From Agromyces sp. CF514 (GTDB lineage Bacteria > Actinomycetota > Actinomycetes > Actinomycetales > Microbacteriaceae), in assembly GCF_900113185.1 (NCBI RefSeq), contig NZ_FOZD01000001.1:2542001-2606000 (forward strand): DNA of 64,000 bases, given 5' to 3'. The notes beneath the pieces are model-generated. The model was given only the letters and a program-made list of their open reading frames with translations, had not been told where the DNA came from and made no database searches. Shown here piece after piece: positions 1 through 64,000 of the stretch (its first letter is position 1; each line of letters starts with the position of its first letter). The translations under genes and the position numbers were made by a program.

Positions 1-1013
1 GGAACCGCGATGAGCATGGTCATCAGGGAGAAGAACGGCAGGAGCACCGAACCGGTGACGTACATGTGGTGGGCCCACACCGTGACCGAGAGGGCGGCGA
101 TCGCGATCGTCGCATACACGAGCGTCGTGTAGCCGAAGATCGGCTTGCGGCTGAAGACCGGGAAGATCTCGGACACGATGCCGAAGAACGGCAGGGCGAT
201 GATGTAGACCTCGGGGTGGCCGAAGAACCAGAAGAGGTGCTGCCACAGGATGACGCCGCCGTTGGCGGGGTCGTAGATGTGGGCTCCGAAGACGCGGTCG
301 GCTGCGGCTGCCAGCATCGCGGCGGCGAGCACCGGGAACGCCATCAGCACGAGGATCGAGGTCACGAGCGTGTTCCACGTGAAGATCGGCATGCGGAACA
401 TGGTCATGCCGGGCGCGCGCATCGTGATGATCGTGGTGATGAAGTTGACCGCACCGAGGATCGTGCCGAAGCCGGACAGGCCGAGTCCCAGCATCCAGAG
501 GTTGCCGCCGACGCCTGGAGAGAAGGTCGTCGAGGCGAGCGGCTGATAGGCGAACCAGCCGAACGACGCCGCGCCCTGCGGGGTCAGGAAGCCCGCGACC
601 GCCATCAGCGAGCCGAACGAGAACAGCCAGAAGGCGAACGCGTTCAGTCGCGGGAAGGCCACGTCAGGGGCGCCGATCTGCAGCGGCATGAGCACGTTCG
701 CGAAGCCGGCGAAGAGCGGCGTCGCGAACATGAGCAGCATGATCGTGCCGTGCATGGTGAACAGCTGGTTGTACTGCTCGCGCGTCTGCACGATCTCGAG
801 GCCGGGCTCGAAGAGCTGGGCTCGGATGATCAGCGCCATGACGCCGCCGATGCAGAAGAAGATGAACGAGGCGATCAGGTACATGTACCCGATGACCTTG
901 TGGTCGGTCGACGTCACCCACTTGACGAGGATGTTGCCCTTGCGCTCGACCTTCGAGGCTCCGAAGGGAAGGCTGCTCGACTGCGGCCGAGCCGGTGCGG
1001 TCGTGGTGCTCAT
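1..1013 (-). CDS. ctaD: Cytochrome c oxidase subunit I (3' part cut by window edge)
   Basis: Catalytic, haem- and copper-binding subunit of the aa3-type terminal oxidase in the cytoplasmic membrane. Only the N-terminal ~337 residues lie in the window. Reading from 1013 the protein starts [11 protein letters not shown] and enters a polytopic region with the family sequences [25 protein letters not shown] and [20 protein letters not shown]; the last carries the copper-B histidine and the cross-linked tyrosine region. The start codon overlaps the ctaC stop by four bases (ATGA type), so ctaC and ctaD are translationally coupled in the usual actinobacterial order. The gene continues leftwards out of the window. 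Identity is clear from the motifs. Confidence 0.96.
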
Positions 1014-1912
1014 TCGCCTTCGTGCTCCTCTTTCAATTCGGGCGCGCCCGTACCGGGCAGGTTCTGGTTGCGGTCGTACTCGTTCGAGAGCTGGCCCTCT
1101 TGGCCCAGGTCGCGCAGCGAGTCGATGTACGCGTCGTACTCTGCTTCGGAGACGACCTTGACGTTGAAGAGCATCAGCGAGTGGTACTCACCGCAGAGCT
1201 CGGCGCACTTGCCCTCGTACGTGCCCTCGCGTTCGGGGACGAACGACATGTAGTTGGTCTTGCCGGGGAACATGTCCTTCTTGTAGAGGAAGTCCACGAC
1301 CCAAAACGAGTGGATGACATCGCGCGACTCGAGCTCGATCTCGACATTCTTGCCGACCGGCAGGTAGAGCGTCGGGAGCTCGGACTGCACGAGCGAACCG
1401 TTGGGGCCCTCGTCGTCGAGCTGGCCCTGGATGCCGGGCGAGTACACGTCTTCGTTGACGTAGTTGAAGTCCCATGCCCACTGCTTGGCGATGACCTCGA
1501 CCTTGACGTCGATGTCGTCGTCGGCGAAGCGCTGCTCGATCGCCTCCTGATCGCGTGCGGTGAAGGCGAAGAAGCCCAGCACGAGGATCAGCGGAACGAT
1601 CGTGTAGAACACCTCGATCGGCATGTTGTAACGCAGCTGCACTGGGAGGCCGGTCTGGCCCTTGCGGCGACGGTAGGCGATGACCGCCCAGATCGTCAGG
1701 CCCCAGGTGATGACACCGACGACGAGCAGCACGATCCACGACGTGACCCACAGGCCCGAGACGCGCTCGGTGTGGTTCGTGACGGGAGGCTGCCCCTCCT
1801 CGAAGCCCGGCAGGAACCCGTTGAGCTGTGCCTGCGTGCACCCCGCGAGAACGAGGCTGAGTGACGCTGCGATCGGGATTGCAGCCCATCGGAGACGGCG
1901 GTTGTGGCGCAC
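1010..1912 (-). CDS. ctaC: Cytochrome c oxidase subunit II, lipoprotein
   Basis: CuA-carrying subunit that takes electrons from cytochrome c or the bc1 complex and passes them to subunit I. The 300-residue product has a lipoprotein signal peptide ending LVLAGC, with the lipidated cysteine at position 25. Two membrane helices follow (about 55-77 and 100-120), then an exported cupredoxin domain with the CuA ligand motif [12 protein letters not shown]. The start is GTG with a GAAAGG ribosome site 6 bases upstream; a longer frame exists upstream but lacks such a site. It overlaps ctaD by four bases. Length and topology are normal for actinobacteria. Confidence 0.96.
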
Positions 1913-1969
1913 CGGTGACCTTTCGGGAGACTCGAAGGCGCTTCACAGCGAAGCGCATGATCGTTGGAC

Positions 1970-1975
1970 AGCCTA
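1970..1975 (-). promoter_or_regulatory. Putative -10 element for ctaC-ctaD
   Basis: TAGGCT on the minus strand, about 58 bases before the ctaC start. The same hexamer recurs as -10 for several other genes here. No good -35 is visible, so this is a weak call. Confidence 0.35.
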
Positions 1976-2062
1976 CTCCGACTCAGCGCCGCCAGTGTGC
2001 ATCCCGGGTCCGTTTCGGGCCCTCGAGCGCGCAGAATTCGGTCACCATCTGCGCAAAGAAAG

Positions 2063-2093
2063 AAAGGGAGGCTGCCAGCGGCAGCCTCCCTTT
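2063..2093 (-). terminator. Intrinsic terminator downstream of erpA
   Basis: A perfect 14-bp inverted repeat (arms 2063-2076 and 2080-2093) with a 3-base loop. On the minus strand it is followed by a T-rich run (CTTTCTTT). It lies just past the erpA stop codon. Confidence 0.85.
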
Positions 2094-2113
2094 CGCGGGG
2101 TCTTGAATGATCC

Positions 2114-2464
2114 TCAGTGGAACGAGTCTCCGCAGGCGCAGCTGCCCTCGGCGTTCGGGTTGTCGATCGTGAAGCCCTGCTTCTGGATCGTGTCCTCGAA
2201 GTCGATCGAGGCGCCGTCGAGGTACGGCACGCTCATCTTGTCGACGATGACCTCGACGCCGTCGTAGTCGACGACGGCGTCGCCCTCGAGCAGACGCTCA
2301 TCGAAGTAGAGCTGGTAGATGAGGCCCGAGCAGCCGCCGGGCTGCACAGCCACACGCAGGCGGAGGTCGTCGCGACCCTCCTGCGTGAGCAGGCTGCGCA
2401 CCTTGTCGGCCGCGGGCTCGCTCAGCTTCACGCCGTGCGTGGTTTCGGTGATCGTGTCGCTCAT
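2114..2464 (-). CDS. erpA: Iron-sulfur cluster insertion protein (HesB/IscA family)
   Basis: A-type carrier that delivers Fe-S clusters to apo-enzymes in the cytosol. The 116-residue length is typical. The three conserved cysteines are present: C45 in GGCSGLIY and C109/C111 in the C-terminal CACGDSF motif. The start is preceded by GAGGAGAG. A TAGACT hexamer at 2507-2512 on the minus strand gives a plausible -10. It is a single-gene unit closed by the hairpin at 2063-2093. Likely clients in this window include LipA, which carries two 4Fe-4S clusters. ErpA and IscA are hard to separate by sequence; the symbol follows actinobacterial usage. Confidence 0.92.
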   Translation of the reverse strand: MSDTITETTHGVKLSEPAADKVRSLLTQEGRDDLRLRVAVQPGGCSGLIYQLYFDERLLEGDAVVDYDGVEVIVDKMSVPYLDGASIDFEDTIQKQGFTIDNPNAEGSCACGDSFH

Positions 2465-2540
2465 GTCTCTCCTCGGTGCGTCGAAGAACGCCTCATGTCT
2501 GGGTGAAGTCTAACCCCGCGTGCTGCGAAGAGGCCCGGAA

Positions 2541-3971
2541 TCAGGATGCCTCACTCCCCCGCGCGTCGAGGCGTGCGAGCAGCAGCGCCTCGCTGAGCAG
2601 TGCGCGCTTGAAGACGCCGAGGTGCAGCGACTCGTTGGGACTGTGCGCGCGCGAGTCGGGGTCCTCGACGCCCGTGACGAGGATCTGGGCTTCCGGGAAC
2701 TCGTCGACGAGCTCGGCGATGAACGGGATCGAGCCGCCGACGCCGATGTCCACCGGCGGCCGGCCCCAGGCATCCGTCATCGCGGCACGCGTGTCTGCGA
2801 CCGCCCAGCCGCTCGTGTCGACGAGGAAGGCCTGCCCGAGGTCGACGCCCTCGAAGCCGAGCTGCACGCCGAACGGCGCATTGGCCTCGAGGTGCGAGCG
2901 GATCGCGTCGAACGCCGTCGCGGCGTCCTGGCCGGGGGCGATTCGGGCGCTCACGCGCACGAGCACCTCGGGGACGAGCGTGTTCGACGCATTCGCGACA
3001 TCCGGTGCGTCGATGCCCGTGATCGTGATCGCGGGCTTGGCCCAGATGCGCGAGAGGATCGGGCCGTCGCCGATCGGCGTGACCCCGTCGACCAGGCCGG
3101 TCTCGGACCGGAGCTGCGCCTCGTCGTAGGCCGGCGGCTCGAGGTCGGCGCTCGTGAGCCCGTCGACGGCAACGGAGCCGTCGGCGGTCCAGAGCGTGTC
3201 GAGCAGGCGGATCGCCGCGAGCATCGCGTCGGGAACCGCACCGCCGAACATGCCGGAGTGCGACGCGTGCGCCAGCGTGCGGATGCGCACGTTGAACGCG
3301 ACCGCGCCGCGAAGGGCGACCGTGATGGCCGGCGTCTCGAGATCCCAGTTGCCCGAGTCGGCCACGACGATCGCATCGGCGGCCAGCAGGTCGCGGTTGT
3401 CGCGGAGGAAGTTCGCGAACGAACGCGACGCCCACTCCTCCTCGCCCTCGATGAACACCGCGATGCCGAGATCGAAGTCGCCGGCCGCCTCGGCGAAGGC
3501 TCGGATCGCACCGACGTGGGCCATGACACCGGCCTTGTCGTCGGCGGCGCCGCGCCCGTACAGGCGGTCGCCTCGCTGCGTGGGCTCGAACGGCGAGGTC
3601 TCCCAGTCGCCCTCCTTGCCGGGCGGCTGCACGTCGTGGTGCGCGTACAGCAGGACGGTGGGCCGCCCGTTCCTGGCGGGTCGACTCGCGACGACCGCGG
3701 GCTGGCCGAGCTCCGAGCCGTCTTCGACGGTTGAACGGCGGATGTCGACGAGGTCGAAGACGCCGGTGTCGCGGAGGAGCGCGGCCACGGCCTCTGCGCT
3801 CTGCGCGACGTGGGCCGGGTCGAACGCCGGCCAGGAGACGGACGGGATGCGGACGAGGTTCGCAAGGTCGGCGACGGTGGATGGGAAGCCGACGTCGACG
3901 GCGTCGCGGATCGCGGCGACGAGATCGACGGTGCCGGAGGATTCGTGATCGGTGGGCTGGTGCTCGGTCAT
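2541..3971 (-). CDS. M20 family metallo-dipeptidase
   Basis: Cytosolic zinc-dependent dipeptidase of the M20 (ArgE/DapE/CNDP-like) family, probably hydrolysing peptides or acyl-amino acids. The 476-residue protein carries the metal-binding motif HHDVQPP at about 121-127, the bridging aspartate in YGRGAADDK, and the catalytic glutamates in EGEEEWAS. The lid/dimerisation domain lies in the middle. There is no signal peptide. The start is ATG at 3971, with a TAAGAT hexamer 7 bases upstream and no Shine-Dalgarno site, which suggests a leaderless mRNA. It is divergent from the DUF3043 gene. The substrate cannot be read from sequence. Confidence 0.92.
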   Translation of the reverse strand: MTEHQPTDHESSGTVDLVAAIRDAVDVGFPSTVADLANLVRIPSVSWPAFDPAHVAQSAEAVAALLRDTGVFDLVDIRRSTVEDGSELGQPAVVASRPARNGRPTVLLYAHHDVQPPGKEGDWETSPFEPTQRGDRLYGRGAADDKAGVMAHVGAIRAFAEAAGDFDLGIAVFIEGEEEWASRSFANFLRDNRDLLAADAIVVADSGNWDLETPAITVALRGAVAFNVRIRTLAHASHSGMFGGAVPDAMLAAIRLLDTLWTADGSVAVDGLTSADLEPPAYDEAQLRSETGLVDGVTPIGDGPILSRIWAKPAITITGIDAPDVANASNTLVPEVLVRVSARIAPGQDAATAFDAIRSHLEANAPFGVQLGFEGVDLGQAFLVDTSGWAVADTRAAMTDAWGRPPVDIGVGGSIPFIAELVDEFPEAQILVTGVEDPDSRAHSPNESLHLGVFKRALLSEALLLARLDARGSEAS

Positions 3972-3976
3972 GCCGG

Positions 3977-3984
3977 TAATCTTA
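3977..3984. promoter_or_regulatory. Overlapping divergent -10 elements (dipeptidase and DUF3043)
   Basis: TAATCT (3977-3982, plus) and TAAGAT (3984-3979, minus) overlap in an 8-bp stretch. The minus element sits 7 bases before the dipeptidase ATG. The plus element gives a short leader carrying a GAGGGA site before the GTG start at 4010. Confidence 0.55.
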
Positions 3985-4009
3985 AGGGGAACCGATTCGA
4001 GGGATCCCC

Positions 4010-4591
4010 GTGGCCAACAACCCCACCAACAGCGAACAGCCGAGCGCCGAGACGCTCGAAGAGACGCAGGCGCGACTGAAGTCCGGCAAGGGCGCTCCGA
4101 CGCCCAGTCGCGCCCAGCAGGAGGCCGCGCGCAAGCGGCCGCTCGTGCCCGACGACCGCAAAGAGGCGAAGAAGGCGGCGCGCACCAAGGAGGCCGAGGC
4201 GCGCGAGCGCGCGCGGGTCGGCATGGCCGCCGGCGATGAGCGCTACCTTCCGCTGCGCGACCGCGGCCCGCAGAAGAAGTTCGTGCGCGACTACGTCGAC
4301 GCGCGCTTCAGCATCGGCGAGATCCTGATCCCGGTGATGTTCCTGGTCATCATCCTCACGTTCATCCCGAGCGCCCAGGTGCAGGCGATCGGCATCATCG
4401 CGCTGTGGTCCTTCTTCCTCGTCGCCGTGATCGACGTGATCATCCTCGGCGCGGTGCTCAGCCGCAAGCTCCGGGAACGCTACGGCGACAAGGTCGAGAA
4501 GGTGCGGTGGTACGCGGCGATGCGCGCGCTGCAGCTGCGCGTGCTGCGCCTGCCGAAGCCGCAGGTCAAGCGGGGGCAGTACCCGAGCTGA
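4010..4591 (+). CDS. DUF3043 domain membrane protein
   Basis: A 193-residue conserved actinobacterial protein of unknown function. The first ~75 residues are charged and Ala/Lys/Arg/Glu-rich, probably a cytoplasmic helix. Next comes the family signature RYLPLRDRGPQKKFVRDYVD, then two membrane helices (about 101-119 and 125-145) and a basic tail. GTG start with GAGGGA about 5 bases upstream. The divergent dipeptidase and downstream phosphodiesterase are its usual neighbours in Microbacteriaceae, as far as I recall, but that does not reveal its role. Family assignment is firm; function is unknown. Confidence 0.88.
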   Translation: MANNPTNSEQPSAETLEETQARLKSGKGAPTPSRAQQEAARKRPLVPDDRKEAKKAARTKEAEARERARVGMAAGDERYLPLRDRGPQKKFVRDYVDARFSIGEILIPVMFLVIILTFIPSAQVQAIGIIALWSFFLVAVIDVIILGAVLSRKLRERYGDKVEKVRWYAAMRALQLRVLRLPKPQVKRGQYPS

Positions 4592-4624
4592 TCGAAGCTC
4601 GACGCGTCGCGACGCGAATGCACG

Positions 4625-4659
4625 GAGGACGGCCGGCGGCGGATGCCCCGGCCGTCTTC
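4625..4659 (+). terminator. Terminator after the DUF3043 gene
   Basis: Arms 4625-4636 and 4648-4659 pair over 12 bp with one G-U. It lies between the convergent DUF3043 and phosphodiesterase genes and could serve both strands. Confidence 0.6.
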
Positions 4660-4701
4660 GGCATCACCGAGCGGATGTCGCGACGCCCGGTGCACGCGTC
4701 G

Positions 4702-5850
4702 TCATGCCCGTCGGAACGCGCCGCCCCTGACGAGCGGCACCCGCGTCTCCTCATCGGTGAGCGAGCCGTGCTGCCCGATCATCGACTCGGCCCTGCGATC
4801 GGGCTCGCGGGCGTCGTAATAGGCGATGCCGGCTCGGGCGGCGACGAGGATGTCCCCGATGCGGGGCCGCACGTCGTCGTCGACGGGTCCGTACACGCCC
4901 GCGTCGATCGCCTCGTCGCGGGAGAGCACCCACGCACGGTGCCCCTCGGCCTCGCGCCATCGGTCGAGCATGGCCGCCCGCTCCCCCGCGCCGAGGTCGG
5001 GCTCCAGGTACAGGGAGAGGAACCGGGGCTCGCCTCCGACGTGCCGGACGCCGTCGACGAGGTCCGGTCGCGAGTCGATCAGCACGTGGCGGTGGGCCGG
5101 CACGTCGACCACGCCGTGGTCGGCCGTGACGAGGAGTCCGGCCGTCCGCGGCATCCGCTGCTCGAAGGCGGCGATCTCGGCGTCGACCTGTTCGAGCAGC
5201 CCCAACCAGCGGTCGGACTCCCAGCCGTGCGCGTGCGACGCCTGATCGAGTTCGGGCACGTAGAGGTAGACGAGTCGCTCGGGGCCGCCGTTCAGCAGGT
5301 CGAGCGCCTCGGCGAAGCGGTCCTCGATCGACGCCGCGACCCGGTACTCGGCGCCCCGCAGCACGGCACGGGTGAACCCCGAGTCGGCGTACCGCGCGGC
5401 ACCGATCGCGAAGGTCTCGATGCCGCGGTCGGAGGCCTGCTCGAAGATCGTCGGGCAGCGCTGCCACGTCTCGGGCACCATCGCGGCATCCCACCCGCTC
5501 AACTGGTTGACGAGTCGATCGTTGGCGGCGTCGAGCGCCCGGTAGCCGACGAGTCCGTGCTCCCCGGGCAGCCGACCGGTCGTCAGGCTCGCGAGCGCCG
5601 CGGCGGTGGTCGACGGGAGCACCGTGCGGATCACGTCGCGCTTGGCCATGCGCGACGACAGGAACCGGGCGTGCCCGGCCCGCGCCTGCAGGTTCGAGGC
5701 GCCGAGCCCGTCGACCACCACGACCACGACGCCGGATGCCGCGGGCAGCCCGAACGGGTTCCCGACGCCCGTGAGGCTGGCGAGCGAACTGCCCATCACC
5801 CCGGTGGGGCGCGGAACGGCGTCGGTGGGCACCGGTAGCATGGCAGGCAT
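4702..5850 (-). CDS. Alkaline phosphatase superfamily protein / type I phosphodiesterase-nucleotide pyrophosphatase
   Basis: The 382-residue protein has the fold signatures of the nucleotide pyrophosphatase/phosphodiesterase branch. [13 protein letters not shown] near the N-terminus supplies a first metal ligand. The catalytic threonine lies in [18 protein letters not shown]. Late metal ligands are in [15 protein letters not shown] and TADHGVVD. I chose ATG at 5850 ([12 protein letters not shown]) because the longer frame runs back to the parC start codon region and begins with low-complexity Arg-rich residues. No signal peptide is evident. Homologues are annotated as alkaline phosphatase family proteins; the substrate (nucleotide sugar, phosphodiester or phospholipid headgroup) is not determined. 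Confidence 0.87.
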
Positions 5851-5927
5851 CGCGCCCAGTCTCGCACAGGCAGGGCGCGCCCTTCGTTCCCGCGTGCACC
5901 CCACGCCGCCAGCAGCAGAGAACACGG

Positions 5928-8402
<2,475 letters not shown>

Positions 8403-8412
8403 ACACCACCGA

Positions 8413-8455
8413 ACGAACGAACGCGGCGGGCCTCACGGCCGCCGCGTTCGTTCGT
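8413..8455. terminator. Bidirectional terminator between parC and parE
   Basis: A perfect 17-bp inverted repeat (8413-8429 with 8439-8455) and a 9-base loop. It sits between the stop codons of two convergent genes, so it can end both transcripts. Confidence 0.85.
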
Positions 8456-8472
8456 CTCACCTGGCCAGTCGG

Positions 8473-10551
<2,079 letters not shown>

Positions 10552-10696
10552 GTCGCACAAGCCTACTGAGCGCCACCGACCCTCGCGTGCAGGCGCTACG
10601 CGGTGAGCGAAATGCCCGACGGAACGGAAGGATCACCGCCGAAGACGTGTTTACATTGATGAACGGATTTCGCGCAGTGAGCCAGGAGGAGGAGCC

Positions 10697-10927
10697 ATGA
10701 CGCAGTACACCGAAACCGACGGTGCGGTCGATGCACTCGAGACCCCGTACGAGCTCACGGCCCTCGACCGCTGTGATGCGTGCGGCGCCCAGGCCTACAT
10801 CCGCGTGGTGGTGGGCACCGGCGAGCTGCTCTTCTGCGCCCACCACGGGCGCAAGCACCAGGAGAAGCTCTCGCAGATCGCGCACAGCTGGCACGACGAG
10901 TCGTCGCGGCTGGACGAGCGCGCCTAG
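10697..10927 (+). CDS. DUF7455 small zinc-finger-like protein
   Basis: A 76-residue acidic actinobacterial protein. The core RCDACGAQAYIRVVV has a CxxC pair, and LLFCAHHGRKH adds a Cys and His residues, together making a likely structural zinc site. No catalytic motif is visible. A strong ribosome site (GGAGGAGGAG) precedes the ATG. It ends at a strong hairpin. In actinobacteria it commonly sits next to topoisomerase and sigA genes. Its function is unknown; a small nucleic-acid- or protein-binding role is only a guess. Confidence 0.85.
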   Translation: MTQYTETDGAVDALETPYELTALDRCDACGAQAYIRVVVGTGELLFCAHHGRKHQEKLSQIAHSWHDESSRLDERA

Positions 10928-10945
10928 CACGACGCCTTCGAAACG

Positions 10946-10979
10946 CGAACGCCCCCGGGAGGACTCCCGGGGGCGTTCG
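10946..10979. terminator. Terminator between DUF7455 and gatD-like gene
   Basis: A 16-bp GC-rich inverted repeat (10946-10961 and 10964-10979) with a tiny central loop. It lies between convergent genes. Confidence 0.85.
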
Positions 10980-11014
10980 TCGTTCGTGCGGACGCGATCG
11001 ATGGTGCGCGTCGG

Positions 11015-11800
11015 TCAGGCTTCGTTCGCCGACGAGGGCGCAACGACGGATGACGCCACGACGGATTCGGTGTCGACGCCCGCTGCCGCCAGATGCGCAC
11101 GCCGCGCGTCGTCTGCGTAGCCGTCGACGACGAGCGTCTGCTCTCCGGGCGAGTAGTCGAGCCCGGCGCGTTCGGCCATGGCCCGCAGCATGCGGTCGGC
11201 GAGCACCGGGTTCTTCGCGAGCACGGGTCCGTGCAGGTGCGTGCCGATGACCTCGCCCATGACGACGCCCTCCTGCCCGGAACCCTGCGCGTTGCCCTGA
11301 CCCGAACGAACCCTCCCGAGGGGCGACCCCTCGGCGCCGACGTAGGCGCGCGCGTGGTTCTCGAAGCCGACCAGCAGCTCACGGGATCCGCGCTCGGCCA
11401 CGACGAGATCGCCGGTAATGCGCCCTTCGCGATGCGGCACGGCGCGGCCCGGCAGGATGCCGAGCCCCTCGATGTTCGTGCCGTCGGGCAGTTCGATGCC
11501 CCACGAGAGCAGTTCCCACCCGGTTCCGACGGCGAGGATCGGCACACCCTCGGTGCCCCATCGGCGCAGCTCGTCGTGCAGTTCGAGCAGTCGGGTTCGC
11601 GCGGCTTCGAGCGCGGCATCCGTGCCCGAGCCGATGACGACCGCGTCGACGTGGTCGGGCAGGTCGTCGCGGGACTCGACCGCGACCACGCGCGCGTCGA
11701 GGCCCGCCCAGGTCGCGCGCTGCGCGAGCACCGCTGCGTTCTCGGCGTCGCCGTTGGTGTTCTGCAGCGACGGCAGCAGCGTCGCGATCGTGAGGGTCAT
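11015..11800 (-). CDS. GatD-like glutamine amidotransferase homologue lacking the catalytic cysteine
   Basis: In classical systems GatD hydrolyses glutamine and feeds ammonia to MurT, which amidates D-Glu of lipid II. The 261 residues align end to end with that family: TNGDAENAAVL, ENHARAYVGAEGSPLGRV and the histidine motif GTHLHGPVLAKNP (His188/190). The nucleophile elbow, normally LAxCGGxQ, reads LAVGTGWE at 89-96, with glycine at the cysteine position and Glu instead of Gln. The whole protein has no cysteine. Glutaminase chemistry is therefore not expected. It overlaps the murT-like gene by four bases, so the two subunits are still co-made. I infer a structural or repurposed subunit; see findings. 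Confidence 0.85.
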   Translation of the reverse strand: MTLTIATLLPSLQNTNGDAENAAVLAQRATWAGLDARVVAVESRDDLPDHVDAVVIGSGTDAALEAARTRLLELHDELRRWGTEGVPILAVGTGWELLSWGIELPDGTNIEGLGILPGRAVPHREGRITGDLVVAERGSRELLVGFENHARAYVGAEGSPLGRVRSGQGNAQGSGQEGVVMGEVIGTHLHGPVLAKNPVLADRMLRAMAERAGLDYSPGEQTLVVDGYADDARRAHLAAAGVDTESVVASSVVAPSSANEA

Positions 11801-13068
11801 TCCGCTCCAGTGAGTCCGAGGTGCGCACGCGTGCGCCGCATCGAGTCGGCCGAGAAGACGATCGTCTTCGTTCCGGATGCCGGGGCGGGAGCCGCGAGGA
11901 ACTCGTCGACCGCCCGGGCGAGGTCGGGTTCGACCCGGTCGATCCCGACGCCGTCGTAGGCGAGCATGAGCGCCGCCTCGGCGGCCTTGGACCCGCTGAC
12001 GATCGAGACCCGGCCGAGCGACGAGGCGTCGGCGGGCCAGAAGTACGAGGGGTCGCGCACGTCGGAGCCGATCGCGAAGAGGATGTCGGAGGTGCCGGGC
12101 TCGATGCTGTCGACGTTGAGCTGGTAGCTCGCCGTGTTCTGCACGAGCACGAAATCGACCTCCTGACCGCGCACCTGCACGCGCTCGCCGCGCCCGAAGA
12201 CCGCGGGGATCGCGCTGAGCGCCGCCGCCGCGACGTCGCGGTCGAACCCGGCGCCGAGCACCGACTTCGCCGTCGTGTAGGCCGCGGTCGCATCGACCCC
12301 GTAGTGGGTGCCGCGAGCCGGAAGCGTGATCGCCACGGCAGTGCCGTGATCGTCGATCACCGCGGACCGGCCGTCGACGGACTCGAGCCGGACGCCTTCG
12401 CCCTCGGCGAGCCGCGCCTCGGCCGTCTTCGCGTAGCCGAGGCCGCGGGGTGCAGCGGCGACGACCGCCTCGGAGGCGCCGAACCGCTCGACCGCGACAT
12501 CCGCCCCGACTCGTGCCGCGAGCTGCTGGAGGTAGGCGTCGTCGGCGTTCACGATGACCGACCCTTGCGCGCGTGCCGCGATCCGCGCGAGCATGCCGGC
12601 GACCATCTCGGAGTCGTGGAAGCGGTCGACCTGGTCGACCATGACGTTCATGAGCGTCACGGTGCGGGCGTCGACCCCCTGCATGACGAGCGCGCCGTGG
12701 CCCTCGTCCATCTCGAGCACGGCCATCTCGCCGGGTACGCGGCCCAGCCAGTCGGCGCGCTCGAGCAAGGCCGAGGTGAGGCCCTGGCTGATGTTGGCGG
12801 TCGAGGGGTTGGTGAACACGTCGACGCCATGGGCGCGGAGGATCGCGACCAGCATCTTCGTGGTCGTCGACTTGCCGCTCGATCCGGACACCACCACGAG
12901 CCCCTGCGGGAAGCCCGACAGGGTGCGCTTCAGGTAGCCCGGCGCGAGGCGGTTGACGACCAGCCCCGGAACGGCCGATCCGCCGCCCGGCTTGCGCAGC
13001 CGTGCGGCGAATCGGGTGAGTCTGCCGGCGAGGATCGCCGGCCCGTAACGAAGAGAACCAGCGGACAC
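11797..13068 (-). CDS. MurT-like Mur ligase homologue without the zinc ribbon
   Basis: Mur-ligase-fold ATPase of 423 residues (Mur ligase middle domain plus DUF1727 C-terminal domain). The P-loop is SGSSGKSTTTKM at 61-72. FGRGERVQVRG at 291-301 matches the MurT hinge. Differences from known MurT: no Cys4 zinc ribbon after the FG motif near 197 (the protein has no cysteine), the usual LTNLFRDQLDRYGE region reads LMNVMVDQVDRFHD, LxKNPAG reads LVQNTASY, and the NDxxADGxDxSWxWD region reads GSDVRDPSYFWPAD. GTG start lies 7 bases after the sigA stop. It is cotranscribed with sigA and the gatD-like gene. It probably still ligates something to a peptidoglycan precursor, but not necessarily ammonia. 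Confidence 0.85.
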   Translation of the reverse strand: MSAGSLRYGPAILAGRLTRFAARLRKPGGGSAVPGLVVNRLAPGYLKRTLSGFPQGLVVVSGSSGKSTTTKMLVAILRAHGVDVFTNPSTANISQGLTSALLERADWLGRVPGEMAVLEMDEGHGALVMQGVDARTVTLMNVMVDQVDRFHDSEMVAGMLARIAARAQGSVIVNADDAYLQQLAARVGADVAVERFGASEAVVAAAPRGLGYAKTAEARLAEGEGVRLESVDGRSAVIDDHGTAVAITLPARGTHYGVDATAAYTTAKSVLGAGFDRDVAAAALSAIPAVFGRGERVQVRGQEVDFVLVQNTASYQLNVDSIEPGTSDILFAIGSDVRDPSYFWPADASSLGRVSIVSGSKAAEAALMLAYDGVGIDRVEPDLARAVDEFLAAPAPASGTKTIVFSADSMRRTRAHLGLTGAE

Positions 13069-13075
13069 CGGCGGC

Positions 13076-14374
<1,299 letters not shown>

Positions 14375-14680
14375 TGGTTGAACCTCTCCTACATCGCACG
14401 GCGCATGCCCGGCAGGGGTCGCGGCTCGTGGTGGGTCCGATCGTTTTCGGACACTATGAGGACCCATGTCAAGTCCGCGACCTCGGCACGCGAACGTGCC
14501 CGCGGACCAGAACGGGTCCTTCTGCCATTATACAGCCGTCAACTGCGCCTCACGTCCACGCGGGCATCGCGTTTCTCCCGGATCGCGGCCCCGGGCACCC
14601 GCAGACTCCCTCATGACAACGCCGGCCGCGGCATCCGCATTCCCGAGGATGGCTCATGCAGGCGACGAGAACCGGGCGGA
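14375..14680 (-). promoter_or_regulatory. sigA upstream region with consensus -10
   Basis: This 306-base gap holds no gene. A perfect TATAAT on the minus strand (14532-14527) has TGGACG 20 bases upstream as a poor -35 and would give a ~145-base leader for sigA. A TTGACA sequence on the minus strand (14472-14467) lies closer to the gene but has no well-spaced -10. Confidence 0.5.
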
Positions 14681-15607
14681 TCAGCCGCCGAGCGGAGACT
14701 CGTCGTCGTGCCGGCGACGCACCGCGAGGAACTTCTCGAGTTCGGCCGCGATCTCGTCGGCCGAGGGGAGCTCGCCGCCTTCGTCGGTCAGGGGCGACCG
14801 GAACGAGTTCTCCTGCATGTAGGTGTCGTGGCGTTCTTCGAGCGTGCCGACGAGCTTGCCCAGCTCGCCGTTGCCCGCGACCTGCTCGTCGATGCGGGAG
14901 ACGAAGTCGCGGTTGGCCTCGCGCAGGCTGTCGGTCGGGAGGATGCGGCCGGTCGCCGCGGAGACCGCCTCGATCGCCGCGACCGCGGCAGCCGGATACT
15001 CGGTGTCACCCAGGTAGTGCGGGATGAGGAGCACGAACGCGGCGACCGGGTGCCCGAGTTCCTGCAGCCGCACCTCGACCAGGTGCAGGGCGTTGGCCGG
15101 CGCCTCGGTCGTCGGCCGCCACACGGACATCGCCTCGACGAACTCCGCGCGGTTGCCGCTCACGGTCATGCTGATCGGGCGCGTGTGCGGCACCGGCATG
15201 GGGATGGAGTTGATCCACGTTGTCGAGGAGACCTGGAAGCGCTCGATCACCTGCAGCACCGCGGCCGCGAACCGCTCCCACTGGAAGTCGGGTTCGTAGC
15301 CCGTGAGGAGCAGGAACTGCTGGCCGATCTCGTCGCGCGCGAGCGACAGCAGCAGGCGCGGCGGGCGGTACTCGGTGATGTGGTCTTCCTCGAAGAGGAT
15401 GATCGGACGACGCGCACGATAGTCGAGCAGCTCGTCGGCGTCGAACACGGCGACCTCGACGTTCTCGAGCGTGGCGAGCAGGAACTCCGTCGTCTGCGCG
15501 ACGGCCGCTCCGGCATCGGCGAACCCGGTGAGACCCGCGACGAGCGGCAGCCCGGCCGGCACTTCGACGCCGGGGTTCAGCTCGTAGAGGGAACGTGGAT
15601 CGCGCAT
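14681..15607 (-). CDS. PAC2 family protein
   Basis: A 308-residue member of the PAC2 (proteasome assembly chaperone 2-like) family, widespread in actinobacteria. Recognisable sequences are the N-terminal LVAGLTGFADAGAA, the central SMTVSGNRAEF and the C-terminal FLAVRRRH. There is no signal peptide or membrane helix. The start is ATG with TAGGCT 6 bases upstream and no ribosome site, so a leaderless message is likely. It is divergent from pepA. No biochemical role is established for bacterial members; the chaperone link comes from archaeal and eukaryotic homologues. Confidence 0.88.
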   Translation of the reverse strand: MRDPRSLYELNPGVEVPAGLPLVAGLTGFADAGAAVAQTTEFLLATLENVEVAVFDADELLDYRARRPIILFEEDHITEYRPPRLLLSLARDEIGQQFLLLTGYEPDFQWERFAAAVLQVIERFQVSSTTWINSIPMPVPHTRPISMTVSGNRAEFVEAMSVWRPTTEAPANALHLVEVRLQELGHPVAAFVLLIPHYLGDTEYPAAAVAAIEAVSAATGRILPTDSLREANRDFVSRIDEQVAGNGELGKLVGTLEERHDTYMQENSFRSPLTDEGGELPSADEIAAELEKFLAVRRRHDDESPLGG

Positions 15608-15613
15608 ACGTCA

Positions 15614-15687
15614 AGCCTACTGAGCGGGCCCGACGCTCCCGCCCGTCTCGGCGATCCCACCGGATGCTCAGAGCGAACACGTACCAT
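15614..15687. promoter_or_regulatory. Divergent leaderless-type promoters for PAC2 gene and pepA
   Basis: On the minus strand TAGGCT (15619-15614) stands 6 bases before the PAC2 ATG. On the plus strand TACCAT (15682-15687) stands 7 bases before the pepA ATG. Neither gene has a Shine-Dalgarno sequence. Confidence 0.55.
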
Positions 15688-15694
15688 TCGCAGC

Positions 15695-17185
15695 ATGAGC
15701 GTCCCCGAACTCCGCGTCACCGATCTCCCGCCCACCGCCTCCGAGGCCGACGTCGTGCTCCTCACGGCCGTCAGCACCGCCGACGGCCCGCGGCTCCTCG
15801 AGATCGACGGGTACGAATGGGTCGGGCCGCTGCTCGCGGGCCTCGGTGCGACGGGCGCCGCCGACGACCTCGTGCGCCTGCCGTCGTCGGTCGACGGCCC
15901 GGCCGTCGTCGCGGTCGCCGGTGCCGGCGAGCGAGCGGATGCCGCGGCGCTGCGCCTGGCCGTCGGCAGCGCGGTCCGCCAGCTCACCGGCGTCGGGCAC
16001 GTCGCCGTCGTCGTCCCGATCCCGATCCCCGACGACGCGGATGCCACGGCCACCGCCGAGGCGATGCTCGAGGGCGCCGCGCTCGGCGCCTACCTCTTCA
16101 CCGCGTACCGCTCCGAGCCGAAGACGCCCGTCGCGGTGGTCACCCTGCACGCCGCGGCATCCGCCGCACTGGTGGACGTCGAACGCGTGCGCGTGATCGC
16201 ACGAGCCGTGGACCGCACGAAGGACCTCGTGAACACCGCGCCGGCCGACCTCTCCCCCGCGCGCCTCGCGGAGATCGCGGTGAACGCGGCCGACGCCGCC
16301 GGCGTGACCTCGACCGTGTGGGACGAGGAGGCGCTCGAGTCCGACGGGTTCGGCGGCATCCTCGGGGTCGGGCAGGGATCGGTCCGCGGCCCGCGGCTCG
16401 TGCGCCTCGAGTACGCCCCTGCCGGAGCCGCCAAGCACCTCGCGCTCGTCGGCAAGGGCATCACCTTCGACTCGGGCGGCCTCTCGCTGAAGCCCGGCAA
16501 CTCGATGGTCGGCATGAAGTCCGACATGGCGGGCGCGGCGACCGTGCTCTCCGCACTGCTCGCACTCGCCGCGCTCGAGACGCCGGTCAAGGTCACCGCG
16601 TGGCTGTGCCTCGCCGAGAACATGCCCTCGGGCACGGCGATCCGCCCCAACGACGTGCTCCGTATCCGGGGCGGCAAGACCGTCGAGGTGCTGAACACGG
16701 ATGCCGAGGGCCGCCTCGTGCTGGCCGACGGCCTCGTCGCCGCGAGCGAGGAGCAGCCCGACGCCATCGTCGACGTCGCGACCCTCACGGGCGCGCAGGT
16801 CGTCGCGCTCGGCCATCGGCTGGGCGGGCTGATGGGCGACGACGCCCTGGTCGCGCGCGTGCGCGATGCGGCCGAGTCGGTCGACGAGGCCTTCTGGCCG
16901 ATGCCGCTGCCCGGCTACCTGAAGGCGAACCTGAAGTCGGATGTCGCCGACCTCGCCAACACCCGGCTCGGCACGACCATCCCCGGCATGCTCGTCGCCG
17001 GCGTGTTCCTGCGCGAGTTCGTGGGTCGCCGCGAGGACTCGGCCGAGCGGATCCCGTGGGCGCACCTGGACATCGCGGGCCCCTCGTTCAACACGGGTGG
17101 AGCCTGGGGGCACACCGGATCGGGCGGCACCGCGATCGGCGTCCGCACGCTCGTCGCGCTGGGCGAGGACCTCGCCGCCGGGTAG
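15695..17185 (+). CDS. pepA: Leucyl aminopeptidase (M17)
   Basis: Cytosolic di-metal aminopeptidase of 496 residues that removes N-terminal residues during peptide turnover. The catalytic C-terminal half has GKGITFDSGGLSLKPG, the metal-binding GMKSDMAGAA, and the signature NTDAEGRLVLADGL. ATG at 15695 follows TACCAT by 7 bases. A much longer open frame extends upstream through sigA antisense, but it is a GC-skew artefact. Divergent PAC2 and downstream lpdA are conserved neighbours in related genomes. Its product may share the hexameric M17 architecture; PepA's DNA-binding role in E. coli cannot be assumed. Confidence 0.95.
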   Translation: MSVPELRVTDLPPTASEADVVLLTAVSTADGPRLLEIDGYEWVGPLLAGLGATGAADDLVRLPSSVDGPAVVAVAGAGERADAAALRLAVGSAVRQLTGVGHVAVVVPIPIPDDADATATAEAMLEGAALGAYLFTAYRSEPKTPVAVVTLHAAASAALVDVERVRVIARAVDRTKDLVNTAPADLSPARLAEIAVNAADAAGVTSTVWDEEALESDGFGGILGVGQGSVRGPRLVRLEYAPAGAAKHLALVGKGITFDSGGLSLKPGNSMVGMKSDMAGAATVLSALLALAALETPVKVTAWLCLAENMPSGTAIRPNDVLRIRGGKTVEVLNTDAEGRLVLADGLVAASEEQPDAIVDVATLTGAQVVALGHRLGGLMGDDALVARVRDAAESVDEAFWPMPLPGYLKANLKSDVADLANTRLGTTIPGMLVAGVFLREFVGRREDSAERIPWAHLDIAGPSFNTGGAWGHTGSGGTAIGVRTLVALGEDLAAG

Positions 17186-17284
17186 TAAGGTCGTATGGGC
17201 GAGATCCTCGCCCTTCACTCTGCCCCAGGTCACGCTCCCGGGGCAGTCCGTGTCGCAGAACAGGCGCGCAAGGGAGAATCCGGT

Positions 17285-18658
17285 TTGTCCGAGCAGAACT
17301 TCGACATCGTCATCCTCGGTGGAGGCAGTGGCGGCTATGCGGCCGCACTGCGCGCCGTACAGCTCGGCTTCACGGTCGGCCTCATCGAGAAGGACAAGCT
17401 CGGCGGCACGTGCCTGCACCGCGGCTGCATCCCCACCAAGGCCCTGCTCCACGCGGCCGAGATCGCGGAGCACACGCGCGAGTCCGCCAGGTTCGGCGTG
17501 CGCGCGACGTTCGAGGGCATCGACGTCGCCGGCGTGACCGCCTACCGCGAGGGCATCGTCTCGAGCAAGTTCAAGGGTCTGCAGGGCTTGGTCAAGGCTC
17601 GCGGCATCACCGTCATCGAGGGCGAGGGCCGACTCGTCGCGCCCAACGCCGTGCAGGTCGGCGACCAGCGCATCATCGGCAAGAACGTGATCCTCGCGAC
17701 GGGCTCCTACTCCCGCTCGCTCCCCGGCCTCGAGATCGGCGGCCGCGTGATCACGAGCGAGCAGGCGCTCGAGCTCGACTTCGTGCCCGGCAAGGTCGCC
17801 GTGCTCGGCGGCGGTGTCATCGGCGTCGAGTTCGCGAGCGTCTGGAAGTCGTTCGGCGCCGAGGTCACGATCATCGAGGCGCTCCCCCACCTCGTCCCGA
17901 ACGAGGAGGAGTCGATCTCCAAGCAGCTCGAGCGGGCGTTCCGCAAGCGCGGCATCGACTACAAGCTCGGCGTCCGCTTCCAGTCGGTCACCCAGCACGA
18001 GAACGGCGTCGTCGTGACGCTCGAGAACGGCGACACCGTCGAGGCCGAGCTGCTGCTCGTCGCCGTCGGCCGCGGCCCCGTCACCGCGGGTCTCGGCTAC
18101 GAAGAGGCCGGCATCGCCATGGACCGCGGCTTCGTGCTCACCGACGAGCGCCTCGCGACCAACGTGCCCGGCGTCTACGCCGTCGGCGACATCGTGCCCG
18201 GCCTCCAGCTCGCGCACCGCGGATTCCAGCAGGGCATCTTCGTGGCCGAAGAGATCGCGGGCCTCGCCCCGATCGTCGTCGAAGACGTGAACATCCCGAA
18301 GGTCACGTACTGCGAGCCCGAGATCGCCTCCATCGGCTACACCGAGGCGAAGGCCGGCGAGAAGTTCGGCGCCGACCAGGTCTCGTCCTACGAGTACAAC
18401 CTCGCCGGCAACGGCAAGAGCCACATCCTCGAGACGAGCGGGTCGATCAAGGTCGTCCGCGTCAACGACGGTCCCATCGTCGGCGTGCACATGATCGGCG
18501 GCCGCGTCGGCGAGCTGATCGGCGAGGCGCAGCTTGCGGTGAACTGGGAGGCCTACCCCGAAGACGTCGCCCCGTTCATCCACGCGCACCCCACGCAGAA
18601 CGAGGCGCTCGGCGAGGCGTTCCTGAAGCTCGCGGGCAAGCCGCTGCACGCGCTCTGA
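17285..18658 (+). CDS. lpdA: Dihydrolipoyl dehydrogenase (E3)
   Basis: FAD/NAD flavoprotein that reoxidises dihydrolipoyl groups of the pyruvate and 2-oxoglutarate dehydrogenase complexes. The 457-residue protein has the FAD-binding ILGGGSGGYAAALRA, the redox disulfide GGTCLHRGCIPTK (C43 and C48), the NAD-binding VLGGGVIGVEFASVW, and the C-terminal catalytic pair HAHPTQNEALGE. I chose TTG at 17285 (MSEQNFDIVILG), preceded by GGGAGAA; the open frame extends 30 codons further to ATG 17195, but those residues are not family-like. It is followed 66 bases on by sucB, its partner E2. Confidence 0.95.
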   Translation: MSEQNFDIVILGGGSGGYAAALRAVQLGFTVGLIEKDKLGGTCLHRGCIPTKALLHAAEIAEHTRESARFGVRATFEGIDVAGVTAYREGIVSSKFKGLQGLVKARGITVIEGEGRLVAPNAVQVGDQRIIGKNVILATGSYSRSLPGLEIGGRVITSEQALELDFVPGKVAVLGGGVIGVEFASVWKSFGAEVTIIEALPHLVPNEEESISKQLERAFRKRGIDYKLGVRFQSVTQHENGVVVTLENGDTVEAELLLVAVGRGPVTAGLGYEEAGIAMDRGFVLTDERLATNVPGVYAVGDIVPGLQLAHRGFQQGIFVAEEIAGLAPIVVEDVNIPKVTYCEPEIASIGYTEAKAGEKFGADQVSSYEYNLAGNGKSHILETSGSIKVVRVNDGPIVGVHMIGGRVGELIGEAQLAVNWEAYPEDVAPFIHAHPTQNEALGEAFLKLAGKPLHAL

Positions 18659-18724
18659 TCCTGCAACCCCCAATACGACTGCAATAAGCTAGAAGCGTCC
18701 CAACGCTGTGAAGGAGACAAGCGC

Positions 18725-20203
18725 ATGAGCGAATCCGTCAGCCTCCCGGCACTCGGTGAGAGTGTCACAGAGGGCACGGTCACCCGCTGGCTGAAGAACG
18801 TGGGAGACCGTGTCGAGGTCGACGAGCCGCTGCTCGAGGTCTCGACCGACAAGGTCGACACCGAGATCCCGTCGCCGGTCGCCGGTGTCATCGAGGCGAT
18901 CCTCGTCCAGGAGGACGAGACCGTCGAGGTCGGCACGGCACTCGTGACCATCGGCGACGGCTCCGCCGCTGCGGCACCCGCCGAGGCGCCCGCCGCCGAG
19001 GCCCCCGCCCCCGTCGAGGCGCCCGCGCCTGCCCCGGAAGCGCCCGCCGCACCGGCACCGGTCGAGGCACCCGCAGCCGCACCGGCAGCACCCGCCGCAC
19101 CGGCACCCGTCGAGGCTCCGGCAGCACCTGCTGCACCGGCACCGGCACCGGTCGAGGCACCCGCTGCTGCGCCTGCCGCTCCGGCAGCGCCCGCCGCACC
19201 GGCACCCGTCGAAGCCCCCGCAGCCGCTCCGGCAGCACCTGTCGCACCGGCACCGGTCGAGGCACCCACTGCCGCACCCGCCGCTCCGGCTGCGCCCGGA
19301 TCGCACGCCGGCGCACCCGGTTACGTCACGCCCATCGTGCGCAAGCTCGCCAACGAGCAGGGCGTCGACCTCGCCAGCGTCACCGGCACGGGCGTCGGCG
19401 GCCGTATCCGCAAGCAGGACGTCATCTCGGCGAACGCCGCACCGGCCGCCGCTGCGGCACCGGCACGGACGCCGCTCGAGCCCTCGCCGCTGCGCGGCAC
19501 GACCGTTCCGATGACGCGTCTGCGCAAGGTCGTCGCCGAGCGCGCGGTCGTCTCGATGCAGTCGACCGCACAGCTCACCTCGGTCGTCGAGGTCGACGTG
19601 ACCAAGGTCGCGCGCCTGCGCGACAAGGTCAAGGGCGACTTCCTCGCGAAGACGGGCAACAAGCTCAGCTTCCTGCCGTTCTTCGCGCTCGCGACCGCAG
19701 AGGCTCTGCAGGCCTTCCCGATCATCAATTCGACGGTCGACGGCGACGCCATCGTCTACCCGGCCCAGGAGAACCTGAGCATCGCGGTCGACACCGAGCG
19801 CGGCTTGCTCACGCCGGTCATCCGCAACGCGGGCGACCTCGACATCGCCGGCCTCGCAGCGCAGATCGCCGACCTCGCAGACCGCACGCGCAACAACCAG
19901 CTGAAGCCCGACGAACTCTCGGGCGGCACCTTCACGCTGACCAACACCGGTTCGCGCGGCGCGCTGTTCGACACTCCCGTCGTCTTCCTGCCGCAGTCCG
20001 CGATCCTCGGCACCGGCATCGTCGTCAAGCGACCGGTCGTGGTCACGACCGACGGCTCCGAGGCGATCGCCGTGCGGTCGATGGTCTACCTGGCCCTCTC
20101 GTACGACCACCGTACGATCGACGGCGCAGACGCCGCACGGTTCCTGACGGCCGTCAAGGACCGTCTCGAGTCAGGCGACTTCGAGGCCGACCTCGGCATC
20201 TAG
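18725..20203 (+). CDS. sucB: 2-oxoacid dehydrogenase E2 component (dihydrolipoamide acyltransferase)
   Basis: The 492-residue core of a 2-oxoacid dehydrogenase complex. It has one lipoyl domain (about 1-78, lipoyl lysine K43 in STDKVDTE), a very long Ala-Pro-Val-Glu linker (about 80-195), a peripheral-subunit-binding domain ([17 protein letters not shown]), and a catalytic domain ending with [13 protein letters not shown], whose His/Asp catalyse acyl transfer. AAGGAG precedes the ATG. In actinobacteria one E2 can serve both pyruvate and 2-oxoglutarate complexes, so it probably also partners the aceE product from 40321. Its stop shares the CTAG tetramer with the convergent pseudokinase gene. 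Confidence 0.93.
18963..19310 (+). repeat. In-frame Ala/Pro/Val/Glu linker repeats in sucB
   Basis: Imperfect direct repeats built on GCACCGGCACCGGTCGAGGC encode units like [15 protein letters not shown]. They make the flexible swinging arm between lipoyl and subunit-binding domains. Confidence 0.8.
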
Positions 20204-21837
20204 TCGAAGATCTCGCGCAGACGCCAACCGGCCTCGTTCCTCACCATGAGGAGCGAGGCCGGTTCTGCATCTGCGGGCCCCGCGACGCGCACGAGCACGG
20301 CCGCGCCCATCTCGGTCACGACCTCGATGCGGTCGAGATCGAGTGCGCGGATGCCGCTGCCGCCGTCGCGCGCCGCGAGCATGAGGTTCCAGTCCGCGTC
20401 CTCGAGCGGCGAACCCGCCTGCACGTAGGTCGCGAGGCATGCCGGATCGAGGTCGGCGAAGCACGCCTCGCGCGCCTCGAGCAGGCCGCGCGCCGCCAGC
20501 ACCGGGTCGTCACCCGCGGCGCCGTCGAGCGCGTCGCGCGTGCCGGTGTCATCGGGTGCGGGGTCCTCCGCGGAATCCCCGGCCGCAGCAGCCGCTGGCT
20601 CCTCGAGGAGTGCGCCATCGTCCGACGGGACCCCGGCCGACGCCGAGCCGGGATCCGGCTCACCCGCAGCCCCTCCGCCGACGCCGCCCGCCTCGTCGGA
20701 CGGCACGGCCGTCAGCAGGAGCACGAGTGCGGCGGCACCGACGAGCGCCGCGACCACGAGCGGTCGGCGACGGGCCGAGAACCACCTCGATGCTCGACGT
20801 CGGACCTCGCCGATCCGGTCGGTGTCCGCCGACTCGGCCAACTGCTCGAGCACCGTCGGCGGCAGTTCTGCGAGCTCGATCATGCTGCCCGCGACGCCCG
20901 ATCGCGCGGCGCTGCGCACGCCGACGCGAGGCGCCGGTTCGGGTGCGGCCGGATCGGATCGGAGGGGCGCGAGCATGCGCGTCGGCAGCCGGGCCTCTCG
21001 CACGGGCGGGAGTCCGGCAACCGGGGCCGGCGAGGCGGCGGCGAACAGTGCGCGCTCGAGCTCCGCCTCGAAGGGCACGAAGGGGCGCGCCTCGAGCGAG
21101 GCGCGGGCGAGCCGGAGGGCTCCGTCGAAGACGCCGGCCGGCCGCACTGCGGCGACGACCTGATCGATGTAGTCGGTGAGCGCCGCGAGGCCGTCGCGAC
21201 GGAACGCGTAGGCCGCAGCCGGGTCGTCGGACGGCAGGCGCCGGAGCGCTCCGAGGCCGAGCAGGCGAGGTCGTCCGGTCGCGTCGAGCAGCACGTCGCC
21301 CGGCGACAACCGTGTGTGCACGAAGCCGGCGGCGGCGAGCCGTGCGACCCCGGCGACGACCGGCGCGACGAGGGTCACCGCTTCGCCAGGCTCGAGACGT
21401 CGGTCGTGGATCAGCTGCGCGACGCCGACCCCTCCGATGCGCTCGACCACCGCGACCCGCTCCCCCGCAGCCGACGTCGCGACGTCGAACAGCGCCGGCA
21501 TGCCGGATTCAGGAGCCGCGTGCATCGCATCGAGCTCGCAGGCGATCGAGCGATCGTCGACCTCGTCGCGGTAGATCCGCACGACCACGAGCGGGGATTC
21601 GACAGGCGTCGCCGACGGGGCGTCCGGGTGGCCGATGTCGGCCGGACCCCGGTCGTGGGTCGACGTCTCCGCCTGCCGGAGGGTGGCGAGGAACACCTCT
21701 GCCCGCCCCCCGCTGCCGATCCGGCGGATGATGCGGTACCCGGCGACGCCGGAACCCACGGTCGCGAGCGGATCGGCGTCGACATCCGCACGCCCCTCGT
21801 CCCGCCCTGCACGCCCGCGCATCAGCCATCCGCTCAT
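20200..21837 (-). CDS. Membrane-anchored protein kinase-like protein, predicted pseudokinase
   Basis: 545 residues. Residues 34-230 resemble a Hanks-type Ser/Thr kinase: glycine loop [19 protein letters not shown] where the ATP lysine would be (Arg instead), and [12 protein letters not shown] in place of HRDLKPxNVLLD, so the catalytic Asp and Lys are both replaced. GLGA takes the place of DFG. A basic stretch is followed by one membrane helix (about 359-378), then an acidic low-complexity extracellular segment and a ~100-residue C-terminal domain I do not recognise (starting [19 protein letters not shown], contains two Cys). Two ATGs are possible (21837, 21822). It interrupts the common sucB-lipB order. 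Probably a signalling or scaffold protein. Confidence 0.75.
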
Positions 21838-21980
21838 CCCTCCACCGTCGCCCGTGCGAGCGGCGTGTCACGCCGCGGCCGCTGTCCGACCGCACGGTCC
21901 TGCGCCGACCGTCGGCTGGGGAGGACGAGTCGCACGAAGGCCGCACCCGACCATGAGCGGCACCACGCGGCATCCATGCC

Positions 21981-21986
21981 TACACT
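21981..21986 (+). promoter_or_regulatory. lipB -10, leaderless type
   Basis: TACACT, exactly 6 bases before the lipB ATG at 21993. No ribosome site lies between. Confidence 0.55.
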
Positions 21987-21992
21987 GGGGTC

Positions 21993-22634
21993 ATGCTCGA
22001 CTTCGTCGTCGCGGGGCTAAGCGCCAACTCCGTGCCGTACATCGAGGGTCTCGACCTTCAGCGCGCCGTCCATCGCGCGGTCGTCGGGGGCGAACGCCCC
22101 GACACCGTCCTCCTTCTGGAGCACCACTCCGTCTACACCGCGGGAAAGCGAACAGCTCCCGAGGAGCGGCCGACCGACGGCACCCCCGTCATCGATGTCG
22201 ACCGCGGCGGCAAGATCACCTGGCACGGACCAGGGCAACTCGTCGGCTATCCGATCCTGCGCCTGGCGGAGCCGATCGACGTCGTCGGCTACGTGCGCCG
22301 CCTCGAGGCCGTGCTCATCGACGTGCTCGCCGACCACGGCATCGACGGCCACCGGGTCGACGGTCGATCGGGGGTGTGGGTCGGCCCGGCCGGGCTCGAA
22401 GAGAAGATCGCCGCGATCGGCATCAGGGTCGCCGAGGGGGTCACCATGCACGGCTTCGCGCTCAACTGCTCGAACTCGCTCGATCCCTACACCCGCATCG
22501 TCGCGTGCGGCATCCGCGATGCGGGGGTCACGACGATCTCGCGCGAACTCGGTCGTGAGGTCTCCCCCGCCGACGTCATCGACACCGTGACGGCCCGGTT
22601 CCGCGCCGAGTTCGAGGCGGCGATCGCCGCATGA
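21993..22634 (+). CDS. lipB: Lipoyl(octanoyl) transferase
   Basis: Transfers octanoate from acyl carrier protein to the lipoyl domain lysine of E2 and GcvH. The 213-residue protein has [18 protein letters not shown], the catalytic lysine in [10 protein letters not shown] (K138) and the catalytic cysteine in RIVACGI (C172). The start overlaps no other gene, and a TACACT hexamer 6 bases ahead suggests leaderless transcription. Its stop overlaps the lipA start by four bases, so octanoyl transfer and sulfur insertion are coupled. The sucB product upstream is one substrate. Confidence 0.96.
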
Positions 22635-23620
22635 GCACCGCACCCGACGGGCGCCGCATGCTGCGCCTCGAAGTCCGCAACGCCCAGACTCCGATCGAAC
22701 GCAAGCCCGAGTGGATCAAGACCCGGGCGAAGATGGGGCCCGAGTTCCGCCAACTTCAGACGCTCGTGAAGAGCGAGGAGCTGCACACCGTCTGCCAGGA
22801 GGCGGGCTGCCCCAACATCTACGAGTGCTGGGAGGATCGCGAGGCGACCTTCCTCATCGGCGGTTCGCAGTGCACGCGTCGCTGCGACTTCTGCCAGATC
22901 GACACGGGCAAGCCGGCCGACTACGACGTCGACGAGCCGCGTCGCGTCGCTGAATCGGTCGAGCGCATGCAGCTGCGCTACTCGACCGTCACCGGAGTCG
23001 CGCGGGACGATCTTCCCGACGGCGGCGCCTGGCTCTACGCCGAGACCATCCGCGAGATCCACCGCCAGTCGCCGGGCACCGGGGTCGAGATCCTGGTCCC
23101 CGACTTCAACGGCGAGCCGGACCTGCTTCGGCAGGTCTTCGACGCCGCGCCCGAGGTCTTCGCGCACAACGTCGAGACCGTGCCGCGCATCTTCAAGCGC
23201 ATCAGGCCGGCGTTCCGCTACGAGCGGTCGCTCGACGTCATCACCCAGGGTCGCGACGCAGGCCTCATCACCAAGTCGAACCTCATCCTCGGCATGGGCG
23301 AGGACCGCGCCGAGGTCTCCCAGGCGCTGCGCGACCTGCACGAGGCCGGCACCGACATCATCACGATCACGCAGTACCTCCGGCCGAGCCCGCGGCACCT
23401 GCCCGTGGCGCGGTGGGTCCGCCCCGAGGAGTTCGTCGAGCTCAAGGCCGAGGCCGAGCAGATGGGGTTCCTCGGCGTGCTCGCGGGCCCGCTCGTGCGC
23501 TCCTCCTACCGCGCCGGTCGTCTCTGGGCCCAGTCGATGCACGCGAAGGGGCGCCCCCTGCCCGACGAACTGGCGCATCTGGCCGACCCGTCGCTGGGCT
23601 TCGCGCAGGCGGTCGGCTGA
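22631..23620 (+). CDS. lipA: Lipoyl synthase
   Basis: Radical-SAM enzyme that inserts two sulfurs into protein-bound octanoate. The 329-residue protein carries the auxiliary cluster cysteines C55, C60 and C66 ([12 protein letters not shown]), the radical-SAM triad C81/C85/C88 (CTRRCDFC), and the C-terminal RSSYRAG with the serine ligand of the auxiliary cluster. It overlaps lipB by ATGA. A 9-bp-stem hairpin follows the stop. Confidence 0.97.
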
Positions 23621-23631
23621 GGCATCCGGAA

Positions 23632-23668
23632 GCAGCCTCCGCCCTCCGAGAACGCGGTCGGAGGCTGC
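23632..23668 (+). terminator. Probable terminator after lipA
   Basis: Arms GCAGCCTCC (23632-23640) and GGAGGCTGC (23660-23668) flank a 19-base loop. It is the only hairpin before the next gene's promoter. Confidence 0.5.
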
Positions 23669-23680
23669 CCCGCGCGCCGG

Positions 23681-23686
23681 TATCCT
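23681..23686 (+). promoter_or_regulatory. DUF4191 gene -10, leaderless type
   Basis: TATCCT, 7 bases before the ATG at 23694, with no Shine-Dalgarno sequence. Confidence 0.5.
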
Positions 23687-23693
23687 TGTGCAC

Positions 23694-24404
23694 ATGGCAC
23701 GCACCAAGGATTCGTCCACTCCGAAGGAGCCCGGGCGTCTGAAGCAGATGTGGCAGGTCTTCCAGATGACCCGCCGCTACGACCCGAACGCGCAGTGGCT
23801 CATGCTGCTCGTGTTCCTCGCTCCCGTGATCGTCGGGCTCGGGCTCGCGCTCTGGCTGAGCGAGGGCAACGGCTTCACGATCGCGCTCTGGATCGTGGCC
23901 GGCGTGCTCGCGGGCCTGCTGCTCGCCCTCATCGTCCTCGGAAGGCGTGCCGAGCGTGCCGCCTACGCGCAGATCGACGGTCAGCCGGGTGCGGTCGGCG
24001 CGGTGCTCCGCAGCGGCCTCCGCGGGGGCTGGATCGGCAATGAGATGCCCGTCGCCGTGAACGGCAAGACCCAGGACGCGGTGTACCGCTCGGTCGGCCG
24101 CGGCGGCGTCGCGCTCATCAGCGAGGGCCCGCAGACCCGGACGCAGCGCATGCTCGACGACGAGAAGCGCAAGATCGCCCGCGTGCTGCCCAACGTGCCG
24201 ATCACGCTCATCGCCGTCGGCCACGACGAAGGCGAGGTCGAGCTGCACCGACTGCCCGCCGCCCTGCGCAAGATCAAGCGCTCGCTGACCAAGCCCGAGG
24301 TGCTCGCGGTGTCCAACCGCCTCAACTCGCTGCAGAGCGCCCTGCCGATCCCGAAGGGCATCGACCCCATGAAGGCGCGCCCGCAGCGCGGCAAGATGCG
24401 CTGA
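23694..24404 (+). CDS. DUF4191 family membrane protein
   Basis: A 236-residue conserved actinobacterial protein. After the basic N-terminus GRLKQMWQVFQMTRRYDP come two membrane helices (about 37-56 and 63-83). The cytoplasmic domain has the family sequences GQPGAVGAVL, GGWIGNEMPVAVN and GRGGVALISEGP. The C-terminus is basic (KARPQRGKMR). It regularly follows lipA in actinobacteria and precedes an RDD protein and glnA, as here. Function unknown. Start ATG at 23694; an ATG two codons upstream overlaps the promoter spacer. Confidence 0.9.
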   Translation: MARTKDSSTPKEPGRLKQMWQVFQMTRRYDPNAQWLMLLVFLAPVIVGLGLALWLSEGNGFTIALWIVAGVLAGLLLALIVLGRRAERAAYAQIDGQPGAVGAVLRSGLRGGWIGNEMPVAVNGKTQDAVYRSVGRGGVALISEGPQTRTQRMLDDEKRKIARVLPNVPITLIAVGHDEGEVELHRLPAALRKIKRSLTKPEVLAVSNRLNSLQSALPIPKGIDPMKARPQRGKMR

Positions 24405-24423
24405 CCGTACCCACCCACGCCGA

Positions 24424-24456
24424 AACGCGGCATCCGACCTGGTCGGGTACCGCGTT
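24424..24456 (+). terminator. Terminator after the DUF4191 gene
   Basis: Arms 24424-24437 and 24443-24456 pair over 14 positions with two mismatches and a 5-base loop. Confidence 0.55.
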
Positions 24457-24570
24457 CGTGGTCTCAGGCGAGGACTCGGACTCCGGATGCCCCGAGCCGC
24501 CGTTCGTCGGAGCCGTTCGTCGGAGCTGCGCTTCAGCGATGTGCGGCGGCCCGGTCTCCGTCGATGCGGC

Positions 24571-25005
24571 TCAGGCCCGCACGAGCACCGTGCCGGCGAC
24601 CTTGTCGTGGAAGCCGCGCTGGTCGGAGTCCCAGACGAGCGCGGGCACGACGATCGCGAGCAGCAGGGTGCGCACGACCGGGCGCCAGAGGCCGACCCAT
24701 CCGCCGGCGATCGGGATGATGCGCAGGCCCATGAGCCGGTGCCCGACGCTGCCGCCGATGGTCGGGATGAACAGGACCTGCATGATGACGAAGATGCCGA
24801 GCGTCAGCCACGAGTGCAGCAGCGAGCTGTAGGGCGCGAAGAGCAGGGCGATCAGGATCGCGACGCCCCAGTCGATGACGATCGCCGCGATGCGGCGACC
24901 GACGCGCGCGACCGAGTTCGGCCCCTCGTCGGGGAGCCCGAGCCGCTCGCCCGGCCACCGGCTGGGTTCGAGTTGGCCGAAGGTCGTGGGCGTCGCGTCA
25001 GGCAT
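24571..25005 (-). CDS. RDD family membrane protein
   Basis: A 144-residue integral membrane protein with about three helices. The family hallmarks are [15 protein letters not shown] near the first helix (Arg and Asp) and [13 protein letters not shown] after the second. The C-terminal [18 protein letters not shown] matches the common RDD ending DxxxRTLHDxxAGTxVV. The role of most RDD proteins is unknown; some act in transport. TAGAAT stands 6 bases before the ATG, indicating leaderless transcription. It is divergent from glnA and shares the intergenic region that carries the GlnR box. Confidence 0.88.
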
Positions 25006-25011
25006 CCGTCG

Positions 25012-25017
25012 ATTCTA
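25012..25017 (-). promoter_or_regulatory. RDD gene -10, leaderless type
   Basis: TAGAAT on the minus strand, 6 bases before the RDD start codon. Confidence 0.55.
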
Positions 25018-25033
25018 CCGAGCCGTGCGCTGC

Positions 25034-25071
25034 GTAACACGTCTGAAACAATGGCGTCACGGCCGGGTAAC
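25034..25071 (+). promoter_or_regulatory. GlnR-type operator upstream of glnA
   Basis: Four half-sites with 6-base gaps: GTAAC (25034), GAAAC (25045), GTCAC (25056) and GTAAC (25067), an exact 11-bp period. This matches the known actinobacterial GlnR box (GTnAC-n6-GAAAC repeated). It lies 83 bases before the glnA ATG, so nitrogen-dependent control of glnA is expected. Confidence 0.8.
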
Positions 25072-25153
25072 CACCACTCGGTACGGTCGACTACGGCTGT
25101 GCACGTCCGTCCGGCCTCGCCGGTTCAACTCGCCCCCTTGGAGATACCACCCC

Positions 25154-26578
25154 ATGTTCAGTGATTCCTCTGAAGTGCTCAAGTTCATCAAGGAGACGGA
25201 TGTCAAGTTCCTCGACATCCGCTTCACCGACCTCCCGGGTGTGCAGCAGCACTTCAACATCCCGGCGTCGACTGTCGACGAGGAGTTCTTCACGGTCGGC
25301 CAGCTCTTCGACGGCTCCTCGATTCGCGGGTTCGCGAACATCCACGAGTCGGACATGCAGCTCATCCCCGATGTGACGACCGCGTACATCGACCAGTTCC
25401 GCACTGCGCGCACGCTGGTGATGATCTTCGACATCTACAACCCGCGCAACGGCGAGATCTACTCGAAGGACCCGCGTCAGGTCGCCAAGAAGGCCGAGAA
25501 GTACCTCGCCTCGACCGGCATCGCCGACACCGCGTTCTTCGCCCCCGAGGCCGAGTTCTACATCTTCGACGATGTGCGCTACGAGGTCAACCAGCACTCG
25601 AGCTTCTACTCGGTCGACTCCGACGAGGGCGCCTGGAACTCGGGCCGCACCGAAGAGGGCGGCAACCTCGGCAACAAGACCCCCTACAAGGGCGGCTACT
25701 TCCCGGTCAGCCCGATCGACAAGACCGCCGACCTGCGCGACGACATCACGCTGAACCTCATCGAGGCGGGCTTCGTGCTCGAGCGCTCGCACCACGAGGT
25801 CGGCACGGGTGGCCAGCAGGAGATCAACTACCGCTTCGACACGATGGTGCACGCGGCCGACGACATCCTGAAGTTCAAGTACATCGTCAAGAACACGTCC
25901 GAGCAGTGGGGCAAGTCCGCCACGTTCATGCCGAAGCCGCTCTTCGGCGACAACGGCTCTGGCATGCACACGCACCAGTCGCTCTGGAGCGAGGGCAAGC
26001 CGCTGTTCTACGACGAGGCCGGCTACGGCGGCCTCTCCGACCTGGCCCGCTGGTACATCGGCGGCCTCCTCAAGCACGCTCCCGCCGTGCTCGCCTTCAC
26101 GAACCCGACGGTGAACTCGTACCACCGCCTCGTGCCCGGCTTCGAGGCCCCCGTCAACCTGGTCTACTCGGCGGGCAACCGCTCGGCTGCGATCCGCATC
26201 CCGATCACGGGCACCAACCCCAAGGCCAAGCGCATCGAGTTCCGTGCGCCGGATGCCTCGGGCAACCCGTACCTCGCGTTCGCCGCGCAGCTCATGGCCG
26301 GCCTCGACGGCATCAAGAACCGCATCGAGCCGCACGAGCCCGTCGACAAGGACCTCTACGAGCTCCCGCCCGAGGAGGCCAAGACGATCCCCCAGGTGCC
26401 GGGTTCGCTCGACGCCGTGCTCGACGCGCTCGAGGCCGACCACGACTTCCTCCTCGAGGGCGGCGTGTTCACCAAGGAGCTCATCGAGACCTGGATCGAC
26501 TACAAGCGCGAGAAGGAGCTGAAGCCGCTGGCTCAGCGTCCGCACCCGTTCGAGTTCGAGCTCTACTACGGCGTCTGA
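25154..26578 (+). CDS. glnA: Glutamine synthetase type I-beta
   Basis: Main ammonium-assimilating enzyme, 474 residues, a dodecamer in known homologues. Signatures are [10 protein letters not shown], the metal-site region [33 protein letters not shown] and the ATP-site KPLFGDNG. Tyr402 in [10 protein letters not shown] is the adenylylation site, which fits the nearby glnE. ATG at 25154 begins the conserved [11 protein letters not shown]; the longer frame upstream crosses the operator. Regulation is likely by GlnR at the operator and by GlnE covalently. A strong terminator follows. Confidence 0.97.
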
Positions 26579-26654
26579 TGAAGAAGCGGCTCTGACCGGG
26601 TGTTTCTGCGAACCCCCCTCCCCCTCGTCCGCAGATAGTCCGCACGAGTCCCAC

Positions 26655-26690
26655 GAGAACCCCCGCCAGGTCGCCCCGGCGGGGGTTCTC
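26655..26690 (+). terminator. glnA terminator
   Basis: A perfect 13-bp inverted repeat (26655-26667 and 26678-26690) with a 10-base loop, about 75 bases after the glnA stop. Confidence 0.85.
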
Positions 26691-26996
26691 TGCGTCTACG
26701 CTCGGCAAGTGGCGAGCATCGAGGATGGTTTCTTCAGCGCCGTCTCGGGCCCGCCGCCTGCCTTGTGGGGTTCAACCTGTGAGCGAGCACATGTTGGGCG
26801 TCCATGCTCTGAAAATGAAGGACACTCAGCAAAGCCCGGCGCCTCGCGCGTCTGCTGTTCGCCGCAGAGCACTGCAGGCCGGAGTTCGTGACAACCGGTT
26901 CTGGACGCACGTCGGAGATGATCCCGACAGCGGAACCCCCCGGGCAGACCGCGCCCGTGTGTCATGGGCTGCAACCTCGCACGAGACCAGGTCATG
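26691..26996. other. Gene-poor, lower-GC gap between glnA and the orphan gene
   Basis: About 300 bases without a convincing gene. Short open frames exist in several phases but lack ribosome sites and the third-position GC bias seen elsewhere. Base composition looks less GC-rich than the flanks. I see no tRNA, transposon end or clear repeat. Confidence 0.5.
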
Positions 26997-27473
26997 ATGT
27001 CCCCCACCTCGCATCCCGCCGTTGACGATCACTTCTGCGTCACGCACGTCCTGGTCAACGAACTGCCTTCCACGCTCGGCACGCCCGAGGAGCCCGACCA
27101 CTACAGCGTCTCAGCCGTCTTCAGTCGGCGGCCGACACCGGCGGAGTTGACGATGCTGGCTGCGCCGAACGTGGGGGCGACCTTGCGCGACGAAGGCTAT
27201 GCGCACGTGACCCTGAAGCCGGTCGATCGGCGTCTCGTCATCGGGCACACCAGTCTCGCGGAGCTCTCCGGGGGGCTCGCCTCGCTCATCGGTGAGGTGC
27301 TGTTCGACATCGGCACTCGAGCTCGCGCAGAACAGCGCGCACTCGACGACACGGCCGCCGCACACGCTCAAGGTGAAGCACAACGAGCCGCCAAGATCCT
27401 CGAGGCAGTCAAGCGCATCGACTTCGGGCCGTCAGAGTCACGATTCCGCCCGCAGGTCTCGAAGTACGCCTAG
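26997..27473 (+). CDS. Hypothetical protein of unknown family
   Basis: About 158 residues from ATG 26997 (MSPTSHPAVDDHFCVTHVLV); ATG 26994 is equally possible, with only a weak AGG nearby. The first half looks like a mixed alpha/beta domain (HYSVSAVFSRRPTPAELTML, AHVTLKPVDRRLVIGHTSL). The second half is a long Ala/Glu/Arg-rich amphipathic helix (about 95-140). No signal peptide or membrane segment. Codon usage is less GC-biased than in its neighbours. It is inserted between glnA and glnE and convergent with glnE. I do not recognise a family and assign no function. Confidence 0.6.
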   Translation: MSPTSHPAVDDHFCVTHVLVNELPSTLGTPEEPDHYSVSAVFSRRPTPAELTMLAAPNVGATLRDEGYAHVTLKPVDRRLVIGHTSLAELSGGLASLIGEVLFDIGTRARAEQRALDDTAAAHAQGEAQRAAKILEAVKRIDFGPSESRFRPQVSKYA

Positions 27474-27521
27474 CCGAAGCGGGCGCCCCGTGACAGTCGT
27501 GGGACGGGGTGGGCCTCGTGC

Positions 27522-30500
27522 TCAGCCGGTGGTGGGCTCGCGTCGCTGCTGCTCCTCGCCGTAGAAGCCGCGCTCGAACACCGCGCGCGCACGTCGCGTG
27601 ACCCCGAGGTAGTCGCTCTCGAGTTGCGATGCCGAGCCGGGCGGGTAGCCCATGATCCGGGCCACGCCCTCGAGCTGGGTGCGCTCGACCGGCAGCACGT
27701 CGCTCGTGCGTTCGAGCCACAGCGTCAGCGCCGAGCGCGCTCGCGACGCGAGCACCCATGCGCTGCGCAGCGTCTCGGCGTCGGGGGCGGTGACGAGGTG
27801 CTGCTCGACGGCCGCGTCGAGGGCGTCGAGCGTCGACGTCGTCCGCAACGCGGGCACCTCTGCGGCGTGCTCGAGCTGCAGCAACTGCACGTACCATTCG
27901 ACGTCGCTCAGGGATCCGCGTCCGAGCTTGAGGTGGCGCGTGGGGTCAGCGCCCTGCGGCAGGCGCTCGTTCTCCACGCGGGCCTTGATGCGCTTGACCT
28001 CGCGCACGTCGCGCTCGGAGATCTGCTCGGGGTACCGCACGGTGTCGGCGAGCTCGGCGAAGTCGGCGAGCAGCGCGGCGTCGCCCGCGACCCCCCGCGC
28101 ACGCAGCAGCGCCTGGGCCTCCCAGGTGAGCGACCAGCGCGCGTAGTAGGCCCGATAGGCGTCGAGCGAGCGCGCGACGACGCCGTTGCGCCCCTCCGGC
28201 CGCAGGTCGGCGTCGAGTTCGAACGGCAGTCGTGCGTCTTCGCTCAGCCGCACCAGGTCGGCGACGATGCGCAACGCCCGCGAGTGCGCGGCGTCGGGTG
28301 CCGCATCCGTCGCCCGATAGACGTAGATGATGTCGGCGTCGCTGCTGATGCCGAGCTCTCGACCGCCGAACCGCCCCATGCCGATCACGGCGAACTCGAT
28401 GCCGTCGGGCGCCTCGCCGCGGATCGCGGACACGAGCGCGGCGATGTGGTTCTCGGTGAGGTCGCTCAGCGCCCACCCGAGTTCCTGCACCGTGCAGACG
28501 TCGAGGATCGCCGCCAGGGCGAGCCGGAGCACCTCGCGTCGACGGATCGCGCGGAAGATCTTGGCCGCGGCCTCGGGGTCGGTGTGCCGTTGCAGCACGG
28601 CACCGGTCTCGGCGCGAAGTGCGTCGAGCGAGCGAGGGCGCAGCTCGTCGAGGTCTTCGAGCCACGCCACGGCCTCGGGGCTGCGCTCGAGGAGCTTCGC
28701 CGCGTATCGCGAACCCGTGAGCACCTTCGTCAGGTTGAGCGCTGCATCGGATGAATCGCGGAGCAGCCCGAGATACCAGTGCGTCGTGCCGAGCGTGTCG
28801 CTCAGACGGCGGAAGGACAGCATGCCGAAGTCGGGATCGGTGCCCTCGGCGAACCACGAGATGAGCACGGGCATGAGATTGCGCTGGATCTGAGCGCGCC
28901 GTGAGACCCCGGAGGTCAGCGCGCCGATGTGCGCGAGCGCACCCTTGGGATCGCGGAACCCGATCGCGGCGAGGCGCGCCTCGGCCTGTGCGCTCGTGAG
29001 CTCGAGGCCCGACGCCGGCAGAGCGGCGACCGCTGAGAGCAGCGGCCGGTAGAACAGGCGCTCGTGCAGGCCGCGCACGCGCTGGCGGGTCGCCTGCCAG
29101 ACCTCGGTGAGGCGCGCCGCGTCCGGCGCGATGCCCGAAGCGCGCGCGAGCCGTCGGAGGCCGGCGGGGTCGCGCGGCATGAGGTGGGTGCGGCGCAGGC
29201 GTTCCATCTGCAGGCGGTGCTCGAGCACGCGAAGCAGTCGGTAGTCCCGCGAGAACTCGGCGGCCTCCTCGCGTCCGACGTAGCCGTTGTCGGCCAGCGC
29301 CTCGAGGGCGGGCAGCGTGCCCCGCTGGTGGATGGCGTCATCCGATGCCCCGTGCACGAGCTGCAGCAGCTGCACCGTGAACTCGATGTCGCGAAGGCCG
29401 CCCGGACCGAGCTTCAGCTGCACGCCGACCTCGTCGGCCGGGATGTGCTCGGAGACGCGCTCGCGCATGCGCTGCACGGACTCGACGAATCCGTCGCGGC
29501 CCGAGCTCGTCCAGACCTTGGGCGCAACCCCCGCCGCGTAGCGCGCGCCGAGGTCGGGGTCGCCTGCGAGCGGTCGCGCCTTCAGCAGGGCCTGGAACTC
29601 CCAGCTCTTGGCCCACCGGTCGTAGTACTGCAGGTGCGACTCCAACGTGCGCACGAGCGCGCCGTCCTTGCCCTCGGGCCGGAGATTGGCGTCGACCTCC
29701 CAGAGCGGCGGCTCGATGCCGGGCTCGGAGATGATGCGCATCGTGAGCATCGCGAGGCGAGTGGCGATCTCGATCGCACGCGCACTCGAGACGACCGCGT
29801 CGTCGGCCGACTCCCCCACGAAGATCACGTCGACGTCGCTGACGTAGTTGAGCTCGCGGGCGCCTGCCTTGCCCATGCCGATGATCGCCAGCGCGGATGC
29901 CTCGACCTCGGCCGCCGGGAACATGCCCGGCGCCGCGGGCGTGCCGGGGACGCGCGAGGCGACCAGGCGCGCCGCAGCCAACGCCGCATCGAGCGTGGCA
30001 CCGGCGAGGTCGGCGAGTCCGGCGGCGACGGTCTCGACGGCGTCGACCGCGTCGACCCTCGTGAAGTCGTACACCGCGATGCGTGCGAGCAGGCTGCGGT
30101 AGCGCACGCGCAGTGCCGAGGCGACGCGATCCTGCGAACCGGGCGCCGCGGACCATGCGCCCTCGACCGTCGAGAGCAGCAGGCCGCGCGCCTCGTCGGC
30201 CGACAGAGGCGGGCCGGGGACCTCTTGCAGCAGCGCCATCTCCGACGGATGCCGCAGCAGGAAGTCCGCGAATCCCCGTGAGCCCCCGACGAGACGGGCG
30301 AACCGGTCGGCTGAGGCCTCGGGCGCGAGCACCGCGGCGACCTCGTGCGGCGCACGGGCGTGCAACCGCTCGGTGGCGACGAGCGCCTCGTCGGGATCCG
30401 CGGCGTTCGCGAAGGCGACGAGCAGGTGCTCCTCGTCGAGACCGGTCAGGGTCGCGAGCGACTCGAGTCGTGCCGCCGCGGCGGAGAGGTCGTCGAACCC

Positions 30501-30542
30501 GGCACGCGCAAGACGACCGAGGGTTGGTGCTTGGCGTGACAT
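27522..30542 (-). CDS. glnE: Glutamine synthetase adenylyltransferase / adenylyl-removing enzyme
   Basis: Bifunctional enzyme, 1006 residues, that adenylylates and de-adenylylates the glutamine synthetase tyrosine (here Tyr402 of GlnA). It has two nucleotidyltransferase domains: the N-terminal adenylyl-removing domain with GMGKAGARELNYVSDVDVIFV, and the C-terminal transferase domain with GMGRFGGRELGISSDADIIYV. The metal-binding SDVD and SDAD motifs are both intact. A linking PII-response region lies between, with KLGPGGLRDIEF and KLGRGSLSDVEW marking the second part of each catalytic unit. It starts 10 bases after the glnA2 stop, in the same operon. Confidence 0.96.
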   Translation of the reverse strand: MSRQAPTLGRLARAGFDDLSAAAARLESLATLTGLDEEHLLVAFANAADPDEALVATERLHARAPHEVAAVLAPEASADRFARLVGGSRGFADFLLRHPSEMALLQEVPGPPLSADEARGLLLSTVEGAWSAAPGSQDRVASALRVRYRSLLARIAVYDFTRVDAVDAVETVAAGLADLAGATLDAALAAARLVASRVPGTPAAPGMFPAAEVEASALAIIGMGKAGARELNYVSDVDVIFVGESADDAVVSSARAIEIATRLAMLTMRIISEPGIEPPLWEVDANLRPEGKDGALVRTLESHLQYYDRWAKSWEFQALLKARPLAGDPDLGARYAAGVAPKVWTSSGRDGFVESVQRMRERVSEHIPADEVGVQLKLGPGGLRDIEFTVQLLQLVHGASDDAIHQRGTLPALEALADNGYVGREEAAEFSRDYRLLRVLEHRLQMERLRRTHLMPRDPAGLRRLARASGIAPDAARLTEVWQATRQRVRGLHERLFYRPLLSAVAALPASGLELTSAQAEARLAAIGFRDPKGALAHIGALTSGVSRRAQIQRNLMPVLISWFAEGTDPDFGMLSFRRLSDTLGTTHWYLGLLRDSSDAALNLTKVLTGSRYAAKLLERSPEAVAWLEDLDELRPRSLDALRAETGAVLQRHTDPEAAAKIFRAIRRREVLRLALAAILDVCTVQELGWALSDLTENHIAALVSAIRGEAPDGIEFAVIGMGRFGGRELGISSDADIIYVYRATDAAPDAAHSRALRIVADLVRLSEDARLPFELDADLRPEGRNGVVARSLDAYRAYYARWSLTWEAQALLRARGVAGDAALLADFAELADTVRYPEQISERDVREVKRIKARVENERLPQGADPTRHLKLGRGSLSDVEWYVQLLQLEHAAEVPALRTTSTLDALDAAVEQHLVTAPDAETLRSAWVLASRARSALTLWLERTSDVLPVERTQLEGVARIMGYPPGSASQLESDYLGVTRRARAVFERGFYGEEQQRREPTTG

Positions 30543-30552
30543 CCGGAGCGCG

Positions 30553-31890
30553 TCAGAGGATCTCGAGGTTGCGCTGCAGCTCGAAGGGGGTCACCTGCGA
30601 ACGGTAGTCGCGCCATTCGGCGCGCTTGTTGGCGAGCACGTAGTTGAAGACCTGCTCGCCCAGCGTCTCGGCGACCAGCTCGGACTCCTCCATGTACTCG
30701 ATCGCGTGGTCGAGGCTCGCGGGCAGCGGGTTGTAGCCGAGCGCGCGGCGTTCGCTGTCGGTCAGGGCCCAGACGTCGTCTTCGGCCTCGGCCGGCAGCT
30801 CGTAGCCCTCTTCGATGCCCTTCATGCCTGCCGCGAGCAGCAGCGAGAACGCGAGGTACGGGTTGGCCGCGGAGTCGATGGCGCGGTACTCGACGCGTGC
30901 GCTCTGGCCCTTGTTGGGCTTGTAGAGCGGCACGCGAACGAGGGCCGAGCGGTTGTTGTGGCCCCAGCAGATGAAGCTCGGTGCCTCGTCGCCGCCCCAG
31001 AGCCGCTTGTAGGAGTTCACGAACTGGTTCGTGACCGCGGAGATCTCGTTGGCGTGCCGGAGGAGACCGGCGATGAAGTGGCGGCCGATCTTCGAGAGCT
31101 GGTACTGGGAGCCCGCCTCGTAGAAGGCGTTCGCGTCGCCCTCGAAGAGCGAGAGGTGCGTGTGCATGCCGCTGCCGGGGTACTGCGAGAACGGCTTCGG
31201 CATGAAGGTGGCGTAGACGCCCTGCTCGATCGCGACCTCTTTGATGACCGTGCGGAAGGTCATGATGTTGTCGGCCGTCGTGAGTGCGTCGGCGTACCGG
31301 AGGTCGATCTCGTTCTGGCCGGGGCCGGCCTCGTGGTGGCTGAACTCGACCGAGATGCCGAGGTCTTCGAGCATGCGCACCGACCGGCGGCGGAAGTCGT
31401 GGGCCGTGCCGCCCGGAACGTTGTCGAAGTAGCCGGCCGAGTCGACGGGCTGCGGACCCTCGGGCCCGAACTTCGACGACTTGAGCAGGTAGAACTCGAT
31501 CTCGGGGTGCGTGTAGAACGTGAAGCCGCGGTCGGCGGCGCGCGCGAGCGTGCGCTTGAGCACGTTGCGGGGGTCTGCGACGGCGGGCTCGCCGTCGGGC
31601 GTCGTGATGTCGCAGAACATGCGCGCGGTCGGATCGATGTCGCCGCGCCACGGGAGCGTCTGGAACGTGGTCGGGTCGGGGTAGGCCAGCAGGTCGGACT
31701 CGTAGGTACGACTGAGCCCCTCGATGGCCGAGCCGTCGAAGCCGATGCCCTCGGTGAACGCGCCCTCGACCTCGGCCGGGGCGATCGCCACCGACTTGAG
31801 GGTGCCGACGACGTCGGTGAACCAGAGCCTGACGAACTTGACCCCCCGCTCTTCGATCGTCCGAAGAACGAAGTCACGCTGCTTGTCCAT
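30553..31890 (-). CDS. glnA2: Glutamine synthetase, GlnA2 type (type I-alpha-like)
   Basis: 445-residue glutamine synthetase homologue. Conserved signatures are GFDGSAIEGL, HPEIEFYLLK, SHHEAGPGQNEIDLRY, GSGMHTHLSLFEG and CWGHNNRSALVRVP. It lacks the adenylylation tyrosine; the equivalent place reads DVWALTDSERRAL, so it should not be controlled by GlnE despite sharing its operon. I chose ATG at 31890 (MDKQRDFVLRTI), preceded by GAGAGAGGG. Mycobacterial GlnA2 is a minor or conditional enzyme; a role in glutamine or related amide synthesis is likely, but the substrate is not proven. Confidence 0.92.
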   Translation of the reverse strand: MDKQRDFVLRTIEERGVKFVRLWFTDVVGTLKSVAIAPAEVEGAFTEGIGFDGSAIEGLSRTYESDLLAYPDPTTFQTLPWRGDIDPTARMFCDITTPDGEPAVADPRNVLKRTLARAADRGFTFYTHPEIEFYLLKSSKFGPEGPQPVDSAGYFDNVPGGTAHDFRRRSVRMLEDLGISVEFSHHEAGPGQNEIDLRYADALTTADNIMTFRTVIKEVAIEQGVYATFMPKPFSQYPGSGMHTHLSLFEGDANAFYEAGSQYQLSKIGRHFIAGLLRHANEISAVTNQFVNSYKRLWGGDEAPSFICWGHNNRSALVRVPLYKPNKGQSARVEYRAIDSAANPYLAFSLLLAAGMKGIEEGYELPAEAEDDVWALTDSERRALGYNPLPASLDHAIEYMEESELVAETLGEQVFNYVLANKRAEWRDYRSQVTPFELQRNLEIL

Positions 31891-31976
31891 CCACACCCTC
31901 TCTCGCTCTACTCAGGGTAGCGGTAAGCGGGCTCACGTCGGGCCGTTCGCCGCGGCACGTATGGGAGACTTTCGAC

Positions 31977-32882
31977 ATGTCAGAGCAGCCTGCAACTCCC
32001 GCCGCCCCCGACGCGCCGAACACGGCGGGGCGGTCCGAACCGGTCACCGAGACGACACCGTACGGGGGCGCAGCGGCCGGCGGCCCCAAGCGGGTGCGCA
32101 CCAGGCACTTCCAGAACGCCAAGCGCGACGGCATCAAGATCACGGGACTCACGAGCTACGACCAGCTCACCGCCCGCATCTTCGACGAGGCCGGCATCGA
32201 CTTCCTGCTCGTCGGCGATTCCTCGGGCAACAACGTGTTCGGGTACGAGACCACGCTGCCCGTCACGGTCGACGAGCTGATCCCGCTCACGCGCGCCGTC
32301 GCGGGCGCGGTCAAGCGGGCGTTCGTCATCGCCGACATGCCGTTCGGCTCCTACGAGGTTGGCCCCGAGGAGGCATTGCACACCGCCATCCGCTTCATGA
32401 AGGAGACGGGCGCGCACGCGGTCAAGCTCGAGGGCGGCGTGCGCAGCGCCGAGCAGATCCGCCGCGTCGTGCAGGCCGGCATCCCGGTCATGGCGCACAT
32501 CGGCTACACGCCGCAGAGCGAGCACGGCCTCGGCGGGCACATCATCCAGGGTCGCGGCGAGGGCGTCGCGCAACTGCTCGCCGACGCCGAGGCGGTGCAG
32601 GATGCCGGTGCGTTCGCCGTCGTGCTCGAGATGGTGCCCTCCGACGCGGCGCGCCAGGTCACCGAGCGCCTCGACATCCCGACGATCAGCGTCGGCGCAG
32701 GCCCGCACACCGACGGGCAGCTGCTCGTCTGGACCGACTGGGCCGGCCTCACGACGGGCCGCGTGCCGAAGTTCGTGCGGCAGTACGCCGATCTCGCGGG
32801 CATCCTCGGCAGGGCCGCCGTCGAATGGCGCGACGACGTCGCGAAGGGCGAGTACCCGAGCGCCGAGCACAGCTACGAGTAG
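31977..32882 (+). CDS. panB: 3-methyl-2-oxobutanoate hydroxymethyltransferase
   Basis: First committed enzyme of pantothenate (and hence CoA) synthesis; it adds a hydroxymethyl group from methylene-tetrahydrofolate to ketoisovalerate. The 301-residue protein has a ~40-residue Pro/Ala-rich N-terminal extension, then the TIM barrel with MITGLTSYD-like KITGLTSYD, LLVGDSSGNNVFGYETTLPVT, VIADMPFGSYE, HIGYTPQSEHGLGGH and VLEMVPSD. The metal-binding aspartates (DS.. and ADMPFGSY) are in place. No panC or panD lies in the window. It is divergent from glnA2. Confidence 0.95.
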   Translation: MSEQPATPAAPDAPNTAGRSEPVTETTPYGGAAAGGPKRVRTRHFQNAKRDGIKITGLTSYDQLTARIFDEAGIDFLLVGDSSGNNVFGYETTLPVTVDELIPLTRAVAGAVKRAFVIADMPFGSYEVGPEEALHTAIRFMKETGAHAVKLEGGVRSAEQIRRVVQAGIPVMAHIGYTPQSEHGLGGHIIQGRGEGVAQLLADAEAVQDAGAFAVVLEMVPSDAARQVTERLDIPTISVGAGPHTDGQLLVWTDWAGLTTGRVPKFVRQYADLAGILGRAAVEWRDDVAKGEYPSAEHSYE

Positions 32883-32933
32883 CGCGGCGCTGCGGCGCAC
32901 CACCGCAGACGCGGAGCGCGACGCGTGCCGGGC

Positions 32934-33119
32934 TCAGTCGTCGGCCGCGTCCTCCGCAGCCCACTTCTCGCTGTTCGCGCGGAGCTTCTCGAGCGCGTGC
33001 TCGGCCTCCTCGCGCGTGTCGAACGGGCCGGCCCGATCGATCGACGGCGATTGGAAGCCCTGCTCGACGGCGCCCGTCTTGAGGTTGTACCAGAACCGGT
33101 GTTCGATGTCCTCGGTCAT
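32934..33119 (-). CDS. Small SPOR-like domain protein
   Basis: A 61-residue acidic protein: [38 protein letters not shown]. Aromatic residues and the [13 protein letters not shown] helix match the short SPOR-type proteins common in actinobacteria. It is too small to anchor in the membrane and may bind peptidoglycan or act in the cytosol; unproven. Its ATG and -10 element (TAGGAT, minus strand, 33132-33127) interlock with those of map. Confidence 0.8.
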
Positions 33120-33134
33120 AGGCTTGATCCTATG
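33117..33134. promoter_or_regulatory. Interlocked divergent promoters and start codons (SPOR gene and map)
   Basis: The 18-bp sequence CATAGGCTTGATCCTATG is an inverted repeat with 6-bp arms. On the plus strand TAGGCT (33119-33124) precedes the map ATG by 7 bases. On the minus strand TAGGAT (33132-33127) precedes the SPOR-gene ATG by 7 bases. Each -10 overlaps the other gene's start codon by one base, and each -35 must lie inside the other gene. Confidence 0.6.
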
Positions 33135-33995
33135 CCGAAGGATGCCGCTGGCCACCTGATTCCCGGACGACTCTCGCCCACGCGCCAGGTGCCGTCCACG
33201 ATCGCCCGACCCGAGTACGTGGGGCGTGCGGCGCCCGCGCAGAACACCGAGGGCGACCGGTACTCCCCCGACGAGGTCGAGCGCATCCGCGCGGCGGGGC
33301 GGATCGCCGCCGGTGCGATCGAGGCCGCGGCGGCCGCGATCCGCCCGGGCGTCACGACCGACGAGCTCGACCGGGTCGCGCACGAGTTCGTCGTCTCGCA
33401 CGGCGCGTACCCGTCGACCCTCGGCTATCGGGGATACCCGAAGTCCTCGTGCACGTCGATCAACGAGGTCATCTGCCACGGCATCCCCGACGACACCGCG
33501 CTCGAAGACGGCGACCTGGTCAACATCGACGTGACCGCGTACCTCGACGGCTATCACGGCGACCTCAACCACACGTTCCTCGTCGGCGACGCGGGCCAGG
33601 AGGCGGCGCTACTGGTCGAGCGCACGCGCGAGGCGCTCGCCCGCGGCATCCGCGCCGTCGCCCCTGGTCGGCAGGTGAACGTGATCGGCCGGGCGATCGA
33701 GGCGTACGCGAAGCGGTTCGGCTACGGCGTCGTGCGCGACTACACCGGCCACGGGGTCGGCCGCGCATTCCACACGGGTCTCGTGATCCCCCACTACGAC
33801 GCCCCACAGTTCGACACGGTCATCGAGCCGGGCATGGTCTTCACGATCGAGCCGATGCTCACGCTCGGCTCCGTCGAGTGGGATGTCTGGGCCGACGACT
33901 GGACCGTCGTCACGCGCGACCGCTCGCTCACGGCGCAGTTCGAGCACACGCTCGTGGTGACCGAACGCGGCGCTGAGATCCTCACGCTTCCCTGA
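33132..33995 (+). CDS. map: Methionine aminopeptidase type I
   Basis: Di-metal enzyme that removes N-terminal methionine from new proteins, 287 residues. It has an N-terminal extension ([20 protein letters not shown]) typical of actinobacterial MetAP1c forms, then the pita-bread domain with [16 protein letters not shown], the metal ligands in [20 protein letters not shown], the histidine in [12 protein letters not shown], and the glutamates in FTIEPML and [11 protein letters not shown] 33132 is set by the TAGGCT 7 bases before it. Expected substrates include the class II amidotransferase at 59905, whose Cys2 must be exposed. Confidence 0.95.
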
Positions 33996-34018
33996 GCCGA
34001 CCTCGCAGCCGCCCGCGA

Positions 34019-34024
34019 TAGTGT
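34019..34024 (+). promoter_or_regulatory. ppgK -10, leaderless type
   Basis: TAGTGT, exactly 6 bases before the ppgK ATG, with no ribosome site. Confidence 0.5.
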
Positions 34025-34030
34025 GGCCGC

Positions 34031-34786
34031 ATGGCGACCAAGCACGCGATCGGGATCGACATCGGCGGAACGGGCATCAAGGGGGCGGTCGTCGATCTCG
34101 CGACGGGTGCACTCGTGACCGAGCGACGCAAGGTCCTCACTCCCGACGGCGGCGAACCCGACGGCATCATCGCGTCGACGGCCGAACTGCTCGAGCAGGT
34201 CGGCGGCGACTTCGACCTCGAGGGGCTCCCGCTCGGCGTCTGCTTCCCCGCGATCGTCAAGCGCGGGCACACGCTCTCGGCCGCGAACATCTCGAAGAAG
34301 TGGATCGGGCTGCCCGCCGAGGAGCTCTTCGAGCAGGCGCTCGGCCGCGACATCCACTTCATCAACGACGCGGATGCCGCCGGCGTCGCCGAACTGCGCT
34401 ACGGCGCCGCGGCCGGCGTCGACGGGCTCGTGATCCTCACGACGCTCGGAACGGGCATCGGCTCGGCGCTCATCCACGACGGCGTGCTCGTGCCGAACTC
34501 CGAGCTCGGGCACCTCGAGATCGACGGCCACGACGCCGAGAGTCGTGCGGCGTACTCCGCCATGGAACGCGAGGACCTCGACTGGGAGGCCTGGGCGAAG
34601 CGCCTGCAGCGCTACTACTCGCACGTCGAGTTCATCTTCTCGCCCGACCTCTTCGTGGTCGGCGGCGGCGTGTCGAAGCACCAGGAGCACTTCCTGCCGC
34701 TGCTCGACCTGCGCACGCCCATCGTGCCCGCCGTGCACCGCAACAACGCGGGCATCATCGGCGCCGCCGCGCTCGCGCTCGACTGA
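34031..34786 (+). CDS. ppgK: Polyphosphate glucokinase (ROK family)
   Basis: Phosphorylates glucose with inorganic polyphosphate (often also ATP), an actinobacterial trait. The 251-residue protein has the phosphate-binding GIDIGGTGIKGAVVD, the catalytic aspartate in INDADAAGVAEL, LTTLGTGIGSAL for the second phosphate loop, and NSELGHLEIDGHDAESRAA. The zinc-binding CxCG motif of many ROK repressors is absent, as expected for this subgroup. It is convergent with the RNase P RNA gene. Confidence 0.93.
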   Translation: MATKHAIGIDIGGTGIKGAVVDLATGALVTERRKVLTPDGGEPDGIIASTAELLEQVGGDFDLEGLPLGVCFPAIVKRGHTLSAANISKKWIGLPAEELFEQALGRDIHFINDADAAGVAELRYGAAAGVDGLVILTTLGTGIGSALIHDGVLVPNSELGHLEIDGHDAESRAAYSAMEREDLDWEAWAKRLQRYYSHVEFIFSPDLFVVGGGVSKHQEHFLPLLDLRTPIVPAVHRNNAGIIGAAALALD

Positions 34787-34835
34787 GCGCTCCGCGCGCA
34801 CGGGCGTGGTGTGCCGGACGCCATCGGGCGTCGGA

Positions 34836-35221
<386 letters not shown>

Positions 35222-35297
35222 GCCAAGCGTACAGGCCGCGACCGGGCCGAACGGCCGCGTGCGAGCCCCGGGGCCCGGCACGCGGCATCCGCTCGGC

Positions 35298-36035
35298 TCA
35301 GATGCCCGATTCGTCGGTGCGCACGAGGATGCGGTCGCACTCGGGGCAGAGCAGCACCTCGTCGGGCGCGGCGCGACGCACGACGTCGAGGTCGGAACCC
35401 GTGAGCGTCATCGTGCAGCCGCCGCACGTGCGCTGGCGCAGCAGCGCGGCGCCGATGCCGGCCCCGCGGGCACGACGCTGCTCGTAGTACGCGAGCAGCT
35501 CTGCGGGGATCTCGCCCGCGACGACGACGCGGTCGCGTTCGGTGCCGTCGCGCTCGACCACCAGGCCGGCGGATGCCTCGTCGCGCTCGACCTCGAGGGC
35601 CGCCGTCTCGGCGGCGATCGCGGCGCGCTCGCCGTCGATGCCGGCGACGACGCCCTCGGCGCCCTCGACGCGCTCCATGACGATCAGTTCCTGGTCCTCG
35701 AGGTCGGAGAGGCGCTTGCGGAGCGACACGAGCTCGGAGTCGAGGGCCGCAACGTCCTTCGTCGAGGACGTGTGCTGCAGCCGGTCGCTGTCGCGGGCGA
35801 TGCGGGCCTCGACCACTGCGACGTCGGACTCGATGCGCTTGAGCTCGGCGCGCGCGTCTTCGAGCGCGCCCTGCGCTTCGGCACGGCGCGAGCGCACCGC
35901 GGTGTCGCGGGTCGCGAGCTCGGCGATGGGAGCCGACTGGGGCAGGCTTCCGAGCCGGTGCGCGATCTGCTGCAGTCGGGTGTCGACGGCCTGGAGGCGC
36001 AGAAGTTGCTGCTGGTCGGCGGGGCTTGCATTCAC
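35298..36035 (-). CDS. Coiled-coil protein with C-terminal C4 zinc ribbon
   Basis: 245 residues. About 1-165 form a long antiparallel coiled coil rich in Glu, Arg, Ala and Leu. The C-terminus has a four-cysteine ribbon: CGGC (in RTCGGCTMTL) and CPEC (in LLCPECDRIL). This matches the actinobacterial/Helicobacter CT398-like family found next to Nif3-like genes. GTG start with AAGGAGCACC upstream. It sits 37 bases after the Nif3-like gene in the same direction. Proposed links to nucleic acid handling or flagellar/secretory regulation in homologues are not transferable here. Confidence 0.87.
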   Translation of the reverse strand: MNASPADQQQLLRLQAVDTRLQQIAHRLGSLPQSAPIAELATRDTAVRSRRAEAQGALEDARAELKRIESDVAVVEARIARDSDRLQHTSSTKDVAALDSELVSLRKRLSDLEDQELIVMERVEGAEGVVAGIDGERAAIAAETAALEVERDEASAGLVVERDGTERDRVVVAGEIPAELLAYYEQRRARGAGIGAALLRQRTCGGCTMTLTGSDLDVVRRAAPDEVLLCPECDRILVRTDESGI

Positions 36036-36072
36036 GTGGTGCTCCTTGTGGGATTCGCGGTGCGGATGGTCA

Positions 36073-36903
36073 TCATTGCACGACCTGGAAGTCCCAGGGG
36101 TCGGTGCGGAGCTCGCTCACGCGGAGCTCGAGTTCGGGGTGGGCGTCGCCCAGCTGGGCGGCCGCGGCTTCCAGCCACAGCCACTCGCTCGCCCAGTGGG
36201 ACACGTCGATCAGCGCAGGCCCGCCCGTGAGCTTCGACTGCTCCCGCGACTCGGACGCGGGGTGATGGCGCAGGTCGGCGGTGATGTAGACGTCGGCCCC
36301 GCGGACTGCAGGGTCGCCGAGCAGCGAATCGCCGGCGCCGCCGCAGAGCGCCACCGTCTCGACGGGGTCGTCGAATCCGCCCGCGGCGCGGACACCCGTC
36401 GCCGTCGGCGGAAGGATCTCGGCGAGCTGTCTGGCGAGGCGGCCGAGCGTGGTGGGCTCCGCGAGACGGCCGACGCGCCCGAGGCCGTGGCCGGCTTCGG
36501 CGCCCGGACCCGCGCTCGGCACGATCGGGCGTGCGTCGACGAGGCCGAGGCGCTCGGCGAGCACCGCCGACGTGCCGCGATCGACGACATCGGCGTTCGT
36601 GTGCGCGGCGACGAGCGCGCAGTCGGCGCGGATGAGCCGCGAGAGGATCGAGCCCTTGTAGCGGTCTTCAGCGACCGTCGTCACCCCGCGCAGCAGCAGC
36701 GGATGGTGCGCGATCACGAGGTCGGCGCCCCACTCGAGCGCCTCGTCGACCGTGTCGCCGACGGCGTCGACCGTGAGGAGCACGCGCCGCACCTGCGCCC
36801 GCGGGTCGCCGGCCACGAGGCCGACCGAGTCCCACGACTCCGCACCGGAGACCGGCCAGAGGCGTTCGATCGTGGCGAGGACGTCGGCGAGGGCAGCTGG
36901 CAC
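36073..36903 (-). CDS. Nif3-like dinuclear metal-centre hexameric protein
   Basis: 276-residue member of the Nif3/YbgI family, a hexameric di-metal protein sometimes annotated as GTP cyclohydrolase I type 2. Metal ligands are in LVIAHHPLL, AAHTNADVVD and LIDVSHWASEW. The middle insert domain resembles the PII-like insertion of longer homologues. GTG start with TAGGCT 6 bases ahead, so leaderless. Its partner is the zinc-ribbon coiled-coil gene downstream, the same pair seen across actinobacteria. The enzymatic role is unsettled in the literature. Confidence 0.9.
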   Translation of the reverse strand: MPAALADVLATIERLWPVSGAESWDSVGLVAGDPRAQVRRVLLTVDAVGDTVDEALEWGADLVIAHHPLLLRGVTTVAEDRYKGSILSRLIRADCALVAAHTNADVVDRGTSAVLAERLGLVDARPIVPSAGPGAEAGHGLGRVGRLAEPTTLGRLARQLAEILPPTATGVRAAGGFDDPVETVALCGGAGDSLLGDPAVRGADVYITADLRHHPASESREQSKLTGGPALIDVSHWASEWLWLEAAAAQLGDAHPELELRVSELRTDPWDFQVVQ

Positions 36904-36909
36904 GTGCCC

Positions 36910-36915
36910 AGCCTA
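36910..36915 (-). promoter_or_regulatory. Nif3-like gene -10, leaderless type
   Basis: TAGGCT on the minus strand, 6 bases before the GTG start. Confidence 0.55.
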
Positions 36916-37007
36916 CCGTCGGGCACCGGCCCGCCGACGAGATGCCGTGCGTTCGGGGATGCGCTCGAGCCTGCTCTTCGGAGTTCGCCTGCACGGGCGC
37001 CCGGGCG

Positions 37008-37889
37008 TCAGGATGCCGTCATGAGCAGGCGGAGCGCGGCCGACGACGTGCTGGCCGACCGGGCGCTGTGGGCGAGGATGCGCTGCCCGTTGCCCTCCGG
37101 CAGGTGCAGCACCTCGTAGTCGAGTTCGAGGTCGCCGACCTCGGGGTGCCGGAATCGCTTCGCGCCGCTCGTGCAGAGCCGGACATCGTGCCCGGCCCAC
37201 AGCCGGGCGAAGTCGGGGCTGTTCACGCTCAGCTCGCCGACCAGCTCGGCCAGGCGACGGTCGTCGGCGAACTGCGCGGCCACGTATCGCAGCGACGCGA
37301 CGGCGAGTGCCGCCTCGTCGTCCCAGTCGACGTAGAGATCGCGGGTGTGCGGATCGAGGAAGAGGAGTCGCAACTGGTTCGGTCGCTCCTCGGGCCGGGC
37401 GGGCGCGTCGGCATCGAGGTGCCCGGCCAGCAGCAGGTGTCCGGCACGGTTCCACGCCAGCACATCGTTGAACCGGCCGAGCAGGACCGCCGGCACCTCG
37501 CCCATCGCGTGCAGGAGCTGTTCCGCTCCCGGTTTCGCCGACTCGGGTTCCGACGCGCGGGGTCGCTTCGGTCGGGCCGGGCGGGCCAGCACGAACAGGT
37601 GCGCTCGCTCATCGGCGTCGAGTTGCAGCGCCCGCGCAAGAGCATGGATCACCGAGTCGGAGGCGTTCTGCGACTGCCCCTGTTCGAGGCGTGTGAGATA
37701 CGTCATCGACACCCCGGCGAGCTGGGCCAGCTCCTCTCGGCGCAGCCCGGGGACGCGGCGACGACCATAACTGTCGACTCCGGCCTCGCGCGGCGTGAGC
37801 CGGTCGCGGCGTGAGCGCAGGAACTCGCCGAGTTCGGTCACCGGGCGATCCGCGTCCGCCGGCTGCACATCGATTCCGTGAGCATCCAT
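37008..37889 (-). CDS. XRE-family transcriptional regulator with MmyB-like ligand domain
   Basis: 293-residue regulator. The N-terminal helix-turn-helix (about 36-85) contains LGEFLRSRRDRLTPREAGV, VPGLRREELAQLAGVSMTYLTRLEQG and SVIHALARALQLDADERAHL. The C-terminal ~170 residues match the MmyB-like sensory domain, with VLAWNRAGHLLLA, RLLFLDPHTRDLYVDWDD, LWAGHDVR and KRFRHPEVGDLELDYEVL. Start ATG at 37889; a longer frame upstream is antisense to the transporter. It is divergent from an MFS exporter, which it probably controls. The ligand is unknown; related regulators often respond to fatty acids or small oxidised compounds. Confidence 0.88.
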   Translation of the reverse strand: MDAHGIDVQPADADRPVTELGEFLRSRRDRLTPREAGVDSYGRRRVPGLRREELAQLAGVSMTYLTRLEQGQSQNASDSVIHALARALQLDADERAHLFVLARPARPKRPRASEPESAKPGAEQLLHAMGEVPAVLLGRFNDVLAWNRAGHLLLAGHLDADAPARPEERPNQLRLLFLDPHTRDLYVDWDDEAALAVASLRYVAAQFADDRRLAELVGELSVNSPDFARLWAGHDVRLCTSGAKRFRHPEVGDLELDYEVLHLPEGNGQRILAHSARSASTSSAALRLLMTAS

Positions 37890-38007
37890 GACGCCATTGT
37901 CGTCCTCCCCGCCTCGCCGGAGCCTGTCCCTGCCGGTGCCAGGCATGCGCAGGGTCGTCGAACGGGGGTACTGGCTCACCGGAATCGTCCGGGCCAACGT
38001 CGATCCC
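37890..38007. promoter_or_regulatory. Divergent control region of XRE regulator and MFS exporter
   Basis: 118 bases hold both promoters. GACAAT lies 6 bases before the regulator ATG on the minus strand. A hyphenated repeat CCCTGC...GCAGGG near 37926-37955 is a possible operator. No strong -35 is visible. Confidence 0.35.
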
Positions 38008-39459
38008 ATGACCGATACCGCCTCGTCGACCCCGTCCCGTCCACCTCTGCCCGCGTCGCCGGCGTCGCCCGCCGGCCGCCGCCCGACCCGGGCGCAGACC
38101 ATCGCGATGGCCGTCCTGCTCACCGCGAACCTCACGCTCGCCGTCGACTTCTCGATCCTGAACGTCGCACTGCCCCGCCTCGGGGCTGACCTCGGGTTCA
38201 CGGTCTCCGGGCTGCAGTGGGTCTTCACCGCACTCGCACTCTGCGCGGCCGGATTCACCCTGTTCTTCGGCCGCGTCGCCGATCTCTTCGGCCGCCGCCG
38301 GCTCTTCCTGATCGGCATGGCGCTGCTCGGGGCCTCGTCGCTCGCGGGAGGCCTCGCACAGGATCCGGCCCTGCTCATCGCCGCTCGGGCGGGACAGGGA
38401 ATCGCGACGGCGATGGTCGCTCCCGCGGCCCTGGCGCTGATGACGACCATGTTCCCCGAGGGCCCCGCCCGCGCTCGGGCACTGGGATTCAACGGCGCGC
38501 TCATGGCCGCCGGATTCACCGCAGGCGCGGTGCTCGGCGGGCTGCTGACCGGCACCGTGTCGTGGCGTTGGGCGTTCCTCGTCAACGTCGTCGTCGCACT
38601 CGCCGTGCTCGTCATCGGCCCGCTGGTGCTGCGCGAACCCGCGCGCGGCACGCGCCCGCGGCTCGATGTCGCCGGTGCGATCCTGATCACCCTCGCCCTC
38701 GTCGCGCTCGTCTACGGGATCGACATGTCGGGCCATGCGGGCTGGACGCATCCGGGCGTCTGGGGTCCGATCGTCGCCGCCCTCGCGCTCTTCGGGGTCT
38801 TCCTCGCCGTGGAGTCCTCCGTGCGAGAGCCCCTGGTGGAGCCCGCGCTCCTCAGGCGAAGCAGCGTCGTGTGGGGCAACGCCGCCGGTCTCCTCGCCTT
38901 CGCCACCGAGACGTCGCTCGTGTTCCTGCTGAGCCTGTACCTGCAGGAGGTCCTCGGCTCCGGCGCGATCGCCGCCGGGCTCGTGCTCGGCGTCCTCGGC
39001 ATCGGCACCGTGCTGGGCGGCCTGATGGCACCGAGGATCATCGGCCGGACGAACGCGAAGACCGCGATCGTCATCGGCCTCGCCGTGCAGGCGGCGGCGA
39101 CGATCCCGCTCGCGTTCGTCTCGGAGAGCCGCGGATGGCTCATCCCGCTGCTCGTCCTGACCTTCGCGGGCGGCGTCGCCAACCTCGTCGCGATCGTCGG
39201 CTACACCGTGACGTCGACGGCGGGCGTCCCCGCCGAGCAGCAGGGACTCGCCACCGGGCTGGTCACGCTGAGCCAGCAGGTCGGCATCGCCCTCGGCACG
39301 CCGCTCATGTCGGCGATCGTCACGGCAGCCGCCACCACCGCGCTGCTGCCCGGTCTCCAGGTCGCGATCGGCGTGAACGCCGTCATCGCGGGAGTCGCCG
39401 CCGTGCTCGTGGCCGCCTTCGTGCGCCTGCCGCACACCCGCGGAAGCGGAACCCGATGA
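38008..39459 (+). CDS. MFS transporter, DHA2-type drug exporter
   Basis: 483 residues with about 14 membrane helices, the DHA2 (EmrB/QacA) layout. Motifs: LTLAVDFSILNVALPRLG in helix 1 (motif D1), FGRVADLFGRRRLFLIG (motif A between helices 2 and 3), AARAGQGIATAMVAPAALAL (motif B), and GFTAGAVLGGLLTG (motif C, antiporter signature). The start ATG at 38008 follows weak upstream signals. The proton-driven export substrate is unknown. Regulation is probably by the divergent XRE protein. Confidence 0.9.
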   Translation: MTDTASSTPSRPPLPASPASPAGRRPTRAQTIAMAVLLTANLTLAVDFSILNVALPRLGADLGFTVSGLQWVFTALALCAAGFTLFFGRVADLFGRRRLFLIGMALLGASSLAGGLAQDPALLIAARAGQGIATAMVAPAALALMTTMFPEGPARARALGFNGALMAAGFTAGAVLGGLLTGTVSWRWAFLVNVVVALAVLVIGPLVLREPARGTRPRLDVAGAILITLALVALVYGIDMSGHAGWTHPGVWGPIVAALALFGVFLAVESSVREPLVEPALLRRSSVVWGNAAGLLAFATETSLVFLLSLYLQEVLGSGAIAAGLVLGVLGIGTVLGGLMAPRIIGRTNAKTAIVIGLAVQAAATIPLAFVSESRGWLIPLLVLTFAGGVANLVAIVGYTVTSTAGVPAEQQGLATGLVTLSQQVGIALGTPLMSAIVTAAATTALLPGLQVAIGVNAVIAGVAAVLVAAFVRLPHTRGSGTR

Positions 39460-39498
39460 CCTGGAGTGGACTGGGATCGAGCGGAGTCCGACGTGGAG

Positions 39499-39571
39499 TG
39501 GGCCCTGCCGGGCTCGAACCGACGACATCCACGGTGTAAACGTGGCGCTCTACCAACTGAGCTAAAGGCCC
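39499..39571 (-). tRNA. tRNA-Val (anticodon UAC)
   Basis: A 73-base cloverleaf on the minus strand. Acceptor GGGCCTT pairs with AGGGCCC, the D arm reads AGCTCAGTTGGTAGAGC, the anticodon stem is CCACG/CGTGG around TTTACAC (anticodon TAC), and the T arm is GTCGGTTCGAGCCCGGC. The discriminator base is A. The CCA end is not encoded. It reads GUA codons, which are rare in this GC-rich genome. Confidence 0.97.
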
Positions 39572-39683
39572 GCCGCGCGAGCGACGCATCCGCAATGCTA
39601 TCGCGCGTGCCGACGTGCTCGGGACGGATGCCGCGGGCGAGCGGGCATCGTCGGCCCGACATTCGCGCGGGGCCCGGCCGGTC

Positions 39684-40151
39684 TCAGCGATCGCCGAGCG
39701 CCGCGAGCGCCTCGCGGTACTGATCGAGGCTGCGGGCCTCACCGGGACCGGTCGCGAAGCTCGCGCGGACCACCCCTTCGGCGTCGATCACGAACGTGGC
39801 CCTGGCCGCGTACCCGCGGTCGTCGAGGAACGCGTCGTAGGCACGGGCGACCTCGCCGTGCGGCCAGAAGTCCGACAGGAGCGGGAAGCCGTAGCCCTGC
39901 TCCTCGGCCCAGGCGCGGAGCGCGAACTTCGAGTCGACCGAGACGCCGAGCAACTGCACGCCCGCCTGTTCGAAGACCGAGAAGTCGTCGCGGAGCGCGC
40001 ACAGCTCGCCCTCGCACGTTCGCGAGAACGCGAGCGGGAAGAACACGAGCACGACCGGGCCGGCGTGCAGGCGGTCGGCGAGGCGCACGGTCCGGCCGAG
40101 CTGGTCGACCAGCTCGAACCCGGGGGCGAGGGCACCGGCGGGCAGCGGCAT
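39684..40151 (-). CDS. Peroxiredoxin, AhpE-like
   Basis: 155-residue thiol peroxidase that reduces peroxides in the cytosol. The thioredoxin-fold motif VVLVFFPLAFSRTCEGEL contains the peroxidatic cysteine C46; a second cysteine C51 follows closely. GVSVDSKFALRAWAEEQGYGFPLLSDFW and ATFVIDAEGVV are typical AhpE/AhpC-TSA sequences. I chose ATG at 40151, preceded by GAGGAGAGAACGG; the longer frame lacks this. It is divergent from aceE. No dedicated reductase is nearby, so mycothiol- or thioredoxin-linked recycling is an inference from actinobacterial homologues. Confidence 0.92.
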   Translation of the reverse strand: MPLPAGALAPGFELVDQLGRTVRLADRLHAGPVVLVFFPLAFSRTCEGELCALRDDFSVFEQAGVQLLGVSVDSKFALRAWAEEQGYGFPLLSDFWPHGEVARAYDAFLDDRGYAARATFVIDAEGVVRASFATGPGEARSLDQYREALAALGDR

Positions 40152-40226
40152 CCGTTCTCTCCTCTGCGTTGTGGAACGGTGAGCGAAGGCACAGCGTACC
40201 GAGCCGAAACGTTGTGCGAATGTCAC

Positions 40227-40232
40227 TAGTAT
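40227..40232 (+). promoter_or_regulatory. Putative aceE -10
   Basis: TAGTAT, about 90 bases before the aceE GTG. This would leave a leader of roughly 80 bases with a GAAAGG ribosome site. No clear -35. Confidence 0.35.
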
Positions 40233-40320
40233 GGCCAAGTGTGATCGGTCGAAACCCGGCCGTTCGTCGCGCGCGCGCAACAGATGCGCCCGGCAGATCT
40301 GCCGTAGAGAAAGGTCGACT

Positions 40321-43047
40321 GTGACTGTCAACGACCAGGACCCCTACTCCGTCGAGGCCATGGATTCCGACCCCGACGAGACATCCGAGTGGGCCGAATC
40401 CCTCGATGCGCTCGTGAGCGAGAAGGGCCACCAGCGGGGTCGCGAGATCATGCTGAGCCTGCTCAAGCGCTCGAAGGAGCTGCACCTGGGCGTGCCGATG
40501 GTTCCGACCACCGACTACCTGAACACGATCGCTCCCGAGAACGAGCCCGAGTTCCCCGGCGACGAGGACATCGAGCGCCGGTACCGCGCGTGGCTCCGCT
40601 GGAACGCCGCCGTGCTCGTGCACCGCGCGCAGCGACCCGACATCGCGGTCGGCGGCCACATCTCCACGTACGCGGGCGCCGCGTCCCTCTACGAGGTCGG
40701 CCTCAACCACTTCTTCCGCGGCCAGGACCACCCCGGCGGCGGCGACCAGGTCTTCTTCCAGGGCCACGCCTCCCCCGGCATGTACGCCCGGGCATTCCTC
40801 GAGGGCCGCCTGAGCGACGCCGACCTCGACGGCTTCCGCCAGGAGAAGTCGCGTGCGCCGCACGGCCTCTCGTCGTACCCGCACCCGCGACTCATGCCCG
40901 AGTTCTGGCAGTTCCCGACCGTCTCGATGGGCCTCGGCCCGATCAACGCGATCTACCAGGCCCAGCTCAACAAGTACCTCACCAACCGCGGCATCAAGGA
41001 CGCCTCCGACCAGCAGGTCTGGGCGTTCCTCGGCGACGGCGAGATGGACGAGGTCGAGAGCCGCGGCCAGCTGCAGGTCGCGGCGAACGAGGGCCTCGAC
41101 AACCTCAACTTCGTGATCAACTGCAACCTGCAGCGTCTCGACGGTCCCGTGCGCGGCAACGGCAAGATCATCCAGGAGCTCGAGAGCTTCTTCCGCGGCG
41201 CCGGCTGGAACGTCATCAAGGTCGTCTGGGGCCGCGAGTGGGACTCGCTGCTGGCCGCCGACCACGACGGCGCGCTGCGCAACCTCATGAACGTCACGCC
41301 CGACGGCGACTACCAGACGTACAAGACCGAGTCGGGCGCCTACGTGCGCGAGAACTTCTTCGGCCGCGACCCGCGCGCGCTCGAGCTCGTCTCGCACCTC
41401 AGCGACGACGAGGTCTGGGGTCTCAAGCGCGGCGGCCACGACTACCGCAAGATCTACGCCGCGTTCAAGGCCGCGACCGAGCACAAGGGCCAGCCCACGG
41501 TCATCCTCGCGAAGACCATCAAGGGCTACGGCCTCGGCAAGAGCTTCGAGGGCCGCAACGCGACCCACCAGATGAAGAAGCTCACGCTCGACAACCTCAA
41601 GGGCTTCCGCGACGAGATGCGCATCCCGATCTCCGACGCGCAGCTCGAGGAGAACCCGTACCTGCCCCCGTACTACCACCCGGGCCAGGGCGACGAGGCG
41701 ATCCAGTACCTGCAGGAGCGCCGCCGTGCGCTCGGCGGGTACGTGCCAGAGCGCCGCTCGAAGCACGTCGCCATCTCGCTGCCAGACGACTCGGCCTACG
41801 CGATCGCGAAGAAGGGCTCGGGCACGCAGGAGATCGCCACGACCATGGCCTTCGTCCGCCTGCTGAAGGACCTCATCCGCTCGAAGGACTTCGGCCACCG
41901 CATCGTGCCGATCATCCCCGACGAGGCCCGCACGTTCGGCATCGACGCGTTCTTCCCGACCGCGAAGATCTACAACCCGAATGGCCAGCACTACACGTCG
42001 GTCGACCGCGAACTACTGCTCGCCTACAAGGAGAGCCCGCAGGGCCAGATCGTGCACGTCGGCATCAACGAGGCCGGCGCGTTCGCGGCGTTCACGAACA
42101 TCGGCACGTCGTACGCCACGCAGGGCGAGCCCCTGATCCCCGTGTACGTCTTCTACTCGATGTTCGGCTTCCAGCGCACCGGCGACGCCATGTGGGCCGC
42201 GGGCGACCAGATGGCGCGCGGCTTCATCATCGGCGCGACCGCCGGCCGCACCACGCTGACGGGCGAGGGCCTGCAGCACGCCGACGGCCACTCGCCGCTG
42301 CTCGCGTCGACCAACCCGGCCGTGCTCGCCTACGACCCCGCGTACGGCTACGAGATCGGGCACATCATGCGCGCCGGCCTCGAGCGGATGTACGGCGGCC
42401 AGCACCAGGACCCGAACGTCATGTACTACCTCACGGTGTACAACGAGCCGATCGTGCAGCCCGCCGAGCCCGAGGGCGTCGACGTCGACGGCATCCTCCG
42501 CGGCATCCACAAGGTCGCCGCCGGCAACGGCAGCGGTCCCTCGGCGCAGCTCCTCGCCTCCGGCGTGGCCGTGCCGTGGGCCCTCGAGGCGCAGCAGCTG
42601 CTCGCCGACGACTGGGGCGTCTCCGCCGACGTCTGGTCGGTCACGAGCTGGAGCGAGCTCCGCCGCGACGGCCTCGCCGCCGACGAGCACAACTTCCTCA
42701 ACCCCGACGCCGAGGCGCGCGTGCCGTACGTCACGAGCAAGCTCGCGGGCGCGAACGGCCCCTTCGTCGCGGTGTCCGACTACATGCACGCCGTGCCCGA
42801 CCAGATCCGCGCGTACGTGCCGGGCGACTTCGCGACGCTCGGCGCCGACGACTTCGGGTTCTCCGACACGCGTGCCGCCGCCCGTCGCTTCTTCAAGATC
42901 GACGGCCCTTCGGTCGTGGTTCGCGCGCTCGAGCAGCTCGTCGCGCGCGGCGAGATCGACCGTTCGGTGCCCGCCCAGGCGATCGCGAAGTACCGTCTGC
43001 ACGACGTCAACGCCGGAACCACCGGTTCCGCCGGCGGCGAGAGCTGA
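40321..43047 (+). CDS. aceE: Pyruvate dehydrogenase E1 component, homodimeric
   Basis: 908-residue thiamine diphosphate enzyme that decarboxylates pyruvate and acetylates the E2 lipoyl group. It is the single-chain AceE type. Signatures include [22 protein letters not shown], the ThDP/Mg motif around [17 protein letters not shown] and [20 protein letters not shown], and [13 protein letters not shown] start at 40321 ([15 protein letters not shown]) with GAAAGG upstream. No aceF is adjacent; the E2 from 18725 and E3 from 17285 are likely partners, as in Corynebacterium. fasR begins 6 bases after its stop, so transcription probably continues into the fatty acid regulator. Confidence 0.97.
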
Positions 43048-43053
43048 CCCGAG

Positions 43054-44253
43054 GTGGCGAAGCCCCGTACCAAGGCAGAGACGCTCGCATGGTTGCGAAC
43101 CATCGCGGGTGAGTTGTCGACGCAGACGCTGAAGCGTCTGGAGGACACGCTGCCCTGGTACGGGGACATGCCGCCGAGCCGCCGATCGGCGGTCGGGCTC
43201 GTGGCCCAGGCCGGCATCTCGTCGTTCATCGCCTGGTTCGAAGACCCCCGCTCGACGCCGTGGATCGCCGCCGACGTGTTCGGCGCGGCACCTCGCGAGC
43301 TCCTCCGGTCGGTGAGCCTGCAGCAGACGCTGCAGCTCATCCGGGTCACGGTCGAGGTCGTCGAGGACCGTGTGAAGGACGGCGGCGAGCCCCTCCGCGA
43401 GGCGATCCTGCTGTACTCGCGGGAGATCGCCTTCGCGGCCGCCGACGTCTACGCGCGGGCGGCCGAGGCCCGCGGTCTCTGGGACGCGCGACTCGAGGCG
43501 CTCGTGGTCGACTCGATCCTCTCGGGCGAATACGACGACGAGCTGCCGAGCCGGATCGCCGCGCTCGGATGGCACGGTCATGGCGAGGTCGCCGTGCTCG
43601 TGGGCACGGCGCCGAAGCAGCTCGACGTCGACCACGTCCGCCGCGTCGCCCGGCACATGCAGGCCGACGTGCTGATCGGCGTGCAGGGCAATCGGCTCGT
43701 GCTCGTCATCGGCCGGTCCGAGCTCGGGCGCCAGCCCGACGAGGTCGGCACCTCCCCCGCGATGACCTTCATGGAGTTCGCCACGGCCCTCGAGGGGCAC
43801 TTCGGCCCCGGGCACCTGGTGCTCGGACACGAGGTGCCCAACCTCGTCGATGCCTCGAAGAGCGCGAAGGCCGCGCTCGCGGGATTCGCCGTCGCGAGGT
43901 CGTGGCGGCATGCGCCCCGGCCCGTACACGCCGACGACCTGCTGCCCGAGCGCGCGCTCGCTGGCGACCCGCTCGCACGCGCGACGCTCGTGCACCGCAT
44001 CTACCGTCCGCTCCAGGCGCACTCGACCGAGCTGCTCACCACGCTCTGGAGCTACCTCGACAACGGCCGCTCGCTCGAGGCAACGGCCCGCGAACTGTTC
44101 GTGCACCCGAACACGGTGCGGTACCGCCTGAAGCGCGTCTCCGACGTCATCGGATGGGATGCCACCGGTGCGCGCGAGGCCCTGATCCTGCAGTCGGCCC
44201 TCATCATCGGATCGATGAGCGATCACGAGCACCCGCCGCGACGCCGCCCCTGA
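43054..44253 (+). CDS. fasR: PucR-family regulator of fatty acid synthesis (FasR-like)
   Basis: 399-residue protein. The C-terminal PucR helix-turn-helix reads SLEATARELFVHPNTVRYRLKRV (about 345-370). A GGDEF-like middle region precedes it (GEVAVLVGTAPK, GNRLVLVIG). The N-terminal ~160 residues (MPPSRRSAVGLVAQAGISSFIAWF) match the FasR family of Streptomyces, which activates fabD-fabH-acpP-fabF. The gene order aceE-fasR-fabD here is the same. GTG start overlaps nothing and follows aceE by 6 bases with GAGGT nearby. A palindrome 24 bases past its stop is a candidate binding site. Confidence 0.88.
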   Translation: MAKPRTKAETLAWLRTIAGELSTQTLKRLEDTLPWYGDMPPSRRSAVGLVAQAGISSFIAWFEDPRSTPWIAADVFGAAPRELLRSVSLQQTLQLIRVTVEVVEDRVKDGGEPLREAILLYSREIAFAAADVYARAAEARGLWDARLEALVVDSILSGEYDDELPSRIAALGWHGHGEVAVLVGTAPKQLDVDHVRRVARHMQADVLIGVQGNRLVLVIGRSELGRQPDEVGTSPAMTFMEFATALEGHFGPGHLVLGHEVPNLVDASKSAKAALAGFAVARSWRHAPRPVHADDLLPERALAGDPLARATLVHRIYRPLQAHSTELLTTLWSYLDNGRSLEATARELFVHPNTVRYRLKRVSDVIGWDATGAREALILQSALIIGSMSDHEHPPRRRP

Positions 44254-44277
44254 CGCGATCGCCGCTGTGGGACGCGC

Positions 44278-44301
44278 ACAAGCCTTTTCGTGAGAGCTTG
44301 T
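44278..44301 (+). promoter_or_regulatory. Candidate FasR operator before fabD
   Basis: Inverted repeat ACAAGC-n12-GCTTGT between fasR and fabD. It lies about 47-70 bases before the fabD start (a likely leaderless start), a normal place for an activator site. Confidence 0.5.
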
Positions 44302-44335
44302 CGCATCGGCACACACGCCCGTGGCGTGCGATTGG

Positions 44336-44341
44336 CAGACT
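44336..44341 (+). promoter_or_regulatory. Putative fabD -10
   Basis: CAGACT, 6 bases before the fabD GTG. It differs from TANNNT only at position 1. No ribosome site is present. Confidence 0.4.
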
Positions 44342-44347
44342 AGGGAC

Positions 44348-45268
44348 GTGATCGTCGTCGTCTGCCCTGGTCAGGGCTCCCAGACCCCCGGATTCCTCGC
44401 TCCCTGGATCGAGGACGCCTCGCGCGCCGAGCGCCTCGCCTCGTACTCCGCCGCCGCAGGCGTCGACCTCGGTCTGCACGGCACCGAGAGCGACGCCGAC
44501 ACCATCCGCGACACCGCGGTGGCGCAGCCGCTCATCGTCGCGGCCGGCCTGCTGACGCTCGACGCGCTGCTGGCCGACGGCCGCGCCGAGAAGATCGGCG
44601 GCATCGCCGGGCACTCGGTCGGAGAGATCGCCGCCGCCGCCGGCGCGGGCGTGCTCTCCGCCGACGACGCCATGCGGTTCGTCGGTGAGCGCGGTCGCGC
44701 GATGTCGGATGCCGCGGCGCAGACGCCGACCGGCATGAGCGCCGTCCTCGGCGGCGACGAGTCCGCACTGCTCGCACGGCTCGCCGAACTCGGACTCGAG
44801 CCCGCCAACTTCAACGGCGGCGGTCAGATCGTCGTCGCCGGAGCGCTCGACGCCCTCGAGACGCTCAAGGCCGAGCCGCCAGCCGGCTCCCGCGTGATCC
44901 CGCTGCAGGTCGCGGGCGCGTTCCACACGCGCTACATGGCTCCGGCCGTCGCCCACCTCTCCGAAGTCGCCGCGACGCTGAACCCCGCCGACCCCGCGCA
45001 GACGCTCTGGACCAACAACGACGGCCGCGTCGTGACATCCGGCACCGAGTTCGTCGACCTGCTGGTCGGCCAGGTCTCGTCTCCGGTGCGCTGGGACCTC
45101 TGCATGGCCTCGTTCGCCGATGCGGGCGTCACCGGCATCATCGAGGTCGCGCCGGCCGGCGCACTCGTCGGCCTCGCGAAGCGCGCGCTCAAGGGCGTGC
45201 CGACGGTCGCCGTGAAGACCCCCGACGACCTGGCCGCCGCCATCGAGCTCATCGAGCAGTCCGCCTGA
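44348..45268 (+). CDS. fabD: Malonyl-CoA:ACP S-malonyltransferase
   Basis: Loads malonyl groups onto acyl carrier protein. The 306-residue protein starts MIVVVCPGQGSQTPGFL (the family PGQGSQ motif), has the nucleophile elbow GHSVGEIAAAAGAG with Ser90, and the catalytic histidine in GAFHTRYM. GTG at 44348 is chosen because CAGACT stands 6 bases upstream and the family begins at this point. It heads the fabD-fabH-acpP-fabF unit, with fabH 29 bases downstream. Confidence 0.95.
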   Translation: MIVVVCPGQGSQTPGFLAPWIEDASRAERLASYSAAAGVDLGLHGTESDADTIRDTAVAQPLIVAAGLLTLDALLADGRAEKIGGIAGHSVGEIAAAAGAGVLSADDAMRFVGERGRAMSDAAAQTPTGMSAVLGGDESALLARLAELGLEPANFNGGGQIVVAGALDALETLKAEPPAGSRVIPLQVAGAFHTRYMAPAVAHLSEVAATLNPADPAQTLWTNNDGRVVTSGTEFVDLLVGQVSSPVRWDLCMASFADAGVTGIIEVAPAGALVGLAKRALKGVPTVAVKTPDDLAAAIELIEQSA

Positions 45269-45297
45269 TTCGCGGCATCGCCCGACGCACCGAGAGA

Positions 45298-46311
45298 ATG
45301 TCGAACATGACCAAGCCCACCCTGCAGCAGTCCCACGGCCCCGCCTACACGCGCATCTACGCCGTGGGAGCCGCGCGCGGCGAGAACGCCGTGCCGAACG
45401 AGGACCTCATCGGCCCGATCGACTCCTCAGACGAGTGGATCCAGCAGCGCACCGGCATCATCACGCGCACGCGCGCCGGTGCCGACGTGTCGGCCCTCGA
45501 CCTGGCGACGGATGCCGCACGCGAAGCCATCGAGAAGTCCGGCGTCGCGCCCGAGCTCATCGACCTCGTCATCGTCGCGACGATCTCGAACGTGCAGCAG
45601 ACGCCGTCGATGGCCGCCGTCGTCGCGGACCGCGTCGGCGCGAACCCGGCGGCCGCCTACGACGCGAACGCGGCCTGCGCCGGATACGCCTACGCCGTCG
45701 CGCAGGCCGACGCGCTCATCCGCACGGGCGTCGCGCACTACGCCCTCGTGATCGGCGCCGAGAAGCTCTCCGACGTCGTCGACCCGACCGACCGCTCGAT
45801 CTCGTTCCTGCTGGGCGACGGCGCGGGCGCGGTCGTGATCGGCCCGAGCGACTTCCCGGGCATCGCACGCACCATCTGGGGTTCCGACGGTTCGAAGGCC
45901 GGCGCCGTTGGCATGAACGGCACGCTCGTCGACTTCCGCGACGGCACGGCCGAGTGGCCGACCCTCCGCCAGGAGGGGCAGACCGTGTTCCGCTGGGCGG
46001 TCTGGGACATGGCGAAGGTCGCCAAGCAGGCGCTCGACGCCGCCGGCGTGACGAGCGCCGACCTCGCGGCGTTCATCCCCCACCAGGCGAACATGCGCAT
46101 CATCGACGAGTTCGCCAAGCAGCTCAAACTGCCCGAGACGGTCGCGATCGCACGCGACATCGCCACGACGGGCAACACCTCCGCGGCATCCATCCCGCTC
46201 GCGACGCACCGCCTGCTCGAGGAGCACCCTGAACTTTCCGGGGGCCTCGCCCTCCAGATCGGCTTCGGCGCCGGCCTCGTGTTCGGCGCCCAAGTGGTGG
46301 TTCTGCCCTGA
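45298..46311 (+). CDS. fabH: 3-oxoacyl-ACP synthase III
   Basis: Condenses an acyl-CoA starter with malonyl-ACP to begin fatty acid synthesis. 337 residues with the Cys-His-Asn triad: C127 in NAACAGYAYAV, His in FIPHQANMRI, and Asn in TTGNTSAAS. DEWIQQRTGI is the usual N-terminal motif. In this family of organisms branched starters are expected, so a preference for branched acyl-CoAs is a family-based inference. ATG at 45298 is followed by a second in-frame ATG (45307), which is a possible alternative start. Confidence 0.95.
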   Translation: MSNMTKPTLQQSHGPAYTRIYAVGAARGENAVPNEDLIGPIDSSDEWIQQRTGIITRTRAGADVSALDLATDAAREAIEKSGVAPELIDLVIVATISNVQQTPSMAAVVADRVGANPAAAYDANAACAGYAYAVAQADALIRTGVAHYALVIGAEKLSDVVDPTDRSISFLLGDGAGAVVIGPSDFPGIARTIWGSDGSKAGAVGMNGTLVDFRDGTAEWPTLRQEGQTVFRWAVWDMAKVAKQALDAAGVTSADLAAFIPHQANMRIIDEFAKQLKLPETVAIARDIATTGNTSAASIPLATHRLLEEHPELSGGLALQIGFGAGLVFGAQVVVLP

Positions 46312-46376
46312 ACCGCCGACCTCTGTCCATCTAGACTGACTCTCGGTCAAACGAGACACCCTCAAGGAGAAGAACC

Positions 46377-46625
46377 ATGGCATTGTCCACCGAAGAAGTG
46401 CTTGCCGGCCTGGCCGAGCTCATCAACGACGAGACCGGCATCGCGACCGAGACGGTTGAGCTGGACAAGTCGTTCACCGACGACCTCGACATCGACTCGA
46501 TCTCGATGATGACCATCGTCGTCAACGCCGAAGAGAAGTTCGACGTCAAGATCCCCGACGAAGAGGTCAAGAACCTCAAGCTCGTCGGCGACGCCGTCGA
46601 CTACATCGTCAAGGCCTCCGCCTAG
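46377..46625 (+). CDS. acpP: Acyl carrier protein
   Basis: 82-residue acidic carrier. Ser41 in DDLDIDSISMM is the phosphopantetheine site (usual DSL becomes DSI). A strong AAGGAGAAG site precedes the ATG. A stable hairpin after its stop probably lets most transcripts end here, giving more acpP than fabF message. CoA from the PanB pathway is the donor of the prosthetic group. Confidence 0.96.
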   Translation: MALSTEEVLAGLAELINDETGIATETVELDKSFTDDLDIDSISMMTIVVNAEEKFDVKIPDEEVKNLKLVGDAVDYIVKASA

Positions 46626-46635
46626 TCGATGCGTG

Positions 46636-46668
46636 GAGCGGGCCGGCGTGCGAACGCCCGGCCCGCTC
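46636..46668 (+). terminator. Partial terminator/attenuator between acpP and fabF
   Basis: An 11-bp perfect stem (46636-46646 and 46658-46668) with an 11-base loop, followed a few bases later by the T-rich CGTTTTCC. It lies in the middle of the operon. Confidence 0.6.
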
Positions 46669-46710
46669 GATCAGCCTGATCGTTTTCCTCCCCATCGGAG
46701 TCTTTCTCGT

Positions 46711-47946
46711 ATGACCAAGAAGATCGTGATCACCGGCATCGGTGCGACCTCGCCGCTCGGCGGCACCGCACGCGACAGCTGGAATGCCCTGCTCGCCGGC
46801 GAATCCGGTGCTCGCACGCTCGAGCACGACTGGGTCGCCGAATACGACCTGCCCGTGCACTTCGCGGCCTCGGCCAAGGTGCGTCCCGAAGAGGTGCTCG
46901 AGCGTCCCGTCGCCAAGCGACTCGACCCCTCGAGCCAGTTCGCCCTGATCTCGGCGATGGAGGCCTGGGCCGACGCCGGATCCCCCGACGTCGCACCCGA
47001 GCGCCTCGGCGTCGACTACGCCACCGGCATCGGCGGCATCTGGACCCTGCTCGACGCGTGGGACACCCTGCGCGAGCGCGGTCCCCGTCGCGTGCTGCCC
47101 ATGACCGTTCCGATGCTCATGCCGAACGCGGCCTCGGCGGCGATCTCGATGCACTTCGAGGCCCGCGCCTTCGCGCGCACGGTCGCCTCGGCGTGCGCAT
47201 CGAGCACCGAGTCGCTCGCGAACGCCTACGAGCACCTGCAGCTCGGCCTCGCCGACGTCGTGATCGCCGGAGGCTCCGAGTCGGCCGTGCACCCCATCAC
47301 GCTCGCGTCGTTCTCGTCGATGCAGGCGCTGTCCAAGCGCAACGACGACCCCGCCCACGCCTCGCGGCCGTACAGCGTCGACCGCGACGGCTTCGTTATG
47401 GGCGAGGGCGCTGCGAGCCTCGTGATCGAGACCGAGGAGCACGCGCTCGCACGCGGAGCCCGCATCTACGCCGAACTTGCCGGCGGCTCGGTCAGCGCCG
47501 ACTCGTACCACATCACCGCGAACGACCCCGAGGGCCGGGGCGCGAGCCGTGCCGTGCTCGATGCGCTCGCGCAGGCCGGTGCGACGCCCGACGAGGTCAC
47601 GCACATCAACGCGCACGCCACGAGCACGCCCGTCGGCGACATCGCCGAGTACACGGCACTGCTCAGCGTGTTCGGCGACCGCGTGCACGAGATCCCCGTG
47701 TCGGCGACCAAGGCCTCCACCGGTCACCTGCTCGGCGGCACGGGTGCGCTCGAGGCCGTCTTCACCGTGCTCGCGCTCGAGAGCCGCCTCGCACCGCCGA
47801 CGATCAACCTCACGACGCAGGACCCCGCGATCCCGCTGCGCATCTCGGGCGAAGCCCAGCCGCTCGGCGACGGCCCCCAGGTGGCCATCTCGAACTCGTT
47901 CGGGTTCGGCGGCCACAACGCGGTCGCGGTCTTCCGTTCGGTGTAG
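46711..47946 (+). CDS. fabF: 3-oxoacyl-ACP synthase II
   Basis: Elongating condensing enzyme, 411 residues. Active-site cysteine C162 is in TVASACASSTESLA. The two histidines are in HINAHATSTPVGD and STKASTGHLLGG (reads SATKASTGHLLGG). The GFGGHN motif is near the C-terminus. ATG at 46711 begins the family sequence MTKKIVITGIGATSPLG; the longer frame starts in the hairpin. It is the last gene of the fab operon, closed by a 21-bp hairpin. Confidence 0.96.
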   Translation: MTKKIVITGIGATSPLGGTARDSWNALLAGESGARTLEHDWVAEYDLPVHFAASAKVRPEEVLERPVAKRLDPSSQFALISAMEAWADAGSPDVAPERLGVDYATGIGGIWTLLDAWDTLRERGPRRVLPMTVPMLMPNAASAAISMHFEARAFARTVASACASSTESLANAYEHLQLGLADVVIAGGSESAVHPITLASFSSMQALSKRNDDPAHASRPYSVDRDGFVMGEGAASLVIETEEHALARGARIYAELAGGSVSADSYHITANDPEGRGASRAVLDALAQAGATPDEVTHINAHATSTPVGDIAEYTALLSVFGDRVHEIPVSATKASTGHLLGGTGALEAVFTVLALESRLAPPTINLTTQDPAIPLRISGEAQPLGDGPQVAISNSFGFGGHNAVAVFRSV

Positions 47947-47975
47947 TCCGCTCGCGGATGCCGCGGCATCCGCTC

Positions 47976-48019
47976 ACGAAGAAGACCCCGGTGTCGCACG
48001 ACACCGGGGTCTTCTTCGT
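47976..48019. terminator. Bidirectional terminator between fabF and DUF3145 gene
   Basis: A perfect 21-bp inverted repeat (47976-47996 and 47999-48019) with a minimal loop and T-rich flanks on the plus side (CTTCTTCGT). It is the strongest hairpin in the window and lies between convergent genes. Confidence 0.9.
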
Positions 48020-48117
48020 CGACGGCCAGCGGGTTTCGTCCGTGCGTCCACCGGGAGCTCCTCTCCGACGATCGCGGGGCGCCAGCGCGCGGGCCGAGGT
48101 CTGTCACGTCACGGCGC

Positions 48118-48639
48118 TCACCCGACCTGGTGCAGCCAGACGACGGGGGCGAAGTCGCTCGCGTGGCGGAAGGGCTCGAGCTCGTCGTCCCACGCCTGCC
48201 CGAGGGCGAGTCGCAGTTCGCGGTGCAGCTCGTGGGGGTCGGTGCCGGCGACCTCCATGGCGTAGCGGATGCGGTCCTCGCCGATGAGGGTGTTGCCGGC
48301 GACGTCGGTCTGCGCGAAGTACACGCCGAGCTCGGGCGTGTGCATCCAGCGCGCACCGTCGGAACCGGGCGTGGGGTCCTCGCTCACCTCGTAGCGCAGC
48401 TGCTCCCACCCGCGGAGTGCGGATGCGATCCTCGCACCGGAACCGGCTTCGCCCTCCCAGTGGAACTCGGCGCGCAGGAGACCGCGGTAGACCGGCTGGT
48501 CGCTCCAGTCGAAGTTCACGGCAACACCGAGGGCGCGACCAGCAGCCCACTCGACATGCGGGCACAGCGCGCGCGGTGCGGAGTGCACGAACAGCACTCC
48601 TTGCGCGGGGCGCACGACCCGCGTCAGCTTCTCGGCCAT
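48118..48639 (-). CDS. DUF3145 family protein
   Basis: 173-residue actinobacterial protein commonly found beside the fab cluster. Family sequences are GVLFVHSAPRALCPHVEWA, NFDWSDQPVYRG, WEQLRYEVSEDPTPG, RWMHTPELGVYFAQTDVAGN and GQAWDDELEPFRHA. There is no signal or membrane segment. ATG at 48639 follows GGAGACGGAG. The persistent neighbourhood hints at a lipid or envelope role, but no function has been shown to my knowledge. Confidence 0.9.
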   Translation of the reverse strand: MAEKLTRVVRPAQGVLFVHSAPRALCPHVEWAAGRALGVAVNFDWSDQPVYRGLLRAEFHWEGEAGSGARIASALRGWEQLRYEVSEDPTPGSDGARWMHTPELGVYFAQTDVAGNTLIGEDRIRYAMEVAGTDPHELHRELRLALGQAWDDELEPFRHASDFAPVVWLHQVG

Positions 48640-48864
48640 CTCCGTCTCCGTTCTCGAGGTGCGTCTTCCCCTACGACCTCGGGAGCCCGGATGGCTGGTG
48701 TTCGATTATCGACGTGACCGTCACGGGCGATTATGCCGCGGATCCGGGCGCCTGACAAGATTCGCGCCGCGCGCCGCGGGTCCGGGTCAGCGGCGCAGGA
48801 GAACTATATGCTCGGTGAAACGTTCCGAGTCGCCCGCTTGCGATCGATCGCCGAAGGAGGCGCC

Positions 48865-49638
48865 ATGGCCGTGCGCGACGCACTGCTCGCACTGCTCACC
48901 CTTGGCCCCGCCTACGGCTTCGCGCTGCACGGCGGCCTCGCCGAGCGCACGGGCGGGCGGCGCACCGTGAACGTCGGCCAGACCTACGCCACGCTCGAAC
49001 GGCTCACCAGGCAGGGCCTCGTCGAGCCCGCCGGCACGACCGACGACGGGCTCCCCCTGCATCGACTCACCGACACCGGGCGCCTGGCCGTCGAGGCGTG
49101 GCTCGACGGCCAGGATGCCGCGGGCGCCGACCCGTGGGACGAGACCGTCGACCGGGTGCTCATCGCGGCGTCGCTGCCGGGGTTCGACGCGGCATCCGTC
49201 ATCGCGGCCGAGACACGACGCTGGCGCGAGCGCCTCGATCTCGCCCGTAGCCAGTCCGGCTCCGCGCACGACGGCGACTCCTCCGTGCACTCGGACGTGG
49301 ATGGAACGCCTGCCTCGGTCCCGATCGGCGACGACGCCCGGCCCGGATCGGCGGCGATGGCCGGACTCGCCCGCCTCGCGGCATCCGCCGATCTCGTGCG
49401 GGCCGAGGCCGCCGTCACCTGGCTCGTCTCCTCGGAGCCGCTCGCCCGCGACGCTCGGCTCGTGTTCGAGCCGAGCACGACGCGTCCGCGACGGGGACGC
49501 CGGCCGGGCCGGACGCCCGCGACCCTGCTCGCCGACGCGACGACGAGCGTGTCCGCTGCGGCCTCGACGGCAGCTTCGACGTCGGGCTCGGCTTCGGCGG
49601 ACTTCGGCGCGGCGAGTCAGGCGTCGGCCGACGCGTAG
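48865..49638 (+). CDS. PadR-family transcriptional regulator with long disordered tail
   Basis: 257 residues. The winged helix at 1-80 has VRDALLALLTLGPAYGFALHGGL, NVGQTYATLERLTRQGLVEP and HRLTDTGRLAVEAWL, typical of PadR. A short helical region (to about 170) follows, then an Ala/Ser/Thr/Arg-rich low-complexity tail (about 195-257), longer than usual. ATG at 48865 has a perfect GAAGGAGG site 5 bases upstream, which decides it over ATG 48808. Its last 22 bases overlap the convergent polymerase gene. The target is unknown; autoregulation is common. Confidence 0.85.
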   Translation: MAVRDALLALLTLGPAYGFALHGGLAERTGGRRTVNVGQTYATLERLTRQGLVEPAGTTDDGLPLHRLTDTGRLAVEAWLDGQDAAGADPWDETVDRVLIAASLPGFDAASVIAAETRRWRERLDLARSQSGSAHDGDSSVHSDVDGTPASVPIGDDARPGSAAMAGLARLAASADLVRAEAAVTWLVSSEPLARDARLVFEPSTTRPRRGRRPGRTPATLLADATTSVSAAASTAASTSGSASADFGAASQASADA

Positions 49639-51413
49639 CTGTCGACCACGGCCAGATCGAGCGGGAACTCCACGGGGAATCCGCCGAACAGCAGCCTGCC
49701 CGCCGTGACCGCCGACGCGCGGACGGCCTCGGCGACCGCCTCGGCGTGCTCGACCGGCGTGTGCACGATGATCTCATCGTGCAGGAAGTACACGAGGTGC
49801 GGCACACGGTCGAAGACGGGACCGGATGCCGCGGCCGGGCGCACCCCCTCTGACACCGTGCGGCCGATCGCGTCGAGCCGCGTGCGCAGGTCGGCCATCC
49901 AGCACAGCGCCCATTCGGCCGCGCTGCCCTGCACGACGAAGTTGCGGGTGAAGCGACCCCAGTCGCGTGCGCTCGAGCGCGCTCGACGTTCGTCGGCGGG
50001 CGTCGCGTCGGGCTGGCTCGCACTCGCCTGCGTCGCCCGCCATTCGGCCGGCGGCACGGGCGACGAGCGGCCGAGCAGCGTGGTGACCTGCAGGCCTCGC
50101 TCGCCGTCGCGTGCCGCGGCGTCGACGAGCCGCATGGCGTGCGGGAACGCCCGGGCCAGGCGCGGCACGAGGCGCCCGCTGTCGCCCGTCGTGGCGCCGT
50201 ACATGGCGCCGAGGATCGCGACCTTCGCCTCGTCGCGCGTCGCGACGACGCCCGAGTCGACGAGCCCCCGATAGAGGTCGCGGCCGTGGCCCGCCCGCTC
50301 CATCGCCTTGTCGCGCGACATGCCGGTGAGCACACGCGGCTCGAGCTGTGCCGCGTCGGCGACGACGAGGGTCCACCCGGCGTCGGCGACGACCGCGCTG
50401 CGCACGAGCTTGGGCAGCTGCAGCGCCCCGCCGCCGGAGGTCGCCCAGCGACCGGTCGCCGTGCCGCCGGGAACGTACTCGGGGCGGAATCGATCGTCGC
50501 GCACCCAGTCTTCGAGCCAGGTCCATCCGTTGGCGCTCAGCAGCCTCGCGAGCTTCTTGTAGGCGATGAGCGGCTCGATCGCCGGGTGATCGTGCTCGCG
50601 AAGCTCCCAGCGCGAGGTCGACGACGTCGGCACGCCCGCCGTGCGGAGCGCGCGCAGGACATCGACCTGGGAGTCGAGGTTGAGCGTGGGCGCCCCGAGC
50701 TCGGCTCGAACCTCTGCGGCGATCTCCTCCATACGCGCGGGCTTGCGGCCGGGTGCCGGGCGTGCGCCGAGGGTCGCCTCGAGCACGGACTCGTGCACGA
50801 GCCGACTCCACGGCAGGCCCGCGGCGCGCATCTCGGCTCCGATCAGGGCCCCGGCCGACTCCGCTGCGACGAGCAGGCGCAGGGCCGCGGGAGCCGTGCC
50901 GCCCTCGACGAGCGCCATCTGGCGGCGGTACTCGTCGGCGACGGATGACGCGGAGACGCGGCCGCCCGCGGCATCCGCCCGCCCGTGCACCTCGGCGTGA
51001 TCGGCCGACGGGCCCTCGAGGTCGAGATCGAGGTCGAACAGCGTCTCGTGCTGTGCGCCCGCCGGCGCGCCGGCGGTCACGACGGCCTCCACCATGGTCG
51101 GCCCGGGCGGCAGCCAGGCCGGCGCGGGGTGCCCGCCGCGCGTGCGCATCTCGGCCGTGGAGGTGGAGTGGTCGAGGATCGCCCCGCACAGGCGCAGGTC
51201 ATGGCATCGGGCGAGGCGCACGCCGCTCGCGAGCAGCCCCGGGTACCACTGCCGCGTGTCGGCCCAGACCCAGCGCGGGGCGAACTCGCGCTCGAGTCGT
51301 GCGAACACGGGGGCGGATGCCGTGTACTCGGCCTCTGCGACCGGTTCAGCAGGGTGCTCGGGGTCGACGAACTCGACACGACCGTCGTCGCCGATGCCCA
51401 CGGCGATCTGCAT
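49617..51413 (-). CDS. Family A DNA polymerase-like protein (exonuclease/polymerase family)
   Basis: 598 residues, annotated in actinobacteria as a bifunctional 3'-5' exonuclease/DNA polymerase. Polymerase motifs are intact: GTATGRWAT (R322), motif A VADAAQLEPRV with D353 and E358, O-helix RDEAKVAILGAMYG (R393, K397, Y405), and motif C HDEIIVH (545-551). The Phe at the nucleotide-selection position of E. coli Pol I (F762) is Leu401 here. The N-terminal exonuclease-like domain (1-165) shows no DEDD active-site residues. ATG at 51413 (MQIAVGIGDDG). It is additional to a normal PolA. It is divergent from a zinc-ribbon/nuclease-like gene, which may act with it in DNA repair. Confidence 0.82.
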   Translation of the reverse strand: MQIAVGIGDDGRVEFVDPEHPAEPVAEAEYTASAPVFARLEREFAPRWVWADTRQWYPGLLASGVRLARCHDLRLCGAILDHSTSTAEMRTRGGHPAPAWLPPGPTMVEAVVTAGAPAGAQHETLFDLDLDLEGPSADHAEVHGRADAAGGRVSASSVADEYRRQMALVEGGTAPAALRLLVAAESAGALIGAEMRAAGLPWSRLVHESVLEATLGARPAPGRKPARMEEIAAEVRAELGAPTLNLDSQVDVLRALRTAGVPTSSTSRWELREHDHPAIEPLIAYKKLARLLSANGWTWLEDWVRDDRFRPEYVPGGTATGRWATSGGGALQLPKLVRSAVVADAGWTLVVADAAQLEPRVLTGMSRDKAMERAGHGRDLYRGLVDSGVVATRDEAKVAILGAMYGATTGDSGRLVPRLARAFPHAMRLVDAAARDGERGLQVTTLLGRSSPVPPAEWRATQASASQPDATPADERRARSSARDWGRFTRNFVVQGSAAEWALCWMADLRTRLDAIGRTVSEGVRPAAASGPVFDRVPHLVYFLHDEIIVHTPVEHAEAVAEAVRASAVTAGRLLFGGFPVEFPLDLAVVDSYASADA

Positions 51414-51518
51414 GCCCCCATTCTCGTGCCCGGCACCGACACCGGATGGCGTCCGGCCGAGCGACGGTGTCGGTGGGTGCGTGCAGCATCGGCACATGCC
51501 AGATCCGAAGGAGTCGCC

Positions 51519-52280
51519 GTGGTCGCCGTGAGGTTCCACTGCGGACACGGCGCCGACCCCGCAGACCCCGCCGTGGTCGCCCTGCGCCGCGTCTGCCCCC
51601 TCTGCATGCTCATCGCCGAGACCCAGCGTTCGCGAGCCGAACTGCTGCGCAAGGTCGCTCCCCCGCAGCGGGCGGCGCTCGCCGTCGAGACCCGCATCGG
51701 CGTCGAGTACCAGTGGCAGTGCCCCCGCGGGCACGACCGGTATCCCGCGACCGTCAACGACGTGCTCACCGGCACGGGCTGCGCGAAGTGCCGTGCGAAC
51801 GCCGCAGCGCCCGCAGCGCTGCGCGAAGCCGGCCTGGCGTTCATGAAGCCCGGGCTGCGCACGCGCACCTCGATGACCGAGCAGCGGCTGCGCACGATGC
51901 TGGGCGAGCGCATCCGGCTGCACCACCGGGTGAACGCGGTGCACATCGCCCGCACGTTCTTCGGGCGGAGCGAGGTGTGGCCCGACGTGCTGGTGCCGCA
52001 GTTGCGCATCGCCGTCGAGTACGACGACCCGGGGCGCTCACGACGCGCGCACCTCGGCATGAAGGAGGCCTCCGACCTCGAGAAGGACGAGGCGCTCGCC
52101 GAGGTCGGGTGGGAGGTGATCCGCATCCGCGCCGGCGGACTCGCGTCGCTCGGGCCGAACAGCGTCGTGTGCCGTGCGCTCTCCCCCGCCGTCGTCGATG
52201 CCGTGGTCGCCCGCATGCGTGCGTTGCGCGGCGATGCGGCCGTCGACGCGATCTCGGTCGTCGGCTCGGCGGCGTCCTGA
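51519..52280 (+). CDS. Zinc-ribbon protein with Vsr/DUF559-like nuclease domain
   Basis: 253 residues. N-terminal cysteines C8, C26 and C29, then a treble-clef-like ribbon with C68, H72, C88 and C91 (QCPRGHDRYPATVND, GCAKCRA). The C-terminal half looks like a PD-(D/E)xK fold of the Vsr/DUF559 type: MTEQRLRTML (E121), WPDVLVPQLRIAVEYDD (D156, E167, D169) and KDEALAEVGWEVIRIR. GAAGGAG lies 5 bases before the GTG at 51519, which fixes the start. It is divergent from a family A polymerase. I infer a DNA-binding or DNA-nicking role, unproven; its exact family is not recognised. Confidence 0.65.
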   Translation: MVAVRFHCGHGADPADPAVVALRRVCPLCMLIAETQRSRAELLRKVAPPQRAALAVETRIGVEYQWQCPRGHDRYPATVNDVLTGTGCAKCRANAAAPAALREAGLAFMKPGLRTRTSMTEQRLRTMLGERIRLHHRVNAVHIARTFFGRSEVWPDVLVPQLRIAVEYDDPGRSRRAHLGMKEASDLEKDEALAEVGWEVIRIRAGGLASLGPNSVVCRALSPAVVDAVVARMRALRGDAAVDAISVVGSAAS

Positions 52281-52407
52281 CTCGCCGCGGTCGGCGGCGA
52301 TCCATGGCGCAGCTGTGGACAATCCCCGCACCGATGCCCGCAACCCGATAGCGTGGCGAGACCCGTGCACTTCCCGCGCGGTCTCGCGCGCGCAGAAGGG
52401 CCAGCGG

Positions 52408-52878
52408 ATGCTCCTCCCGTTTCTCATCGTCGGCGGAGTCGGCCTCGTGCTGCTCCTCATCTCGTTGGTGCTCGGAGACATCCTCGATCACTTCGACGTG
52501 GGCGACGGCGCGATCTCGGGCACCGCGCTCTCGGTCGGCCTCGTGGTCTTCGGCGCATCGGGGGCCCTCACCGCGACGACCGGGCTCGACCTCGTCTGGG
52601 CCTACGCGCTGGCGATCGTGCTCGGCCTCGCGGGCTACGTGCTCTCGGCGCTCGTCGTGCGCAACCTCACGAACTCGTCCGACGGGGTGCCCGCCTCGGC
52701 GGTCGGACTCTCGGGCGTCACGCGATCGGATGTCTCCGCCGCGGGCGGCGAGGTGAGCCTCGACGGCCCCGGCGAGATCGAACGCCGACTCGCGTACTCC
52801 GACGACGCCATCCCCGAGGGCTCCCGCATCGTCGTCGTCGAGCACGTCGGAACCCGGGTCAAGGTCGCCGTCGGCTGA
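52408..52878 (+). CDS. NfeD-family membrane protein
   Basis: 156 residues, with two to three membrane helices in the first ~85 (LLPFLIVGGVGLVLLLISLVLG, LSVGLVVFGASGALT, YALAIVLGLAGYVLSALVV). A C-terminal OB-like domain follows, with VGLSGVTRSDVSAAGGEVSLD and GSRIVVVEHVGTRVKV. The short form without the ClpP-like protease domain matches YuaF/NfeD1b proteins encoded next to flotillins. ATG at 52408; the longer frame is the antisense of a neighbour. It lies 89 bases before the flotillin gene and probably shares its transcript. Confidence 0.88.
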   Translation: MLLPFLIVGGVGLVLLLISLVLGDILDHFDVGDGAISGTALSVGLVVFGASGALTATTGLDLVWAYALAIVLGLAGYVLSALVVRNLTNSSDGVPASAVGLSGVTRSDVSAAGGEVSLDGPGEIERRLAYSDDAIPEGSRIVVVEHVGTRVKVAVG

Positions 52879-52967
52879 GGCCGCCCGCCCGATCGCACGC
52901 CCTCGAGCACGCCCCGTTCGCGCACCCTGCTCCGAACGCTCCGCCCACGCACCCGAAAGGCACCATC

Positions 52968-54425
52968 TTGCTGCTGGACCCGACCGCGATCCAGGTGATC
53001 GCGATCCTCGCGATCGTCATCGCCCTGCTCTCCCTGCTCGTCTTCATCGCCCGTCGCATCCGCCGCGTGCCGCCGAACGAGGCGCTCGTCATCGTGGGGC
53101 GCGGCGCGGGCCGACGCGACGCCGAGGCCGGCATCGGCCAGCGCGTCGTGATCGGCGGGCGCACCTTCGTCTGGCCGATCCTGCAGCAGGGCTTCTCGAT
53201 CTCGCTCGAGCAGCGCCAGATCGGCATCACCGTCGAAGGCGTCGACAAGAACCGCATCAAGATCGCGATCAAGGCCTCGATCAACTTCAAGGTGAGCGGC
53301 ACCGAAGACGGCGTCCGTCGCGCCGCCCAGCGATTCCTCTCGCAGCAGGAGCTGCTCACCGAGATCATCAAGGAATCCCTCGAGGGCTCCCTGCGCTCCA
53401 TCGTCGGCGACATGACGATCGAGCAGATCATCTCCGACCGCAAGAGCCTGTCCGACCGGGTCGTGGCCGAGACCAAGACCGACCTCGTCGAGCAGGGCCT
53501 CCAGGTCGACCTGCTGAACATCTCCGACATCTCGACGCCCGGAAGCGACTACCTCGCCAACCTCGGTCGCGCAGAGGCCGCACGGGCCCGTCAGGTCGCC
53601 GAGGTGAGCGAGGCCGAAGCAGCACGCGCGAGCGAGTTCGCGCGCATCGAGGCCGCAGAGCAGATCGCCGAGCGCCAGAAGGCCCTGAGCCTCAAGCAGG
53701 CGGGCATCAAGGCCGAGACCGACCGCGCCAACGCCGAGGCGCAGGCCGCCGGCCAGCTCGCGACCGCCGAGCAGGACAAGCTCGTCGCCGTGCAGGAGCG
53801 CGACGCCCTACAGGAGCAGGCGCTCGTGACCCAGGAGCGCCTCGACATCGAGATCCGCAAGCCGGCCGAGGCCGAGGCCTACGCCGAGGTGCAGCGCGCC
53901 ACCGCCAAGCGCGACGCCGCGAATGCCAGCACCGAGGCCGAGGCGTACAAGCGCACCAAGATCGCCGAGGCGAACAAGGTCGCGGCCGTGCAGGACGCCG
54001 AGGCGGCGGCCACCTCGGTCCGGTTCGCCGGCGAGGCCGAGCGCGACCGTCAGGTCGCCCTCGCCGCGGGCGTGCGAGCCGAGGGCGAGGCGCGCGCCGC
54101 CGCCATCGAGGCGGGGGGCCTCGCCGAGGCATCCGCCACCGATGCGAAGGCCCTCGCCCTGCAGAAGTACGGCGAGGCCGCCCTCGCGCAGGAGATCATC
54201 TCGCGCCTGCCCGACATCGTGCGTGCTGCGGCCGAGCCGATCTCGAACATCGACAAGCTCACCGTCGTCTCGACCGATGGCGCGAGTGCCATCACGAAGA
54301 CGGTCGGCCAGGTGCTCGGCGAGGGCACCGAGGTCGTCAAGTCGCTCACCGGGCTCGACGTCAGCTCGATCCTCTCCGGCCTCGCCGGCGGGCAGCTGGT
54401 GAAGTCGAGCGAGGCGGTCAAGTAG
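52968..54425 (+). CDS. Flotillin-like SPFH protein
   Basis: 485 residues. One N-terminal membrane segment (about 9-28) and the SPFH domain with RVPPNEALVIVGRG, FVWPILQQGFSISLEQRQI and GLQVDLLNISDIS. A long Ala/Glu/Lys coiled coil follows (about 200-390), then a C-terminal tail with LTGLDVSSILSGLAGGQ. It scaffolds membrane microdomains in known bacteria. TTG start at 52968 (MLLDPTAIQVIAILAI) is preceded by GAAAGG; there is no better ATG. Its NfeD partner is just upstream. A terminator hairpin follows. Confidence 0.93.
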   Translation: MLLDPTAIQVIAILAIVIALLSLLVFIARRIRRVPPNEALVIVGRGAGRRDAEAGIGQRVVIGGRTFVWPILQQGFSISLEQRQIGITVEGVDKNRIKIAIKASINFKVSGTEDGVRRAAQRFLSQQELLTEIIKESLEGSLRSIVGDMTIEQIISDRKSLSDRVVAETKTDLVEQGLQVDLLNISDISTPGSDYLANLGRAEAARARQVAEVSEAEAARASEFARIEAAEQIAERQKALSLKQAGIKAETDRANAEAQAAGQLATAEQDKLVAVQERDALQEQALVTQERLDIEIRKPAEAEAYAEVQRATAKRDAANASTEAEAYKRTKIAEANKVAAVQDAEAAATSVRFAGEAERDRQVALAAGVRAEGEARAAAIEAGGLAEASATDAKALALQKYGEAALAQEIISRLPDIVRAAAEPISNIDKLTVVSTDGASAITKTVGQVLGEGTEVVKSLTGLDVSSILSGLAGGQLVKSSEAVK

Positions 54426-54470
54426 CACTCCCCGTCTCCGCCGGTCTTCCGCCGGCCCCGCGACCTCCCC

Positions 54471-54507
54471 GAAGCGTCGGATGCCGGCCCATGGCATCCG
54501 ACGCTTC
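54471..54507 (+). terminator. Terminator after flotillin gene
   Basis: A perfect 15-bp inverted repeat (54471-54485 and 54493-54507) with a 7-base loop. Confidence 0.8.
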
Positions 54508-54587
54508 GTCGTTCACGACGAACGCCTCCGGCAGCCCCCGCCATCGATGGGTGCACCTGCTGCAATCTGAGGCCGTTTGCAAAGTTA

Positions 54588-54619
54588 CTTACACATAAAC
54601 GCCTGAATGTCAGTAAGAT
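54588..54619 (+). promoter_or_regulatory. Fic gene promoter and candidate operator
   Basis: An AT-rich stretch unlike its surroundings. Imperfect inverted repeat with arms CTTAC (54588-54592) and GTAAG (54613-54617). TAAGAT (54614-54619) lies exactly 6 bases before the Fic ATG, so the transcript is likely leaderless and the repeat overlaps the -10. Confidence 0.55.
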
Positions 54620-54625
54620 GCTCGT

Positions 54626-55882
54626 ATGGTTGCAGACGCGAGCGACGACCTGCCGGCCGACGGCATCCCGATTCCGCCGGTCCGGCAGCAACTGCATGCC
54701 TGGACGCCGCGCAACCCGGCGGGCTTCTCCAACGCCGAGGTGCGACGCCAGACGGGCACGTACGAGTCGTCGCGCACCGCGACGCTCTCGGACTGGACGC
54801 CTCGGTTGTCCGCGATCGACACCGCGGACGCCGAGGAGGCGGCCCTCGCCCTCGCCGACTTCGACCGCTACGCGCTCATCACGCTCGGCGCCGACCACCC
54901 CGCGCTCGGACCGATGTCGGCGATCCTGCTGCGCACCGAGAGCGCCTCGAGCAGCCAGATCGAGCAGCTCACCGCGTCGGCGCGGCAGCTGGCACTCGCG
55001 GAGCTCGACGAGGGCGATCGTGCGAACTCCGCGACCGTGATCGGCAACGTCCGCGCGATGGAGGCGGCGCTCGCGCTCTCGGAGCACCTCGACGAGGCGG
55101 GCATCCTGTCGATGCACCGAGAACTCCTGCGCAGTCAAGCGGGCCTCGAAGACCAGGCCGGAAGGTTCCGCGACGAGCTCGTCTGGATCGGCGGGCGCGA
55201 CAACGCCGGTCCGCGCGGCGCCGACTACATCGCCCCGCAACCCGAGCACATCCGGCCTGCGATCGCCGACCTCGTCGCGTTCGCCGATCGCGTCGACCTT
55301 CCGGCCATCCTGCAGATCGCCGTCGCCCACGCCCAGTTCGAGTCCATCCACCCGTTCGTCGACGGCAACGGCCGCACCGGCCGCGCCCTCGCGCATGCGA
55401 TGCTGCGCAACAAGGGGCTCGCGACCCACACGACGGTGCCGCTGTCGGCCGGCCTGTTGACCGACGTGGGCCGCTACTTCGAGGCCCTCGGCGCCTTCCG
55501 CGACGGCGACGCAGGCCCGATCACGCACAGCTTCGCCGACGCCTCCCGCTTCGCGGCGGTCTCGGGCCGCCGTCTCGTCGACGCACTCTCCGACCAGCTC
55601 GAGGCCTCGCGCGAGAAGCTCGCGGGCGTCCGCTCGGTCTCACGCGCGTGGTCGCTCCTGCCGCGGCTCATCGCCCAGCCGATCATCAACAGCAGGTACC
55701 TCACCAGGCAGCTCGGGTACAACGACGTCACGGCCAAGCGCACCATCGAGACGCTCGTGGAGCGCGGCGTCCTCGTCGAGCGATCGGGCCGTGCGCGCAA
55801 CCGCGTCTGGCAGCACGCGGGCATCCTCGACGTGCTCGACGACTACGCCTCGAGCGTCAGGCGATCGATGCGCCACCGATGA
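54626..55882 (+). CDS. Fic-domain protein with C-terminal winged helix
   Basis: 418 residues. The Fic motif HPFVDGNGRTGR (242-253) is intact, with catalytic His242 and Asp246, so nucleotide transfer (usually AMPylation) to a hydroxyl side chain is expected. A class II-type inhibitory helix lies before it: SSSQIEQL with Ser109 and Glu113, though the residue after Glu is Gln rather than Gly/Asn. The C-terminus (about 340-418) is a winged helix with YLTRQLGYNDVTAKRTIETLVERGVLVE. Such proteins may bind their own promoter. Single gene; no antitoxin partner is visible. Target protein unknown. Confidence 0.88.
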   Translation: MVADASDDLPADGIPIPPVRQQLHAWTPRNPAGFSNAEVRRQTGTYESSRTATLSDWTPRLSAIDTADAEEAALALADFDRYALITLGADHPALGPMSAILLRTESASSSQIEQLTASARQLALAELDEGDRANSATVIGNVRAMEAALALSEHLDEAGILSMHRELLRSQAGLEDQAGRFRDELVWIGGRDNAGPRGADYIAPQPEHIRPAIADLVAFADRVDLPAILQIAVAHAQFESIHPFVDGNGRTGRALAHAMLRNKGLATHTTVPLSAGLLTDVGRYFEALGAFRDGDAGPITHSFADASRFAAVSGRRLVDALSDQLEASREKLAGVRSVSRAWSLLPRLIAQPIINSRYLTRQLGYNDVTAKRTIETLVERGVLVERSGRARNRVWQHAGILDVLDDYASSVRRSMRHR

Positions 55883-55970
55883 CGCGCATCGGGTCGCCCC
55901 GCAGGAGCGCGAGGCCTCCCCGGCTGCGTCACCGGCGATCGGGTCCGCGGCATCCGCTCGGCGCATGAGA

Positions 55971-55999
55971 CGCGGGGCCCGGCGATGCCGGACCCCGCG
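55971..55999. terminator. Terminator between Fic and alcohol dehydrogenase genes
   Basis: Stem of 13 positions with one mismatch (55971-55983 and 55987-55999) and a 3-base loop, between convergent genes. Confidence 0.7.
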
Positions 56000-56014
56000 G
56001 ACGTTCGGGCCGCG

Positions 56015-57046
56015 TCAGTAGGTGACGACGATGCGCCCGTCGACCTTGCCCGCCTCGAGACGTTCGAAGATCTCGTTGATGTTCTCGATCCGGTCTTCGG
56101 TCACGGTGGGGTGGATGAGTCCGCGAGCGTAGAAGTCGAGCGCCTCCTCGAGGTCCTGACGCGTGCCGACGAGCGATCCACGGACCGTGATGCCGCGGAG
56201 GACGATGTCGAAGATCGCGGCCGGGAAGTCGCCGGGCGGCAGGCCGACGAAGACGGCGGTCCCGGCCCGGCGGGTCATGCCGATCGCCTGGCCGAAGGCC
56301 GACGGGTGCACGGCGGTCACGAGCACGCCGTGCGCACCGCCGCCGGTCGCTTCGACGACCTTCGCGACCGGGTCGCCCTCGGTCACGTTGACGAGCACCT
56401 CCGCCCCGAACCTCGCGGCGAGCTCGAGCTTGTCGTTTGCGACGTCGACCGCGACGACTCGCATTCCCATGGCGACGGCGTACTGCACGGCGACGTGGCC
56501 GAGACCGCCGATGCCGGAGATGACGACCCACTCGCCGGGGCGGACCTCGGCCTGCTTGAGACCCTTGTACACGGTGACGCCCGCGCAGAGGACCGGGGCG
56601 ACCTCGACGGGGTCGGCCCCCTGGGGGATGCGCGCGGCGAACTTCTCGTCGACGAGCATGTACTCGCCGAAGGAGCCGTTGATCGTGTACCCGCCGTACT
56701 GGGCGTTCGGGCAGAGCGTCTCCATGCCCTTGCGGCAGAACTCGCAGACGCCGCAGGCGCTCCACAGCCACGCATTGCCCACGAGGTCGCCCACGGCGAG
56801 CGTGGTGACGCCCTCGCCGACGGCGACGACGCGGCCGACGCCCTCGTGGCCGGGGACGAGGTCGGCCTTCGGCGGAACCGGCCAGTCGCCTCGCGCGGCG
56901 TGCAGGTCGGTGTGGCACACACCCGTCGCGAGGTTCTCGACGAGCGCCTGGCCCGGTCCGGGCACAGGCACCTCGAGGCTCTCGACCGAGAGCGGTGCTC
57001 CGAGTTGGTGGACGACGGCTGCCTTCATGGTCGTGGCGTCGGACAT
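56015..57046 (-). CDS. adhP: Zinc-dependent alcohol dehydrogenase
   Basis: 343-residue NAD-linked medium-chain dehydrogenase. Catalytic zinc ligands are C44 (TGVCHTDLH), H67 (GHEGVGRV) and the cysteine in VLCAGVTVYKG. Structural zinc ligands are C98, C101, C104 and C112 (CGVCEFCRKGMETLC). The Rossmann motif is GIGGLGHVAVQYA. ATG at 57046 with GGGGGAAT upstream; an ATG six codons on (MKAAVVHQLG) is another family start. Closest to ethanol-type AdhP. A 13-bp palindrome between its -10 and -35 suggests repressor control. Divergent from an acyl-CoA hydrolase. Confidence 0.9.
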   Translation of the reverse strand: MSDATTMKAAVVHQLGAPLSVESLEVPVPGPGQALVENLATGVCHTDLHAARGDWPVPPKADLVPGHEGVGRVVAVGEGVTTLAVGDLVGNAWLWSACGVCEFCRKGMETLCPNAQYGGYTINGSFGEYMLVDEKFAARIPQGADPVEVAPVLCAGVTVYKGLKQAEVRPGEWVVISGIGGLGHVAVQYAVAMGMRVVAVDVANDKLELAARFGAEVLVNVTEGDPVAKVVEATGGGAHGVLVTAVHPSAFGQAIGMTRRAGTAVFVGLPPGDFPAAIFDIVLRGITVRGSLVGTRQDLEEALDFYARGLIHPTVTEDRIENINEIFERLEAGKVDGRIVVTY

Positions 57047-57111
57047 TGCGATTCCCCCAAGGTGTGTCAGGTGGGTCGTTCGCCCGGATCGGTGGTTCCG
57101 GGTACGACTCC

Positions 57112-57132
57112 ATTCTAGGATTGTTGAACAAT
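57112..57132 (-). promoter_or_regulatory. adhP promoter with embedded operator
   Basis: TAGAAT -10 on the minus strand (57117-57112). The perfect 13-bp palindrome ATTGTTGAACAAT (57120-57132) fills the spacer upstream of it, where a bound protein would block polymerase. Confidence 0.6.
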
Positions 57133-57192
57133 TTGCACCAGTGCTCAGGGGCGCGACATTCGCGTGCGTCATCGCGACCCCCTCGCACCAGA

Positions 57193-57198
57193 TACCGT
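57193..57198 (+). promoter_or_regulatory. Hydrolase gene -10, leaderless type
   Basis: TACCGT, 7 bases before GTG 57206; GTG 57200 is one base away and less likely. Confidence 0.4.
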
Positions 57199-57205
57199 TG
57201 TGCAG

Positions 57206-58360
57206 GTGCACTCGACTGTCAACACCGCCGTCGTCGGCCGAATCGGCCATCTGAGCCTCAATCGTCCCGAGTCGATCAATGCGATCGACCTCGAGATGAT
57301 GCATGCCATGACCGAGACCCTCGACGCCTGGACCGAAGACCCTGCCGTCTCGGCCGTGCTGCTCGACGGCGTGGGCGACTACGGATTCTGCGCCGGCGGC
57401 GACTTCCGCGAGATCCTCGAGCGCGCAGCCGAGGGCATGACCATCGGCACGGTCTTCTTCCGCGACGAGTACCGGCTGATCGCGAAGCTCGCGGAGTTCC
57501 CCAAGCCGGTCGTCTCGATCATGCACGGCATGACCATGGGCGGCGGAATCTCGCTCGCCGGCCACGTCACGACCCGTGTCGTCACCGACCGCGTCAAGCT
57601 CGGACAACCCGAGACGGGATACGGATTCGCGCCCGACGGCGGCGCGACCTGGCGACTCGCCCGCACGCCCGGAGAGATCGGCACGCATGTGGCGCTCAAC
57701 TCCATCGACCTGACCGCCGCCGACGCGATCGCGCTCGGCTTCGCCGACGTGATGGTGCCGTCGGAGCGCATCGACGAACTCAAGGCCACGCTCCTCGACG
57801 CCGACGACGAGGCCGCACCCGACGAGAAGGTGCGCCGATTCGCGGTCGACCCCGGCCCGTCGCCGGTGCTCGCGCGTCGCGACTGGATCGATGCGTGCTA
57901 CGCCGCAGACACCGTCGAGGCCATCCTCGAGCGCCTCTGGGCGTTCTCGAACGGCGACGAGGTCGCGGGCCTTCGCGCGGCCGACTCCGACGACCCCGAG
58001 GCCGCGGCGAACGCCGCGTCCGCAGCCGACACGCTGCTGAGGCTCTCGCCGACCGCCCTCGTCGCGACCCTTCGTTCGGTGCGCGCCGCCCGTGACGGCG
58101 AAGACCTGCGCGACGCCCTCGAACGCGAGCTTCGCCTCGCCCGGTGGTTCACGACCCACCCCGACCTGTTCACCGGCGTGCAGGCGCTCGTCGCCCAGAA
58201 CACCGAGACGCTGCATCAGGACACGTTGCCCGAATGGCGGCCCGCCGACCTCGGCGCCGTCGATCTCACCGACATCGTCGCAGCCATGGAGACACCGCTC
58301 CGGCACAGCGTGTTCCCTCGCGGACTCGGGATCCCCGAAGAGGACCCCGAACAGGCCTGA
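57206..58360 (+). CDS. 3-hydroxyisobutyryl-CoA hydrolase / enoyl-CoA hydratase family
   Basis: 384 residues in the crotonase superfamily. GFCAGGDFREI and MHGMTMGGGISLAGH form the oxyanion hole. QPETGYGFAPDGGATWRLAR carries the Glu and Asp that mark the hydrolase subgroup. The C-terminal extension, with HPDLFTGVQALV and PEWRPADL, matches 3-hydroxyisobutyryl-CoA hydrolases (valine breakdown). GTG 57206 is preferred because TACCGT lies 7 bases upstream; GTG 57200 or 57164 are possible. Its divergent neighbour is adhP. No other valine-pathway genes are here. Confidence 0.85.
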   Translation: MHSTVNTAVVGRIGHLSLNRPESINAIDLEMMHAMTETLDAWTEDPAVSAVLLDGVGDYGFCAGGDFREILERAAEGMTIGTVFFRDEYRLIAKLAEFPKPVVSIMHGMTMGGGISLAGHVTTRVVTDRVKLGQPETGYGFAPDGGATWRLARTPGEIGTHVALNSIDLTAADAIALGFADVMVPSERIDELKATLLDADDEAAPDEKVRRFAVDPGPSPVLARRDWIDACYAADTVEAILERLWAFSNGDEVAGLRAADSDDPEAAANAASAADTLLRLSPTALVATLRSVRAARDGEDLRDALERELRLARWFTTHPDLFTGVQALVAQNTETLHQDTLPEWRPADLGAVDLTDIVAAMETPLRHSVFPRGLGIPEEDPEQA

Positions 58361-58367
58361 CGGATCG

Positions 58368-58562
58368 TCAGAAGCGGGTCGACCCGTCGCGTTCGCCGCG
58401 ACGCACCAGCGAGCGCAGCACGAAGAAGACCACGACGGCGACGAGCGCGACGATCACGGCCTTCACCAGGAACCACACCACGCTGAACACGACGTCGACC
58501 AGCACCCACGCGATGATGACGGCGGCGATCACGCCGAGTACGGTCCAGACGGTGCGGCTCAT
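58368..58562 (-). CDS. Small two-helix membrane protein
   Basis: 64 residues: hydrophobic helices at about 5-24 and 29-50 (VWTVLGVIAAVIIAWVLVDV, VKAVIVALVAVVVFFVL), then a basic tail RSLVRRGERDGSTRF. TAGCCT lies 6 bases before the ATG, so it has its own leaderless-type promoter. No recognised family beyond small actinobacterial membrane proteins. It is convergent with the hydrolase and lies 10 bases past the GCS2-family gene. Confidence 0.7.
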   Translation of the reverse strand: MSRTVWTVLGVIAAVIIAWVLVDVVFSVVWFLVKAVIVALVAVVVFFVLRSLVRRGERDGSTRF

Positions 58563-58568
58563 GCTCCG

Positions 58569-58574
58569 AGGCTA
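58569..58574 (-). promoter_or_regulatory. Small membrane protein -10, leaderless type
   Basis: TAGCCT on the minus strand, 6 bases before the ATG; it overlaps the stop region of the GCS2-family gene. Confidence 0.5.
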
Positions 58575-59684
58575 GTCGACTTGCCCACCCGCGATCGTGC
58601 CGTCGTACAGGCGGCGCAGGCCGAGCGTGCCGCCCCGCTCGAACGCGGCCCGCTGGCGCCCGGCGCCGGTGCCGTCGACCAGCATGCGATCGAGCGCTTC
58701 GCCCGCCCGCTCGAGGTCCCCGGTCGCGGCGAGCGAAGCCTCGAGCATGCGGAAGAACCCGGTGAGCGTCTCACCGGCCGACTGCATCCCGGCGGTGATC
58801 GGATCGAAGACCGACCCGCGCATGCCGGAGTGGGCCGCGTGCAGTTGGGCGGCCGACAGGAGTTCGGCGGGCATCCGTGCCGAATCCGCTGCTGCCGCGT
58901 GCGCGGCATCCGATCGCTCGAGCGCATGCGCGACGAACGCTCGGCACAGCGCTGCGACGAAGAGCGTCGTGTCGGCGTCGAGCTGGGCATCGCCCATGCG
59001 CAACTCGACCGTCGGCAGGTGCGCCGAGATCCGGACATCCCACATGATGACCGCGAGATCGACCGTGCCGCCGATGCCGAGCAGCTTCGACGTGCGTCGG
59101 TCGTAGTCCGCCGCGTCGACGAAGGCGGGCGGAGCGCCCGACGTCGTCCACCGTCGAAGGAGCACGGTGCGCCAACTGTCGTATCCGGTGTCGTGCCCGC
59201 GCCACAACGGCGAGTTCGCCGTGATCGCGGTCAGCAGCGGCAGCCACGGACGGACCGCATTCAGCACGACCACCCCCGATTCGCGATCGGGGATGCCCAC
59301 GTGCACGTGCAGCCCGCTGAGCTGGTGGTCGGCGATGATGCCGTCCATCTCGCGGACGATCGACCGATAGCGATCGACGTCCGCGACGGACGGGAACGGC
59401 GTCGTGTCCGGCGGGGTGCCCGTGCCTCCCACGACGACGCCGAGGTCGGCGGCGATCCGTGCGACGAGGCGACGGAATCCGGCGAGCGCGTGTTCTGCGA
59501 CGTCGAGTCGGTCGAACACCCGGGACGCGTGCTCGACCTGGGATGCGAGGAACTCCCGATGCGTGACCTCGCGCCACGCGTCGAGCGAGGTCAGGCGCCT
59601 GAAGGCCTCGGCTCCGACGTCCGCGGGCCGAAGCGCCTTCGGTTCGAGGAACTGGAACTCCTCTTCGATGCCGAACGTCCTCAT
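58572..59684 (-). CDS. GCS2-family carboxylate-amine ligase (YbdK-like)
   Basis: 370 residues of the glutamate-cysteine ligase type 2 family. Signatures are the N-terminal MRTFGIEEEFQFL (metal/glutamate site), EVTHREFLASQVEHAS, LSGLHVHVGIPD, and TVELRMGDAQLDADTTLFVAAL (reads PTVELRMGDAQLD). ATG at 59684 after GGGAGTCCC. In vitro, YbdK has weak glutamate-cysteine ligase activity; its true substrate is unclear. The class II amidotransferase gene sits divergently, recalling EgtA and EgtC of ergothioneine synthesis, but EgtB and EgtD are not in this window. Confidence 0.87.
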   Translation of the reverse strand: MRTFGIEEEFQFLEPKALRPADVGAEAFRRLTSLDAWREVTHREFLASQVEHASRVFDRLDVAEHALAGFRRLVARIAADLGVVVGGTGTPPDTTPFPSVADVDRYRSIVREMDGIIADHQLSGLHVHVGIPDRESGVVVLNAVRPWLPLLTAITANSPLWRGHDTGYDSWRTVLLRRWTTSGAPPAFVDAADYDRRTSKLLGIGGTVDLAVIMWDVRISAHLPTVELRMGDAQLDADTTLFVAALCRAFVAHALERSDAAHAAAADSARMPAELLSAAQLHAAHSGMRGSVFDPITAGMQSAGETLTGFFRMLEASLAATGDLERAGEALDRMLVDGTGAGRQRAAFERGGTLGLRRLYDGTIAGGQVD

Positions 59685-59904
59685 CGGGACTCCCTGGTCA
59701 CCGAGGCGCCCGGTCCGTCCGCCTGATCGATCCGCACCGGTCTGCGCCTCCTGCCCATTGTCACCTCCGGCGCCCCGTTCCGGAAGGGCCGCACGGCCTG
59801 CGCCCGGATGGATGCGGGCCGTCGCGCGCGGGTCTACGCTTGCGCTGTGCGCGGCGCTCGTCGCGGGCGCCGCGGCCCGACGATGACGTTCAGGGGGTCG
59901 CGAG

Positions 59905-60744
59905 ATGTGTCGATGGCTGGCCTACTCAGGGGAACCGCTCCAACCGTCGATCCTGGTGCTCGACGCGCAGCACTCGCTGGTCGCCCAGTCGCTGGACTCA
60001 CCGCTCGGCGCCGAGACGGTGAACGGCGACGGGTTCGGCTTCGGGTGGTACCCGAAGGACAAGGCGAAGGGCGGCCTGCCCTCCCTCTTCCACAGCACCG
60101 AGCCGGCGTGGAACGACGAGAACCTGCGCGAACTCACCCAGGCGATCGAGAGCCCGCTGTTCTTCAGCCATGTCCGAGCGGCCGGAGGCCCGCCGATCCA
60201 GCAGACGAACTGCCATCCGTTCCGCCACGACCGCTGGCTGTTCATGCACAACGGCACGATCGCCCAGTTCGGCCTGCTCAAGCGCGACCTCACGTTCGCG
60301 GTCGATCCGTCGCTCTACCCGAGCATCAGAGGGACCACGGACTCGGAGGTGCTCTTCCATCTGGCCCTGACCTTCGGGCTCCGGGACGACCCCGTCGAGG
60401 GAATGCGGAAGGCGATCGGATTCGTCGAGGAGACCGGCCATGCCTCCGGCGTGGCCTTCCCGATGCAGGGCACCGTCGCCGTCTCGGACGGGGCGACGCT
60501 GTGGGCGTTCCGGTACTCGAGCCAGGGCCGCACCCGCTCGCTGTTCCACTCGGCCGACATCCCGACCCTCCGGGAGATGTATCCCGATGTGGAGCGGCTC
60601 TCGACGTTCGGCGATCACGCGCGCGTGGTCGTCTCGGAGCCGCTCAACGACCTGCCCGGAGCGTTCCTCGAGGTACCGGAGTCGACCGCCGTGATCCTCG
60701 AAGACACGGGGTATCACCACGAGCCGTTCCTCCCGCACGAGTAA
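59905..60744 (+). CDS. Class II glutamine amidotransferase (EgtC/YafJ-like)
   Basis: 279 residues with an N-terminal nucleophile: MCRWLAYSG, where Cys2 becomes the N-terminus after Met removal. NGDGFGFGWYP, FFSHVRAAGG and FMHNGTIAQF are the other Ntn-amidotransferase motifs. The protein is stand-alone with no fused synthetase. The YafJ/EgtC group includes gamma-glutamyl hydrolases; EgtC removes glutamate in ergothioneine synthesis. A GGGGG run lies about 8 bases before the ATG. The divergent GCS2-family ligase suggests paired addition and removal of a gamma-glutamyl group (inference). Confidence 0.85.
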   Translation: MCRWLAYSGEPLQPSILVLDAQHSLVAQSLDSPLGAETVNGDGFGFGWYPKDKAKGGLPSLFHSTEPAWNDENLRELTQAIESPLFFSHVRAAGGPPIQQTNCHPFRHDRWLFMHNGTIAQFGLLKRDLTFAVDPSLYPSIRGTTDSEVLFHLALTFGLRDDPVEGMRKAIGFVEETGHASGVAFPMQGTVAVSDGATLWAFRYSSQGRTRSLFHSADIPTLREMYPDVERLSTFGDHARVVVSEPLNDLPGAFLEVPESTAVILEDTGYHHEPFLPHE

Positions 60745-60819
60745 CTCCCGGCCGGTCGATCTCCCGACCGATCGGCTTCGCCACGAGCGCGAGCGGGCCG
60801 CCGCGCTCGGCGAGCCGCC

Positions 60820-61746
60820 TCAGCCGCGTCGCGCGGGCTCCCCCACCCCGACCCGCGACACGGCGGCCTCGAGCGAGTCGCCCACCAGGCGCGCCCACGG
60901 AGCGGCGACCGCGGGGCGCGACAGCGCGACCATGCGGCGGACCGCCCCGGCGTCCTCAAGCGCGATCGGCGAGCAGCCGTCGGGGAGATCCGTGCCCTCC
61001 GGCACGATGGAGACGCCGACGCCGGCTGCGACCAGGCCGCCCACGATCGTGACATCCTGCCCCTCGAAGGCGATCGACGGGCGGCGACCGTACACGGCGA
61101 ACAGCTCGTCGACCGACCTGCGCAGGCCGTACTCCGGCTTGAGCGCCACGAGGTCGTCGTCGAGCAGTGCGTCCGCCCGGATCGACGCGCGTCCGGCCAG
61201 CGGCGACGAGTCGGGCACGATCGCGATCAGGCGCTGGGTGAACAGCAGATGGACGTCGACCCCGGCTGCCGCAGCCTCGTAGTCGGACACGACGGCGATG
61301 TCCACGAGCCCGTCCTCGAACATCGCCGCGCACATGCCGCGCGAACCCTGATGCAGTTCGAACCTGATGTCCGGGTGCGATGAGCGCACGTCGCGGATGA
61401 GCTCGGGGACGATGCGGGAGCCGAGCGAGGTCTGGAACGCCAGCCTGACCGTCGACGCGGCGCGCTCGGTCTGCGCGTCCCACGCCGCAAGCCCGTCTTC
61501 GACGGCACGCAGCGCGATGCGCGCGAACGGCACGAGGGCACGCGTCGCGTCGGTCAGGCGGATGCCGCGCCCGACCTGCGCGGTCACCGGCCCGCCCAGC
61601 CGTTCCGACAGGCTCCGCAGCGCGCGACTCGCGGCGGGTTGCGGCATGCCGACCTCTTCGGCGGCCCGAGTGACGTGCTCCTCGTCGGCCAGGGACACCA
61701 GGAGCGGCAGCTGCGCGAGCAGCGCTCGAACGCGTCGATCATTCAT
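60820..61746 (-). CDS. LysR-family transcriptional regulator
   Basis: 308 residues. The N-terminal helix-turn-helix has LVSLADEEHVTRAAEEVGMPQPAASRALRSLSERLGGP. The effector-binding domain has STVRLAFQTSLGSRIVPELI and GLVAAGVGVSIVPEG. ATG at 61746 is fixed by TATCAT 6 bases upstream (leaderless type); a longer frame upstream is antisense to the transporter. It is divergent from an MFS transporter and very probably regulates it. The ligand is unknown. Confidence 0.9.
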   Translation of the reverse strand: MNDRRVRALLAQLPLLVSLADEEHVTRAAEEVGMPQPAASRALRSLSERLGGPVTAQVGRGIRLTDATRALVPFARIALRAVEDGLAAWDAQTERAASTVRLAFQTSLGSRIVPELIRDVRSSHPDIRFELHQGSRGMCAAMFEDGLVDIAVVSDYEAAAAGVDVHLLFTQRLIAIVPDSSPLAGRASIRADALLDDDLVALKPEYGLRRSVDELFAVYGRRPSIAFEGQDVTIVGGLVAAGVGVSIVPEGTDLPDGCSPIALEDAGAVRRMVALSRPAVAAPWARLVGDSLEAAVSRVGVGEPARRG

Positions 61747-61752
61747 GCGCAA

Positions 61753-61809
61753 ATGATATCGGAACTGGTGAAATGGTATTGGACAGGCATGAATCTCGAT
61801 TCGTAAGGT
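61753..61809. promoter_or_regulatory. Divergent promoters of LysR gene and MFS transporter
   Basis: An AT-rich 57-bp stretch. TATCAT on the minus strand (61758-61753) is 6 bases before the LysR ATG. TAAGGT on the plus strand (61804-61809) is 6 bases before the transporter GTG. A LysR operator of T-N11-A type could lie around 61756-61775. Confidence 0.55.
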
Positions 61810-61815
61810 CGTTCC

Positions 61816-63003
61816 GTGTCGACGCTCATCGCCTCTCCCCCGGTCACGGATCCCCGTGCCGACTCCGGCGCGCGCATGCGGGTCGTCGCCTGGGGCGCCG
61901 GCATCGCGACCTTCACCCTGCTCTACGCGCCGCAGGGAGTCCTGACGCAGATCGCCGTCGACTTCGGCCTCGCCTCGTCGAACGCCTCCTGGGTCGTGGC
62001 CGCGGCGACGTTCGGCCTCGCCGCGTCGGTGATCCCCTGGGCGCTGCTGTCCGATCGGATCGGCCGCCACCGAGCACTCCAGATCGCACTCCTGCTCGCG
62101 GCCGCGCTGGCCGTCGCCGGCCCCCTCCTTCCCGGATTCGCGGGACTCATCGTCGGCAGGGTGCTGCTCGGGGCCGCACTCGGCGGCATCCCGGCGCTGG
62201 CCATCACCTACCTGCACGAGGCCGCAGCGCCGCAGCGGTCGGCGGCGCTCGCCGCGGCGTACGTGGCCGCGACCACGACCGGCGGCCTGATCGGGCGCCT
62301 CGCGGTCACCCCGCTCGCCGAGGCGTTCGGCTGGCGGATGTCGCTGCTCGTCGTCGGATCCGTCGCCGCGGTGCTGTGCGGCTCGCTGGCGCTCCTGCTC
62401 CCCCGCACGCCGATCCGTCGGGAGCCGCTGGCACGCAGCATCCGCCTGCTCGCCCGCCAATCCCGCTCGACCACCGCCTGGCCGCTGTACGCGATCGGCG
62501 CCCTCGCGATCGGCGTGCTCGTCGCCGTGTACAACAGCGTCGTCTTCCGGCTCGAGGCTGCGCCGTACGAGCTCGCGCCCGGCGTGGTGTCGCTCGTGTT
62601 CCTCTGCTACCTCGGCGGATCGCTCGCCTCGCGCCTGTCGAGCGCCGCCTCCCGCGCGATGGGCCCGCGCTGGACCTTCGCCGTCGCCGGTGCGGCGATC
62701 GCGGCCGGCATCGCGGTGACGCTGCTCGGGGCGCTCTGGTTCGTCGTCGCGGGCATCGCCCTGCTCACCATGGGCGTCTCGCTAGCCCACGCCACCGCCA
62801 GCGGCACGGTCCCCCGGGTGGCCGGTGAGGGGCGCCAGCACGCCGTCGCGCTCTACTCGGTCGTCTACTACGTCGGCGCCAGCGTGTTCGGCGTGCTCGG
62901 CGCTTCGGCATTCGCCATCGGCGGCTGGCCTGCGCTCGCCATCGGGGTGGGTGCCGTGGCCGTGTGCATCACTGCCCTCGGTTCGCTCGCCGCGAGGAAC
63001 TGA
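61816..63003 (+). CDS. MFS transporter, 12 helices
   Basis: 395 residues with about 12 membrane helices. Motif A is LLSDRIGRHRALQIALLL after helix 2. GRVLLGAALGGIPALAITYLHE belongs to helix 4. The arrangement YAPQGVLTQIAVDFGLASSNASWVVAAATFGLA is like YnfM/AraJ-type exporters. GTG start with TAAGGT 6 bases upstream. The substrate is unknown. LysR control is likely from the divergent gene. Confidence 0.88.
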   Translation: MSTLIASPPVTDPRADSGARMRVVAWGAGIATFTLLYAPQGVLTQIAVDFGLASSNASWVVAAATFGLAASVIPWALLSDRIGRHRALQIALLLAAALAVAGPLLPGFAGLIVGRVLLGAALGGIPALAITYLHEAAAPQRSAALAAAYVAATTTGGLIGRLAVTPLAEAFGWRMSLLVVGSVAAVLCGSLALLLPRTPIRREPLARSIRLLARQSRSTTAWPLYAIGALAIGVLVAVYNSVVFRLEAAPYELAPGVVSLVFLCYLGGSLASRLSSAASRAMGPRWTFAVAGAAIAAGIAVTLLGALWFVVAGIALLTMGVSLAHATASGTVPRVAGEGRQHAVALYSVVYYVGASVFGVLGASAFAIGGWPALAIGVGAVAVCITALGSLAARN

Positions 63004-63022
63004 CGAACCGATCGTCGACGAG

Positions 63023-63066
63023 CCGGAGGTCCGTTCGCAGGCGCGCTCCCGCGAACGAACCTCCGG
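63023..63066. terminator. Terminator between MFS and GH3 genes
   Basis: A 16-position stem with one mismatch (63023-63038 and 63051-63066) and a 12-base loop, between convergent genes. Confidence 0.75.
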
Positions 63067-63093
63067 TCCGGTCGGTCGGTCGGCCGGTCGCGA

Positions 63094-64000
63094 TCAGCGG
63101 AGTCGAAGCGGCGTCACCGCGGCATCCGGATCTCCTGCGTGCGACGCGGCCTCGAGGACCGCCGTGGCGGCCGCGGGCACGAAGCCCTCGTCGGTCCACC
63201 GCTGCAAGGGTCGGAGCGAGCCCTCGGCCACGACCTCGACGGTCTCGCCGGCCGCGAGTTCGACCGGTGCGAAGCCGAGGAGCACCCGACGGGGGAAGTC
63301 CTCGGCGTCGACGACTCCGTAGAGCTGCACGACCTGGCGCCCTGAGCGCGAGCCGATGTTGGTCACGCGCACCGTCGTCTCGAACGACTCGCCGGCGATC
63401 TGGGGCGGGGTGATCTCCTCGATGGCGAAGGAGGTGTACGACAGCCCGAATCCGAGCGGGAAGGCGGCGGCGCGACCGTCGCGGTCGAGGAGGCGCTGGC
63501 CGAACCAGCGGTCGTAGACGATGCTCGCCGCATCGCGGTCGAAGAAGGGCAGGTGCTGCTCGGTCGTCGGGATCGAGTACGGCAGACGCCCCGAGGCATC
63601 CGACTCGCCCAGCAGCACGTCGGCGAGGGCGTGCCCGCCCTCGGCACCGCTGTACCAGCCGACCACGAGCGCGGGGACCTCGTGCCGCCACTCCTCGGTG
63701 ATGACCGCGCCCGCCGTCACCACGACGACGATCGTCCGGGGATTGGCCGCGACGGTCGCGCGGACGACCTCGACGTCGATCGGCCGCAGACGCAGGCTCT
63801 CCCGGTCTCCGCCGGCCGCCGTGCCCATGCCGCCGGCGGCGCCAGAGAGGTCGAATGCCGGGGCGCCGTCTGGAAGCGGCGGGAAGAGCGAGAGCAGGGC
63901 GGGATCCGCCATCGACTCGGCGCCCAGGTACTCGCCCTCGTCGGCGGCTGTGTAGCCGACGACGACGATCGCGACATCGGCCGAGGCCGCCGCTTCGGCC
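63094..64000 (-). CDS. Glycoside hydrolase family 3 beta-glucosidase-like protein (N-terminal part outside the window)
   Basis: The C-terminal ~302 residues of a GH3 enzyme. The frame stays open to the window edge and starts with ADVAIVVVGYTAADEGEYLG, the GH3 C-domain strand. VVVTAGAVITEEWRHEVPALVVGWYSGAEGGHALADVLLG and the PLGFGLSYTSF motif follow. The last ~90 residues are a fibronectin III-like domain (TVRVTNIGSRSGRQVVQLY). The catalytic nucleophile aspartate belongs to the missing N-terminal barrel. It probably cleaves plant or microbial beta-glucosides. The start is beyond 64000. Confidence 0.92.
   Translation of the reverse strand, partial: AEAAASADVAIVVVGYTAADEGEYLGAESMADPALLSLFPPLPDGAPAFDLSGAAGGMGTAAGGDRESLRLRPIDVEVVRATVAANPRTIVVVVTAGAVITEEWRHEVPALVVGWYSGAEGGHALADVLLGESDASGRLPYSIPTTEQHLPFFDRDAASIVYDRWFGQRLLDRDGRAAAFPLGFGLSYTSFAIEEITPPQIAGESFETTVRVTNIGSRSGRQVVQLYGVVDAEDFPRRVLLGFAPVELAAGETVEVVAEGSLRPLQRWTDEGFVPAAATAVLEAASHAGDPDAAVTPLRLR

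Follow-up and report, generated by a model that had tools for sequence, protein, structure and literature searches.

A cysteine-less MurT/GatD pair behind sigA in Agromyces as a candidate ligase for the group B cross-bridge of Microbacteriaceae

Directly behind sigA in the window, a 64,000-nucleotide stretch of the genome of Agromyces sp. CF514, lie two overlapping genes whose products resemble the subunits of the MurT/GatD lipid II isoglutaminyl synthase. On sequence grounds we favour, with modest confidence, a reading in which the pair is a Mur-type peptidoglycan-precursor ligase that attaches a bridge diamino acid to the alpha-carboxyl of D-Glu, with GatD as its non-catalytic partner. MurT with ATP would activate the D-Glu alpha-carboxyl of the precursor, as amidating MurT does. 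We infer, as we do for the acceptor and for the role of GatD, that the amine would be an amino acid in place of ammonia, most likely the diamino acid of the group B bridge and, in this organism, probably diaminobutyrate (DAB) rather than glycine; GatD would have lost its ammonia-making function and been kept to support the MurT C-terminal domain structurally. In group B walls the D-Glu alpha-carboxyl bears the bridge, and MurT is, to our knowledge, the only enzyme type that activates this carboxyl. The exchange of the pair for an unrelated ligase in the sigA slot, and the match between MurT clades and bridge diamino acids, are stronger evidence than the loss of a zinc ribbon or the group B label.

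The murT-like gene (11797..13068, minus strand; 423 aa, a Mur ligase predicted to be ATP-dependent) is separated by a gap of 7 bp from sigA (13076..14467, minus strand), the upstream gene that defines the slot, and overlaps by 4 bp the gatD-like gene (11015..11800, minus strand; 261 aa, a class I glutaminase fold predicted to be non-catalytic). The far border of the slot is the gene at 8473..10560 (minus strand), which is putatively parE/gyrB-like. The earlier note had described overlapping genes with intact frames behind sigA and had concluded that this is not decay, a description that holds: between the window and seven loci of the Agromyces group, dN/dS is about 0.17–0.30 for murT and about 0.17–0.35 for gatD, and both genes look to be under purifying selection. 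Both proteins are devoid of cysteine, as the note had also observed; the four neighbouring proteins contain 8 cysteines in 2290 aa, so that only about 2.4 would be expected in the 684 aa of the pair, and zero cysteine alone is therefore weak evidence. Among named relatives, Agromyces terreus is the closest (MurT 85% and ParE 94% identity). A search of the window's genome returned no second MurT, a copy that would have spoken against repurposing, and no match to the CofE-like protein discussed below; the GatD query gave one match, and three weaker GATase_3 matches are also present in the genome.

The GatD-like protein matches the Pfam family GATase_3 (70 bits), and its top PDB match is S. aureus GatD. 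In the alignments, the nucleophile elbow is altered to LAVGTGWE (residues 89-96; 11513..11536, minus strand) and Gly92 occupies the position of S. aureus Cys94, so that the catalytic cysteine is absent, whereas the histidine motif THLHGP (residues 187-192; 11225..11242, minus strand) is kept and contains the catalytic histidine, both as first read from the window. The LAVGTGWE-type elbow is conserved across related loci, which is more than chance would give. According to PMC6113224, the substitutions C94G and C94S in S. aureus GatD abolish lipid II amidation. Because of the Cys-to-Gly replacement and these inactive S. aureus variants, ammonia delivery by GatD looks gone; carboxyl activation by MurT looks intact. 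That GatD is conserved at the sequence level though its active site varies among lineages fits a structural partner.

The MurT-like protein matches Mur_ligase_M (43.7 bits) and, under the 25-bit cut-off of that family, MurT_C (19.7 bits); its top PDB matches are the MurT structures 6fqb, 7q8e and 6gs2, and it falls far under the NCBIfam equivalog cut-offs (112.9 of 450, 100.2 of 400, and 72.5 and 70.3 of 800). In an alignment of 35 MurTs, which includes five canonical rows and none of the T4 type defined below, G62, G65, K66 and T68 of the ATP P-loop SGSSGKST (residues 61-68; 12865..12888, minus strand) are invariant, as are N92, D121, E122, R293, N311 and D339. The motif changes reported earlier are present, namely LVQNTASY at the KNPAG position (residues 308-315; 12124..12147, minus strand) and RDPSYFW (residues 338-344; 12037..12057, minus strand), and within them Asn311 and Asp339, the latter equivalent to S. 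aureus D349, are retained. The DNAAD stretch preceding RDPSYFW is shortened, the gate Arg of RDQ, which precedes DQ in a loop of MurT, is replaced, and several pocket residues are changed. With roles assigned from PMC6085368 and PMC6113224, the ATP, Mg and acceptor residues of amidating MurT are all found, except that the equivalent of N267 is Asp259. In S. aureus MurT, N267 is the adenine-site Asn and N267Y is inactive; an Asp at this site counts against a bridge ligase. A column search for residues that separate the DAB from the Orn/Lys MurT clades gave five scattered positions and no clear pocket.

The pair thus has in common with the lipid II isoglutaminyl synthases of S. aureus (6gs2) and S. 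pneumoniae (6fqb) the protein families, the gene overlap, the ATP and acceptor residues, the D349 equivalent and the HGP motif, and differs from them in the Gly at the GatD nucleophile, the Asp for Asn at the adenine site, the shortened DNAAD, the replaced gate Arg and the equivalog scores (112.9 of 450, 72.5 of 800). With MurE-type amino acid-adding ligases it shares the Mur middle and C-terminal domains and the proposed diamino acid amine, but unlike them it has a short N-terminus of the MurT type and works with GatD as a predicted partner (comparison based in part on PMC6113224).

In a sample of 299 Microbacteriaceae genomes, GatD was matched in 235 and MurT in 282 at E 0.001, the weak MurT matches being other Mur ligases. 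Eighty genomes with a weak or no MurT match were re-searched with a profile made from the 35 rows; 26 have MurT and 54 gave nothing above 57 bits. Two incomplete genomes (G094 and G156) were covered by the first search alone and gave no match there, and in all 56 of the 299 genomes appear to be without MurT (54 by profile, two by the first search only), in searches that scored only so many preselected candidates from each genome. In G099, one of the 26, the end of a contig cuts MurT down to a fragment.

A MurT tree built from 104 rows by a quick method, with SH-aLRT support only, contains the groups T1 (window-like), T3a, T3b, T4 and canonical. With 11 rows that belong to neither group left out, the labels sigA-linked and Cys need two changes each on this tree. 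Among the loci read, the nucleophile is absent from all 119 distinct GatDs whose MurT starts at most 1.3 kb behind sigA, the residue in its place being Gly in 86, Ala in 15, His in 12, Ser in 3, Thr in 2 and Asn in 1; Cys is present in 32 of the 40 GatDs that have at least 400 bp of upstream sequence visible and no sigA, and in one of ten whose upstream region is out of view. The loss of the GatD nucleophile goes with a place behind sigA, and linkage of the pair to sigA extends over many genera. The histidine is kept in 67 of the 119 sigA-linked GatDs, replaced in 51 and a gap in one. In the T4 pairs the KNPAG and DQxDR motifs are gone, and we are less sure that they retain ligase activity.

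In an order-wide search MurT was matched in 80 of 218 genomes, of which 70 belong to other families, and 30 loci were read, 20 of which come from the best 20 of the 70 positive non-family genomes. The pairs in these best 20 are all canonical and Cys-bearing, with no sigA beside them, and none has a CxxC. Within the family, the zinc ribbon is missing from some Cys-bearing pairs (L069, L072, L074, L078, L085 and L086) and present in others (L210-L215 and L258). Loss of the ribbon, which the earlier note had taken as a sign of repurposing, was rejected as such because the ribbon is also absent from these 20 Cys-bearing pairs, read from the best 20 of the 70 positive non-family genomes. A Cys-less GatD with MurT and a CofE-like gene also occurs in locus L335, which comes from a different family of the phylum, and this occurrence of a Cys-less pair outside Microbacteriaceae may count against the proposed ligation of a bridge residue.

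The pair does not simply track group B, as had been supposed, since 56 of the 299 family genomes appear to be without MurT, and 45 of these 56 carry a CofE-like ligase in its stead. A scan for the family SigA C-terminus yielded 118 named stretches among the matches listed; 66 of these sigA loci have MurT, 49 have the CofE-like gene, none has both and three are unreadable. Among the same listed matches, the CofE-like gene begins between -19 and +30 bp relative to the sigA stop (49 loci), and MurT starts at most 0.1 kb from the sigA end in 60 of 66 loci and 0.5-1.0 kb behind it in the other six. No MurT above 54 bits was found in the whole genomes of 48 of the 49 CofE-like loci (among the matches listed); L108 and L116, the remaining two of the 50 genomes in that search, have MurT. 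Across the 299 family genomes, the CofE-like protein is strongly matched (at least 268 bits) in 45, none of which has MurT, and weakly (118-128 bits) in three. Of the 54 MurT-less genomes tested by profile, 11 gave neither ligase; should these be group B, they must have yet another solution. Fifteen genera, the window's own included (G142), contain both MurT-bearing and CofE-like-bearing genomes in the 299-genome sample, gene position being checked for those genomes whose loci were read. Within Microbacterium, M. aurantiacum and M. aoyamense have MurT in the slot, and M. testaceum and M. oxydans have the CofE-like gene. A weakly resolved SigA protein tree with 104 readable rows requires 25 slot changes among five states, 12 of them between MurT and the CofE-like gene. 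In 30 odd-case genomes (among the matches listed), the slot holds MurT in some and in many is empty, with parE near sigA. The two ligases are not always alternatives, since G053 and G123 hold both in a run CofE-like-MurT-GatD with a Cys-less GatD; in L335 the run is MurT-GatD-CofE-like.

The slot CofE-like protein belongs to the CofE / F420-0:gamma-glutamyl ligase family (PF01996, 40.6 bits), a Pfam family different from that of MurT, and reaches 22.7 of 180.65 on the F420 equivalog TIGR01916. CofC was not found in 33 of 45 CofE-like genomes and in 4 of 10 MurT-type genomes; weak CofC matches (at most 55 bits) occur in 12 of 45 genomes with the CofE-like protein versus 6 of 10 with MurT, and are thus not commoner with the former. 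An F420 enzyme is disfavoured by this pattern and by the TIGR01916 score. The CofE family carries out amide ligation to a carboxylate, and both occupants of the slot (CofE-like in 49 of the 118 named loci among the matches listed) are members of carboxylate-amine ligase families. A phylum search found CofE-like proteins above 75 bits in 16 non-family genomes; among the 16 stretches read, GatD or MurT stands beside the gene only in L310 (L335 when taken wider). Among nine CofE-like stretches from other actinobacteria, the gene lies beside MurJ in two, with DivIVA and an asparagine-synthase-like gene in one, and with a transglycosylase gene, MurT and a Cys-less GatD in one; the remaining five had no clear link to the wall, in a scan that covered 18 neighbouring proteins. 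In G122, a second murT-gatD copy away from sigA is directly followed by a class A PBP gene.

According to published descriptions, the wall diamino acid is DAB in Agromyces, with A. aureus of type B2gamma (D-Glu-L-Dab) (PMC5217419), in Cryobacterium and Glaciihabitans (PMC7033078), in Subtercola (PMC5945732), in Herbiconiux (PMC10011130) and in Clavibacter (PMC9190974), whereas Agreia has a D-Orn linkage, Frondihabitans D-Orn and Frigoribacterium D-Lys. MurT type follows the bridge diamino acid in these nine genera, a small, phylogenetically linked sample with partly MAG labels and genus-level wall data: the six DAB genera carry T1 (Agromyces, Cryobacterium and, in one MAG, Glaciihabitans) or T3a (Subtercola, Herbiconiux and Clavibacter), and the three D-Orn/D-Lys genera carry T3b. 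Discordant MAG labels are two Glaciihabitans with T4 and one Cryobacterium with T3b. Salinibacterium, described as having Lys and Orn at the genus level, is mixed (four CofE-like; one each of T1, T3a and T3b) and was left out of the nine, as were Leifsonia, Rathayibacter, Curtobacterium, Plantibacter, Okibacterium, Mycetocola and Pseudoclavibacter. The 16S phylogeny in PMC5945732 places Agreia inside Subtercola, and the MurTs of the two fall into separate clades, each with its own diamino acid; the SigA tree does not recover this relationship, as Agreia (T3b) groups there with Plantibacter (T1), and Subtercola is placed next to a Salinibacterium. Glycine, which had been offered beside a diamino acid as the residue added by the pair, is disfavoured because the MurT clades sort by DAB versus Orn/Lys. 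The repurposing proposed in the earlier note keeps the absent GatD nucleophile, the intact MurT residues, the lack of a second MurT and the B2gamma wall of A. aureus, and loses the ribbon and the simple tracking with group B.

Glycine is found in Microbacterium bridges, and that it is the residue added by the CofE-like protein is a guess. Genera with the CofE-like gene span Orn, Lys and DAB walls (Microbacterium, Gulosibacter and Lacisediminihabitans), as expected if the first residue that this protein adds is common to them. One Microbacterium wall is rich in Gly (ratio 3.5; PMC10978784), and the ratio is 1.0 in the wall of Subtercola vilae. In Gulosibacter chungangensis (L140), the gene next after the CofE-like gene encodes a diaminobutyrate transaminase (593.9 bits, cut-off 552.2), which argues against a pure glycine role, although the transaminase may serve ectoine synthesis instead. 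PMC4156110, PMC10757982 and PMC6113628 were also drawn on. We hold it quite possible, if short of probable, that the sigA slot is a peptidoglycan chemotype switch of Microbacteriaceae, in which Cys-less MurT/GatD alleles (T1/T3a for DAB, T3b for Orn/Lys) or the CofE-like protein (perhaps for glycine) would determine which residue sits on the D-Glu alpha-carboxyl, and a swap of the slot between lineages would change the wall type.

Other explanations bear on the same observations. Amidation would block group B cross-linking, where the carboxyl by definition bears the bridge, and would leave the CofE-like alternative and the DAB versus Orn/Lys clades unexplained; we judge it unlikely that the pair is an ammonia-dependent amidase, with MurT making D-isoglutamine from free ammonium and GatD structural only, even though the MurT ligase residues are intact and S. 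aureus MurT/GatD uses ammonia directly at pH 8.5 with GatD still needed (PMC6085368). The shortened DNAAD and the changed pocket residues mean that the substrate may differ, and a ligase of the same kind could act on another precursor or carboxyl, either elsewhere in the stem peptide than on D-Glu or in a polymer that is not peptidoglycan. To this we give only a small chance, as Asn92 and D121/E122, the acceptor-carboxylate handlers in MurT, are kept and the PBP, MurJ and DivIVA neighbours point toward peptidoglycan.

The runs in G053, G123 and L335 would suit a scheme in which the CofE-like and MurT/GatD-like proteins act one after the other in a single pathway, another enzyme having taken over one of the two steps in most lineages; with both together in none of the 115 readable named loci (among the matches listed), and MurT in none of the 45 strong CofE-like genomes, this is improbable. 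A relic of an amidating pair, in decay or with no more than a regulatory role, would account for the lost nucleophile, for the frequently replaced histidine, and for frame splits such as those of the gatD-like gene over two frames in G280 and of murT in G271, but it is very improbable given the low dN/dS, the open frames, the invariant ligase residues and the synteny with sigA in 77 of 91 loci of one pair survey.

Searches of open-access literature gave no paper that connects MurT/GatD, or any bridge ligase, with group B walls. If the favoured reading is true, and the pair ligates the bridge diamino acid to the D-Glu alpha-carboxyl, it would provide a candidate gene for the first step of group B cross-bridge formation and would give the wall types with DAB, Orn and Lys a genetic basis; an amidotransferase would have reverted to ligating amino acids, and the unrelated ligases MurT/GatD and CofE-like would form a replacement pair. 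Should the sigA slot also act as a chemotype switch, its exchange would alter a wall type that has long been used as a taxonomic marker.

In 49 of the 118 named sigA loci among the matches listed (for example, loci L130, L101 and L143), the slot directly behind sigA lacks a MurT/GatD pair and contains a CofE-like ligase (PF01996) instead. This protein is probably not an F420 enzyme. In Gulosibacter chungangensis (L140), the gene immediately following the CofE-like one encodes an EctB-type diaminobutyrate--2-oxoglutarate transaminase (3145-4458). The two kinds of ligase gene also occur side by side: in genus g54 (L255 of genome G053 and L256 of G123), a single gene run holds a CofE-like gene, a zinc-ribbon MurT and a Cys-less GatD, and a genome from another family of the same phylum carries the order MurT, Cys-less GatD (elbow MLFTGNAPETL) and CofE-like (L335, 2298-5525), preceded by a transglycosylase gene.

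Pairs of the MurT clade T4 lie behind sigA in L216, L217, L248-L254, L259, L261, L119 and L182. In those whose sequence was read, the GatD elbow is LFTHNA and the histidine is gone, and the KNPAG and DQxDR motifs of MurT are both substituted. The gatD-like gene of L018 (G280) and the murT-like gene of L013 (G271) are each split over two frames, either genuinely or through sequencing error. Genome G122 has a second MurT-GatD copy away from sigA (L263, 4885-9155), immediately followed by a class A penicillin-binding protein gene. Microbacteriaceae-type sigA loci also occur in records labelled Stenotrophomonas (L093), Planococcus (L180) and Acidobacteria (L200), probably through mislabelling or contamination.

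Among the 299 sampled Microbacteriaceae genomes, neither MurT nor the CofE-like ligase was found in 11 (G019, G022, G049, G051, G062, G119, G121, G146, G174, G223 and G265), which may have a different wall type or a third bridge enzyme.
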